DNA from: Boswellia sacra
Taxonomy: Eukaryota; Streptophyta; Magnoliopsida; Sapindales; Burseraceae
NCBI GenBank assembly: GCA_013180625.2
Contig: SNVD02015891.1
Location: 1 to 64,000, forward strand
Length of the DNA stretch: 64,000 nucleotides
Reading direction: 5' to 3'
Shown: positions 1 through 64,000 of the stretch, piece after piece
How positions within the stretch are numbered: position 1 is the first letter of the stretch
Layout of the letters: every line of letters starts with the position of its first letter
Made by a program: the position numbers and the translations under genes
Notes under the pieces: generated by a model
Told to the model about the DNA's origin: nothing
What the model saw: the letters and a program-made list of their open reading frames with translations, nothing else
Databases searched by the model: none

Positions 1-492
1 AACTATAATTCATTCAAGAAAATGAAATGCCGCTTACTTGTTCATATAACAATTTGTAAATCTAACATAAAGATCTTAAAGTCACCACGTTTTTGAATGC
101 CTTCAACACAACCCATTCCTCTATAGGGCAGTCGTGGAAGCAATAAGCACAGAAACATGAATTTCAATAAAAGAAAACAATTGCTTCAAACTCAAAAGCA
201 TTTAATGGATCTGAATAAAATGCATAATCAATTTCCAACTGAAGGTTCACCAAAACTCCATTAAATATAATTAGAACAAGCAATTTGAATTGAATGATAT
301 GTTTGCCTGTAATAGCAATCTTTACTGTAATAAGCAATGATTAGCAAAGCTCATTGTCCAAGGAGCATTACTAGACCTAAATTGGTCTAATTTATTGGTA
401 AAAAAATAGTACTACATCCGCTTTGCGAAACAATCTCCAAAAACTGCAAAATGGGAAAGAAAAACAGAGTGTTTAGGCAAGTGTTTTGAGAT
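1..492. other. 3' flank of the cytochrome c gene
   Basis: No coding region of its own is visible. The part nearest 492 should hold the 3' UTR of the minus-strand cytochrome c gene; a TTTATT (AATAAA on the minus strand) lies near 390 and could be a poly(A) signal. That is a weak, common motif. Confidence 0.5.
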
Positions 493-2093
<1,601 letters not shown>

Positions 2094-2122
2094 CTAAGTC
2101 TTGTACAAAGAGAGAGAGGAAA

Positions 2123-2131
2123 TTAGGGTTT
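2123..2131 (-). promoter_or_regulatory. Telo box in the cytochrome c 5' leader
   Basis: On the minus strand this reads AAACCCTAA, about 36 bases upstream of the start codon and next to a CT-rich stretch (2108-2120). Telo boxes near the transcription start are common in plant genes for ribosomal and mitochondrial proteins, where they act together with site II motifs. The motif is seen directly; function is inferred. Confidence 0.55.
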
Positions 2132-2420
2132 TTGGAGAAGTGGCGGTGGGTTGTTAAATTTAGTGCTATTCGCGTGCTTTGTGTTTGAGAAATTGAAAGC
2201 TTTCTTGGAACATTCGAGAGGAGGTGAACGAGCACGTGGCTGCCAACCGCCCTCCCCTAGACTACAACTTTATGGAGAACACGCAAAGTACTATTGTACA
2301 CGTGTAGTTTTCTTAGTGGTTACAAGTAACAACGATTTTGACCGTTCAATCTATCAGGAAATTTCGTACCGGTGAGTTAGACCTGACTCCTCAGACCCTC
2401 CAATGGGTTTCTTGTTACTA

Positions 2421-2444
2421 GGCCCAGGGTTACACAAATGGGCT
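2421..2444. promoter_or_regulatory. Pair of site II motifs upstream of cytochrome c
   Basis: A TGGGCC on the minus strand (2421-2426) and a TGGGCT on the plus strand (2439-2444) lie 13 bases apart, about 335-355 bases upstream of the cytochrome c start codon. TGGGCC/T site II elements bind TCP-type factors and drive coordinated expression of plant respiratory-chain genes. Seen in sequence; role inferred from known cytochrome c promoters. Confidence 0.5.
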
Positions 2445-3162
2445 TTGCTTCACATAAAAGAATGAAGATTTGTCTTTCGAAAAATACAAAACATTAGTCG
2501 ACGAGAACCATTTTCGATTACTAAATTTATCCTTAATTTTCCAAACGTATAATCGTATTATTGGACATCCATTGAAAGTTGAACAGTTTCCTAGAAGGTT
2601 CTTCTGTGGTATGGCAATATTTTGACAAACGATTAATAAAGTGTCGAGCCGAGGAGGAAAATTTTATCCATATCCTTGCGTTTAGCCTATCTATATCCTT
2701 TAAATACCAATTTAAAGTATATTATTATTATTATTATTAATGAATCTTTTGAACATTACTTTATGACAGTCTTTTTTATTTTTTTATATATTTATACGTT
2801 TCTGGGATTTTTTTGTTAATCATGTACGTGTTTATAGGACTTGGGTAGTATTTATTTATATGATCTAATATTCATGACTTATAGTTAAACATTATTTTGT
2901 TTTTGGACTTCGTTGATTTTTGTGTTTTATGATTTTGTGATTTATGATTGAATTGATTTTGTCATGCTACTCGATGTAGTTAAATTGTTAGTATTTTTTT
3001 ACAATTGGACCCCATAAATACAATTTTATAAACGATTAGGGTATGTGTATCAATTTTTTTTTAAATGGTAGAGTATGGGTATAAAAGTTTAGATCCTTGA
3101 AGGGTATGGATAAAATATAAATATCAATTTTTTAAAAGGGCAAGATGTGAATACTAGCATAT
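2445..3162. other. AT-rich intergenic DNA
   Basis: No gene, RNA or clear mobile element is recognised. There is a short ATT trinucleotide run near 2725-2740. The stretch ends at the TG that opens the LTR at 3163. Confidence 0.5.
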
Positions 3163-3677
3163 TGTTACGGCCCGTCCAATTTACTTATTAGAGTAGCCCA
3201 ATTATGCATAAGGCTTGGCTTAGCTTCTAGAAAGCTTGTAAACCCAAACCCATCTTCTAGAATTCTCTAGTAAGATAAGAATTCTTTCTTGTACTTATCT
3301 ACTCTTGTACATATCTAGTAGATCATTCTAGATAGTGAATTAGGACCCTTAGATGTATTAGATCTTAGCCATTCATTTGAGAGTGGTTCACTATAAAAAC
3401 CCCTCCAAGGCTTATTTGTAAATCATTCAAGCAAATTCAAGCAAACACAAAATAAAGCACTGTAAAGAGCTCTTGAGTAGTATAAAACTTTCTTGCTTAG
3501 CAACACTCTCCTCTAAGTTTCCATCTTTTCTCTTCTTGCCTACAAAGCTCTTTGGTTCAACGATCCTCTCTTCTCCTTGAGCGAGAAGGCAAATCACTAG
3601 GCTTATTTAGCAATTTTTGAGTTCAAGTTGCCTAAGTGTCGTACGAGCGTGTTGCGCAAACCTCTAAGCTCGTGATA
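3163..3677 (+). repeat. 5' LTR of a chromovirus-like gypsy element
   Basis: Begins TGTTACGG and is followed two bases after its end by a tRNA-Met-type primer binding site. A TATA-like CTATAAAAAC near 3391 and a leader fit an LTR promoter. The 3' boundary is approximate because the terminal bases have drifted from CA. No matching 3' LTR is in the window, since the element is cut by the Sirevirus junction at 6153/6154. Confidence 0.7.
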
Positions 3678-3679
3678 GT

Positions 3680-3691
3680 TGGTATCAGAGC
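3680..3691 (+). other. Primer binding site, initiator tRNA-Met type
   Basis: TGGTATCAGAGC, the complement of the plant initiator methionine tRNA 3' end, lies directly after the LTR. It primes minus-strand cDNA in many plant gypsy and copia elements. It also fixes the orientation of the 3163-6153 element. Confidence 0.85.
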
Positions 3692-3710
3692 ACGATTCGA
3701 GCACAAGAGC

Positions 3711-4766
3711 ATGGCATCTGACATTGAAGTGACCATGGAGGAGCAAGTTCATGGACGAGAGAATCAACCTCAACCTCAACCTCAACCGTGCCCACAAGAA
3801 AAACGAGGTAAGTCCAAAGCTTCACCCTCGGAGTCTTTAGAGCTTCGTGTTGCTAGCTTAGAGCAAGCTATCTCAGGGATGGACAATGCAATAGAAGGCC
3901 TCTCTGACCGTCTTGAAGGCCTAGAGACGGATTATGGAGAGATCATCCAAGCAACAAAGTCTAACATCCTTGAGTTTAGCAAAGCTTACGAAAAGGAGTT
4001 TCACAACATTACACAAGAGCTCGTGGGCTTGCGAACCTTTGTGGAGCATGAGTTACAAGCAATCTGTGTGGAAGTGGAGGAAACTCGCACGGAATGGGAG
4101 AAGCATCAATGTGATCGTGCTAACCCATCTTACACAAGTGGGCTAAGCACCATGCAAGTGCCTACTCCCACCACATACAATGGCACTCATAACGCCACGA
4201 AAGTTGAAAACTTCCTATTCGGCTTGGAGCAATATTTCGGAGCCAAACGTGTCCATGATGACTCTTCAAGGATCGGCATTGCACCCACATTCCTATGAGA
4301 TGGAGCCCAATTGTGGTGGTGTCGAAAGCATGGCGATGCGGGCAGAGGCATCTTCTCCATTCGCATATGGGAGGACTTTAAGAGAGAACTTGGCAAACAC
4401 TTCTCTTCTAGCAATGCTGAAAGGGAGGCAAGGGGCCGCCTCCGTCGATTGAAGCAAAGCAACACCATTCGGGAGAATATCAAGGAGTTCACCACCATCA
4501 TCCTACAGATCAAGGATATGTCCAAAAAGGACTCTCTCTTCTACTTCCTCGATGGACTCAAGGATTGGGCGAGGGTTGAGCTTGAAAGGCGTGGTGTGCA
4601 AAATCTTGATAATGCCATAGCTGTAGCCGAATTCCTTATAGACTACACCTCCCAATCCAAGGAGAGGAAGGCCAACCATGGAAAAGGTGGGGGAGAGCGG
4701 AATACCAAGAAGGACCATGCTCGAAAGGAAGGTGGTGCACGTAAACCATCCAGGGGAGACAAGTGA
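3711..4766 (+). pseudogene. Gypsy gag, interrupted
   Basis: Virus-like-particle protein of the chromovirus-like element. The ATG at 3711 opens an acidic, Gln/Pro-rich N-terminus and a coiled-coil-like stretch. An in-frame TGA at 4296-4298 interrupts it. The same frame then resumes with a W-W-C-R-K gag-core segment and runs to a TGA at 4764-4766, before the zinc knuckle, which is now in another frame. So one nonsense change and one frameshift separate gag from the rest of the polyprotein. Assignment rests on position after the primer site and on the retrotransposon gag core pattern. Confidence 0.75.
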
Positions 4767-5190
4767 CACACCTAACAACGGTAAGTTCGACGCCCCTAAA
4801 CTAAAAAGCCCTTATTTCATTTGTGATGGCCCTTATTGGATACGTGATTGCCCAAAGAGGAAGACCCTCAACGCCCTAGCCGCTCAACATGAAGGTGTCC
4901 ATAATGAGGAACCACAAGCGGGGATGGGTTCTCTCCACACCATTGGCGCACTTAAAAGACCCAGACGTGTTCAAAAGGGTCTGATGTACGTGAGTGCCAC
5001 AATCAATGGCAAGGATATGCGGGCATTGCTTGATACGAGAGCTACGCACAATTTCATTTCTGAAGAAGAGGTCAAGCGGTTAGGCCTCAAATATATCAAT
5101 GGAGGAGGCACCATCAAGGCGGTAAACTCACCCGCCAAGGCAATATTGGGAGTGTCTAAGGCAACATTGGTAGAACTTGGCACTTAGAGC
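4767..5190 (+). pseudogene. Gypsy zinc knuckle and aspartic protease remnant
   Basis: A degraded zinc knuckle (the first Cys is replaced by Tyr; C-D-G-P-Y-W-I-R-D-C remains) is followed by an aspartic protease. Its active-site motif reads D-T-R at 5032-5040 instead of D-T-G, in the context L-L-D-T-R-A-T-H-N-F-I. The loss of the invariant Gly would inactivate the enzyme. Frame differs from gag, and a TAG at about 5187 closes the segment. Confidence 0.75.
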
Positions 5191-6153
5191 GGAAAGCTTG
5201 ATTTCTCCATCGTCCCCATGGATGACTTCCAAGTAGTGTTGGGCATGGAATTCTTTGACCAAGTCCATGCTTTCCCCAAACCAGCTTCTAACTCCCTTAG
5301 CATCCTCGATGGGAGTCAATCATGCATGGTTATGGTAGAACGTGCAACAAAGGTTGAGAGCAAGATGCTATCCGCACTACAATTCAAACGCGGGTCCATG
5401 TTTCCTTTCCATTGTTCAAGAACCAAATGATGGGGAGGACATCGCCATCTCCAAGGACCCAATGCCAAGACGAGTCTAAGCCGTCCTTGAGGAATACAAG
5501 GACATCATGCCCCAAGAGCTTCCAAAGAAGTTGCCTCCACCACGGGAAGTGGATCACTAAATCGAGTTGGAGCTCGGTGCCAAGCCTCCAGCCATGGCGC
5601 TTTACCGCATGGTGCCACCCGAAATTGCGGAGTTAAAGAAGCAACTCCAAGATCTTCTTGATGCAGGATATATTCAGCCCTCGAAAACTCCATACGGTGC
5701 ATCCATCCTTTTCCAAAAGAAGAAGGATGGATCTCTCCGCATGTGCATCGTTTATCGGACGCTTAACAAGGTAACAATCAAGAACAAGTACTCGATATCT
5801 TTGATTGTAGAATTATTCGACCAACTTAGGAAGGCTTGATACTTCACCAAGCTTGACCTGAGATCAGGCTACTACCAAGTGCATATCGCCCAGGGTGATG
5901 AGCCAAAGACTGCGTGTATGACAAGGTACGGTGCTTATGAATTTCTTATCATGCCATTTGGTCTCACAAATGCACCTGCCATATTTTGTACCCTCATGAA
6001 CAAGTTCTTCCATCCCTATCTTGATCGGTTCGTAATAGTCTACTTGGACGACATCGTCATTTATAGCTCAACTCTTGAAGAGCATGTGCAACATCTCCAA
6101 CAAGTCTTCCAAGTGCTTTGTGACAATAAACTCTACGTCAAGAAGGAAAAATA
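5191..6153 (+). pseudogene. Gypsy reverse transcriptase, 5' part
   Basis: Reverse transcriptase of the same element. Segments in different frames encode the K-K-D-G-S-L-R-M-C finger region, then [11 protein letters not shown] with the first catalytic Asp, then the M-P-F-G-L-T-N-A-P block and the catalytic Y-L-D-D at 6041-6052. Stops and frameshifts lie near 5560 and 5837. The gene stops dead at 6153, where a Sirevirus LTR begins. RNase H, integrase and the 3' LTR are not on the other side of that element. The motif set looks chromoviral; the exact clade is not settled. Confidence 0.85.
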
Positions 6154-6369
6154 TGTTAGCCCTAAGGCTACATGATAATTTTGATGATAACAATACACAT
6201 TGATTAATTGAGATTTACTAACATGTTTATTTATGTGCAAGAGTAAGATCATTGAAATAATTTTAAAATCAAGAAGAGGCTTATTAAAATGAAGTGTTGA
6301 AGCTAAGGAGAAGACTACATGTTAAAGGCACCAAAGTTTAAGAACAAGGATTGACTCAAGGAATGTGAC

Positions 6370-7090
6370 ACATGAGCAATGTTCAATCAATTGGTCATAT
6401 ATATCTCTACAAATATCCAAATGATGTGATTCTTGAGCCTTTCAAAAGCTTACTCAATTTATAACATTTCATATGTTTTAATGAAATTCAAATTTCAAGT
6501 GCAAGTTGTCCAAATCATCATGCAAGTTGAAAGACAAATGGAAGCAGCTGACATGAGCACCGAATACTCCTTTGGACATATCTTGAGCTAGAAAAATCAA
6601 AATGACTTGATTCTTACGGCATTGGAAAGATGACTAATGAAGAACATTTCATATGTTTTGAAAAAATTCAAATTTCAAACAGAAGGCTGACATAATTGAC
6701 ATGCAATTCGGTGGACTGACACAAAGAAGAAAAATCAACTCACATGAGTACCGAATGGTTTTTTGGCCATATCTTAAGATAGAGATATCAAAATGCTTTG
6801 ATTCTTAATGTTTTAGAAATATTATTCAAATATTCAGATCTTTTATGTTTTGAAGAAATTCAAATTTCAAACGGAAGGCTGACAGAATTATCATTCAATT
6901 TGGTGGACTGACACAAGAAAGAAAAATCAAGTCACATGAGCACCGAATGGTGTTTTGGCCATATCTTGAGCTACAGCTATCCAAATGACTTGATTATTGA
7001 TGCGTTGGAAAGCTTATTCAAATGAAAATCTTTTATGTTTTTCATATTTTCAAATTTCAAACGGAACATTGACAAAAATGGAAGACAAGA
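6370..7090 (+). repeat. ~190-bp tandem units inside the Sirevirus LTR
   Basis: The landmark ACATGAG recurs at 6370, 6551, 6742 and 6934 (spacing 181, 191 and 192). Similar text follows each time: an ATATCTTGAGCTA-like block, GATTCTT, TTTTATGTTTT, CAAATTTCAAAC and GGTGGACTGACAC. The same array is in the 3' LTR at about 13347-14060. Confidence 0.8.
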
Positions 7091-7374
7091 TTACGGTTTT
7101 TATGGTGGGCAGAAAATTTGGAGTTGGTGTCTTCACTTGATTAAGTTCATCTCATTTGCCTATAAAAGGAGCCATTCTCCCATGCATTCAACAAGTGCAA
7201 GAGAAGCATTTTATCAAGCAAAAAGCAAGAGAAATATCAAGTCTAGAGAGCTTTTATATTATTTATCTACTCTTTGAAGAGATTTATACTTTTGTTGTAA
7301 AAATTATCTTTGTTCTTGTATTGTGGTGAGAGTGAGATATTATTGTAAAGGATAATAGTTATCCTTGAGAGAAC

Positions 7375-7630
7375 TCTTGTTGTGTGTTATCAAGAGTTGA
7401 AGGAAGTTGCCTTGATGATGTTGTTCATCAAGAAGAACTCTTGGTGTGGTGTTATCAAGGGTTGAAGGAAGTTGCCTTGATGAGGTTGTTCATCAAGAAG
7501 AACTCTTGATGTGGTGTTATCAAGGGTTGAAGGAAGTTGCCTTGGTGAGGTTGTTCATCAAGAAGAACTCTTGGTGTGGTGTGATCAAGAGTTGGAAGAT
7601 AAAGTCTTGGTGAGGTTGTTCATCAAGCAA
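7375..7630 (+). repeat. 65-bp minisatellite in the 5' LTR, 4 units
   Basis: Units start at 7375, 7439, 7504 and 7569, each beginning TCTTG, containing GTTATCAAG and GAAGTTGCCTTG, and ending CATCAAGAAGAAC. The 3' LTR carries about six units. Confidence 0.88.
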
Positions 7631-7956
7631 GTTGTAAAGATTTCTACAACTTAGTGGAAAGTTTAGCTCGCGGAGCTAGGAGCCCGTGGACGTAGGCAAG
7701 GTTTGCCGAACCACGTAAATTGAGTTTGCACTCTCTCTATCCTTTCCTCTTTACATTTACTTGCACTTGTGATTGTTCATTATTATTATTCTTTTGATTG
7801 CATCTTTGATAACTTCTATTTTCATCTTCTTCACCTTTATTCTCAAAGAAAGAGTTAAATAATTTTGATCTTTCAAGAAAAGTTTTCTAAATCCATTTTT
7901 ATAAATAAAAGCCCAATTCACCCCCCCTCTTGGGTTGCCATACCTGGGTCAACAAG

Positions 7957-7968
7957 TGGTATCAGAGC
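7957..7968 (+). other. Sirevirus primer binding site
   Basis: TGGTATCAGAGC two bases after the LTR, complementary to initiator tRNA-Met, the usual primer for copia elements. Confidence 0.9.
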
Positions 7969-8008
7969 AAGGTTGCTCAATTTTTTAATCTTAATCGATT
8001 TTTGAGCT

Positions 8009-9748
8009 ATGACAACTTTTAATTCAACTTCATATGTTGAGGGACTTTCTATCTCTAGACCTCCATTTTTTAATGGTAGTGATTACTCTTATTGGAAAAA
8101 TAGAATGAGTATTTTCTTGAAATCTTGTGATTATGATTTGTGATCTATTGTTTTGGAAGGACCTTTTGTTCCTGTCAAAATTGAAAATGGAGAAAGCATG
8201 CTTAAAGAATCTAAAGAGTTTAGTGAAGATGATAAAAAGAAATTGAGTTTGAATGCTAAAGCTATGAATGTGTTGTATTGTGCTCTAGATAGAAATGAGT
8301 TTAATAGAATATCTACTTGTTCTACGGCACAAGAAATATGGCACACACTTGAAGTAACTCATGAAGGAACTAGTCAAGTTAAAGAATCCAAAATTAGTAT
8401 GCTAGTTCATAGTTATGAGCTTTTTAAGATGAAATCAGATGAATCACTTTCTGAAATGTTTACTAGATTTACGGATATTATTAATAGTTTGAAATCTCTT
8501 GGTAAATCTTATTCTAATGTTGAAATGGTGAGAAAGATTCTTATGTGTCTACCAAAATCTTGGGAGCCAAAGGTGACGGCAATTCAAGAAGCAAAGGACC
8601 TCACCAAACTACCATTAGAAGAACTTATGGGTTCTCTCATGACTCATGAAATCACCTTGAAGGAGAATGAAGAAGATTTCAAGAAAAAGAAAAATATCGC
8701 TTTCAAATCTTCAACAAAAGAATATGATGAGTCCGACGATGAAGGAGACGATGAAGATCTTGCATTCATCACAAGAAAGCTAAAAAGGATGATTAGAAGA
8801 AACCAAGGATTCAAGAAGAATTCTAGAAGGGAGTACAAAAGGCAAAGCTCAAAGCAAGATAAGAAAAATGATCAAGTCATTTGCTATGAGTGCAAGAAAC
8901 CGTGACATGTAAAGATGGATTGTCCTTACTTCAAAAGTCAAAACAAGAAATCCAAAGCAATGAAAGCCACAAATTGGGATGATAGTGAAGCTAGCTCTAC
9001 CGAAGAAGAAGATTGTGAAATGGCAAACATGTGCTTCATGGCTTTACGAGAAGATGAGGTAAGTATTCTAAATCATGATCCTAAGCTTTCATATGATGAA
9101 TTACTTGAAGCATTTCAAAATTTACATGTGCAAGTTGATAAACAAAATTCAAAAATCAATGCTTTCAAAAAGAAGTCAAAAATCATGTTATCTCAATTAG
9201 AAGAGTTGGTGGAAATAAATGAAGCTTTAGAAAATAAAAATGAAATTTTAAAGCAAAAAGATTTTGAAAGTTTGGAAAGTCAAATATATTTTTTAAAAAC
9301 TGAAAATGAGATTTTAAAACAAAAGGATTTTGAGAAATTAGAGAAAGAAAATGTTATTTTGAAAAAGGAAAATAATGACTTAAGAAATATTGTTGATAGT
9401 TTTACAAAAAGCACAAAAAATTTGAATTCTATGTTACAAAACCGAAGGTGTGTTTTCGATAAAAGAGGGTTAGGATATAAACCTCATAAAAATCAAAAGT
9501 ATTTTAAAAATTATTTTGCTCATGCATCTTCTAGGAATAATTCTAATCATTCATGTACTTATTGTGGAAGAAAAGGACACAAAGTGCATTCTTGCTATAT
9601 TAAGAGAAATCCTAATTTGAAACAAATATGGGTTCCAAAAAGTATCATAACTAACCCCCAAGGACCCAAGAACTTTTGGGTACCAAAAAGTTACTCCTTG
9701 AATGTTGATTGTCGAGACAAAGGAGTGGCAAACACAAGTGGTACTTAG
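8009..9748 (+). pseudogene. Sirevirus gag
   Basis: Capsid/nucleocapsid polyprotein. The ATG at 8009 opens an F-F-N-G-S-D-Y-S-Y-W-K-N-R-M block typical of copia gag. A TGA at 8141-8143 interrupts it, and the same frame then runs to a second TGA at 8903-8905. That stop falls inside the first zinc knuckle (C-Y-E-C-K-K-P then stop) in place of the conserved Gly. The frame continues with an acidic segment, a long coiled coil rich in E-N-E-I-L-K repeats (about 9100-9420) and a second knuckle C-T-Y-C-G-R-K-G-H-K-V-H-S-C. It stops at 9748, where protease is already in another frame, so a frameshift lies near 9710-9740. Two nonsense changes and one shift make it nonfunctional. Confidence 0.88.
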
Positions 9749-10084
9749 ATAGTGGATGCTCAAGGCATATGACCGGAGATGCCTCCAAGTTCTCAAGATT
9801 AATCATGAATAAAGGAGGATATGTGACATTCGGTGATAATGCCAAAGGAAGGGTAATGGGACATGGTGATATTGTTAACCCTTCTTCACCTATTATTAAA
9901 GATGTTTTGCTTGTTCATGGTTTAAAACATGATTTGATTAGCATTAGTCAATTGTGTGATAAGAGATATTTTGTTACTTTTGAGCATTTTTTCTTTTTTT
10001 TAAAAAAATTTTTTTTTTTAAAAATTTTTTTTTTTTTTATTTTTTTGATTATTTTTTTATAATTTTATTTGCCTAATAGATGTG
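9709..10084 (+). pseudogene. Sirevirus aspartic protease, followed by low-complexity intrusion
   Basis: The segment W-Y-L-D-S-G-C-S-R-H-M-T-G-D contains the copia protease motif D-S-G, and continues as far as H-D-L-I-S-I-S-Q-L-C-D. After F-V-T-F-E the reading frame runs into poly-T/poly-A (about 9985-10062), where the protease-integrase linker should be. The active-site triplet is intact but the polyprotein is broken. Confidence 0.85.
9985..10070. repeat. Poly(T)/poly(A) low-complexity tract
   Basis: Long T runs broken by short A runs replace coding sequence between protease and integrase. This could be a microsatellite expansion or an assembly or sequencing artefact. Flanking coding text on both sides is normal copia pol. 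Confidence 0.8.
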
Positions 10085-11150
10085 TGATTAAGATGTTAGT
10101 TACAATAAGACATTATTTATTGGTAATAGATGTGGTAATATTTATACAATTGATATTGATGTTAATGATCATGTAGAAATTTGTTTCATTGTTAATCATG
10201 ATGCTTGGTTATGGCATAGAAGGTTAGGTCATGCTAGCATGGACACAATTTCAAAAATTTCTAAAAATGATTTAGTTGATGGTCTTCCAAAAATAAAATT
10301 TGAAAAGGATAAATTTGTGATGCTTGTCAATTTGGAAAACAAGTGAGAACTTCTTTTAAACAAAAGAAATTTATTTCAACAAATAAACATCTACAATTAC
10401 TTTATTTGGATTTATTTGGACCATCAAGAACTCAAAGCCTTGGTGGAAAGTATTATGTTTTGTTATTGTGGATGATTATTCAAGATTCACTTGGGTATTA
10501 TTCTTGAAAACTAAAAATGAGGCCATACAAGCTTTTTCAAAATTTGCAAAAAAAGAGTCCAAAATCAAAAAGGATATTCTATTGTGTCCATTAGGAGTGA
10601 TCATGGTGGTGAAGTAGACAATGTTGCATTTGAAATCTTTGTGATGAAAATGGTTTTTGAGCATAATTTTTCCTCACTAACTCCACAACAAATGGGTGTT
10701 GTTGAAAGGAAAATAGGACTAACCAAAAGAAATGGCTAGACCTGTTACTTGAAAATAATTTGCCAAAATATTTTTGGGCCGAAGCCGTAATACCTCATGC
10801 TTTATAATCAATAGAGTCCATATTAGAGCTTTAATAAAGAAAACTCCTTATGAACTTTGGAAAGGAAAAAAACCCAACATTGGATTTTTTAAAGTTTTTG
10901 GATGTAAATGTTTTATTTTAAATACTAAGGATAACCTTGGAAACTTTGATGCAAAAGCCGATGTTGGAATTTTTGTTGGCTACTCCAACCATAGTAAAGC
11001 ATATAGAGTTTTTAACAAAAAGACTCTTACTATTGAAGAATCTATGCATGTTGAATTTGATAAAACTAATATTATTTCTTCAAAGAATTTAGAAGATGAT
11101 ATTGTTGAGGTAGAAAGGCAAATCAAGGAATCAAGGCTTGATGAAAAGAG
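10085..11150 (+). pseudogene. Sirevirus integrase
   Basis: Inserts the cDNA into host chromatin. Recognisable blocks across shifted frames: the H-D-A-W-L-W-H-R-R-L-G-H-A zinc-binding start (10200-10230), C-Q-F-G-K-Q, D-L-F-G-P-S-R-T, D-D-Y-S-R-F-T-W-V, and the C-terminal K-T-P-Y-E-L-W-K-G-K-K-P and F-G-C-K-C-F segments (10774-11154). Frameshifts and stops occur around 10318, 10345, 10455, 10615 and 10735, so the D,D35E core is split. Confidence 0.82.
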
Positions 11151-11224
11151 CTAAGATGAATTACAACTTCAACAAGAAAAGCTTATGGAATAAACAACTT
11201 CAACAAGAAAAGCTTGAGAAGTAA

Positions 11225-12887
11225 ATGATTCTTCCCAAGAATTACCAAAGGAATGGAGGTATGCAAAAGCTCACCCTAAAGATCTCATTATTGGTGAACC
11301 ATCACAAGGTATGAAAACTAGATCTTCTTTAAAGAACTTTTGTAATCATTTTGCATTTGTCTCTCAATTTGAACCAAAATCTTTTAAAGAAGCCAAAAAT
11401 GATGAAAGTTGGATTTTGGCTATGCAAGAAGAATTGAATCAATTTGAAAGAAATCAAGTTTGGGAATTAGTCCCTAGACCCAAAAATCATTCTATTATAG
11501 GTACTAAATGGATTTTTAGAAATAAAGTAGATGAAAATGGCACCATTATTAGAAACAAAGCTAGACTTGTTGCTCAATGATACAATCAAGAAGAAGGTAT
11601 TGATTATGAGGACCGGTTGCTAGATTCGAATCAATTAGAATGTTGTGTGCATTTGCATGTTATAAAAATTTTACATTATATCAAATGGATGTCAAAAGTG
11701 CATTTTTAAATGGTTACATTATGGAGGAAGTATATGTAGAGCAACCTCTTTGTTTTCAAAATCATGATTTTCCAAACCATGTTTTTAAACTCAAAAAGGC
11801 ACTTTATGGCTTGAAATAAGCACCAAGAGCATGGTATGATAGATTGAGCAAATTTCTCATTGATAATGGTTTCGAAATAAAAAAAGTTGATACTACACTT
11901 TTTGTTAAAACAAAAAATGATGATTTATTAATTGTTCAAATCTATTTTGATGATATTATATTTGCTGCTACTAATTTTTCTATTTGTGAGGAATTTTCTA
12001 AGTGCATGCAACAAGAATTTGAAATGAGCTTAATGGGAGAATTAAATTTCTTCCTTGGACTTCAAATCAAGCAATCAATGGATGGGATCTTCATAAATCA
12101 AGCTAAATACACAAGAGATCTTCTCAAAAAGTTTGGCATGGATAATTCAAAGACATATAACACACCTATGGGTACATTAACCAAGCTTGACAAAGATAAG
12201 AAAGGAAAAGATGTTGAGGTAACAAAGTATCGAGGTATGATTGGCTCTCTTTTGTATTTAACTGCTAGTAGACCTGATATTATGTTTAGTGTGTGTATGT
12301 GTGCTAGATTTCAATCTTGTCCAAAGGAATCTCACCTTAAAGCTGTCAAAAGGATATTTAGATATCTTCTTGGAACCATAAATCTAGGTCTTTGGTATCC
12401 TAATTGTGATAATTTTGATCTAATTAGTTATTCTGATGCGGACTTTGCTGGAAGTCTTCTTGATAGAAAGAGCACTAGTGGCTCTTGCCATTTTCTAGGA
12501 CATGCATTAGTCTCATGGTTTAGTAGAAAACAAAATTCTGTTGCCTTATCAACCGCGGAAGCCGAGTATATTGCAGTAGGAAGTTGTTGTGCACAATCTC
12601 TTTGGATGAAACAAATTTTAAAAGATTATGGTGTGGTATTTGATCATATTCCCATCAAATGTGACAATACAAGTGCCATCAACATTTCAAAAAATCCCAT
12701 ACAACACTCTAGGACTAAGCATATAGAGATTAGACATCATTTTATTAGAGATCATGTGCAAAAAGGTAATATTTCTTTAGAATTTGTTCCCACCGATAAA
12801 CAATTAGCCGATATATTTACTAAACCCCTTAGTCAAGATAGATTTTGTATAATTAGAAGAGAATTAGGCATGTTGGATATGTCTTAA
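11225..12887 (+). pseudogene. Sirevirus reverse transcriptase/RNase H
   Basis: Copies element RNA into DNA and removes the RNA strand. The RT start (A-M-Q-E-E-L-N-Q-F-E-R-N, K-W-I-F-R-N-K) is at 11311-11580 and ends at a TGA. A shifted region follows to 11820, where a TAA interrupts Y-G-L-K-A-P-R-A-W. A 347-codon open segment (11844-12887) then carries the catalytic box as Y-F-D-D (usually Y-V-D-D) at 11943-11954, the D-R-K-S-T-S-G-S RNase H block, the A-E-A-E-Y catalytic Glu, and a complete C-terminus ending L-G-M-L-D-M-S. The RNase H half looks intact; the RT half is not. Confidence 0.9.
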
Positions 12888-12927
12888 TTTTGCTTTAATA
12901 TGATAATCTTTGAATGTAGCATATGTT

Positions 12928-13130
12928 AAGGGGGAATATATTTAGGGGGAGTAGTTAATTTGATTACATCTTTTTGATGATAACAAAAGGGGGAGAAATA
13001 GTTGAGTTGGATTGCTTATATTCATAACAAGTGCCATTCTTTTTGCTTATTGTTGATTTTATTTTCATTCTTGATTTTAGATTATATTTTAAAGCAATCA
13101 ATGGTTTGTCATCATCAAAAAGGGGGAGAT
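12928..13130 (+). promoter_or_regulatory. Multiple polypurine tracts before the 3' LTR
   Basis: AGGGGGA-type tracts occur at 12928-12935, 12944-12951, 12985-12996 and 13117-13130, the last directly abutting the 3' LTR. Only the last should prime plus-strand synthesis. Repeated tracts in this interval are a known Sirevirus hallmark. Confidence 0.85.
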
Positions 13131-15009
13131 TGTTAGCCCTAAGGCTACATGATAATTTTGATGATAACAATACACATTGATTAATTGAGATTTACTAACA
13201 TGTTTATTTATGTGCAAGAGTAAGATCATTGAAATAATTTTAAAATCAAGAAGAGGCTTATTAAAATGAAGTGTTGAAGCTAAGGAGAAGACTACATGTT
13301 AAAGGCACCAAAGTTTAAGAACAAGGATTGACTCAAGGAATGTGACACATGAGCAATGTTCAATCAATTGGTCATATATTTCTCTACAAATGTCCAAATG
13401 ATGTGATTCTTGAGCCTTTGGAAAGCTTACTCAATTTATAACATTCATATGTTTTAATGAAATTCAAATTTCAAGTGCAAGGTTGTCCAAATCATCATGC
13501 AATTTGAAAGACAAATGGAAGCAGCTGACATGAGCACTAAATACTCCTTTGGACATATCTTGAGCTAGAAAAATCAAAATGACTTGATTCTTACGGCATT
13601 GGAAAGATGACTTAATGAAGAACATTTCATATGTTTTAAAAAAATTCAAATTTCAAACAGATGGACGGCATAATTGACATGCAATTCGGTGGACTGACAC
13701 AGAGAAGAAAAATCAACTCACATGAGCACCGAATGGTGTTTTGGCCATATCTTAAGATAGAGATATCCAAATGCTTTGATTTTTAATGTTTTGGAAAGAT
13801 TATTCAAATATACAGATATTTTATGTTTTTAAGAAATTCAAATTCCAAACAGAAGGCTGACAGAATTATCATTCAATTTGGTGGACTGACACAAGAAAGA
13901 AAAATCAAGTCACATGAGCACCGAATGGTATTTTGGCCATATCTTGAGCTACAAATATCCAAATGACTTGATTCTTGATGAGTTGGAAATCTTATTCAAA
14001 CATGCAAATCTTTTATGTTTTGCACATTTTCAAATTTCAAATGAAACATTGGCAAAAATGGCAGACAAGATTACGGTTTTTATGGTGGGCAGAAAATTTG
14101 GAGTTAGTGTCTTCACTTGTTCAAATTCATCTCATTTGCCTATAAAAGGAGCCCTTCTCCCATGCATTCAGTAAGACAAGAAGTGCAAGACAAGCATTTT
14201 ATCAAGCAAGAAAAACAAGAGAAATATCAAGTGTAGAGAGCTTTTATATTCTTTATCTACTCTTTGAAGAGAGTTGTACTTTTGTTGTAAAAATTTACTT
14301 TGTTCTTGTATTGTGGTGAGAGTGAGATATTCTTGTAAAGGATAATAGTTATCCTTGAGATAACTCTTGTTGTGTGTTATCAAGAGTTGAAGGAAGTTTC
14401 CTTGGTGAGATTGTTCATCAAGAAGAACTTTTGGTGTGGTGTTATCAAGAGTTGAAGGAAGTTGCCTTGGTGAGGTTGTTCATCGAGAAGAACTCTTGGT
14501 GTGGTGTTATCAAGAGTTGAGGATAGTTGCCTTGGTGAGGTTGTTCATCAAAAAGAACTCTTGGGGTGGTGTTATCAAGGGTTGAAGAAAGTTGCCTTGG
14601 TGAGGTTGTTCATCAAGAAGAACTCTTGGTGTAGTGTTATCAAGGGTTGAAGGAAGTTGCCTTGGTGAGGTTGTTCATCAAGAAGAACTCTTGGTGTGGT
14701 GTTATCAAGAGTTAGAAGAAAAAGTCTTGGTGAGGTTGCTCATCAAGCAAGTTGTAAAGATTTCTACAACTTAGTGGAAAGCTTAGCTCGTGGAGCTAGG
14801 AGCCCGTGGACGTAGGCAAGGTTTGCCGAACCAAGTGATTGTTCTTTATTGCCATTCTCTTGATTGCCTTCTATTTTCATCTTCTTCACCTTTGTTCTTA
14901 AAAAAAGATTTAAATAATTTTGATCTTTCAAAAAAAGTTTTCTAAATCTGTTTTTATAAATAAAAACCCAATTCACCCCCCCATTTGGGTTGCCATACCT
15001 GGGTAAACA
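13131..15009 (+). repeat. Sirevirus 3' LTR
   Basis: TGTTAGCC to CA, 1879 bases. It differs from the 5' LTR mainly by two extra ~65-base units and by a deletion of roughly 50 bases near its 3' end (after CCAAGTGATTG at about 14835). Confidence 0.92.
14365..14755 (+). repeat. 65-bp minisatellite in the 3' LTR, about 6 units
   Basis: Same unit as at 7375-7630 with two more copies. The LTRs are identical at integration, so unit gain or loss happened afterwards or by unequal exchange. Confidence 0.85.
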
Positions 15010-17937
15010 GAAGGGTCCAAATGTGTGTTGATTACAGAGACTTGAACAAGGCCTCACTGAAGGATGACTTTCCTTTGCCTCACATTGATGTATTAATGGA
15101 TAGCACTACCACGAGTGTGATGGTCTCTTTTATAGATGGAATTTTTTGTTACAACCAGATAATGATGGCCAATGAAGACAAGATGAAAACAGCCTTCATC
15201 ATATAGTGGGGAACCTACTATTATAGGGTGATGCTCTTCGATTGAAGAATGAAGGGGGGACCTATCAACGAATGGTGATGACATTATTTCATGACATAAT
15301 ACATAAGGAGATAAAAGCTTATGTAGATAAGATGATCGTGAAATCTGAAACTCGAGATGGTCATTTTGAAGATTTAGACAGGTTCCTAGAAATGGTGAAG
15401 AAGTATAAGCTACGACTGAATTCGAAGAAATGTGTTTTTGAAGTCACCTTAGGGAAGCTATTGGGGTTTATAGTTGGCAAGAAAGGGATAAAGGTAAATA
15501 TAGAAAGGTGAAGGCAATTGTGGAAATACCATCGCCAAAGATCGAAAAAAAAGTTTGAGGGCTTCTCGAGAACGTCTAATACATCAATCAATTCATTGCC
15601 AAATTGATAACAATTTGTGCACCGATCCTTAAGCTCATAAAGAAAGATCAACCAGTGATGTGGAATGACCAGTGCCAAGAAGCATTTGAGAAGATTAAGA
15701 CGTATTTGTAGAATTTACCAATTTTGAGACCGCTAAAACCTAGCAAGAACCTCATTCGTTATTTGGTTCTTAAAGAGGAGGCCATTACTGTTATGCTGGC
15801 ACAAGAAGATGAGTACGGTGTAGAACATGCCATCTATTATCTTGGCAAGAAGTTGCTGCCATACAAGATGAAATACAGTTATGTGAAAAAAACATGCTTA
15901 GCCATGGTACAGCTCTCGAATAAGTTGAGGCACTACTATTAGTCTTATAAGATTAAGGCTATCTCGAAGAAAGACCCAATAAAGTATCTCTATGAAGCAC
16001 CATCATTGGTAGGGAAGTTGGCAAGATGACTTGTTCTTGTTAGAATTTGGCATTGAGTATGTCACCAAGAAGGCGGTAAAAGAAAGAGTAATAGTGGAAT
16101 TCTTGGCCACGAATCCGATCAAAGATAATGAACCATATGAGTTGGATTTTTCATATGGACACCTGGGGGTAATTTCAATACTAAGATGGAGAATATTCTT
16201 TGATGAAGCTATCAATAGGAATAGTATTGGAATATGAGTTATTCTAGTATCATCAACTGAATAAGTTATTCCCTTTGCCAGAAAGTTGGATTTCAAAGTC
16301 ACCAATAACATGGCTAAATATGAATCATGTACCTTTGGGCTAGAAATCGTGGCTACGATGGGCACTGATGAAATAGAAGTGTTGGAAGATTCGAAGCTAG
16401 TCATTTCTCAAGCCAATAAAGATTGGGATCTAAGGGAAGGTTGAAACCTTACCTCGAGCATATTAGAAGGTTGATTAGGACGTTTAAGCAATAGACCTTC
16501 ACCCATCTTCCTAGAAACGAGAATCAGATGGCTGACACTTTAACTTCTTTGACATCAATTTGGGTGAGTACTCAAGAGCTACTGGCAAGGCCAATAGTGA
16601 CATCACAAGTGTGCGGTCCTTGCTATATGGAACCACATGTAATAGCAACCAAAATGGATGAAAAGCCATGGTTCTATGATTTGAAAAGATACTTAAAAGA
16701 TAGGATTCTACTAGATCACGCTAATAAGAAAGACAGGACTATACTATAAAGGTTGGCCCAACTATTTACTTGTCATCAAGGAGAGATGTACAAGATAATG
16801 CCAGAAGGGATGCAATTGAGATGCGTTGATAAGAAAGAAGCTAGGAGGCTCATGAAGGAAATCTATAATGGTGTATGTGGGCCACTTATGAAAGGACTAA
16901 TGCTTGCTAATAAGATAATGAGACAAGGCTTTTACAAGTTAACCATGGAGATAGATTATGTCCAATTTGTGAAGAGGTGTCGCCAGTGCTAGATCAAGGG
17001 AAATTTGATTCAACAACTATTTTTGGAGCTACAAGGAATGACAGCACTATGACCCTTTGTTACATGGGGTATTGACATTATAGGCCAAATAAGGCTGTAA
17101 GCCTCTAATGGGCATCAATATGTGGTGGTGGTAATTGGCTACTTCACCAAGTGGATAGAAGCTTAGTCCTATAGTAAAATAGGGGTAAAACAGATAGCGA
17201 AGTTTATTGAAAAGAACATCATATGTACGTTTAGAGTGCTACATCATGTCATGACTGACAATGGAGTTCATTTTCAGGCTAAGACTAAGGCTTTGTTTGA
17301 AAAGTATAGGATTAAACATCATAAGTCGTCTCCATATCAGCCACAAGCAAACAGGGTAATAGAAGCGGCCAATAAGAACATTAAGAAGATGTTGGCCAAG
17401 ATGGTGCAGACATATAAGGATTGGACAGAGAAGTTATTGTTTGTGTTATGGTGTTAAAGAACAAAACGAGCATGACGCCTTTCTCGTTGGGGTATGGTTT
17501 AGAAGCGACTCTACCAAGTGAGATATAATTGAAATTAGCAAGGGTTCTGATAGAAGCAAAAATTCTTGAAGGGTAGTGGATTCACAATAGATGTGAATAG
17601 TTAGCCTTGATTGATGAGAACAGAATGACGGCCATATATCACATGTAATTGTACCAGAAACGAGTTGATCGAGCCTTTAATAAGAGAATATAGAGAAGAA
17701 AATTCAAAGAAGGGGAGTTGGTCGTTAAACAAGCTAGGCTAGTAGTGTTTGATGAGAGGAAAGTTCAAGCCCAATTGGGAGGGCCCATTCATTGTGAAGA
17801 AGGTCATGTCGGGTGGAGCCATCATCTTATCAGATATGGAAGGCAATGAGTTCATTGACCCAGCACATGGACAGGCTGAAGAAATACTATACATGAAAAA
17901 AATAGAAAAGGAAGAAAAGGAAGAAAAGAGAATGTGA
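15010..17937 (+). pseudogene. Tat-lineage gypsy pol (reverse transcriptase to integrase)
   Basis: Begins abruptly after the Sirevirus LTR, inside reverse transcriptase at V-D-Y-R-D-L-N-K-A-S. Then follow a catalytic box Y-V-D-K (Asp lost) near 15330, RNase H around 15724-16060 (Y-L-G-K-K-L-L-P-Y), and an H2C2 region near 16750-16990 where both His positions are changed. The integrase core at 17236-17457 has M-T-D-N-G-V-H-F and a Glu 34 residues later. The C-terminus W-E-G-P-F-I-V-K-K-V ends at 17937. Many stops and frameshifts. The dialect (K-D-D-F-P-L-P-H-I-D, Q-I-M-M-A) is Tat/Ogre-like. Three other Tat copies lie in this window. Confidence 0.87.
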
Positions 17938-18243
17938 GGAAAAATAATTAATCAGAAACCAAAAATGGCTAATTGATGACAAGAATTGTCTCATTATGCA
18001 CATATTGTTTGAAAAATAAATGATCATACTTTTATTAATGAAATGAAATTGTTTGGAAATAAATATGCTTTTACATATTATATTGCATGATAACAAAAGG
18101 AAAGAATCTAACATTTGAGCTAACAATGAAACTATCAATGTTGTCTCCACCTCTTCACTGTACTACGAATAGTTTCATTATATCGCTCGCGGCACTGTCT
18201 GGCTCGAATAGCAAGATTAAGAATAGAAGCCTAAAGGGTCACT
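17938..18243. other. Spacer between Tat integrase and LTR
   Basis: Noncoding. It shares the text ATTAATCAGAAACCAAAAAT (17949-17970) with the reverse complement of 31105-31130 at the same place in another Tat copy. The antisense gene and tandem repeats seen in other copies are missing, probably deleted. Confidence 0.55.
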
Positions 18244-19134
18244 ATATAAACTAAATTTTTGAGGCTTGATGAAGGAATGAAGATGAATGTCGAGCAAAAA
18301 AGACGCAAAATGCCCTTGGGGGCCAAGAAGGAAAAGTGAGAGGGAATTGATAAAACATCTCAAAAACTAGCATGTGAATTAAAAAATTTATAAAAATTAA
18401 TCTATGAGGACTCTGATGATGAATCATATGCCATTGCAAAGTTACAAATGTATAGTTTTAGTAGAAATTTACGAATCACAAATCGGAGTTGAATCCGAGA
18501 AGTTATGTGCGATCGAATGGGCAAAGGTCTAAAGGGACTACATTTAAGGATGGCAAAATAGGAAGGGGCCCAAGAGATAATGGCCAGCCGGCTATCTAGA
18601 ATAGCCGTCCGGCTATCCATAATAGGTGATATTCAACCGGTTGTCAAACAGCTGCTAGCTATTTGAAGATGGCCGCCCGATCGTTCATGGTGTATTTTTA
18701 AAAATTTTCATTATAAACCTCAATTTTCATTATAAACCAAATTTTGATAATTCTCTTCTTTCTCTTGAAGAAACGCTTGGGACTTCGAGAAGTCTTTTCT
18801 AGTTAAAATTTTGAGGCATTCTATTGCTCTAAACTCATAAATGGTACGTCTTGAGAGAATAATTATTTCCTCCCTCCTCCTTTTTTTTTTTTTTCTTGCT
18901 TAGAATTAAGCAGAATTAGTCTTATGTATGCTTAGAATAAGTATGATTAAGATTTAATTTTATACTTAGAAGCATGTTAGGGTTATCATGAATTGTTCTA
19001 ACTCTTATTTGTTTTTATGGATAAGCGTGTCAAGGTAAATCCACTATCCCTCATTCATTAGAAACATGTTTAGGAGTTTAGTTTCTTTGCAAATACCTAG
19101 AAACATGCCTATGAGCACATGTTTAGAATCATGC
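18244..19134 (+). repeat. Tat LTR, 5' part
   Basis: Matches the start of the Tat LTRs at 29165 and 50390: the GAGGCTTGATGAAGGAATGAAGATGAATGT-like opening, AAAATAGGAAGGG, and the TCTATTGCTCTAAAC and GGTACGTCTT blocks. It breaks off at about 19134, after AGAATCATGCC, and passes into tandem repeats. Confidence 0.8.
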
Positions 19135-19298
19135 CTTGCACATCGTGCTAACTAAAGAGCCTAATCCAAGCAGCTTGCATATCGTGCTGACTGAGGAGCC
19201 TAATTTGGGTGGGTTTTGCATGTCGTGCTAGTTGATGAGCTTGATCTGGGCAGTTTGCACATCGTGCTAAATTGAGGAGTTTTGCTTGGGTAGCTTGC
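19135..19298 (+). repeat. ~40-bp tandem repeat, left part
   Basis: About four diverged units of the form TTGCACATCGTGCTAACT-GAGGAGCCTAATC. The array continues after the inserted solo LTR at 20663. Confidence 0.75.
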
Positions 19299-20662
19299 TG
19301 ACACATCCGAAAAAGGATTGTCTCCCAAGTATAGGAGTGTCGAAGTAATAAAACCCGGTGAGACCGGGGTCGATCCACGCGGAAGGAGATTTTAGCGCTC
19401 AAATTATAAGCTAAGCAAATACGATATGATGATTCAAAGATATGAGAAGATAATATCAACAATGGATGAGAATAATTAAAATGCGCAAGTAAAAGGAATT
19501 AACACAATACAATTAAAGCTAAGGTTAGGGGATCCGCCCTTGATATTTCAAATAAGGATAATTAACCCATTTTAGTTATATGAATTATATTTGTTTCATT
19601 ACCAATATTTATACCACTTCTTGTAAATGGGTTCAAGCATCCAATGTGCCAATCACCATATGTCTACAACAAATCAAGGTTCCTAACTAGATTCGTGTCG
19701 GTAAGGAAGAACCATACATCATCTAGAAAGGATCCAAGCATTTGATGTGCCAAGGATTGTCGACAATGGATCAAGACCTCCACTTTACGAGTGGTGTCAA
19801 GATTGATTAAGAAATTAAATATAAATCATATTGAATAAACATTATAAGATTAAGATTATTAAGCACATATTAAGGGTTAGAGAATCCTTATTCTCATATC
19901 AAGGGTTTCACCCTTTCACCTTAGCAAAAGAGAAATTAGAAGAACATTATAATAGAAAGAAAATAAAATGCAAGAAAAAGGAAATTCATTAATAACATAA
20001 ACACACAAAACACAATACAAGATCCTAGCCAAAGCCAAAATGTTCCAGCCAAGGCCAAGATGCCCTAATGGGTCACAAGGCACCTCTATTTATAGATACA
20101 TCCAGGGGCAAACTTGTCAAATTACAAGGGCATAATTGTCAAATATTAGTTGTAAATATCTTTGACAATTGGGATCATTAGGCACTGACTTTGACCATCA
20201 ATTTTGACATCGAAATTTGTGAATTTTAATCACATGTCTTCATGAAAGTTGTAGATATTTCTCTCAGCTTTCTAGAACATATTGATTTGCACAATTTGGA
20301 TACGTATTTTGAGAGATACGGTCCAAATACTGAGGCCTGGTCAGACTGGGCCGAGACTGTAGATGGGTTCATTTCAAGCCCAATTTTGGTCCACTAAGAG
20401 CTCGAATTTGATGATGCTTGTGAAATGCAATCTTGTAGACAATTGAATCAGCTTTCCAAAACATTAATAATTGCACCATTCTGATCTATAAATAGAGAGT
20501 TATGCCCATTTTACCGAACCTGTAACAAAACCAAAATTAAGAGGAATTAATTCCAAAGATGCAAATGCTACAAATATGCTTAAGTTGAGGAATTTAATGA
20601 CACTATTAATGCAATATGATGAACTAAACTCTTATTAAACATGCATATTTAAGTGTTCATCA
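19299..20662 (-). mobile_element. Solo LTR of the Athila-like family
   Basis: TGACACATCC...GTTCATCA, the reverse complement of the LTR at 39442-40809, 1364 bases, flanked by the 5-base duplication CTTGC (19294-19298 and 20663-20667). An intact duplication with no internal sequence indicates LTR-LTR recombination of a complete insertion. It interrupts a tandem repeat unit. Confidence 0.92.
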
Positions 20663-21058
20663 CTTGCGCATCGTGCTAACTAAAAAGCCTCATCTAAGCA
20701 GCTTGCACATCGTGCTATTTCAATTAAGTCTCGTCAAGACTAACTTGCATATCATGCCGCTTCCATTTGGTATCATTGAGACTGACTTACACATCATGCT
20801 ACTTTGATCAGGTCTCATCGAGACTGACTTGCATATCGTGCTACTTCGATTGGGTCTCATCAAGGTTGACTTGCACATCATGTTACTTCGATTGAGTCTC
20901 ATCGAGACTAACTTGTGCATCATGCCATTTCAATTAGGTCTCATCGAGACTGACTTGCACATCGTGCTGCTTTGATTGGGTCTCATCGAGACTAACTTAC
21001 ACATCATGTCGCTTTAATTAGGTTTTATCGAGACTGACTTGCACATCATATAGCTACT
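20663..21058 (+). repeat. 42-bp tandem array
   Basis: After one ~40-base unit, 42-base units start at 20701, 20743, 20785, 20827, 20869, 20911, 20953 and 20995, with a partial unit at 21037. Each has ACTTGCACATCATGCT and ends GGTCTCATCGAGACTG; the CTCATCGAGA part is close to self-complementary. The apparent 14-residue periodic ORF on the minus strand is only a by-product. Confidence 0.9.
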
Positions 21059-22895
21059 GTAATTCCTCTAGGTGTTGAGCCCATTTCCTTTGCTGTTACC
21101 CCCAGTATTTCATACTGTATTATGATTCTACAAAGCTTGGTCACTTTTGGACTATGCTTCATTTTGGATCATGCTTCTTGCAAGAAAAGGATATATGATG
21201 CATGTATACATGCTCTATGCTGATGGTAACTATGTATACTTCTTGGGCTAGGCGATTCACAAGGGTGTGAACTAACTCTAGGCCAACTTCTTCTTTTTAT
21301 AAGAGGATACTGAGGATAACTTAACGATGAGCAGGGAGAGACTTTTGGTACTACAAACTCATGCAATAACTCTTCAAGTGCTTAAAACAATCTTCTAGCA
21401 AATAGTTAGTCTGCCTATTTCAGGTACTATTTCTTACGCTTCCTTCGAGATGTTTGAGATAATTTTATCTGTCATGGCTTTCAAGATGGTTGGGGCAATT
21501 CTTTGCAAACCCCATTCTTTTATTTTCTTAAGATGAATAGGCAATTCTTTGCCCCATAGCTTCTTTTCAGTTCTTAATATGAATGGGCAGTTCTTTACCC
21601 ACTGCATGAAGAGTTTAATACTATCTTACAGAATTTCTACAACTAGCTTTAATGGCATTATTTCTCCTTCTTTGTAGACATCCATGCTAGACGAAATGAT
21701 TAACTTCTTCCATATATCTTGCTTCTTCACTATTGGTGGTAAGGTTGCCTTCCTTGATACCAATGATGGGAACTACTGGCAGATTTTCTTCTTCTTAACA
21801 TGTTTTCAACACATCCAATAGCCTCCAACAACAAGTTGAAATGCTAAATGTGAGTTGTGGATCAATTTGATTCATATTTGAATTCTTCTAAGAATTTTCA
21901 AATTCGATAGCTCAAAGTTAATGCATTGACACCGTGATTGTTCACAATTTTGATTCTAATTAATTCTAGAATTACTTCATTCAAGATTCTTCTCGTGCGT
22001 GTGTATAGCCAATCATACTTCACTTGTTAAGACTTAGATAGCTTTATGAAAATAGAAACTAGTGATCAATCTCCAAAGATAGAAGGATTACCATAAGCTT
22101 ACTTTTCACACCACTCTCCACTAATGTAGGTTGATCACAACATCAAGGATCATAGGGCTTTATCAAGCTTGTAATGTCAGGCTTGGGTCAAGGTATGATA
22201 AGAAAATTATAAGGTTAACTCACTTATAGTCATACAACCATTCTAGGTTTTAATTGAGAGCATCAACTTATTTTCATCAGCATGTTTGTTTCAGTTTTGA
22301 ATGGCTACACCTCTAAACTTTGAGTATCCATCCACCACATTTGCCTTGCTTTCGATTTTGAGTGGCTACACCGCTAAACTTTACAAGCGATGGGATTAAA
22401 ACTTTTCTTTTCTTTTTCTTTTTTCTTTTTTCTTTTCTTTTTTTCTTTTTTTCTTTTTCTTGTTCTTGTTCAAACTCAAAATTGCACAAAACTTCTCAAA
22501 TTCCTTTCAATTTCCTGTAAGCATAGCTCTCAATACTTTTTTCTATATAATGTTCATATGCTATCAGTGAACGATACTATGTAAGAAAATTTTTTCTAGT
22601 GTTAGGCTAAATTTTGTGATTTGACAAAGAAAACGCTTGATTAGACTCGATAGGGTGCATTAGGGACAATAAAGAAAGCATAGGTTGGCTTGAAAGGCTA
22701 AATCGATCCAAAGAAAGCCTAAATCAATTCCTTAATGTTGTGAAGCCTAGGATTGTGCCTCGAGTGGTGATCAAACAGGTTCTATAGTCCTATAAGATCT
22801 CAACACTAAGCTTTATTCACATAAAGTTTCTCTAAGTGATATTAAGTTTCATATTCATGGCTATTTTACTCAAATGATTGAAGAATCAAAAATGA

Positions 22896-22943
22896 AACTT
22901 TTCTAGAAAAAAGAGTCAAGTATGCAAACAACACAATCTCATG
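22896..22943 (+). repeat. 48-bp direct repeat, copy 1
   Basis: AACTTTTCTAGAAAAAAGAG... is found again, identical by eye, at 23287-23334, 391 bases further on. The second copy ends exactly where homology to the Tat gag begins. Confidence 0.85.
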
Positions 22944-23286
22944 TATTACCAAAAATTTATTTCTAATGAGTATCATGACTTTATCAATGATCATCAAAAG
23001 AAACACAATTCACAAACATAATATTCTTAAAAAGAAGTAATTCAGAACATCATTATTCTTTCTCGAGTCAATGATTCTTCTATTATTAATGACGTCTTAT
23101 ATCTCATGTTGAAGGCAATGGCATTTGTTAGTGACATGGCAAGTTTGTTGGTGGAAATCACAATATCCATGATGCTTGTGGTTAGATGTTCGTGTGTTTT
23201 ATGGAGGATTTGGTGTCAAAGGGAAGTACACAAATTGGGCACGGAGCTCCTCAAATACTTTTGATAAGGGTCATCCCAATTGACTG

Positions 23287-23334
23287 AACTTTTCTAGAAA
23301 AAAGAGTCAAGTATGCAAACAACACAATCTCATG
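23287..23334 (+). repeat. 48-bp direct repeat, copy 2
   Basis: Second copy of 22896-22943, sitting at the breakpoint with the minus-strand Tat element. Confidence 0.85.
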
Positions 23335-24340
23335 CATACTAGATGTTCGCTAGTTTGGTCATATTGCCCTTGATTTCTTCTAGGGCAGTTGTTATTGCTT
23401 CTTTTCTGCCTGGCCTCCAAATCTTATATTTGGATGCCAAAATCATGTAAGTCTTCCAACGTTTTGATTGGAAAAACCACAAGCCTATCACTGATGAAGG
23501 CATGGGCTCCATTGATCACCATACGGATATGGTCCTTTTCTGCAAATATAGTGGTCATCTTGGCAGCTTTGGCACTTCAACAAACCAATTACTCTGAAAA
23601 AGTTTTATTAGGCTTTTGGCACGTTGTCTCCAAATCTCTCAAAGTTACCCCCAGTTAGGTGTTGTGGCGATATTGTTCTACGAATTGTTCGAATAGCTCT
23701 TCCCAATCTTTTTAGAGGGAAGATCATGGTGCTACACTATCGTATCGTTTTATAGGGATAGCATAAAGTGCTTCAAGATGTACTCCTTCGACAAAGGAGT
23801 GGTGGCCATGATAGTTGCATGCTATATTAAATGTGTCTTTGGATTGCCCTTTCTATTGAACTTGGGCAAGTCTGGTAGTCAAAACTTCAGAGGCAAATCA
23901 CTATCCCCAATGAGTAAGATGTCGTCTAGGTCTTCAACCCATTTTAACCCCTTCTTCTTTAAGAAGGATTTTCTCTACATCTTTGGGCAACTGCTTGACC
24001 GATTTAGGCTCTTCCTAATTAATTAGGCTTTTCCTCCTATCTATGCCTTGGCTAATCTCACCATTACCATTACCATTACCTTTGGGTGGCTGTTGGTTCA
24101 TATAGTTGCACATATTTTGGAGTGCTTCAATGAGTTGGGAAACTTGTTATTAGAGTGCCATCATATCAGCTCTTAATTGGGTCATTTCAGCATTGTTGTT
24201 ATTGGGTGCAACCATTTCTCAATTGCTTTTTCTCGCATTGTCAAACAACCACCTCATCTAACCCAAGCTACGATGACTACAAAGCAAACGTGTTAAAGCC
24301 ATGCATGCATGATATGATACATGCTCATACAAAGGCATAG
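23335..24340 (-). pseudogene. Tat gag remnant
   Basis: Minus-strand text matches the gag segments at 41400-42200 (plus) and 57300-58200 (minus). Examples are the stretches corresponding to plus-strand CTTTGGCACTTCAACAAACCA and GGCCATGATAGTTGCATGCTA. It is riddled with stops and cut at 23335. It belongs with the primer site and LTR at 25005-26857. Confidence 0.75.
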
Positions 24341-25004
24341 ACACACCTTCAACCTTCCAACCTTATCTTTCTCACACAAGTGAGGTCGAGTCTCTTTTCC
24401 TATGATTTTTGGCCTCATTCCTAAGTCTTCATCATAGGATGTGGGAATGCGAGATTCTCTAACCTTTTTTTAACAAACATGTTGATGTTGGATTCTCTAT
24501 GATTATCATAACATGGTTTTCTAAATGTCATGTTAACCTTAACTCATGGCACGTGTCCCTATTTTGTTTTTATGGGTGATTTAACATGTGGCATTTGTTC
24601 ATGATTCTATTAGGTTTGAGTTGATGTTATTCTAATCATTGGAAATTTACATCCATAGACAGGCATTTCAACATAGGTTTTGGATATTCATCCTATTGAA
24701 AATTTCTGGACTCGCCTACATGGGCTAGAGTCTCAAAGGTCCAATGGTCTGGACTCCTTCAAGCGAGAGATCCCCCATTGGGCTAGTATCTTTTTATACC
24801 AATTCAATGGTATATGCTCAAATGTGGTGACACCAACATGAGTTATCTAGGGGTCGAATGAAGCCAGAGACTTTTCATGCCAATGCCATACGACTAGTTT
24901 AGTCAGTTCATGCTGATTATGTGTAAAAGTGTAGTGATGCAAGGACTCAAAATATCAACATAAGGTATTAGATTTTAGTATCCCAAATGAAATCAACTTC
25001 TCTT
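24341..25004 (-). other. Tat untranslated leader
   Basis: Noncoding leader between primer site and gag; homologous text is at 40815-41300 (plus) and 58280-58919 (minus), for example the CATAACATGGTTTT block. No gene seen. Confidence 0.65.
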
Positions 25005-25023
25005 ATTTCAAGTGGAGTTGTCA
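25005..25023 (-). other. Tat primer binding site, mutated
   Basis: On the minus strand TGACAACTCCACTTGAAAT, aligned with TGGTGACTCCACTAGGG at 58936-58920. This TGGCGACTCC type is usual in Tat/Ogre elements. Several bases have changed here. Confidence 0.6.
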
Positions 25024-25024
25024 C

Positions 25025-26857
25025 TGTGAATGAGGCTTTAATCCCATCAGATCGTTTACGACCACCATACTATGTCAAAGCCTCTTTCAAGACTTAAGGG
25101 ATCACAAACGAGCCATGGGCACGTTTAGAGAAATGGAGTTTATTCAATTGGGAATGAATTGGGGTAATCTGATCCTTCACTTAAGGACGTAACTACCCTT
25201 ATCCCTTTAGAGATAGGTTTGAGAAGTTAGGTATGAGTCATTCGACCAGCCCAAATCAAAATCCGACCTCCACTAGGGTGTACCAAATAAAAATATCTCA
25301 TATTAATATACAGTCCACTTAAGGTTGTTCGTTTTATACACACATTTCAAGTTTTATCTTCATTTAGACATGTGAGATGATTATTTAATCATAGCAGTTG
25401 TATATTCATAGATAGAAAAAGGAAGAAGAATGAATTACATTTTCGTCGAACATAGGGGAAAGGGAAGAGGATTACATCGCTTGTTCTTTAACAATAAAAT
25501 AAAATATTTCTACTTTAAATACTTCAAATAAGATATTCCATACATTCATATGAATTAGACATTCAATAATCAATTTGAAAGCCGATAGGTAACGAATTCC
25601 TCACCATCATATGTGAGTTTGCTCAACGTCTATTAAGCTTCTTCCATGACATATTCAATAATAATATAAGGCCAATAATCTAATATCATAGTACTTTGAC
25701 ATAAATTTGATAATTCTATCATGGCAACTACTAGTCTAGCATAATTTATCTCAATTCATTAATGATCATGGCATTTTTAGCCTAAGCATGACTATCATGG
25801 TATATTCTACCCTAATCGTGGCATTTTTAGCTTAATTCAAATAATCAAAATCAAACAAAGCTATTCTAGCCCAATCCAAGCATTCAAAGGAGCAATATAG
25901 TAATTGTTACCTATTCTATGCTATTTCCTAGCATGCGTCAAAACAATTATATGTTCTTCTAGCATGATTCTAAGCATTCGTAAAGGAAATTAAATTTCCA
26001 AACATGATTCTAGCAAAGAAGGGATAGTGGACTTATCTCGACACTATCCTTCTCGCAAAACAAACAAAAGGATTAAACAATTTATAAAACCCTACACATG
26101 CTTCTAAGATCAAAATAAATCCTAAACATACTTATTCTAAGCAAAAAAAAATAATAATAATAAACAAGAAATATGAGGAAGAAGAGAGGATTACTCTCAA
26201 GATGTACCCTTTCTAGGTTTAGAGTAATAAAATTCCTAAAAATCTTTAAATTGGAAAATACTTCTCGAATTTTTGAGCGTGTCTTCAAGAGGGAGAAGAG
26301 ATAATTATATTCAATAATCGGTGTGTCTTAAAAAGCGAGCCAATAGGGGTTTATATAGTTGAGGGCTGGAATTGAAAAAGGAAGCCAAAATCCAAAAAAG
26401 GATGGTTTAAAATCGAAAATTTTCAAAATTAAGGGACCAACAGCTGAGCGACTATTAGCAAAGAGTTGGGTGGCTGTCAGTCAATTTTCAAGTGACTGTT
26501 CAACCATCATGTTGCTGTTGGTCAATAGCGGCTATTGTCCTTCGTCCTTCCTATTTTGGCACTTTGAGTTTTGACCTTTATATGTTCGATTGCTTATAAC
26601 TTTTTGAGTTCAACTCTGATTCATGATTCGTAAATTTTTACAAAAACTAGACATAGCTTCGCAACGATATGTGACTCATTAATAGATTCCTTCTAGATTA
26701 ATTTTTGTGATTTTTTGAAGTCAAATGTCAACTTTTGAGACATTTCGTCAATTCCTTCCCACCTTTCTTTTCTTGACTTCCAAGGGCATTTTGGTCATTT
26801 TCATACTCGACATTCATCTTTACTTCATCATCGAGCCTTAAAAATTCAGTATCTATA
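25025..26857 (-). repeat. Tat 5' LTR (minus-strand element)
   Basis: About 1833 bases, TATAGATACTG (canonical TGTAGATAC with one change) to ...TTCACA on the minus strand, followed by the primer site. Its outer end lies inside the antisense plant-mobile-domain gene of another Tat copy, so this element inserted there. Confidence 0.82.
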
Positions 26858-27576
26858 GGCGCATTAGCGAAAAAGTATCGAACCGGGTAGATACACGATG
26901 AAGCAACCTGCACACTGATCCACCTTAACTGGAATCAGGTTTTATCTACTCCCCCAATATTCATACAAGGCAATGTACCAAATCGTGATGCTGTTCTTGA
27001 TCTTCATATCGCACCTAAGAAGCTAGGAAACCAAATTTTGTTGATCCTTTGAGTCTGTAATATAGGCATCGATGAGCATAACCTCTCCAACACAAGGAAG
27101 GCTGGTCAGAGCAACAATGTTAATGGCATGATAATTATCTCACCAACCAAAAGATGGAAAGTGTGGGCCATGTCCATCCACCTTTCACAAAAGCAGTTAA
27201 TGCTCCACGACCGATGTGTCAAGAAGCATGTGGAAGACAAGTAATAAACTCATAGAAGCTAGTAGTAGCAATCTTATTTTTGACATCATCATTCTCTATC
27301 TCTAAGAACCAAGTATGGGCTCTAGAAAACGACCCACACATCTTGTTCTCATGGACGTCCTAAGACAAGAAATTGAAGTCTTTACATGAATACATGGCTC
27401 AATAATTTAAAAAAAATGGAAGATTGAAGAAATAAAGAGGAATGCATACCTGGTTGATCGTGGGAATCCACGTCGTAGACAACAGACACCTCTTAATCTT
27501 TTAGAAGACCTCTCAACTTTGATCTCCAGATCAGATCTCTCTCATTCAAGGCAATATGAACTAGATGACCCACCAT
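26858..27576 (-). pseudogene. Antisense plant mobile domain ORF of a Tat element
   Basis: Reads against the direction of the Tat element whose LTR is at 29165. The first exon starts at ATG 27576-27574 (M-V-G-H-L-V-H-I, then N-E-R-D-L-I-W) and ends CCAG|GTATGC at 27450, a good splice donor. An in-frame TAA replaces the Gln codon of the copy at 48753. Exon 2 text (27370-26940) parallels the plant mobile domain segment at 48530-48060. The 3' end is cut by the LTR at 26857. Plant mobile domain ORFs in antisense are known additional ORFs of Tat elements; their function in transposition is unknown. Confidence 0.7.
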
Positions 27577-27680
27577 TAGAAAGAGGAAGTCAAGATGAAC
27601 GCATAAGAGAAAACTAAAGACAAATCGGATGAAAAATGAAGAAATGGCACGCGAATGAAGTAGAGGAAGGTGAAGAGTCC

Positions 27681-27687
27681 TTATATA
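27681..27687 (-). promoter_or_regulatory. TATA-like box of the antisense ORF
   Basis: TATATAA on the minus strand, about 105 bases upstream of the antisense start codon. The related copy has TATAAAG at 48858-48852. It suggests an independent antisense promoter. Confidence 0.5.
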
Positions 27688-27689
27688 GA

Positions 27690-28430
27690 CCTTCCACAGT
27701 TGGATGATAGTCGAACTACCAGCTAGTAGTCAACCATCGCCCTGTGGTCCTTGCATAGTCGATTGGTTTTTTTTTTTTTATGAGGGGAAAAAGAGTAAAA
27801 GAAAAGAGAGAAAAAGAAAAGAAAGAAGAAAAGAAAAGAAAAGAAGAAAAGAGAGATAAAGAAAAAGATAAGAGAATAAAAACTCTAAATCAACTCTAAG
27901 ACACCGAAAGAATTTTTGAAACCTACGAATGACAAGCACCCAACCATGACAATAGCTTAGCAACTCACAAGAAAAGATAAGTAACATCGATCGATGGAGT
28001 CTTTGGTTTGAATCACATGGAATAATTCCTCCAGAGAGTAGAAAGTAGCTTGTTGAAGAACACATTATATGAGATAAAATTTGAATTGATTTGAAATCAT
28101 CAAGGGATGTTTGATATTTTGTAGGGATTTGCAAGGAAAACAAAAAGATCCCCAATGAGTCTGAGAATCAACAATACGATAAGAACCCCAAGTGGAGAAT
28201 CCTATGAATGCAAAATCTAAAGAGATTAAGAACAAAGAATGCGAAAGCATAACAAATGAAGAATTTTTCCCCAACAGACAAGAACAAATCAAGAAAATAA
28301 GAATTTTAGAATACTCAAAAGAGGGGCATGAAACTAATGAATACAAGGTCTAAATAGATCAAAGAAGAACAAAGAAAGTCAAAGGCAGGAAGAGTGAAAA
28401 AGGTCCAAAGACTACAAAGCAGTGTATGAT
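27690..28430. other. Tat spacer with A/G-rich tract
   Basis: Noncoding DNA 5' of the antisense gene, homologous to 48880-49530. It holds a T run (27768-27779) followed by an AAAGAAAAG-rich tract (27790-27880), source of spurious minus-strand ORFs. Confidence 0.6.
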
Positions 28431-28439
28431 AAACGCTCC

Positions 28440-29015
28440 CCTGATGGACATGCATTAGAAGAAAACCTAGGAAGTAATTATACTCAAGAGTATTTTAAGC
28501 CATTAGAATAAGCACCAACCCTAAGAAGAAGCTCACCAAAGAGTGTTGAAACCCTAAGAAGTAGGTGCATTTAAGAGTGTTTTAGACCCTTAAAAGAGGC
28601 ACAAGCCCTAAGAAGAGATGTAGTGAATAGTGTTGAAAACCCTAAGAAGTAGGCACACTTAAGAGTACTTAAAGCCCTTAGAATAAGCGTACTGAAGAAT
28701 GCTAACAAACACTATTAAGTAGGTGCACTGAAGAGTGTTAGAAACCCTAAAAAGTAGGTGCATTAAAGAGTGTATTATCTTAGACATCATAAGGATCCAC
28801 TTCATACAGTAGAATGATACATTTGTCTACACTTGAAGAGTGTGTTGCATGCATTAGAAGGATGCATTTTGGTCCTTGAGTAGGCATATCAGCCCTTGAG
28901 TGGGCACATCAGCCTTTGAGTGGGCACATCAGCCTTTGAATGGGCATATCAACCCTTGAATGAGCACATCAGCCCTTGAATAGGCATATTAATTCTTGAG
29001 TGGGCACATCTTTTT
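28440..29015 (+). repeat. Tandem repeats upstream of the Tat 3' LTR
   Basis: Two arrays. The first (28440-28780) has units built on AAGTAGGTGCACTGAAGAGTGTT...ACCCT, about 35-55 bases each. The second (28860-29010) has about seven units of ~20 bases, CCCTTGAGTGGGCACATCAG. Related arrays precede the LTR at 50390. Confidence 0.8.
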
Positions 29016-29164
29016 TCTACAAGGATTAAAAAGGAAAGCAGGTGATGAGAATTCTGACAGAATGCAAATGAAGGTAAGGATACTAAGATGAGAGGAGGAA
29101 AGAGGAAGGAAGAATACTTTGTTGATTTTTGTTCTCATAAACTTCTCCAAAGTAGGGGGCAATT

Positions 29165-31087
29165 TGTAAACACTGGATCTTTTAGGGTCGATAATGAAAT
29201 AAAAATGGATGTCGAGCAATAAAAATGTCCGAATGCCCTTGCAAGCAAAAGGAATAAAGGTTTTTGAAAATAAACACATGAATTAAAAGAAATCAATCTA
29301 GGAGAGTCATATACTGTTGTGAAGCTACAAATGTCTAGTTTTCATAGAATTTCATGGATCACAAATCGGAGTCAAACTCAAAAAGTTACGTGCGATCGAA
29401 TAGATAAAGGTTGAACTACATTGAAAAGTTATAATACAAGAGGGTTTAGTAGGCTAAAATTGGTTAGCGGTTGTACGGTTGACGATCCATCCACAGTTGA
29501 ATGGCGGTCATCACATAGCCAACTGGTTGTTATTCTTGTCTATTTGGAAAATTTCTTAAGAAGCCTCCCATTTTTGTTTTCTCCTTTCTTTCTTCAACTC
29601 AGCTCTCAACTATATAAACCCCCATCCTCCTCATTTTCACACACACATCAATATCCTCTCTTCTCCCTCTTGAAGACACAGTTGAGAATTCAATAAGTCT
29701 TTTCAAGTTTAAAGTTTTCGAGTGTTTTTTATTGCTCTAAACCTAGAAATGGTACGTCCTAAGAGTAGTTCTCTCTTCTCTCTCTTTATCTTTTCTTTAT
29801 TTTTCTTGCTTTAGAGCATGCATGTTTAGGTTTGTTTATACTTAGAATAAGCATGTTTAGAATTTTGATGCCAAAAAGCATGGTTAGGCTATTATGAATT
29901 GTTCTAACCCTTGTTTGTTTTGCAAGATGTATTAACGTGTCAAGATAAGTCTTTTTTCCTTTCCTTATTTAGAAACATGAATATGGATTTTATTTCTTTG
30001 TGAATACTTAGAATCATGCTTAGGAACACATGTACAAAATCGTGCTAGGAAACTTTATGATTACCTTGAAGCATACTAGGAAATAACATAGAATAAGTAA
30101 GAATTATTATGTTTACCCTTGAACGCTTGAATTAGGCTAGAATAGCTATGACTGATATTGATTGATTGTATTAGGCTAGCAATGTCATGATTTACTATGA
30201 TTACTATGAATAAGCTAGAATTGTCATGCTTAGGTAGAATTACTATGATAAGAAATATCAAATCTAAGTAGAAGTGCCATGATTCTGGATTATGGCTTTG
30301 TATTGGAATTGTAATTGATTGATATGAATGAATGTATGAATATACCATGTTTAGAAGTATAACTGTATGATGCCATAAAGTGATGATAGACTCACATTGA
30401 TGGGGAGGGACCATTACTTATTAAATGTATGAATATGCATATAGAGGGCTAATAAACATTGAATAGACTCACATATGATGGTGAGGAATTCTTTATTTAT
30501 CGAATCTCAAATAGATTACTCATTGAATATCTGGTTTGCATGAATATGCTACGTATGAAATATTGTATATCTTTAATATTTGAAGTGTTCAGAAGTAAAT
30601 TTCCTTTATTTGTTGAAGAATAATTGTTGTAATCCTATTCCCCATCCCATATGTTTGCGAGGAGATGTAACTCTATTCTTCTCCCTCTTTCTTTGTATGA
30701 ATATATATAACTGTTTTTGTTGAATATACCTTACATGTCTTAATGAAGATAAAAATGAAATATGTGCACGAAACAAACCACTTAAGTGGATTGTATAACA
30801 ACATGATTTTTCTTATTTGGTATACCCTAGTGGACGCTAGATTTTGATCCGGTGAGGCGAATGGCTCGTACCCTACTTCTTAAACCTATCTTTATAGGGA
30901 TGAGCGTAGTTTAGGTCCTGAAGGGAGGGATCAAATTGCCCTTATTCATTCCCAATTGAGTAATTAGGTGGCAAATCCATTTCTCCAGATGTGCCCATGG
31001 CTCATTTGTGCTCTCTTAAGTCTCAAAAGAAGCATTTGATACAGTGTCGTGGTCACAAACTCTCTAGCAGGATGAAAGCCCTGTCCA
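29165..31087 (+). repeat. Tat 3' LTR (plus-strand element)
   Basis: TGTAAACACTGG... to ...GATGAAAGCCCTGTCCA, preceded by the purine tract AAGTAGGGGGCAATT (29150-29164), so it is a 3' LTR. The element's own gag-pol is absent from the window. Directly downstream lies the integrase 3' end of the minus-strand element at 31088. Confidence 0.8.
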
Positions 31088-33020
31088 AACAACTTTGATG
31101 ATTAGTCAGCTATTTTTGGTTTTCTGATTAATTATTTTTTCTCTCACTCTCTTTTGTTGTTATCCTCACTTTAACATATAGTATATTTTCAGCCTGTCAA
31201 CGTTGATGGGCTTAGTTAATTCATTCCTTTCTATGTCTAACAAAATGACTGCTCTATTGGACATGACTTTTGTCATAATGTATAGGCCCTCCGACTTGGG
31301 CTTGAACTTTCCTCTTAGATCAAGCACTATTGGCCTGGCTTACTTAAGGACCAACTCCCCTTCTTTGAATTTTCTCATCTGTATTTTCTTGTTAAAGGCT
31401 CGAACAACTCATTTTAGATACAATTGTATGTGATATTTTGCCTTCATTCTCTTCTTATCCATCAAGGCTAATAATTCATATTTGTTTCTAATTCACTTTC
31501 ACGAATTTCTATTTCAATCAGAACTCTCATTGATTTAATTTCCAGCTCAGTTGGGTGGATTACCTCTGACCCATAAACTAATGAGAATGGCATCATGCCT
31601 ATTGAACTTCTACACATAGTTCTTTAACTCCGCAACGCAAACAAGAACTTCGTAGCCCAATCTTTGTATGCCTGCACTGTTTTAGCCAACATCTTCTTGG
31701 ATGTTCTTATTGGCTCCTTCTACTACTTTATTTGCTTGGCTCTATATGGAAATGAACTATGGTGTTCAATCTCATCCTTCGTAAACAAGAATTTAGTCTC
31801 AACCTGGAATTGTACTCTATTGTCAATCACTTTATGATATGGCAAACCAAATTTGTATATGATGTTCTTCTCGATGAACTTCGCCATTTGCTTTGCCTCC
31901 AATTTATTATAGGACTTAGTATTTATCCATTTAGTGAAGTAGTCAATCGCTGCCACCACATATCGATGTCCATTAGAGGCTGACAGTATTATTTTGCCTA
32001 TGATGTCAATGCCCTATGTAGCAAAGGGCCATGGTATTGTCATTCCCTGAAGCTTTAAAGGTGGTTGATGAATCAAATTTCCATTGATTTTGCACCAATG
32101 ACATCTATTCATAAACTGGATTTAATTTGTCTCCATGGTTAGCCAATAAAAGCCTTGTTGTATTTTCTTCTTTCGCAACATTAGCTATTCATGTGTAGCC
32201 TATATACACCACTATAGATTTCTTCTATGAGCCTTCAAGTTTCTTTCTCATCTACACACCTCATTTGCATTCCTTTTGGCATTCTCTTATACCTCACTTC
32301 TTGATGACAAGTGAATTGTTGTGCCAACCTTCATAGTATAGCGTTGTCGTTCTTATTAGCCTTATCTAGAAAAATTCTATTTTCTGTGTATCGCTTTAGA
32401 TTGTAGAGCCATGGCCTTTCAATCACTTCAACTTCAATTATCTATGGTTCCATTTAGCGTAGACCCCATGCTTGAGATATCACAACTGGCCTTACCAACA
32501 ACCTTTAAGTACTCACCCAAATAGATGCCAAGAGGCTGAGGCATCTTGCCATCTGATTCTCGTTTCTAGGGAGATGGGTAAAGGTAGCTTGCTTGAGCCT
32601 CCTATTCAATATTCTAATATGCTCTAGATACGGTCTCAACCTTTTTTCTTTTAGATCCCAATGTTTATTGGCTTGTGAGATGACTAACTTGCATTCTCAC
32701 AACACTTCTACTTCATCAATTCCTATCACTATCAAGATTTCTAACCCAAAGGCATAAGCTACATACTCAGCCATGTTATTGGTGACCCTGAATGCCAGCT
32801 TTATAGCAAAAGGAATGATTTCTTAAATGGTGAGACTAGAATAACTCCTATCTCAACATGATTCTATTGACAGCTCTGTCAAAGAACATCCTCCATCCTA
32901 ATACTGAGATTACCCCCAGATGTTTATTTTGGAAATCCAAATCCCACAGTTCATTATCGTTGATCGGATTCATGGACAAGAATTCTACAAACACCTCTCT
33001 TTCACCACTTTCTCAATGAC
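31088..33020 (-). pseudogene. Tat RNase H end and integrase, second half of a split pol
   Basis: Continuation of the minus-strand pol at 53636-54940. The text resumes at Y-V-I-E-K-V-V-K-E-R (33020 downwards), the position where the other half breaks off after E-F-D-I-E-Y. RNase H C-terminal and H2C2 text follow. The integrase core is at 31959-31723 (D-Y-F-T-K-W-I, then Y-H-K-V-I-D-N with the catalytic S-D-N-G lost). The spacer AATTAATCAGAAAACC ends it. Many stops. Confidence 0.85.
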
Positions 33021-33025
33021 GTATT

Positions 33026-34121
33026 TATGGATGGGGCTTTCATCCTGCCAGAGTGTTTACGACCACGACACTATGTTAAAGCCTTTTTTGAGACTTATTG
33101 GAACACAAATAAGCCATGAGCAGGTCTAGAGAAATGGATTTACCACCCAATTATTCAAATGGGAATGAATTGAGGCAATTTGATACTTCGCTTTAAGACC
33201 TAAACTACCCTCATCCCTTCAGACATAGGTTTAAGAAGTTAGGTACGAGCCATTCGTCTCACTCGGATCAAAATCCGACCTCCACTAGGGTATACCCAAT
33301 AACAAAACTCACATTGTTATACAGTCCACTTAAGTAGTTTGCTTTATGCACACATTTCCATTTTTATCTTCATTAGGACATGTGAGGTATATTCAACCAA
33401 AGCAGTTGTATATTTATACAAAAAAAGAGAGAAGAGAATATAGTTGCATCTTCTTGCAAACATAGGGGATAGGGGGTAGGATTACAATAATTGTTCTTCA
33501 ACAAATAAAGAAAATTTACTTCTAAACACTTCAAATATTCAAAGATATAAAATATTTCATACATAGCATATTCATGCAAACCATATATTGAATAAGTAAT
33601 CAATTTGAGATTCGATATATAAAGAATTCCTCACCATCATATGTGAGTCTATTCAATGTTTATCAAGCATCTACATGCATATTCATACATTTAATAAGTA
33701 ATGGTCCGTCACCATTAATATGAGTCCACCATCACTCTATGGAATCATACAAATATACTTCTAAACATGGTACATTTATATATTCATTCATATCAATCAA
33801 TTAAAATTCTAATACAAAGCTATCATCTAGAATCATGACACTTCTACCTAGATTTGATATTTCTTATCATGGTAATTCTACTATCGAAGCATCGCATTTC
33901 TAGCCTATTCATAGTAATCGTAGTAAATTATGACATTTCAAGTTTTAATCTTTATTAAGCATGTGAGGTGATTATTCAATCATAGCAGCTATATATTCAT
34001 ACAAAGAAAGAGAGAGGAGAATGGATCATATTTTTGTCAAACATGGGGGAAGGGGAAGAGGATTGCATCGCTTATTCTTCAATAACAAAATAAAATAATT
34101 CTACTTTAAATACTTCAAATT
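33026..34121 (-). repeat. Tat solo LTR, part 1 of a split copy
   Basis: The 3' end of a minus-strand Tat LTR, outer end at 33026 next to GTATT (33021-33025). It continues at 52346-53635 after the inserted plus-strand Tat element. Inside, the LTR text restarts: the ACATTTCAAGTTTTAATC stretch at about 33930 repeats the part first seen near 33345, so about 600 bases are partly duplicated. Confidence 0.85.
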
Positions 34122-34441
34122 TGTAGACACTAAACTTTTCAGGCTTGATGAAGGAATGAAGATGAATGTTGAGCAAGAAAATGACTAAAATGCCCTTGGA
34201 GCCAAGAAAGGAAAGGTGAGAAGGAATTGATGAAAGGTCTCGAAAACCGACACATGACTTAAAAAATTCATAGAAATTAATATATGAAGAATCTGATGGT
34301 GACTCATACATCGTTGCAAAGCTACGGATATATAGTTTTTGTAAAAATTTTCATATCACAAATCGAAGGTGACGGGACTGCACCGTAAAAGGACAAAATA
34401 GGAAGGGCCGAATAGAGACCAACCAGTCAGCTATCAAACAG
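34122..34441 (+). repeat. Tat 5' LTR fragment
   Basis: The first ~320 bases of the Tat LTR (TGTAGACACTAAACTTTTCAGG...), compared with 50390-50790. It ends at about 34441, where Athila-like reverse transcriptase begins. Confidence 0.85.
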
Positions 34442-34443
34442 CA

Positions 34444-36459
34444 ATTGTTTTAGGTCATGTGGTGTCTTCTAAAGGAATTGAAGTGGATAAAGCAAAAGCG
34501 GAATTAATTTCCCATTTGCCTCCACCAAAAACAGTTAAAGAGGTTCGTTCATTCTTAGGGCATGCTGGATTTTATAGGAGGTTCATAAGAAATTTCAGTG
34601 CTATATCTAAACCTCTTTGTAACCTCTTAATAAAAGATACTTCCTTTGAATGGACTCAAGAATGTCAAAATGTCTTTGATACACTAATTGGACTTTTAAC
34701 AACTGCTCCAATTATGCAATCTCCTGATTGGTCCTTGCCTTTTGAATTGATGTGTGATGCAAGTGACTTTGCCGTTGGTGCTGTCTTAGGACAAAGAAAA
34801 AAAGGTAAGCCTTACGTAATATACTATGCAAGTAGGACTTTAAATGATGCATAAATGAATTACACAACAACTAAAAAAGAACTACTTGCAGTAGTATTTA
34901 CATTAGACAAATTTCGATCTTATTTAATTGGCTCTCCAATAATTGTTTACACTGACCATGCAGCTGTGAGATATTTAATGACTAAATAGGATGCAAAACC
35001 TAGATTGATAAGGTGGATCTTATTGCTCCAAGAATTCAACATCACAATAAAGGATAAGAAAGGAGCCGAAAATGTCGTTGCCGATCATCTTTCAAGAATA
35101 ACGACAGATACATTAATTGAAACTTCACCTATCAATGATTCTTTTCCTGATGAATTTTTATTTTCTGTTGCTACTGTACCTTGGTTTGCTAAGATTGTAA
35201 ATTTTCTTGCGACAGGGAAAATGCCACCTCATTGGAATGCTCAAGACAAAAGAAAATTTTTAACTGAGGTGAAAAATTTTTACTGGGATGACCCATATCT
35301 GTTCAAATATTGTCCAGACCAAATAATGAGAAGATGCATACCCGACAATGAGGTAAGTAGTGTCATTAACTTTTGTCATTCTGAAGCATGTGGAGGACAT
35401 TTTTCATCTAGAAAAACAGCTGCTAAGATCTTACAATGTGGATTTTATTGGCCCACCTTATTTAAAGATGCACATGCATTTTGCAAAACGTGTGAAAATT
35501 GTCAAAAATTGGGATCCATTTCAAAAAGAAACATGATGCCTTTGAATCTCATTCTTGTTGTTGAAATCTTTGATTGTTGGGGTATTGATTTTATGGGACC
35601 CTTTCCACCATCATTTGGTTTTGTGTACATCCTTGTTGCAGTAGACTATGTTTCAAAATGGGTCGAGGCAATTCCATGTCGAAACAATGATCACAAAACA
35701 GTTGTCAAATTCTTGAAGGAGAATATCTTAAGTAGATTTGGAATTCCTCGAGCCATTATTAGTGATGGGGGTACACATTTTTGTAACAAACCATTTGAAA
35801 CTTTAATGAAGAAATATGGAATAACCCATAAAATTTCTACACCTTATCACCCACAAACAAGTGGACAAGTTGAATTAGCTAATAGGGAGATAAAACAGAT
35901 CTTAGAAAAAACGGTTAACCCAAATCGTAAAGATTGGTCTTTAAGACTTAATGATGCACTTTGGGCTTACCGAACTACTTTTAAAACATCATTAGGAATG
36001 TCTCCTTATAGACTAGTTTATGGAAAACCTTGTCACTTACCTGTGGAAATTGAGCATAAAGCTTATTGGGCCATTAAAACATTCAACACAAATTTGAATG
36101 ATGCTTGCAAATTACGTAAATTCCAACTGAGTGAACTTGAAGAAATCAAGAATGAGGCTTATGAAAATTCTAAAATCTACAAAGAAAAAATGAAGGTTTT
36201 TCATGACAAATCCATTGTTAGAAAATCTTTTGAACCTTCACAAAAAGTTCTTTTGTATGATTCAAGATTGCATTTGTTTCCTGGTAAACTTCGGTCTCGT
36301 TGGACTGGGCCTTTCATTGTTAAAAATGTTTTCCCTCATGGAGCAGTTGAAATTGAGAACCCAAAGAATGGTAATGTGTTTAAAGTTAATGGACAACGGT
36401 TAAAACCATTCTTTGAAAATTTTGACCAAAACGAAGAGTCCATTGCTTTAATCGATTGA
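34444..36459 (+). pseudogene. Athila-like pol: RT end, RNase H, intact integrase
   Basis: Frame runs from I-V-L-G-H-V-V-S-S-K-G to a natural stop at 36457-36459, interrupted only by TAA at 34852-34854 and TAG at 34987-34989. RNase H keeps F-E-L-M-C-D-A-S-D-F and Y-T-D-H. From 34990 the frame is open for 490 codons. Integrase there has the H2C2 module (H-S-E-A-C-G-G-H, then C-K-T-C-E-N-C), the catalytic Asp of W-G-I-D-F-M-G-P, the Asp of I-I-S-D-G-G-T-H-F, and the Glu of G-Q-V-E-L-A-N exactly 35 residues later. The C-terminal S-R-W-T-G-P-F-I-V domain is also present. This is the best preserved pol segment in the window. Lineage call is from pol sequence dialect. Confidence 0.92.
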
Positions 36460-36520
36460 TCTTTTTTAAGGATTGATTTTTCCCGGTCAAGTGGCGGATA
36501 GGGTACTTCGTGACATTTAA

Positions 36521-36534
36521 AGTCGGTTTTTCAG
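36521..36534 (+). promoter_or_regulatory. Possible splice acceptor before the accessory genes
   Basis: A T-rich tract ending TTTTTCAG, 51 bases before the ATG at 36586. Genes downstream of pol in gypsy elements are often expressed from a spliced RNA. The donor is not in the window. Weak evidence. Confidence 0.3.
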
Positions 36535-36585
36535 TTCCCTAAAAATTGTTGCTCACTTTGCATTCATTTTCCTTTCTTTTCTCGC

Positions 36586-37134
36586 ATGGACACCATTCTC
36601 TCAAATCTGCACAAACATTTTCCTTCTCTTCCTCCAAATGATTTGCTTAAAATTTACAAAGCTCGTGCAGAAAGACTAAGGATGTTGATGTGTAAGGGTA
36701 TGCCTGTCGAAGTAAGATGGTTAATTGAAGTCAAGGTTCGATTTTCCTATGAATTTTCAGATAATCTTGTATCTCACATGCCAGGTATGAGAAAAAGCTC
36801 TTACGCCAAAAAGCGAAGAGCGAAAAGGTTACAAGTTTGTCCCAAATATGCAAGATGGACTTGTAACCAGCGTTGCCGCTCCTTGGGATATTTGTCTAAT
36901 AATCGAGAGGATAAACTACAGTTCATCAAGAATGGACTGAGTAGGGAGTCTTTGGATGATATCCGAGTGACTCTTGAGACGCATTCTTGTGGACTTGTGC
37001 AGCGTGAAATTTTTAACTTATGGACACAATTCCGAAATGAGCAGGAATGCTACAGTCTTGGGAATCTGACTCAATACGACCCTGTTTGCCAATTTATAAG
37101 AAAACTGGATGGGAAGCATATCCCCAACTCATAG
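36586..37134 (+). CDS. Unknown basic, cysteine-containing protein carried by the Athila-like element
   Basis: Open for 182 codons with no interruption. No signal peptide or membrane span. The N-terminal third is helical-looking (K-I-Y-K-A-R-A-E-R). Residues 69-82 are strongly basic (S-S-Y-A-K-K-R-R-A-K-R-L) and are followed by Cys 85, 93 and 97; further Cys lie at 36, 135, 155 and 168. A basic stretch followed closely by spaced Cys suggests nucleic-acid binding. From memory of families, the layout resembles the cysteine-rich nucleic-acid-binding proteins of carlaviruses, some of which suppress RNA silencing. That is a weak likeness, since the metal-binding Cys pattern is incomplete. It lies 126 bases after the integrase stop and 318 bases before the LOG-like gene. 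It is not env-like. Function unknown. Confidence 0.7.
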   Translation: MDTILSNLHKHFPSLPPNDLLKIYKARAERLRMLMCKGMPVEVRWLIEVKVRFSYEFSDNLVSHMPGMRKSSYAKKRRAKRLQVCPKYARWTCNQRCRSLGYLSNNREDKLQFIKNGLSRESLDDIRVTLETHSCGLVQREIFNLWTQFRNEQECYSLGNLTQYDPVCQFIRKLDGKHIPNS

Positions 37135-37395
37135 AAGGTGTTTAAGCCGTTTCTGGACGTAAAACCAAAGGAAGATGTGAGCCACAGTCACAACTACCTG
37201 TACATATGCATGCGTGCCAATTTTTTTGAATTTTAATGTCTTATAGCTGTCATTTTTTAATTTGTATCTTTTGTTTGACTTATGGTGTCTTATTTCATCA
37301 TCTTTTTTTGAATTTCTATGCATAATTGTTGAATTTTTCAACAAGCAGCCGAGCTACCTATTTGGATGTCATCATTAGCATACCTTTTTACACTC

Positions 37396-37434
37396 CATAA
37401 ATACCACATCACTTGTTCTCTTCTTCACACATAG
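37396..37434 (+). promoter_or_regulatory. TATA-like box and possible splice acceptor before the LOG-like gene
   Basis: CATAAATA at 37396-37403, then a pyrimidine tract ending ACACATAG at 37434, 18 bases before the LOG-like ATG. Either could provide separate expression of the downstream gene. Both motifs are short; inference only. Confidence 0.3.
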
Positions 37435-37452
37435 TTAGAGAGTTGCATAAAC

Positions 37453-38102
37453 ATGGAGGGAACTTCAAAACGTCGAATCCAAAAGATATGTGTATTCTGT
37501 GGATCTCGACCGGGTAAAAGTGAAGAGTTTGTCGAGGCAGCAAATTCTCTTGGTAGACTACTAGCTGAAAGAAAGATTCATGTGGTTTATGGGGGAGGTA
37601 GCCTCGGGTTAATGCGTTGTGTGTCAAGAGCTGAACATGTAGGAGGGAGTCAAGTTTTAGGAGTTATTCCTAAAGCTTTGGCTATAGAAAGCATTGTTGG
37701 AAAAACGGTTGGGCATGAGTTACAAGTCTCCTCTATGCATGAACGCATGGCACATATGCTCATCAATTCAGATGCCTTTATTGCTTTACCAGGTGGCTTT
37801 GGTACTTTTGAAGAAATTTTTCAAATTACCTCTTGGGCCCAACTGAACCTCTATCAAAAACCCATAGGTTTGTTGAATGTTAACAATTTCTTTGATCCTT
37901 TAATAAGTTTTGTTGATGCAGCTGTAGAAAAAATTTTATCCCATATTGGGCGAGACAGATCCTTGTTTCTGCCACTTCTGCTGGTGAGTTACTTGACAAA
38001 TTACAAGAAGTTGAGTATGAACCTGACCCAGCTAGTACTCAAATTAATTGGGCAGGAGGGCAAAACAAAAAGTGCAAATTGGATCTGAATCTCCGTTTAT
38101 AA
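37453..38102 (+). pseudogene. LOG-like cytokinin riboside 5'-monophosphate phosphoribohydrolase, late frameshift
   Basis: LOG enzymes release active cytokinin bases from their riboside monophosphates in the cytosol. The reading frame matches plant LOG from the N-terminus (K-I-C-V-F-C-G-S at 11-18) through Y-G-G-G-S-L-G-L-M (46-54), V-L-G-V-I-P-K, M-H-E-R-M-A-H-M and P-G-G-F-G-T-F-E-E (113-121). Arg98 and Glu121, the known catalytic pair, are present; the Lys normally after Arg98 is Met. Homology then moves to another frame at about 37955. R-Q-I-L-V-S-A-T-S-A-G-E-L-L continues to a stop at 38100-38102, implying one net lost base. Read without the shift, the ORF ends at 38088 with an unrelated tail. 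No introns, whereas plant LOG genes normally have several, so it derives from a processed copy. The ATG context (AAACATGG) is strong. Confidence 0.88.
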
Positions 38103-39441
38103 TTTTTTTTCTTGTCCTTTATTTTATTTTATTTTATTTTTAGCATGTTATTTTATGAGTCTTTCAGGTCATCTCTCGAATAACAAAAGCTTCAGGTAAT
38201 GTCCCCTATACTTTATCTCTCTACATTTAAACATTGAGGACAATGTTTCATTTGGTTGGGGGAGAAGGATAGTAGACATAAGTGTGTCTTGAATTTTCTT
38301 TTTTCTTGCAAAAAAAAAAGCGAGTTAGTAGTTAGATTCAGAGTGCGGTGTAAGGAGTTCGAATCCTCTTGAGACGCATTCTGGGTCAGGAATGGCAGAG
38401 TAGGGAGGGCCAGTTTGAACTCTTGAAACCTATTCTAACCAATTTGTCATTTTATTTTAATCTTGTGAACTCATTTTAGCTAACTTGATATTATTTAGTC
38501 TTGATTTTTGAATTTTATAACAAGGAGGTCTTATTCATTTTACTTTGAATTATTCAAATCTATGAATCTCACAACCTTGTCATTTAAAAATTGTGTGCTT
38601 ATGTACTCATTAAGCAAGTATTCATGAACCTTTCTTCACACACACACACATACCTTGATGCATGATTGTGGGTGGCAAAATGAAATGTTGTAATATTAAG
38701 TTCTTTCATTTTGTTTAGGATAACAACACAAAGGAAGGGGAAAGTTAAAAACAAAAGAAGAAGAAAAGTGAAAAAAAAAAAGAAGAGAGCAATTGTGGAT
38801 AAGTTTGGTCTCGTAGCCTCCTTAATTCGAGCAATTAAGCAAGAGGGGTGCCTCACACCTAATACCCTAAGACCAACTGGTTTGGGAGCTATTGGCCCAA
38901 AGCTCGCTACATGGATTAAGGAGAAAGCTTAATGGGATTGAACATTGCACTATCCACAAGTTTCTAAGCAAAAATAAAGCATCGACAACCCGAGTCGTTA
39001 AGCTCGAAGGGGTGTCTTAACACCTAATACCCTAAGGCCAACTGGTCTGGGAGTCATTAGCCTAAGGCTCGCTACATGGATTAAAGATGCATTCATTCAA
39101 AAAAAAATAAAAAAAATATATATATATATAAAATGAATAAATGCCCCTTACCTAAGGTTGTTAGCCTTAACAAATATTAGAACCGATATGCCTTCTTTCT
39201 AATAAGCCCCATAGTCATGTGTTGACTGAGCACAAAAAGAAGATTTATAGATATCTTGACCGAAGGGTACATGAGTCATAAAAAAATAATAATAATAATA
39301 ATAATTGGTTGAGAGTTTGTTTATTTGGATAAAATCAAGGAGAGTGCAATAATGACCACCTTGGATGTAAAATTCTATAAATCACTTCTAAATAATAACG
39401 CTTTAATTGCTAGGGACTAGCAATAAGCTAGTTGGGGGGTG
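38103..39441 (+). other. Athila-like 3' noncoding region
   Basis: A TTTTATT-rich run (38118-38143). A perfect 8-base inverted repeat around AGGA at 38229-38248 (AAACATTG AGGA CAATGTTT), followed by a purine tract TTGGGGGAGAAGG (38255-38268). A ~90-base direct repeat with ACACCTAATACCCTAAG...CTCGCTACATGGATTAA (38838-38930 and 38999-39085). AT and TAA microsatellites (39100-39132, 39284-39305). A final purine tract GTTGGGGGGTG (39431-39441) abuts the LTR. Confidence 0.75.
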
Positions 39442-40809
39442 TGATGAACACTTAAATATGTATGTTTAATAAGAGCTTAGTTCATCATATTGCATTAATA
39501 GTGTCATTAAATTCCTCAACTTAAGCATATTTGTAGTCTTTGCATCTTTGGAATTAACTTCCTCTTAATTTTGGTTTTGTTACAGGTTTGGTAAAATGAG
39601 CATAACTCTCTATTTATAGATCAGAATGGTGCAATTCTTAATGTTTTGGAAAAATGATTCAATTGTCTACAAGATTAAATTTCACAAGCATCATCAAATT
39701 CGGGCTCTTAGTGGACCAGAATTGGGCTTAAAGTGAACCCATCTACAGTCTCGGCCCAGTCTGACTAGGCCTCAGTATTTGGACCGTATCTCTCAAAATA
39801 CATATCCAAATTGTGCAAATCAATATGTTCTAGAAATCTGAGAGAAATATCTACAATTTCATGAAGACATCTGATTAAAATTCTCAATATTTCAATGTCA
39901 AAATTGATGGTCAAAGTCGGTGCCTAATGATCCCAATTGTCAAAGATATTTACAACTAATATTTGACAATTATGCCCTTGTAATTTGACAAGTTTGCCCC
40001 TGGATGTATCTATAAATAGAGGTGCCTTGTGACCCATTAGGGCATCTTGGCCTTGGCTGGAACATTTTGGCTTTGGCTAGGATCTTGTATTGTGTTTTGT
40101 GTGTTTATGTTATTAATGAATTTCCTTTTTCTTGCATTTTATTTCCTTTCTGTTATAATGTTCTTCTAACTTCTCTTTTGCTAAGGTGAAAGGGTGAAAC
40201 CCTTAATATGAGTTCTAACCCTTAATATGTGCTCAATAATCTTAATCTTGTTTATTCAATATGATTTATATTTAATTTCTTAATCAATCTTGACACCACT
40301 CATAAGGTGGAGGTCTTGATCCATTGTAGACAATCATTGGCACATCAAATGCTTGGATCCTTCCTAGACGTCGTATGGTTCTTCCTTACCGACACAAGTC
40401 TAGTTAGGAACCTTGATTTGTTGTAGATATATGGTGATTAGCACATTGGATGCTTGAACCCATTTACAAGAAGTGGTATAAATATTGGTAATGAAACAAA
40501 TATAATTCATATAACTAAAATGGGTTAATTATCCTTATTTGAAATATCAAGGGCGGATCCTCTAACCTTAGCCTTCATTATTATTGTGTTGATTTCTCTT
40601 GTGTGATTCTCATTTATTGTTTACGAACTTATTCTTTACTTATATCTATTGATATTATCTTGTCATCCCCTTGAATCATCATATCGTATTTGCTTAGCTT
40701 ATAATTTAGAGTGCTAAAATTCCCTTCCTCGTGGATCGACCCCGGTCTTACCGGGTTTATTACTTCGACACTTCTATACTTGGGAGACAATCCTTTTTCG
40801 AATGTGTCA
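39442..40809 (+). repeat. Athila-like 3' LTR
   Basis: TGATGAACACTTAAATATG to CGAATGTGTCA, 1368 bases, directly after a purine tract. The same LTR occurs as solo copies in reverse at 19299-20662 and 45457-46984. Confidence 0.93.
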
Positions 40810-41300
40810 GTATAAAAAGAGATTGGCCTATAAGGACATATCTCGCTCGAAGAAGCCCAAGCCATCGAACCCTTGAGACTCAAGCTCATATAGACAACTC
40901 TAAAAACTTCCATTAGGATAAATATCCAAAACCCACATTGAGATGCATGTTTATAGATGTAAGGTCCCCATGATTAGAATAAAATTGACTTAAAGCTCAT
41001 GGAACCAAGAACGAATGCCATATGTCATGTCATCCATAAGAATAAAATAGGGACATGTGCCACAAGTTAAGGTTATCATGACGTTTAGAAGCCATGTTAT
41101 GATAATCGTGGAGAATCTAAACATCAACATGAATATTAGAAATAGGAGAGAGAATCTTGCATTACTATATCCCATGATGATGACCTAGGAATAAGGCCAA
41201 AGATCTTAGGAAATGAGAATCGACCTCACGTGTGTGGGAGAAATAAGGTTGGAAGGTTTAAAATGTGTCTAGGCCCTTGTATGAGCATGCATCATATCAT
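40810..41300 (+). other. Tat untranslated leader
   Basis: Leader of the plus-strand Tat element, matching the reverse complement of 24350-24790. Its 5' end and primer site are lost at the Athila-like LTR. No gene. Confidence 0.65.
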
Positions 41301-42560
41301 GCATACATACGTTCATGCATGGCATTAACACTTTTGTTTTGCAGCCATCATAGTTTGGGTTAGACGAGATGGTTGTTTGATAAGGTAAGAAGAACGAATT
41401 GGTGAATTGGTCATAGCCAATAACAACAATACTGAAATGGCTTAAGTGAGGGCTAACATCACCCCGTTCTAACAACAAATGGCCCAACTCATCAAAGCTT
41501 TACGAAATGGGCCTGTAATGATGGTGAGACAGCCAGGGCAATGACAAGTGGAAAAGCCTAATCAATTTGGAAGACCCGAATCGGTCAAACAATTAGCCAA
41601 GGAGATAGAGAATGTCCAATCCTTCTTGAAGAAAGGTTAAAAAGGGTCGAAGACCTAGACGATATCTTGCTCATTGGGGATAATGATTCACCTCCAAAGT
41701 TTCGCATGCTAGACTTGCCCAAGTTCAATGGAAAAGGCAACCCAAAGATGCATTTGAGACAGTATGTAGTTATCATGGCCATTACTCCTTCGTTGAAGGA
41801 GCACATATTGACGTATTTCATGCTATCCCTAGAGGATGATGTTGTAGTATGGTACCATGACCTCCTCAAGAGAGTTTGAGGAGATTGGGAGGAGTATTCT
41901 GAGCAATTCGTAGAGCAATATCGCCACAATACCCAGCTAAGGGTAACCTTGAGGGATTTGGAGACAATAGGGAAAAAGCCCAAAGAAACTTTTTCAGAAT
42001 ATGTAGTTAGTTGGGGGGCAAGGCAACCAAGATGACCACCGAGCCTACGGAGAAGGACTAGGTTCGTATGGTGATCAATGGAGCCTATATTTTTATCAGC
42101 AAGAGACTGGCGGGCTTCCCTATCAAGACATTTGAAGACTTTTATGATTCAAGCATCCAAATACAATAGTAGGAATCTAGGCAGAAAAGAAATAACTACC
42201 CTTGAAGTAGTCAAGGCAATATCACCAAACCAGTAGGTCTAGCACGAAGTATGTAGAGGCAAAGGCGATTTCCTTACAAAGGAAGTTCAGTTGTTTGGGA
42301 AGGCCACTTTCCAAGATCTTTGCGAGGTTAAGAGTCGAAGGAATCTTGTAACCATTACCACGAAGAGAGCTTCCAAATCCACTATTAAGGAATTGGAGGC
42401 ATCATGAGAAGTGTGAATTCCGCCAAGTGACCGATCACAAAACCAACAATTATACTCACCTCTACCATGAGATTCAAGACTTTATGACAAGGGCCAGATT
42501 CTTGACCTAAAAACCCATAAGCCTAATACTAGAAGCAACCTATTACCCAATTACAACTAG
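41301..42560 (+). pseudogene. Tat gag
   Basis: Frames broken by stops encode blocks shared with the gag at 57000-58200 on the other strand. Examples are P-P-K-F-R-M-L-D-L-P-K-F-N-G-K-G-N-P at 41690-41745, L-E-D-D-V-V-V-W-Y-H-D-L near 41835, and F-I-S-K-R-L-A-G-F near 42100. This is the layout of Tat/Ogre gag. No intact frame above about 70 codons. Confidence 0.78.
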
Positions 42561-43640
42561 GTGCCTCCTCCGTCAACCAACATGATTGGGTCAGGCTTGA
42601 CTGAGGGGTAAGTCATAAACTCTTTCAAGGAGAGTAGATCGAGCAGGGTTGAGAAAGCTAAGAGAAGGGAGAAGTCAAAGCTTGAACAATTAGAAAAATC
42701 CCTAGAAAGGTGGCCACCAAGAAAAAGCCTAAGGTTGAAGAGCACAAGGTTGAAGAGCCCAAGGAGATCATTGAGAGGATAGAACATGAGCCCATTCTAT
42801 TGGCTGCCCAGATTTTTACAAAGAAGGTTAGATGGAGCAATGTTCTAGTAAATGGAGTCAAGTGAAGCTTAGAACCCGAATTTGTGTGCCTTAGTGATCA
42901 GAAGGAGGAAGAGTCGCAAGAAAAGGAAGAAGAAGAAGTTGAAGTAACACCTGCTAAAAAGAAGTCAACATCATCAAGTGCTTTCACCAAGAATTGGATG
43001 GGCCAAAAAGAAGCTAAAAAAGGCCCACCACCTAGAAGACTTAAGGTGAAGAAAGGTAGTAAAGTTAGGAAAGGGAAGCGGGATAAGGGTGTTGTAAAAA
43101 GAGAAAGTTTACCCAGAAGGTATGAGGAGGTAAGAGTTATGGGAATTTGAGATGACATTCATAAGGTCAAGACCTTTCCAAACTTTTGGGATGACTTTAG
43201 TAGTGATGAAGATGAAGAAGTAAAAGTTGAGGGAGAAATACTAAGTGGTGGGAGAGAGAATGGCCAAGGAGTGACAAGGAGTGGTAGATTTTACCATGGG
43301 AAGGAGAAGGAGAAAACAACCGAAAAAATAGTTAAGAAGGGCAAAGAAGTTTCCAAGGAAGAAGTCAAAGAAGAAAAGGATCAAGTGATCAAGCAACTGA
43401 AGATGACTCAAGCGAATGCTAGCATTTGGGATTTGCTAATATCATCCCAAAGGCATAGAGAAGCCATGATGAAGGCTTTGGCAGATGTAGAGATATCAAT
43501 GGCTACTACTACTAGCGAAATGTTGACCACCTTGATTGGAGGATAACCTAAGAGGGTAAAAGAGAGGGGTGTGATCACTTTACTGATGAAGTTTTACCTT
43601 TTGAAGGAAAAAATTATAACAAGCCATTGTTCATCACTGC
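42561..43640 (+). pseudogene. Tat gag C-terminal Lys/Glu-rich linker
   Basis: Highly charged, Lys- and Glu-rich segments (for example E-E-E-V-E-V-T-P-A-K-K-K near 42930 and K-E-K-T-T-E-K-I-V-K-K near 43305) without a clear zinc knuckle. The same charged region is at 56100-56915 on the minus strand. Probably disordered linker between gag and protease. Confidence 0.6.
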
Positions 43641-44330
43641 ATAAATTGGTAGAAAGACATCTCCTTGTATCATGGTAGACGATGGGTCCACCATTAATAT
43701 CGTGCCTATGAAGATATTACACAAGTATGGTGTCAGTAAGCATGAACTTGAGCCTTATGAGATGGTGATCAGGGCCCATGATTACTCGAAGAGGAAATGC
43801 TATTGGGATCTTTAAGGCATTAGTAAAGACTAGGCCAATTGAAGTTATGATAGAATTCACAGTCCTCGATAATCTAATCACATTCTCTATCTTGTTGGGA
43901 GGAGCATGGTTTCATTCGCTTGGTGAAGTTCCTTCCACTACACATCAAAAGATTCGCTTCAACATGGATGGGGAGATTATAACCATTCATGTAGCCTTGA
44001 CTATTACACCAGCTGCTCTAAATGTGAAAGTTGAAAAAATACCTTACATGGGAGGCTTTCATGTAGCCATGATTGACAATGTCAGCCCAATTGTAGAAGA
44101 GATAATGAAGAAGCAAGGACACTTACCAGGATTTGGGCTTGGAAGGAATGGACGTGGCTTACTATCCTTCCCAAATTTCAAAAGCCAAACTTTTAGAAGA
44201 GGTTTGGGCAATAATTCTGAATGAGAAGAAGAAGACTTTGAGACCAAGAAGGGGATATTCATTAAGTTTGTCAAAGCCCAAGATACAAAGAATGTGGGAG
44301 CTATTGAACCATGGGTTTTTAAGGGAATGT
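43641..44330 (+). pseudogene. Tat protease with G-patch-like tail
   Basis: An aspartic-protease-like start with I-M-V-D-D-G-S-T-I-N-I-V-P (43670-43710; canonical D-x-G-S with changes), then a frame change. A 148-codon open segment follows to 44224 that ends in a glycine-rich motif, M-K-K-Q-G-H-L-P-G-F-G-L-G-R-N-G-R-G-L, which resembles a G-patch. The copy at 55858-55367 on the minus strand has the same order. Confidence 0.7.
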
Positions 44331-45451
44331 TGAAGCCTGGATTTTAGATCATCAAATATATCCTTCAGGCAGGTGTCTCCACAGGGAATGGCTTGGTTGG
44401 AGAAATGGAGAAGAAGAACATCAAGAAGAAGAAGCCTCTAGATCAAGCACCACCAATAGACATCGAAAAAAGATCAAAGATGTATCTTATGAGGATGTGT
44501 TTATACCTAACCTCTCAAAGAAGAGAACATTGTTTATGTTTCTAAATTTGATGCAATAAAGAATCTATTTGCTTACTTGTGTGATGTCTTTCCTAATGGC
44601 ATTGTGCATCATGATTTACATTTCACTAGCATATTTGACATCCATACCATTCAAACTCATGAGATTAATCTTGGTACAATCGAAAAACCCAATAACATAT
44701 GCATCGTACTTGATACAACTCCTAAAGAGAGAGAGAGATTTGAAAAATGACTAAAGAAACATGAAGAAGTCTTCGCGTAGTCCTATGACAACATGCCTAG
44801 AATCGAGAGAAGCATCACTAAGCATGCAATTCTAACCTATCCACACATGAAGTCAGTCAAGCAAAAACTGAGGAGGATGAGACCAGAGTAGGCCCAAAAA
44901 AATCAAAAAGGAAGTCTCTAAGCAAATCAAAGCTAAGTTTTAGAAATGGTGAAATATCCAAAATGGTTAGCCAATATCGTGCCAATACCGAAATAGGATA
45001 GAATGGTTCGAATGTGTGTAGATTACCGAGACTTGAACAAGGCCTCACCAAAGGATGATTTTTCTTTGCCTCACATCGATGTGTTGCTAAATAGCACTGC
45101 TGCCAGTATAATATTTTCTTTCATGGATGGGTTTTCCGGATACAACCAGATAATGATGGCCAATGAAGATAAGATGAAGACGGCCTTCATTACGAAATGG
45201 GAAATCTACTACTACAAGGTGATGCCCTTCTGATTAAAGAATACAAGAGCCATTTGCCAACGAGCGACGATGACGCTGTTTCATGACATGATGCATTAAG
45301 AGATAGAAATTTATATGGATGACATGATGGTCAAATCCGAGATTTAAGAGGGTCACTTTGTGGCCTTAGACAGGTTTCTAGAAAGGGTAAAGAAATATAA
45401 GTTACAGCTAAATCCAAATAAGTGTGTCTTTGGAGTTACCTCAAGGAAGTT
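44331..45451 (+). pseudogene. Tat reverse transcriptase, part 1
   Basis: Reverse transcriptase with V-D-Y-R-D-L-N-K-A-S (45020), F-M-D-G-F-S-G-Y-N-Q-I (45125) holding the first Asp, and the catalytic box Y-M-D-D near 45313, in several frames with stops. It is interrupted after G-V-T-S-R-K-L-L by the solo LTR at 45457. Confidence 0.85.
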
Positions 45452-45456
45452 GTTAG

Positions 45457-46984
45457 TGACACATCCAAAAAAGATAATCTCCCAAGTATAAAAGTGTCGA
45501 AGTAATAAACCCGGTGAGACCAGGGTTGGTCCACGAGGAAGGGGATTTAGCACTACATACTAAGGGATAAGAAATATGATATGAATAATTCAAATAATTA
45601 ACAAGATGATATTAACAAATAAAAGTAAAAATGGTAGGCGGTACTATCGACCATGCAAATGTAGAACAAAAATAAAAGATAGTAAGACAATCCATGGACA
45701 TAGGAGGTACAACCTACCATAGCAAATAAAAGAATAATTTCATAAGCAATAAACGAGAATACTTAAAATACACAAGTAAGAAGAATTAACACAATAATAA
45801 TGAAAGCTGAGGTTAGGGGATCCGCCCTTTATATATCAAATAAGGATAAACAACCCAATTATAACTCAATTGGAATCCACACATCAAGGAGGTTCCAATC
45901 CAAAGGTATGTCATTTAAGCCCATTTTAGTTATATGAATTATATTTGCTTCATCACCAATATTTATACCACTTCTTATAAATGGGTTCAAGCATCCAATG
46001 TGCCAATTACCATATGTCTACAACAAATCAAGGTTTCTAACTAGACTTGTGTAAGTAAAGAAGAACCGTACGACATCTAGAAAGGATCCAAACATTTGAC
46101 GTGCTAAGGATTGTCTACAATAGATCAAGACCTCCACTTTACGAATGGTGTTGAGATTTATTAGGGAAATAAATATAAATCATGTAAAATAAATAACAAA
46201 AGATTATGATTTTTAAGCATATATTAAAGGGTTAGAGGATCCTTATTCTCATATAAAAAGTTTCACTCTTTCACCTTAGCAAGAGAGAATTTAGCAAGAC
46301 ATTATGAAAGAAAGAAAACAAATTGCAAGAAAAAGAAGATTTATTAATAACATTAGGATAAAAAAACACAAGAGAAAACATAATAATAAAAGATCCCATC
46401 CAAGGCTAAGATGCCCTAATGGGTCACAATGCACCTTTATTTATAGATATATTCAGGGACAAACTTGTCAAATTACAAAGGGACAATTGTAAAATATCTT
46501 GTTGACAACTTGGATCATCATGTGAACTAACTTTGACAACCAATTTTGATTACATGTCTCCATGAAAGTTGAAGATATTTCTCTCAACTTTCTAGAACAT
46601 CTTGATTCATATGATTTGGATATGTATATTAAGAGATATGGTCAAAATATGGAGACATGGTCAGGCTAGGCCAAAACTATAGATGGGATAAATTCAAGCC
46701 TATTTTCGGTCCACTAAGAGCCCGAATTTTATGATGCTTGTGAAATATGATCTTGTAGATAATTTAATTATCTTTCTAGAAAATCAAGATTTGTAGCATT
46801 CTGATCTATAAATAGAAAGTTATGCCCATTTTACCAAACCTGTAACAAAAACTAAAATTAAGATGAAGTTAATTCAAACGATGAAAATACTACAAATATG
46901 CTTAAGTTAAGGAATTTAATAACACTATTAATGCAATATGATGAATTAAGCTCTTATTAAGCATAGACATTTAAGTGTTCATCC
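45457..46984 (-). mobile_element. Solo LTR of the Athila-like family in Tat pol
   Basis: TGACACATCC...GTTCATCC, the reverse complement of the 39442 LTR, 1528 bases, with direct repeats GTTAG at 45452-45456 and 46985-46989. Removing the insert rejoins Tat pol in register across L-L-G-F-I-V. It is longer than its relatives by extra bases at about 45610-45770 and 45850-45910. The last base of the terminal CA is changed. Confidence 0.93.
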
Positions 46985-47730
46985 GTTAGGATTTATAGTT
47001 GACAAGAAAGGGATAAAAGTAGATCCAAACAAAGTTAAGCCATTATGGAGATGCCATCACCTAAGACTGAAAAAGAACTTTGAGGGTTTCTGGGGAAGAT
47101 CTAATACATTAGTCGGTTTATTTCCAAACTGACAACCATCACCAATCTTTAGGCTTTTAAAGAAGGAACAACCGATGGAATGGAATCATCAATTCCAAGA
47201 GGCATTCTAGAAGATTGAGAAGTACTTACAAAATCCACCATTTCTTAGACTGCCAAAACCTAATAAAAATTTAATTCTTTACTTAGCTTTTTGAGGAGGA
47301 GGTCGTCGGTGCTATGCTGACACAAGAAAACGAGAACAATATAGAACATGTCATCTATTAACTTAGTAAAAAGTTGCTATCATATGAGATAAAGTATAGT
47401 TATGTGGAGAAAACATGCTTAGCCATGGTTTTACTCTAAAAAAAGTTAAGACATTATTTTTAGTCTTATAAAATTAAGGCTATCCCAAAGGAGTATCTGA
47501 CGAAGTACCTTTACGAGGTGCCAGCATTGGTGGGAAAGTTATCAAGATGGCTATGTAGCTGTCAAAATTTGACATGAAGTATGTCACCAAGAAGATGGTG
47601 AAAGGAAGAGTAGTAGCAAAATTCTTGGCTATGAACCCCGTCGATAATGATGAACCATGGGAGTTGAAATTCCTAGATGAACATCTAAGGGTAATCACCG
47701 AAGAAGTCCAACTCATGGGACCTCTCAAGC
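46985..47730 (+). pseudogene. Tat reverse transcriptase end and RNase H
   Basis: Continues pol after the solo LTR: G-F-I-V-D-K-K-G-I-K-V-D, thumb region, then RNase H with a diverged D-A-S position, and Y-V-T-K-K-M-V-K-G-R-V at 47577-47610. It stops near 47730 without H2C2 or integrase, so 3' pol is deleted. Confidence 0.8.
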
Positions 47731-47778
47731 TCTACACAACATGTAGCCCACCTCTTCATTCGTAGGAAGGAAGAATCC

Positions 47779-48753
47779 TCACAAGCAAGAAAAAGAGATG
47801 GTAGAACTCCTAACTCGTACGCCCACATCTGTCATAAAGAGTACAAAATTAGAAATAGAAGCCATACAGACAAAATACAAAGGCGTAGAGAAAAAAGAAG
47901 TTACCTCAAGAAGTAGATCAAATCCAGTGATCCTAGCAATGCCTCGATAGGTTCGATCCAAACAAAAATATAGCTAGCCAAGAGCAGCACGTCCCTAGTC
48001 AAAATCTTTCAATCGATCGAGATCCTAGAGGGCGGAAAGTAAAGTCAAAGCAATAGTGTTCAACGTATTGGCGAAGAGCATCATACCAAGTAGATGGACA
48101 ATGAAGCTGCGAGCATATTGGTCTACCTCGACTGGAGTCAGGTTGGCTCTTCATTTCTAATATTCCTATAGGGGAGCGTATTGAATAGCAATGTTGCTCT
48201 TGACCTTAACCTTACACCCTAAAAGCTATCGAATCAAATTCTGCTGATCCCTTGAGTCTATAATACATGCATCAACGAGAATGACCATTCCATCATATGG
48301 AAGGCCAGTCAAGGTAGTAATGTCCAAAGGCATGATAGTCATCTCACAAATCAAAAGATGAACTGTATGCGTCGTATCCATGCACGTATCACACAAGGCA
48401 ACCAATGCCCGACGATCGGTGTTTATCTTAGAAGCCAGTGACGGCAATCCTATTTCTAACAGCTTCATTCTCTATCTCTAGAAACTAACTATGGGCTCTA
48501 GAAAATGACCTACACATCTTATTCTCATGATAGTCCTAAAGTAAGAAATTGAAGTCTCTAAATGAATACATGCCTAGAAAAATCAAAGAAAATGGAAAAC
48601 CAATGAATGAAGAAGAGTACATACCGGACTAATCGTGTGGGAAGCCACATCATAGATAACGGGCACCTCCTGATCCTTTGAAAGACCCTTCAGTGTCGAT
48701 TTCTAGATCGGATCACTCTCATTCAAGTCAAGATGGACTAGATAACCTACCAT
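47779..48753 (-). pseudogene. Antisense plant mobile domain ORF of the plus-strand Tat element
   Basis: Starts at ATG 48753-48751 (M-V-G-Y-L-V-H-L-D-L-N-E). Exon 1 ends CCG|GTATGT at 48625 and keeps K-D-Q-E-V-P-V-I-Y-D-V. Exon 2 carries S-F-S-R-A-H-S and E-I-E-N-E-A-V, then the plant mobile domain block with L-D-I-T-T-L-T-G-L-P-Y-D-G (about 48320-48280). The C-terminal part has C-L-D-R-T-Y-R-G-I-A-R-I-T-G-F (47965-47915). Stops and shifts between the blocks make it a pseudogene. Such antisense ORFs between pol and 3' LTR are known in Tat elements. The domain is also found in host proteins of the MAIN type. Confidence 0.75.
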
Positions 48754-49535
48754 TGGAAAGACGAGGTCAAGATGAACACGTAAGAGAAAACCAGGAGTGA
48801 ATCGGATGAAGAATGAAGAAGTTACACGTGAATAAAGTAATAAGAGGATGAATGGACTTTATACAATCCTTAACCGCCAGCCAGCAGTCAAACAGCTAAG
48901 CGACTATTGACAACCATCAAATGATGGTCAAATAATTGGGTGGCTATCTCTTCAATAAGGGGTAATTCAGTAAAAAAAATAAGAGAGAAAGAAAAGAAAG
49001 GAAAAGAAAAACAATGATTCTTCATCGATCCTAAGACGTTGAAGGAATTTTGGACAGTATCGGGGACAAACACCCGGCCTTAGCAATAGCATAACAACTT
49101 ATAAGGAAATAAAAGTAACATCAGCCGATAGAATCTTCGATCAAAATCACATGGAAGAATTCCTTCAGATATTAGAAAGCAATTTGTTGAAAAACACATT
49201 CAAGAAGGTAAAAATTTAAATTGATTTTACTTCATCGAGAAATGTTTGAATGTTGCAGGAATTTACAAAGACAAGGGAAAAATCCTAAGTAAGTTAGATA
49301 ATAAACAGCATGATGAATGCAAGAATGAAGGATGCCAGAACTCAAGAGATTACCCCCATGGACTAGAAGGAATCAAGAATAGAAGCAAGAATACTCAAAA
49401 GAAGGGCATGAAACCCAACAATGCAAAGTCTGAAGAAATCGAAGAAAGTATGAATGATACTTAGCCGAAGGCACGAAGAATGGAAAGGTCTAAAGACCTC
49501 GAACCAATGCATTATGGAAGTCTTCTCAGTAGGCA
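48754..49535. other. Tat spacer 5' of the antisense gene
   Basis: Noncoding DNA homologous to 27577-28430. TATAAAG on the minus strand at 48858-48852 is the likely antisense TATA box. Confidence 0.6.
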
Positions 49536-49539
49536 TGCA

Positions 49540-50285
49540 TTAGAAGGAAACCCTAAGAAGTAAATGCACTAAAGAGTGTTTAAGCCCTTAGAATAGGCAT
49601 AAGCCTAAGAGACGCACTGAAGGGTGTTAAAAATCCTAAGACATAGGTGCACTTAAAAGTGTTTTAAACCCTTAGAATAGTCACAAGCCCTAAGAAGAGA
49701 CACACTAAAGAGTGTTTAAAAACCCTAAGAAGTAGGTTCACTTAAGAGTGTTTTAAGCCCTTAGAATAGGGGCATTGAAGAGTTTTACTATACCCTAGGA
49801 AGTAGGTGCATTGAAGAGTGCTAGAAACCCTAAGAAATAGGTGCACTAAAGAGTTTCTTATCTTAGCGTCGTAAAGATGCACTTTATGCATTAGAATGAT
49901 GCATTTGCCAACACTAAAGGGGTGCACATTATGCATCATAGGGATGCACCTATCTGTACTAGAAATATGCATTGCATGCATCATAAGGATGCATCTTAGC
50001 CCATAGATGGGCACTCTAGCCTTTGAATGAGCACACATTCACCCTTGAATGGGCACCTCAACCCTTAGATGTGTACACCAGCCCTTGAATGGGCACACAT
50101 TCACCCTTGAATGAGCACCTCAACCCTTAGATGGGTACAGTAGCCCTTGAATGGGCACCTCAGCCCTTAGATGGGCACACTAGGCCTTAAATGGGCACAC
50201 GTTCGCCTTTAAATAGGCACCTTAGTCCTTAAAAGGGCATATCAGCCCTCGAGTAGGCCCTTCAACCCTTGAATGGGCATACCTT
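49540..50285 (+). repeat. Tandem repeats upstream of the Tat 3' LTR
   Basis: First array, 49540-49860: AAGTAGGTGCACTGAAGAGTGTTTAA...CCCTTAGAATAGGCA units. Second array, 49985-50285: about 14 units of ~20-21 bases around CCCTTGAATGGGCACACATT. Both types are shared with 28440-29015 but expanded here. Confidence 0.82.
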
Positions 50286-50389
50286 TTGTAGGAGCAAAAG
50301 AACAGAAGGAAGATGACAAGAAAGTCTGATAGAATGAGGACAAAGGCGAATATGTCATGGGGGAAGAAAGAAAAATGAAGTAAAAGGAT

Positions 50390-52345
50390 TGAAGACTCTG
50401 TATTTTTTAGGCTCAATAAAGGAATGAAGATGAATGTTAAGCAAAAAAAATGACCGAGATGTCCTTGGAGGCCAAGAAAGGAAAGCTGAGAAGGAATTGA
50501 TGAAAGGTCTCGAAAACTGACATGTGACTTCAAAAATTCATAGAAAGTAATCCAAGAAGAATCTGATAGTGAATCATATACCATTGCGAAGCTATGGATG
50601 TATAACTTTCATAAAAATTTACAGGTTGCAAATCGAAGTTGAATTCAAGAAGTTAGGTGCGATCGTGTGATCGAATGGATAAAGGTTTGAAGGAACCACA
50701 CTGTAAAAGGATAAAATAGGAAGGGCCAAATAGAGAACAATTGGCCGATTGTTGAATGATAGCTGACTGACTGTCTGATAGCCGCCCAGTTGTTTGTCAT
50801 TTATGTTGGGAAATTTTCAATTAAAACCTTTCTTTTTTCAAAATTTGCTTCCTTTTTCAAATTTAGCCCTCACATATATAAACCCCTATTTGGCTCAGTT
50901 TTCAACACACCAAATTTTGAAAAAATTCTCTCTTTTTTTGCTTGATGACACGCTCGAGAATTTGGGAAGCCTTTTCTAGTCTAAAGTTTTTAGGTGTTCT
51001 ATTGCTCTAAATCCGAAAAAGGTATGTCTTAAGAGCAGAATTCTCTCCTCCCTCTTATCTTCTCTTTTATTTTTCTTACTGAGAATTAAGCATGTTTAGG
51101 TTAATTTCAGCTTAGAATAGGCATGATTAGGATTTATTTTTATGCTTAGAAGCATGGTACAGTTATTATGAATGTTCTAACCCATGTTTGTCTTGTGAGA
51201 TGGATAAGCGTGACAAGGTAAGTTCGCTATCTTTTTTTTATTAGAATAATGCTTAGGAATTTATTTTTGTGAATTCTTAAAATCATGCTTAAGAGCACAT
51301 GATTAGAATCATGCTAAGAAAGACCTATATTTGCTTTGATACATGCTCGGAGATAGCATAGAATAGGTAAGAATTATCATTTTGCCATTGGATGTCTTGT
51401 TTGAGCTAGAATAGCTATGATTGGTGTAGATTGCTTGAATTAGGCTAGAAATGCCATGTTTAGGCTAGAATATACCATGATAACTATGATTAGGCTAGAA
51501 TTTCCATGAATTAATATTAAATTATGCTAGAATAGCAATTGCCATGATAGAATTATCGAATTTAGGTCGAAGTACCATGATACTAGATTATGGCTTTATT
51601 TGATTTATAATTTATTTATTTATGAATATATGAATGTTTGTACTATAATAAAAGTTTATTGGATGATATCATGAAGCGGTGGTGAACTCACATTGATGGA
51701 AAGGGACCATCACTAAGAATGAATGACTTAATGTACTAATAGAGGTTCAATAGACGTTGAATAGACTCACTTATGGTGGTGAGGAATTCATCATCTATTG
51801 GGTCAGGAACAGACCATTTGTATTTAATATTTAAATTTATGTTTTGGATGAATGTACATTTTAGAATTTATTTTATTGAACAATAAAAGCGATGTAATCC
51901 TCTTCCTTTTCCCCCATATTTGATAGAAATATAATCTATTCTTCTTCCTCTTTCTATGGATATTTATCATTGTCATTGATTGAATAATCACCCACATGTC
52001 TAATGAAGATAAAAATGGAAACGTGTGCATAAAATGAATCACTTAAGTAGACTAAGTCATTAGCTTTTTTCATTTGGTATTTCCCCAGTGGAGGCCAGAT
52101 TTATATCCGAGCAAGTCGAATGACTCGTACCTCACTTCCCAGACCCATCTCTGAAGGGATAAGGGTAGTTTAGGTCCCAAAGAGAGGGAACAAATTGCCC
52201 CTATTTATTTTCAATTGAATAATAGGTGGCAACTCTATTCTCCAGACATGCCCATGGCTCGTTTGTATTCTTTTAAGTCTTAAAAGAGGCTTTGACACAG
52301 TGTCGTGGTTGCAAACGCTCTAGCGGGATGAAAGCCCTATTCACA
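50390..52345 (+). repeat. Tat 3' LTR
   Basis: TGAAGACTCTGTATTTTTTAGG to GCCCTATTCACA, about 1956 bases, the most complete Tat LTR here. AAACT follows, pairing with AAATT before the 5' LTR fragment. Confidence 0.88.
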
Positions 52346-53635
52346 AAACTTCATACATTCATAGGAATCATACATTCAATAATCAACTCGAAACCCAATA
52401 GATGACGGATTCCTCACCAGCATATGTGAGTCTATTCGACATCAATTAAGCTTATTTCATGACATATTCAATAATAATACAAGGCCATAATCTAATATCA
52501 TGGTACTTTGATCTAGATTCGATAATTCTATCATGACAATTGCTATTTTAGCATAGTTCATATTAATTCATGGCATTTCTAGCCTAAATATGGTTATCAT
52601 GGCATATTCTATCCTAAGTCAAATAATTGAAATCAAATAAGGCTATTCTAGCCCAATCCAAGGATTCAAGGCAATATGATAATTTCTCACCTATTCTATG
52701 ATATTTCCTAGGATGCTTAAAAGCAATTATAAGTTCTCCCAGCATGATTCTAATAATTTGATCTTAAGCATGATTCTGAGCATTCACAAAGGAAATTAAA
52801 TTCTTAAATATGATTCTAATAAATAAGGGATGATGGACTTTCCTCGACACGCTTTTCTATCTCACAAAATAAAAAAACGGGTCAAACAATTCATAAAACC
52901 CTAAATATACTCTTAAGCATTAAAATAAACCCTAACCATGCTTAATTCTAAGCAAGAAAAATAAAAGAGAAAATAGGAGGGAGAAGTGAAATATGCTCTT
53001 AAGACGTACCTTTTTTGGGTTTAAAGCAATATAAAACGCCTGAAAATCTCTAAACTAGAAAAAACTTCTCAAATTCTTAAGCGTGTCTTCAAAAGGGAAA
53101 AGAGATGATTATATTCAATAATCAGTGTCTTGAAAAGTGAAAAGGGGGTTGTTTATATAGGAAGCAAAGAAACAAAAAAAGGAAGTCTAAACCGAAAATT
53201 TCCAAAATTGAGGGACCAACAGCCAGACGGCTATTGGCAAACCATCGAGTGGCTATCATTCAACAGTCGGGCAATTGTTTCACCATCAGGCGTCTGTTCT
53301 CCCCTTTGGTCCTTTCTATTTTCATACTTTGCAGTGTAGTCCCTCTTGACTTTCATCTATTCGATCAAACATAACTTTTCAAGTTCAACTTCAATTTATA
53401 ATCCATAAATTTCTGCTAAAACTACACATTTGTAGCTTCACAACGATATATGGTTTATCAACAGATTCCTTTTGGATTAATATCTATGATTTTTTGAAGT
53501 CACATTTTAGTTTTTAAAACCTTTCAGCAATTCCTTCTCACTTTTCTTTTCTTGGCTTTCAAGGGCATTTTGGTTCTTTTCATTACTTGACAGTCATCTT
53601 CATTGTCATCAAGCCTCACAATTTTAGCATCTACA
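52346..53635 (-). repeat. Tat solo LTR, part 2 of a split copy
   Basis: Begins on the minus strand TGTAGATGCTAAAATTGTGAGGC at 53635 and continues at 34121 after the inserted Tat element. GTATT follows at 53636-53640, matching 33021-33025. Together they show an LTR inserted in the RNase H of the older minus-strand Tat element. Confidence 0.88.
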
Positions 53636-54940
53636 GTATTCAATGTCAAATTCTAACAATTGAACTAGCCACACTGCTAACTTCCCTATTAATGATGCTG
53701 CTTTATAGAAATACTTCATCGAATCTTCCTTCCATATAGCCTTAATCTTGTAAGATTGAAAGTAATGCCTCAATTTCTTTAAAAGCCACACCATGGCTAT
53801 GCACGTCTTCTCCACATAACTATACTTCATCTTATAAGGTATCAACTTCTTGCTAGGAAAATAGATGGCGTGCTTTACACCATTCACATCTTCTTGTGCT
53901 AGCATAGCACCAATTGCTTCCTTCTCAAGAGCCAGCTAGAGAATTAGATTCTTGCCAAGCTTTGGTTATCATAAAACTGGTGAATTCTATAAAACATCTT
54001 AATCTTCTCAAATGCCTCTTGGCATTGATCATTCCACTACCTTGATTGATCCTTCTTTAGAAGTCTGAAGATAGGTGCATAAACTATCATCAACTTGGCA
54101 ATAAATTGATTGATGCATTAGATTTTCCTAAGAAACCCTCGAACTTCTTTCTCAGTCTTAGGTGATGGCATCTCAGTAATGGCCTTGATTTGGTTAGGAT
54201 TTACCTCTATCCCCTTCTTGCCTATCCCAACAATTTCCTTGAAGTGATCGCAAAAAAAGTCTTCTTTGGATTAAGCCATAGGTAGTACTTCTTCAACCTT
54301 CTGAAAGTCTATCTAAGCCTTCAAAATGACCATCTTGAGTCTCGAATTTCACCATCATTTCATCCGTATATACTTCTATCCCTTTATGCATCATACCATG
54401 AAATAGCATCGTGGACATTTGTTGGTAGTTACCCACCAATACATCAATACGAGGCAAAGGAAAGTCTTGTTTCGGCAAGGCTTTGTTTAAGTCTTGATAG
54501 TCAAAACACATCCGAACCCTTCCGTCCTTTTTTGGAACAGACATAATATTGGCCAACCATTCTAGGTAATTTATCACATCTAGAAACTTGGCATCAATCT
54601 ACTTAGACACTTTTTCCTTAATGTTCTGAGCCCATTTTGGTCTTAGTCTTCTCAACTTCTACTTGACCGGTTTAATATGTGGATACGTCAAAATCGTGTG
54701 CTCAATGATACTTCTATCATTTCCAGGCATGTCATCAAAGGACAAGGCAAAGACTTCTTCATGTTTCACTAGTAATTTTTCAAATCTCTCTCTCTTTCTC
54801 TTTAGGAATTGTATCAAGTGCAATACATATGTTGTTTGGTTTCTCAATTGTACCAAGATTAATGTGATGATTTTGAATGGTATTGACGTCAAATATGCTA
54901 GTGAAATACAAATTATCATGCATTATTCCATCAGAAAAAA
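53636..54940 (-). pseudogene. Tat reverse transcriptase and RNase H, first half of a split pol
   Basis: Minus strand: the pre-RT segment with H-E-E-V-F-A and D-M-P-G (54760-54720), then K-K-D-G-R-V-R-M-C-F-D-Y-Q-D-L-N-K (54525-54475). An in-frame deletion then joins R-I-D-V-L-V-G directly to M-L-F-H-G-M-M-H, removing the block with the first catalytic Asp. The second box is Y-T-D-E. RNase H (53905-53640) has Y-F-P-S-K-K-L-I-P-Y and ends at E-F-D-I-E-Y, where the solo LTR enters. It continues at 33020. Confidence 0.87.
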
Positions 54941-55219
54941 CATCAAAATGATTTTACATTGCATTGAACTTCGAAATATATATAATGTCCTCTTATTCAA
55001 AAAGGTTAGGAATAAATACATATTCATAGCATATATCTTTAATTTCCTCTTCGATGAAGGTAGCAAGGTCCTTTGGTGGCTTTGGAAGCTTCTTTTCTTT
55101 GATCTCCATCTTCTCAACCTCTTCGGCCAAGTCATACAGTTTGGAGATTCCTGCAAGGATTATGTCTTTGAAAATCTCAAAAGCAGGCTTCAGCATTCCT
55201 TTTTAAACCCATGACTCAG

Positions 55220-55900
55220 CAGCTTTTACCTGCTTCGTATCTTGGCATTCATAAACTTGATGAATTCCTCTTCTTGGACTTAAAGTCTCCATTTTTAACA
55301 TATAGCCTAACCCTCTTCTAGTAGTTTGGCCCTCAAAATCTATTTGCCCTTAAAATCTGGAAGGGATTATAGACCACTTCTACTCTTTCCAAGCCTAGTT
55401 CCTGACAAGTAACCTTGCTTTTTCATTATTCTAGCAATAATGAGATTGACTTTGTCAATCAAGACTACATGAAAGTCACCCATGTAAGGTATCTCTCTAA
55501 CCTTCACACTCAAGGAAACGAGTGCAATAGTTGAGGTAGTATGGACAGTCACAATCTCCCATTCCATATTGAATCGAATCTTCTGATGCAAAGTGGAAGG
55601 AACTCTACCAAGCGGATGGAACCATGCTGGACCTGAAAAGGCAGCAAAGGTGATAGAAATGTTAAGGACTATGAACTCAGTCATTACTTCAATTGGCCCA
55701 GTCTTCACTAACGCCTTAAAGATCCCAACCAGACTCCTCTTCGAGTTATCATAAGCTTTAATCACCATCTCACAAGGCTCAAGATTGTCTTCTTCAATTC
55801 CAAATTTGTGCAATATCTTCATTGGCATAATGATAATGGCAGACTTGTCATCCACCATGATACAAGGAGAAATCTTCCCTCCAATTTATGTGATAATAAA
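55220..55900 (-). pseudogene. Tat protease with G-patch-like tail (minus-strand element)
   Basis: A 163-codon open stretch (55858-55367) from M-V-D-D-K-S-A-I-I-I-M-P (protease active-site region, Gly changed to Lys) to M-K-K-Q-G-Y-L-S-G-T-R-L-G-K-S-R-S-G-L, a decayed G-patch. Region 55220-55366 continues with stops toward reverse transcriptase. Confidence 0.7.
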
Positions 55901-56950
55901 CAATAGTGTATTGTAGTTCCTTTCTTCGAAAGGCATATACTCATCGATGAAGGTGATCACACCTTTCTCACTTACCCCCCTGGGTTCTTTTTTAGTTATG
56001 GCAGTCAACATCTCATTAGGAGTGGTAGTCATTGATATTTTCACATCTACCAATCCTTTTGCTATTGCTTCTATATGCTTTTGAAACAAGATCAACAAGT
56101 CACAAATATTGGCATTCGCCTAATTCTTCTTCAATTGCTTGATCACTTGATCTTCTTTTTCTTTAATTTCTTCTTTGGCAACCTCTTTGGCTTTCTCAAC
56201 GATTTTCTCCTTCTCTAGTGGTTTTTCTTTCTCGTTCTCATGGTAGAACCTACCACTCCTTGTCACTGTGTCTATATTCTCTCTCCCCTCCCCCCCCTAT
56301 TTGAGTGTTTCTTTCTTGTGTGTTTCTCCCTCACTCTTACTTGCTCATCATCATCACTACTAAGGTCAACCAAAAAGTTGGGAAGGGTCTTGACTTTAGG
56401 AATGTCATCCCAAATTCCCATAACTCTCACCTTCTTACATCTTCTAGGGAAACTCTCTCTTCGCACAATGTCTCAACTCATTTTTTGACCTCAATTCTAT
56501 TCGATGATTGGTTTCTTTTAGCCCTTGTTCTAGCCATCTAATTCTTCACAAAGGTACTCATTGATGAAGCTTCTTTTTTGTTAACAGATGCTTCTTCATC
56601 TTCAACCTCTTCCTTTGCTTCCTTATGGTCATTGAGGCATATGAGCTCGGGCTCCAAGCTTTGTTTGATGCTCTCCATAGCAATATTGGACCATCCACCT
56701 TTCTTGATGAAAATATGGGTTGCCAACAAGACATGCTCTTCTTTTACCCTTTGAATAATCTCCTTGGGCTTTTCTTCTTCAAGCTTCTCCTTTTTAGGCT
56801 TCTTATTAGTGGCTACCTTTCTAGTGAACTCATCTTGTTGCTCTAACTTGCACTTCTCCTTTGTCTTAGCCCTTTCAACCCTACTAGATCCTTCTTTTTC
56901 ATCAAAAGAGTTCATAACTTACTTATCAGTCAAGCCTGACTCAATCATGT
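55901..56950 (-). pseudogene. Tat gag linker, charged
   Basis: Lys/Glu-rich segments such as 56915-56538 (E-K-E-G-S-S-R-V-E-R-A-K-T-K-E-K and P-K-K-E-K-L-E-E-E-K-P-K) matching 42600-43540 on the plus strand. No enzyme motif. Confidence 0.6.
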
Positions 56951-58275
56951 TGGTCAATAGTGGAGGTACATAACTGTATCTCGGTAATATGTTACTTCTT
57001 ATGTTAGGCTTTCCCAACTCTAGATGAGGAATTTGGCTCTTGTCGATCAAGTCCTAGATCTCATGATGAAGATGACTGCAATCACTAGTCTTATGACCAA
57101 GCACTTTATGGAAAGCACATGTTTCATGATGCCTCTAATTTCTTGGTAATGGATTTGGAAGCTAATGGTTGCAAAACCCTTTCAGCTTTTAACCTAGCAA
57201 AGATCTTCGATAATGGTCCTCCTAATCGACTGAATATTCTTTGTTGAGCGACTGATTTCACCTCAACATTCTTCATGCCAGACCCACTAGCTTGATGGTA
57301 TTGCCCCTGATTTCTTCGACGGTAGCTATTATTACTTTTCTTCTACTTGGCCTCCAAGTCATCTATTTGAATCCCTGAATCATATAGGTCTTTGAAAGAC
57401 TTGATTGGCTTGTAAGCCTATCCCCAATAAAGAATGAGCCCCTTTGATCAGCATATAGACCTAGTCCTTCTCTGTAGGCCTTGTGGTCATCTTGGCAGCT
57501 TTGGCCCTCTAATGGACCAAGTATTCTAAAAAGGTCTCTTTAGGCTTTTGTCAAGTCGTCTCCAAATCGCTCAAGTTTACCCCCAGCTAGGTATTATAAC
57601 GATATTGCTCCACAAATTGTTCAAATAGGTCTTCCCAAACTTGTCAGACCCTCTTGGGCAAATCGTGATACCATACAACTACATCATCCTCTAAGGATAG
57701 CATACAATACTTTAAAATATACTCCTTCGTTAAATAAGTGGTGGCCATGATAGTACCATACTATTTCAAATGTGTCTTCAGATTACCCTCTCCATTGACC
57801 TTGGACAAATCTAACATGTGAAACTTTGGTGCCAAGTCACTATCTCCAATTAGCAAGATATCATCTAGGTCTTCGACCTTTTTTAGCCCCTTCTTCTTCA
57901 AGGGAGATTGGATCTTCTCCATGTCCTTGGTCGATTCAGGTTCATATTGGATAACTGGGCTTCTTCCCTTATCTCTACCTTGGCTAGTCTCAACCTTATC
58001 ACCACCATATCCACTAGAAGCAACTAATTTGTTTGGTTGGGCTTATTTTGCATAACTTCTACAAGTTGGGCCATATGTTGTTGGAGTATAGTGATGTCAG
58101 CTCGCATTTTCAAACATTGTTGTTTGGTGTAGCCATTTTACCAACTGGCTCCTTTTGTCTTGTCAAACGACCGCTTTGTCTAACCCAAGCTACGATGCTA
58201 CAAAACAAAGGTGTTAATGCCATGCATGCAAATGCATGTATGCATGATCCAGCGCATGCTCATTCAAGGGCATAA
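56951..58275 (-). pseudogene. Tat gag (minus-strand element)
   Basis: Same order as 41301-42560 in reverse. A zinc-knuckle-like region around 57090-57130 (His and Cys codons around H-H-E-T-C, H-K-T-S-D-C) lies near the 3' end. Heavily interrupted. Confidence 0.72.
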
Positions 58276-58919
58276 ACAAACTTTTAGCCTTCCAACCTTA
58301 TCTCTACCATACACATAAGGTCAAATCTCTTTTCTTAAGATTTTTGGCTTCATTCTGAAGTCATTATCATAAGATGTGGGAATACGAGATTCTGTCTTCT
58401 AATTCTAGCATTCAAGTTGATGTTGGATTCTTAATGATTATCATAACATGGTTTTAAATCTGATGATAGCCTTAATTCATGGCATATGCCTACATTTAGT
58501 TCTTATCAGTGATTTGACATGTGGCGTACATTCATGGTTCCACAAGGTTGAGTCATTACTATTCAAATCATGTGTAATTTACATCCGTGGACATGCATTT
58601 CAAACATAAGTTTTGGATATTTATCCCAGTTCATCTATATGGGCTTGAGTCTCAAGGATTAAATAGTCTGGTCTCCTTCGAACGCAAGATGCCCTCCTAG
58701 GTTGGTCCCTTTTTATACCAAGTTAATGGTATGTGCTCAAAGGTGGCGACACCAATGAGTCATCTAAGGTTCAAATGAAGCCAAAGACTTCTCGTGCCAA
58801 TGTCACATATCTAGTTTAGGCAATTCATGCCCATTGTGTGCCAATGTATGGTGATGTAATGACTCAAAATAAAAAAGCTATTAGAATTTGGTATCCCAAT
58901 CAAAATCAACTTCTCATAT
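58276..58919 (-). other. Tat untranslated leader
   Basis: Noncoding; shares blocks with 24341-25004, such as plus-strand ATTATCATAACATGGTTTT and CACCAATGAGTCATCTA. Confidence 0.65.
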
Positions 58920-58936
58920 CCCTAGTGGAGTCACCA
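58920..58936 (-). other. Tat primer binding site
   Basis: Minus strand TGGTGACTCCACTAGGG, two bases after the LTR end. This is the TGGCGACTCC type typical of Tat/Ogre elements and the best preserved copy here. Confidence 0.75.
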
Positions 58937-58937
58937 T

Positions 58938-60243
58938 TGTGATCAGGGCATTCATCCTGTCAAAGTGTTTGTGACCACGACACTATATAAAGCCTCTTTT
59001 GAAACTTAAGGCAAGACAAAAAAGCCACAGGCATGTCTAGAGAATGGAGTCACCAACCAATTTTCTATAGGAAAAATGGATGATGGCAATCTGATCTCTT
59101 GCTTCAAAACCTAAACTATTATCAACCCTTCAAAAATGGGCTCAAGAAATTATGTACAAGCCATTCAGCCTGTATGGATGTAAATCCGGCCTTTACTAGG
59201 GTATACCAAATAAGAATAGCTTGAATTTGTTATACAGTCCACTTAAGTAATTCGTTTTATGCACACATTTTTTAATTTTATCTTCTTTTAGGCATGTGAG
59301 GTATATTCAAACAATACAATTGTATATTCATACATAGAAAGAGGTAAGGAGAAAAGAGTTACATTTCCTTATAAACATAAGGGATAAGAGAGAGCATTAT
59401 ATCCTATTATTCTTTAATAATAAAGTAAAGTACTTCTAAACACTTCAAAAGATAACATTCATTCATATAAGTCATACATTCAATATAAGCAATCAATTCA
59501 AGACTCAATAAATAGTGAATTCCTCAGCACTATGTGTAAGTATATTCAATGCTTATCAAGCCTCTTCAAGCATACATTCATCATGTTCATACATTCTAGG
59601 TGATGATCCCCCACCATCAAACATAAGTCCACCACCACTTCACGACATCGACAACCATAATTATTCAATCATATTTCTAATCATGGTAATTAATTCAATC
59701 AAAATTCTAAATAAAGCCATAAACTAAATTGTGGCACTTCTGCCTAATTTGATAACTCCATCATGGTAATTCTATCTAAATATGGCATTTCTAGCTTAAT
59801 CATATCAATTTTGTCAAAGCATAGCAAGTCTAGCCTAATTCAATCAAAGTAAAACATGACTTTTTTAGTCCAATTCATGACAATCATGGAAATTCTAGCC
59901 TATTGCTATTTCCTAGCATACATCAAAGCATTAATAAGTTTTCTTGATCATGATCCTAATCATGATTCTAATCATGTGTTCTTAAGCATGATTCTAAGGC
60001 ATTCATAAAGAAAATAAACTCCTAATCATGATTCTAGATAAACAAGGGAAAACGGACTTACTTTGACACACTTATCTAACTTGCAAAACAAACAAAAGGG
60101 TTAAAATAATCCATATTCTAAGCATCAAAATAAAACCTAAACCTATTTATTCTAAGCATAAATAAACCTAGACATGCTTATTCTAAAGCAAGAAAAATAA
60201 AGAAGAAAATAGGAAGGAGGAGAGAAACTGCTTTCAAGACATA
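58938..60243 (-). repeat. Tat 5' LTR, truncated
   Basis: Ends (minus strand) GCCCTGATCACA at 58938 next to the primer site. It lacks its first part beyond about 60243, where copia-derived sequence begins. Confidence 0.82.
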
Positions 60244-60284
60244 TTAGCACTAATTGGTGTATAAACATTTTATGTACTCAATGA

Positions 60285-61386
60285 AAATTTTGGCTAACAT
60301 CCATATGATGCAACCAGAAGGTTTCATAGAGAAAGGCCAAGAGCAAAGGGTTTGAAAAGTGATGAGATCAATTTATGGTCTTTTACAAGCATCAAGATCT
60401 TGGACCATAAGGTTTAATCAAACGATCAAAACATGTGGTTTGATTTAGAATATAAACGCAAACCGTGTGTCTACAAGAGAATACAAGACCAAAAGGTTGT
60501 GTTTCTTATTCTCTATGTTGATATTATTTACAATAATGTATGGCTACTATCATCAGTTAAAATATGACTGGCTGAGTAATTAGAAATTAAATATTTGGGA
60601 CAGGCTAGTTATGTTCTTGGGATCCAATTAATAGGAGATAGGAAGAATAGAAAACTAGCATTGTCTCATGCTTTTTACGTATAGAAGATATTAGCTAAGT
60701 TTGTAGTGTAAAACTCAAAGAAAGGATTATTACCTTTCAAGCATGGAGTTAAGCTTTCTTAAGAGCAATCTCTTTAAACTCCTTAAGAAAAGAAGGGGAT
60801 GAGACAAGTACCATATGCCTCCGCTATTGGGAGTCTTATATATGCAATGCTAAGAACCAGGTTGGGTATCTAATATGTAGTGGGAGTTATTAATGAGTAC
60901 CAGTCAAATCCTAATTGTGAGTATTAGGTTGCAATAAAGCATATATTAAAGTATCTTCTTAGGAAGAATGAATATATGCTTGTATATTCTGGTAGTGATC
61001 TGACTCTGGTTGGATATATGGATTCAGATTTTTAGTTTGATCCAAAGTAGAAAGTCAACCTTTGGATCTATTTTCACTTTAGGTGGTGGAGCCATAGTAT
61101 GGACGAGTATCAAGCAATTGTTGATTCAACCATCGAGTCTATAGCAGGTTATAAAGCAGCTAAGAAAGTTGCTTGGCTCCATAAATTCCTTATAGATTTG
61201 GAAGTCATTTCAAATAGAGAAAAAGTCGTTGCACTTTATTATGATAATAGTGGGGTAGTGGCTAATTCTAAGGAATCTAGAAATCACAAGAGTGGAAAGC
61301 AGAAAGGAAGTATCATCTTATACGAGATATCGTGTAGTGTGGAGATGTGCAAACGTGTCACATTTACTCTAAGGGCAAGTAGGAGA
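60285..61386 (+). pseudogene. Ty1/copia reverse transcriptase/RNase H remnant
   Basis: Shifted frames give M-Q-P-E-G-F-I-E-K-G, S-I-Y-G-L-L-Q-A-S-R-S-W, a ruined catalytic box (L-Y-V-D-D replaced near 60520), S-Y-V-L-G-I-Q-L-like text near 60610, and the RNase H end (Y-D-N-S-G-V-V-A-N-S-K, K-Y-H-L-I-R-D-I-V). Sequence around 61020-61110 is rearranged. This is a different copia lineage (Tork-like) from the Sirevirus, and older. A purine tract GTAGGAGA precedes the LTR. Confidence 0.82.
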
Positions 61387-61387
61387 T

Positions 61388-61849
61388 TGTTAGGTATATG
61401 CCCTAGAGTATGGATATTTTTCTATATAATTTGCAAACATTAAGAATAAACAAAGTTTTTATTATTTACTTGTGCCTAAATATCATTGTGTTAATGACTA
61501 AAGGCTCCAGAGCTTGTACATTGACAAAGTTTGTATGAGATATATTTAAGACATAGAACTTTGTCATAGCTCAAAACTAGTTCACAACCTATAAACAAAA
61601 GTTGGGCACTTTGTTTGGACAAGGTTGTAATGCTGTTTATCTTCAATGGGAAAATGGTGAGTCTCTAACCATTTGAAATGGAGACTTGAGGTCAAAGACG
61701 CTAGTGTATTAATGAATATATTGAACATAGGCCACGTAAAAATTATATATTTGATGGAAATACCATAAACGAATGTGAATTTCTACACCCGAGCATTAAA
61801 GGCATTCCTACCTTAATCCTAAGTGGGTAGTGTACCTCTGGTATTAGAA
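61388..61849 (+). repeat. Copia 3' LTR, first part
   Basis: Begins TGTTAGGTATATGCCC directly after a purine tract. It is broken at about 61849 by a minus-strand Tat LTR and appears to resume after 63662. Confidence 0.7.
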
Positions 61850-63662
61850 TCAGGATCTAAACTACCCTCATCCTTTCAAAGATGGGTTCGAGAAGTTTGG
61901 CACGAGCCATTCACCTCGCTCGGATCAAAATCCGACGTCGATTAGGATATACCGAATAAGAATAACTCGTATTGTCATATATTCCGCCTAAGTTATTCAT
62001 TTTATGCACACATTCTTCCTTTTGTCTTCTTTAAGCATGTGAGGTACATTCAACCAATACAATTGTATATTCATACAAAGAAAGAATGAGGAGAATATAT
62101 TGCATTTCCTTCAAACATGGGGGATAGGGGAGAGGATTGCATCAATTGCTCTTTAATAATAAAAGTAAACTACTTCTAGCACTTCGAATAAAATATTTCA
62201 TACTTCGAATAAATTACATATTCGAATATTATATATAAGCAGTCAATTTGAGAATCAATAGATATTGAATTCCTCGCCATCATATGTGAGTCTATTCAAT
62301 GTCTATCAAGCCTCCACAAGTATATTCATACATTCCATTATCATTATAAGCGATGGTCCCTACCACCAATGTGAGTCCACCATCACTTCATGGCATCATA
62401 TAATTAAACATAGTATATTCATACATGTATTCATATCAATCAATTAGAATTCTAACTAAGGCCATAATCTTGAATCATGGCACTTCAACCTATATTTGAT
62501 ATTTTTATCATGGCAACTTAGCCTATTGCTATTCTAGCATAATTCATATCAATTTATAGTGAATCGTGACATTTCTAGCCTAAACAGAGTTATCATGGCA
62601 TATTTTAGCTTACTTCAAGCAATCATGATAAAACATGGCTATTCTAGCCTAATCAAGCATTCAAAGGGAAATAAAGGTAATTCACACCTATTCTATGCTA
62701 TTCCCTAGCATACTTTAAAGTAATCATAAGTTTTTCTATCATGATTATATTCATGTGCAATTAAGGTTGATTCTAGACATGTGCTCCTAAGCATGACTCT
62801 AAGCATTTGCGAATAAAATAAATTCCTAATCATGATTCTAATAAAGAAAGGAATGCGAACTTCAACACACTTTTCCATCTCGTAAAACAAACAAAGGGTT
62901 AAAAAATTCATAATACTTCAAAGCATTAAAATAAAACCTAAACATGCTTATTCTAAGCTTAATCAAGCCTAAACATGCTTATTCTAAGGCAAGAAAAATA
63001 AAGAAGAAAGAAGGAGGGAGAAAAAAGAATTGCTCTCAAGACATACCCTTTTCGGGTTTAGAACAATATAAGATGCCCAAAAAATATTAGACTAGAAAAG
63101 AATTCTTGAATTCTTAAGTGTGTCTTTAAGAGAAAGAAGAGAGAATTTTTAGATGTCTTGCAAAGTGAAGAGGAGGGTTGTTTATATAAGAAAGGCGTTG
63201 GACTGAAAAAACAAGCAAAGAAACAAATATGGAAGATCCATAATGCAAATTTTTTAAAATACATGACCAACAGCCGGGTGGCTGTTGACAAACCGTCAGG
63301 CGGCTGTCTAACAGCCGAGCCATTGTTCACCTTTGGTCCTTCTTATTTTGCCACTTTTCAATGTAGCCCTTTCTGACCTTCGTCTGTTCGATTGCACATA
63401 ACTTTCCAAATTCAACTCCAATTTGTAATCCATACATTTCTACGAAAACTAGACATTCATAACTTCGTAGTGGTATATGACTCATCAACAAACTCCTTCT
63501 GGATCAATGTGATTTTTTTGAAGTCACATTTCAGTTTTTGAGACCTTTCGTCAATTCCCTCTCACCCTTTTCCTCTTCAGCTTTCAAGGGCATTTCGATC
63601 ATTTCTTTTACTCGACATTCATCTTCATTTCATCATCGAGCCTCAAAAATCCAATATCTACA
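61850..63662 (-). repeat. Tat LTR, slightly truncated, inside the copia LTR
   Basis: Minus-strand LTR starting TGTAGATATTGGATTTTTGAGGC at 63662. It matches the LTRs at 25025-26857 and 58938-60243 but lacks the last ~190 bases, so no target duplication can be checked. Confidence 0.8.
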
Positions 63663-64000
63663 TATGTTAATTAAATTAAGATTTATTTTAATAAATCTTA
63701 GCCCATTTAAATGGTGTAAAATCAGTATCAAAGACCCAAGATGTAATTAGACGAGTAACACAGTAAATTATACCTAACTGCAATTGTTGGTATTCCATTA
63801 AGGGTAGTTATATCAACCTTTTGCTTAATGGATGAGGCTTAAAGATATAATTTAATCAAATTAAATGATTATCTGTAAAAAGTTTTTAATTCAAGAGTAC
63901 AACCTTTGACTTATAGTGAAATGGACCAAAGTTAACAGGTGGAACCCATTATACTTATAAGATAATAGGTTATTAGGTCAACCTTATTGGAGCTTGTAAT
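63663..64000 (+). repeat. Probable continuation of the copia LTR
   Basis: AT-rich noncoding sequence with copia-LTR-like text (ATAATAGGTTATTAGGTCAACC). It reaches the window end. Assigned by position and composition only. Confidence 0.45.

Follow-up and report, generated by a model that had tools for sequence, protein, structure and literature searches.

In Ty3 retrotransposons of the Athila, Calypso and Diaspora type, the available parts of PMC1142308 and PMC6317226 describe a primer binding site (PBS) just past the LTR and 5-bp target-site duplications, and for Athila and Calypso also sense ORFs between pol and the 3′ LTR; a tRNA-Asp PBS has been reported for Diaspora and Calypso (PMC1142308). 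The element described here has a putative PBS at the same position, the same duplication length and sense ORFs, but its slot between pol and the 3′ LTR is filled by two genes, CRP and LOG, and not by an env-like ORF. In its accessible text, PMC9289625 reports a YgdH/LOG domain in Gypsy consensus sequences of Citrus sinensis and C. clementina, and of Populus trichocarpa with the filter off, and cites Steinbauerova 2011 as in line with such elements; the capture of such a gene, which an earlier note on this DNA considered unusual, is therefore not unprecedented. Those elements, like ours, have a LOG-family domain in a plant Ty3/gypsy context, and Citrus and Populus are also among the relatives that we found; however, in that text they occupy one line of a domain screen, with no mention of a CRP partner, the slot, selection, catalytic status or a wider distribution. 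The same text describes Gypsy elements of Phalaenopsis that carry an AlkB m6A demethylase and likewise are plant LTR elements retaining an added accessory enzyme, although this one is an RNA demethylase whose activity was shown in vitro and which the screen found in only two Phalaenopsis species. Carlavirus CRPs are described, in the available parts of PMC12172455 and PMC8839810, as silencing suppressors, and the one of Chrysanthemum virus B as a transcription factor that induces hyperplasia. Our literature search, which covered open-licence papers, returned no report of a CRP-LOG module or of its selection.

Our analysis of a 64,000-nucleotide stretch of DNA (the window) identified an intronless gene for LOG (cytokinin riboside 5′-monophosphate phosphoribohydrolase) within the remains of one such element. 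The features of the element and of its family in the window are as follows:

34438-34854, forward strand: end of the reverse transcriptase (RT) and RNase H, 5′-truncated, left limit approximate (PF17919/PF17917 in ORF 34459-34854; the copy L093 continues into RT)
34990-36459, forward strand: Ty3-type integrase with H2C2, rve and C-terminal part (PF17921, E 4e-13; PF00665, E 3e-18; stop-to-stop frame)
36586-37134, forward strand: CRP, a carlavirus-like cysteine-rich nucleic-acid-binding protein of 182 aa, second Cys replaced by Tyr (by homology; this copy is below the Pfam cut-offs)
37135-37207, forward strand: strongly conserved non-coding stretch past the CRP stop (71 bp, 87% identical to the LOG-less element L001)
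37453-38102, forward strand: LOG gene, intronless, frameshifted past residue ~159 (open frame 37453-38088; PF03641 and At2g37210 matches)
38227-38268, forward strand: motif AACATTGAGGACAATG..GTTGGGGGAG 3′ of LOG, common to L001 (by comparison with it)
39417-39441, forward strand: polypurine-tract region preceding the 3′ LTR (AGCTAGTTGGGGGGTG); the 25 bases are identical in 4 of 7 other copies and slightly different in 2, the LTR start of the seventh being unresolved
39442-40809, forward strand: 3′ LTR, TGATGAAC...GTGTCA, 1368 bp (by sequence comparison within the window and with other copies)
19299-20662, reverse strand: solo LTR of the same family, 92% identical, target-site duplication GCAAG
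45457-46984, reverse strand: solo LTR of the same family, fragmented, ~80% identical, target-site duplication CTAAC, limits approximate

The open frame of LOG encodes 211 aa of a LOG-family protein that matches PF03641 (E 2e-31; 109 bits against a cut-off of 27) and whose best solved relative is Arabidopsis At2g37210 (PDB 2a33, E 1e-51). Its translation confirms the residues listed in the earlier note, namely YGGGSLGLM, PGGFGTFEE, Arg98 and Glu121, and the intronless homologue is bracketed, at the coordinates claimed there, by the integrase stop (36459) and the start of the 3′ LTR (39442). The end given for the gene, 38102, corresponds to the stop of the usual LOG C-terminus, '...KKCKLDLNLRL', but this C-terminus sits in another frame (37905-38100, stop near 38102), and the window copy, frameshifted beyond residue ~159, lacks a full-length reading frame. 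Both this frameshift and the adjoining CRP gene had been overlooked.

The order of the pol domains is RT-RNase H-integrase, as in Ty3 elements. Upstream of the accessory genes, the window copy has only the RT end, RNase H and integrase, with two stops between the latter two, and a comparison of 34400-41500 with the whole window revealed no same-strand upstream LTR. Since it is 5′-truncated at ~34438 and interrupted by these stops, we consider the window copy a decayed relic. In other copies, the sequence TGGCGCCGTTGCCGGGGA, which is presumably complementary to tRNA-Asp and would thus be a PBS of that type, lies ~6 nt past the 5′ LTR; three of five copies have it unaltered and the other two have a single change. 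The intact element very probably consists of a 5′ LTR, gag-pol, CRP, LOG, a spacer and a 3′ LTR, and is a high-copy, Athila-like Ty3 element in which CRP and LOG are both resident.

Based on a protein search of the window's own assembly (638.6 Mb), all 150 scored places match the window LOG with 74-100% identity; the 15085 first-look candidates of this search are not a copy count. Stops are common in these places, ~60 of which are free of them in the matched stretch by hand count. In the best 30 of the 150, window included, the element spacer follows LOG in every case, an LTR start lies within the examined stretch in 28, and CRP is matched in 27 (in L010 and L019 solely by its last 27 codons). 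The integrase is present in 16 of these loci, and its position was not classed in three (L007, L012, L013). In the other 11 (L004, L005, L006, L010, L011, L014, L015, L019, L020, L025, L027) other sequence takes its place, and CRP is kept in nine of them, L010 and L019 being those reduced to the last 27 codons. Gag-like sequence (L092) was found upstream of L006, the one integrase-less locus checked, so L006 is a derivative that has lost pol but retains CRP and LOG.

We fetched the flanking stretches on both sides of 10 LOG copies. An upstream LTR was present in seven, and identical 5-bp target-site duplications in six of the seven, which shows that elements have transposed with LOG inside them. 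In C2230, the seventh, no such duplication is present and a second piece of LOG lies farther upstream; the LTR upstream of this copy may therefore be a neighbour's. The LTR-LTR K2P distances of five copies are 0.009, 0.031, 0.036, 0.041 and, for C2230, 0.113. At substitution rates of 7e-9 to 1.3e-8, the youngest measured LOG-bearing copy is less than a million years old.

Among the 120 listed (of 7941) LOG relatives in other plants, Reevesia accounts for at least 33, spread over numerous scaffolds with different numbers, Diplodiscus for at least 11, Xanthoceras for 7, Populus for 5 and Parasponia for 1. RT, RNase H or integrase domains occur in 17 of 36 long LOG-containing proteins, from two Citrus and two Primulina species, at least two of the 17 (P0121, P0153) having the appearance of fusions with other element types; Acer LOG models carry gag-like sequence, as judged by eye. 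CRP lies between the integrase domain and LOG in the gene models P0132, P0143 and P0146, and in P0155 an integrase-like remnant alone precedes CRP and LOG. Gene models of Citrus and Primulina contain the CRP-LOG module as well. In addition, LOG P0008 and CRP P0162, each 71% identical to the window, are probably on one contig, since both are listed with a longest contig of 8723 bp. A comparison of an element LOG with 175 plasmid records returned only bacterial LOGs, at less than 60% identity.

Canonical plant LOGs such as At2g37210 and At5g11950 belong to the same protein family as the element LOG and share its catalytic residues. Nevertheless, the element LOGs make up a single clade (37 rows, support 100/97) in a tree built from 49 representatives of 154 segments, after exclusion of 6 short ones. 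The canonical plant LOGs, of which five were sampled, fall outside this clade, and most element LOGs have an added basic stretch and an LxLxL tail. Within the tree, Primulina groups weakly (83/80) with Diplodiscus, the window and further rows; Primulina is an asterid. Three Populus proteins named LOGL10 (P0040, P0073, P0075; one representative in the tree) fall inside the element-LOG clade, and some annotated LOG genes may thus be transposon genes. This would concern annotated 'LOG' genes that lack introns, in poplar, Reevesia, Citrus and other plants, and would matter for studies of cytokinin gene families.

The ORF between integrase and LOG (36586-37134) is a homologue of carlavirus cysteine-rich nucleic-acid-binding proteins. 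The window CRP itself is below the Pfam cut-offs (E 0.007). Of 4261 candidates in an alignment-based search, 1094 are relatives at E<=0.01, many of the 120 listed being exactly 182 aa long, and in an alignment of the window with 56 of these 120 (57 rows), 43 rows match PF05515 (best 1e-8) and 41 match PF01623 (best 2e-7) at E<=1e-3. A basic cluster is directly followed by a C4 zinc finger, with Cys85, Cys88, Cys93 and Cys97 in 55, 55, 57 and 50 of the 57 rows, respectively; Cys88 is the residue replaced by Tyr in the window. Carlavirus proteins (PF01623, PF05515) share the NLS-like basic cluster directly before a C4 finger, but the available part of PMC8839810 gives their spacing as C-x2-C-x12-C-x4-C, whereas that of the 182-aa element CRP is C-x2-C-x4-C-x3-C. 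No relative of CRP was found by sequence among solved structures and no match in phage records, and IMG/VR, scanned with LOG, CRP and integrase, yielded no relative that could be confirmed; an AlphaFold model was of low confidence (pLDDT 58.5), too weak for a fold comparison. CRP may act in the manner of the carlavirus CRPs, as a silencing suppressor or a nuclear nucleic-acid-binding factor.

L001 (DAIEQH010000041.1), which has integrase and CRP without LOG, is an element from another plant; this 3330-bp plant retrotransposon contig stands in a Candidatus Nomurabacteria MAG record as contamination. Between its CRP and that of the window (72% identity), dN is 0.21 and dS 0.92. The stretch past the CRP stop retains its 87% identity to L001 over 71 bp despite a CRP synonymous divergence of ~0.9; RNA folding of it gave no clear structure (z -0.39, -1.36), and Citrus gene models translate its counterpart, as seen by eye.

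For selection on LOG, dN/dS (w) among the 13 other own-genome copies that reach the usual C-terminus (L032-L044, one without a start ATG) is 0.37 (0.23-0.58); for comparison, pairwise values are 0.43 for CRP (43 copies) and 0.52 for integrase (17 copies). When single-step changes over LOG residues 1-158 were counted on a tree of 50 protein-ascertained copies, internal branches had 64 synonymous and 32 non-synonymous ones (w 0.15) and terminal branches 107 and 203 (w 0.56; p 3e-8), a contrast absent for CRP (0.36 vs 0.41, p 0.53) and integrase (0.31 vs 0.47, p 0.21). Most LOG copies and relatives were found through similarity to the window LOG, which favours conserved ones; since such ascertainment biases LOG dN downwards, a sample was taken by the non-coding spacer DNA, comprising 20 of the 39 other places listed (40 were scored; the 3009 first-look candidates of this search are not a copy count). 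LOG is present in 12 of these 20 copies and open along its aligned length in 4 of the 12, with w 0.48 (0.37-0.63) and a weak contrast between internal (0.31) and terminal (0.54) branches (p 0.08). The other eight (L072, L073, L074, L076, L085, L087, L089, L091) share a deletion of LOG and most of CRP, retaining only the last 27 CRP codons, and have the same non-integrase sequence upstream; LOG and CRP are thus not needed in cis. The junction of these derivatives reads mostly ..TTTTCTTCATAG and then TCTTGGG, reminiscent of a splice acceptor.

These data bear on how LOG came to reside in the element. The gene is intronless and the window copy is frameshifted, as might be expected if a host LOG cDNA had inserted by chance into one retrotransposon copy; the identical slot in 30 of 30 loci, the match in all 150 scored places, frameshift positions that differ among copies and the recurrence of the module in gene models of Citrus and Primulina leave such an event with virtually no probability, and as a single-copy insertion it is refuted by copy number and context. 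A frameshift allele shared by the copies can likewise be discarded, the frameshifts lying at different places in each; the query itself had favoured frameshifted copies. The earlier note had taken a single occurrence, or absence of LOG from the same LTR family elsewhere, as the mark of a chance insertion: many copies have LOG, yet it is indeed missing from 8 of the 20 selected by the spacer. The amplification of LOG-less derivatives, the small share of spacer-ascertained LOGs with a frame open throughout (4 of 12) and the loss of the catalytic motif in the Citrus rows would suit a passive passenger, captured once and multiplied by hitchhiking without being of use to the element. Against this, w in the spacer-ascertained copies is of the same order as for integrase and CRP, and neutral drift at the CRP divergence from L001 would leave ~19% identity (maximum 27% in 500 simulations), compared with the 71% observed for LOG between lineages, so we regard a mere passenger as highly improbable. 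The proposal that LOG is an element gene has strong support from its many copies, its fixed slot, the paired LTRs flanked by target-site duplications, the purifying selection on it and the matching architecture in other plants; to the reading that it is a resident gene under purifying selection, we assign a probability of about 0.9.

What the gene does for the element is a separate matter. Of the own-genome copies, 24 of 30, 18 of 20 and, among the spacer-ascertained ones, 9 of 12 retain both Arg98 and PGGxGTxxE intact. So do 105 of the 123 non-Citrus rows, for which 34 representatives show a mean pairwise identity of 64%. In Citrus, none of 19 rows keeps the catalytic motif, DLATLEA standing in 14 and close variants in 5 (among P0121-P0155), and several Citrus models retain the C-terminal tail without it. 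The LxLxL tail, which we take to be EAR-like, ends 68 of the 120 listed LOG relatives; of the 52 without it, 30 have a length below 205 aa. Since the catalytic residues are kept in most non-Citrus rows, hormone activation by these copies is our best guess, put forward tentatively and at short of even odds. LOG would convert cytokinin nucleotides to active cytokinin in the cells that express the element. This would favour germline-competent cells that divide or are meristem-like, through which new copies pass to the offspring; a change in cell division or in the state of the meristem, as the earlier note suggested, is plausible.

The basic C-terminal stretch and the tail suggest a second role as a nuclear co-repressor, which could be what persists in the catalytically degenerate Citrus lineage, where LOG is possibly a pseudoenzyme effector. 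A nuclear role through the tail would be the main rival to hormone activation. Non-hormonal activity, whether hydrolysis of nucleotide 5′-monophosphates affecting nucleotide pools or a nuclear scaffold recruiting co-repressors, is consistent with the frequency of the tail and with its retention in Citrus models devoid of the catalytic motif, but the conservation of the catalytic residues in most non-Citrus rows argues against it, and we consider it rather unlikely. The hormone-activating reading can be extended, doubtfully, to an old angiosperm retrotransposon lineage with a module of two genes for manipulating the host: a nuclear zinc-finger protein of carlavirus-like type that would counter silencing or rewire transcription, and a cytokinin-activating enzyme that would keep cells dividing or meristematic, turned non-catalytic effector in Citrus. 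Such an element would make the cell state of its own inheritance, as gall-forming pathogens do. If so, plant retrotransposons, like some pathogens, would encode hormone-activating and silencing-suppressor-like functions, and their 'extra ORFs' would become testable effectors.

Elsewhere in the window, ORFs at 8144-12887 resemble, by eye, a Copia-type retrotransposon (gag, RT/RNase H). A tandem repeat with a 42-bp period (20702-21079) adjoins the solo LTR at 19299-20662, and an inverted repeat of 341 nt, 90% complementary (30234-30574 and 33541-33881), lies just upstream of the truncated element.
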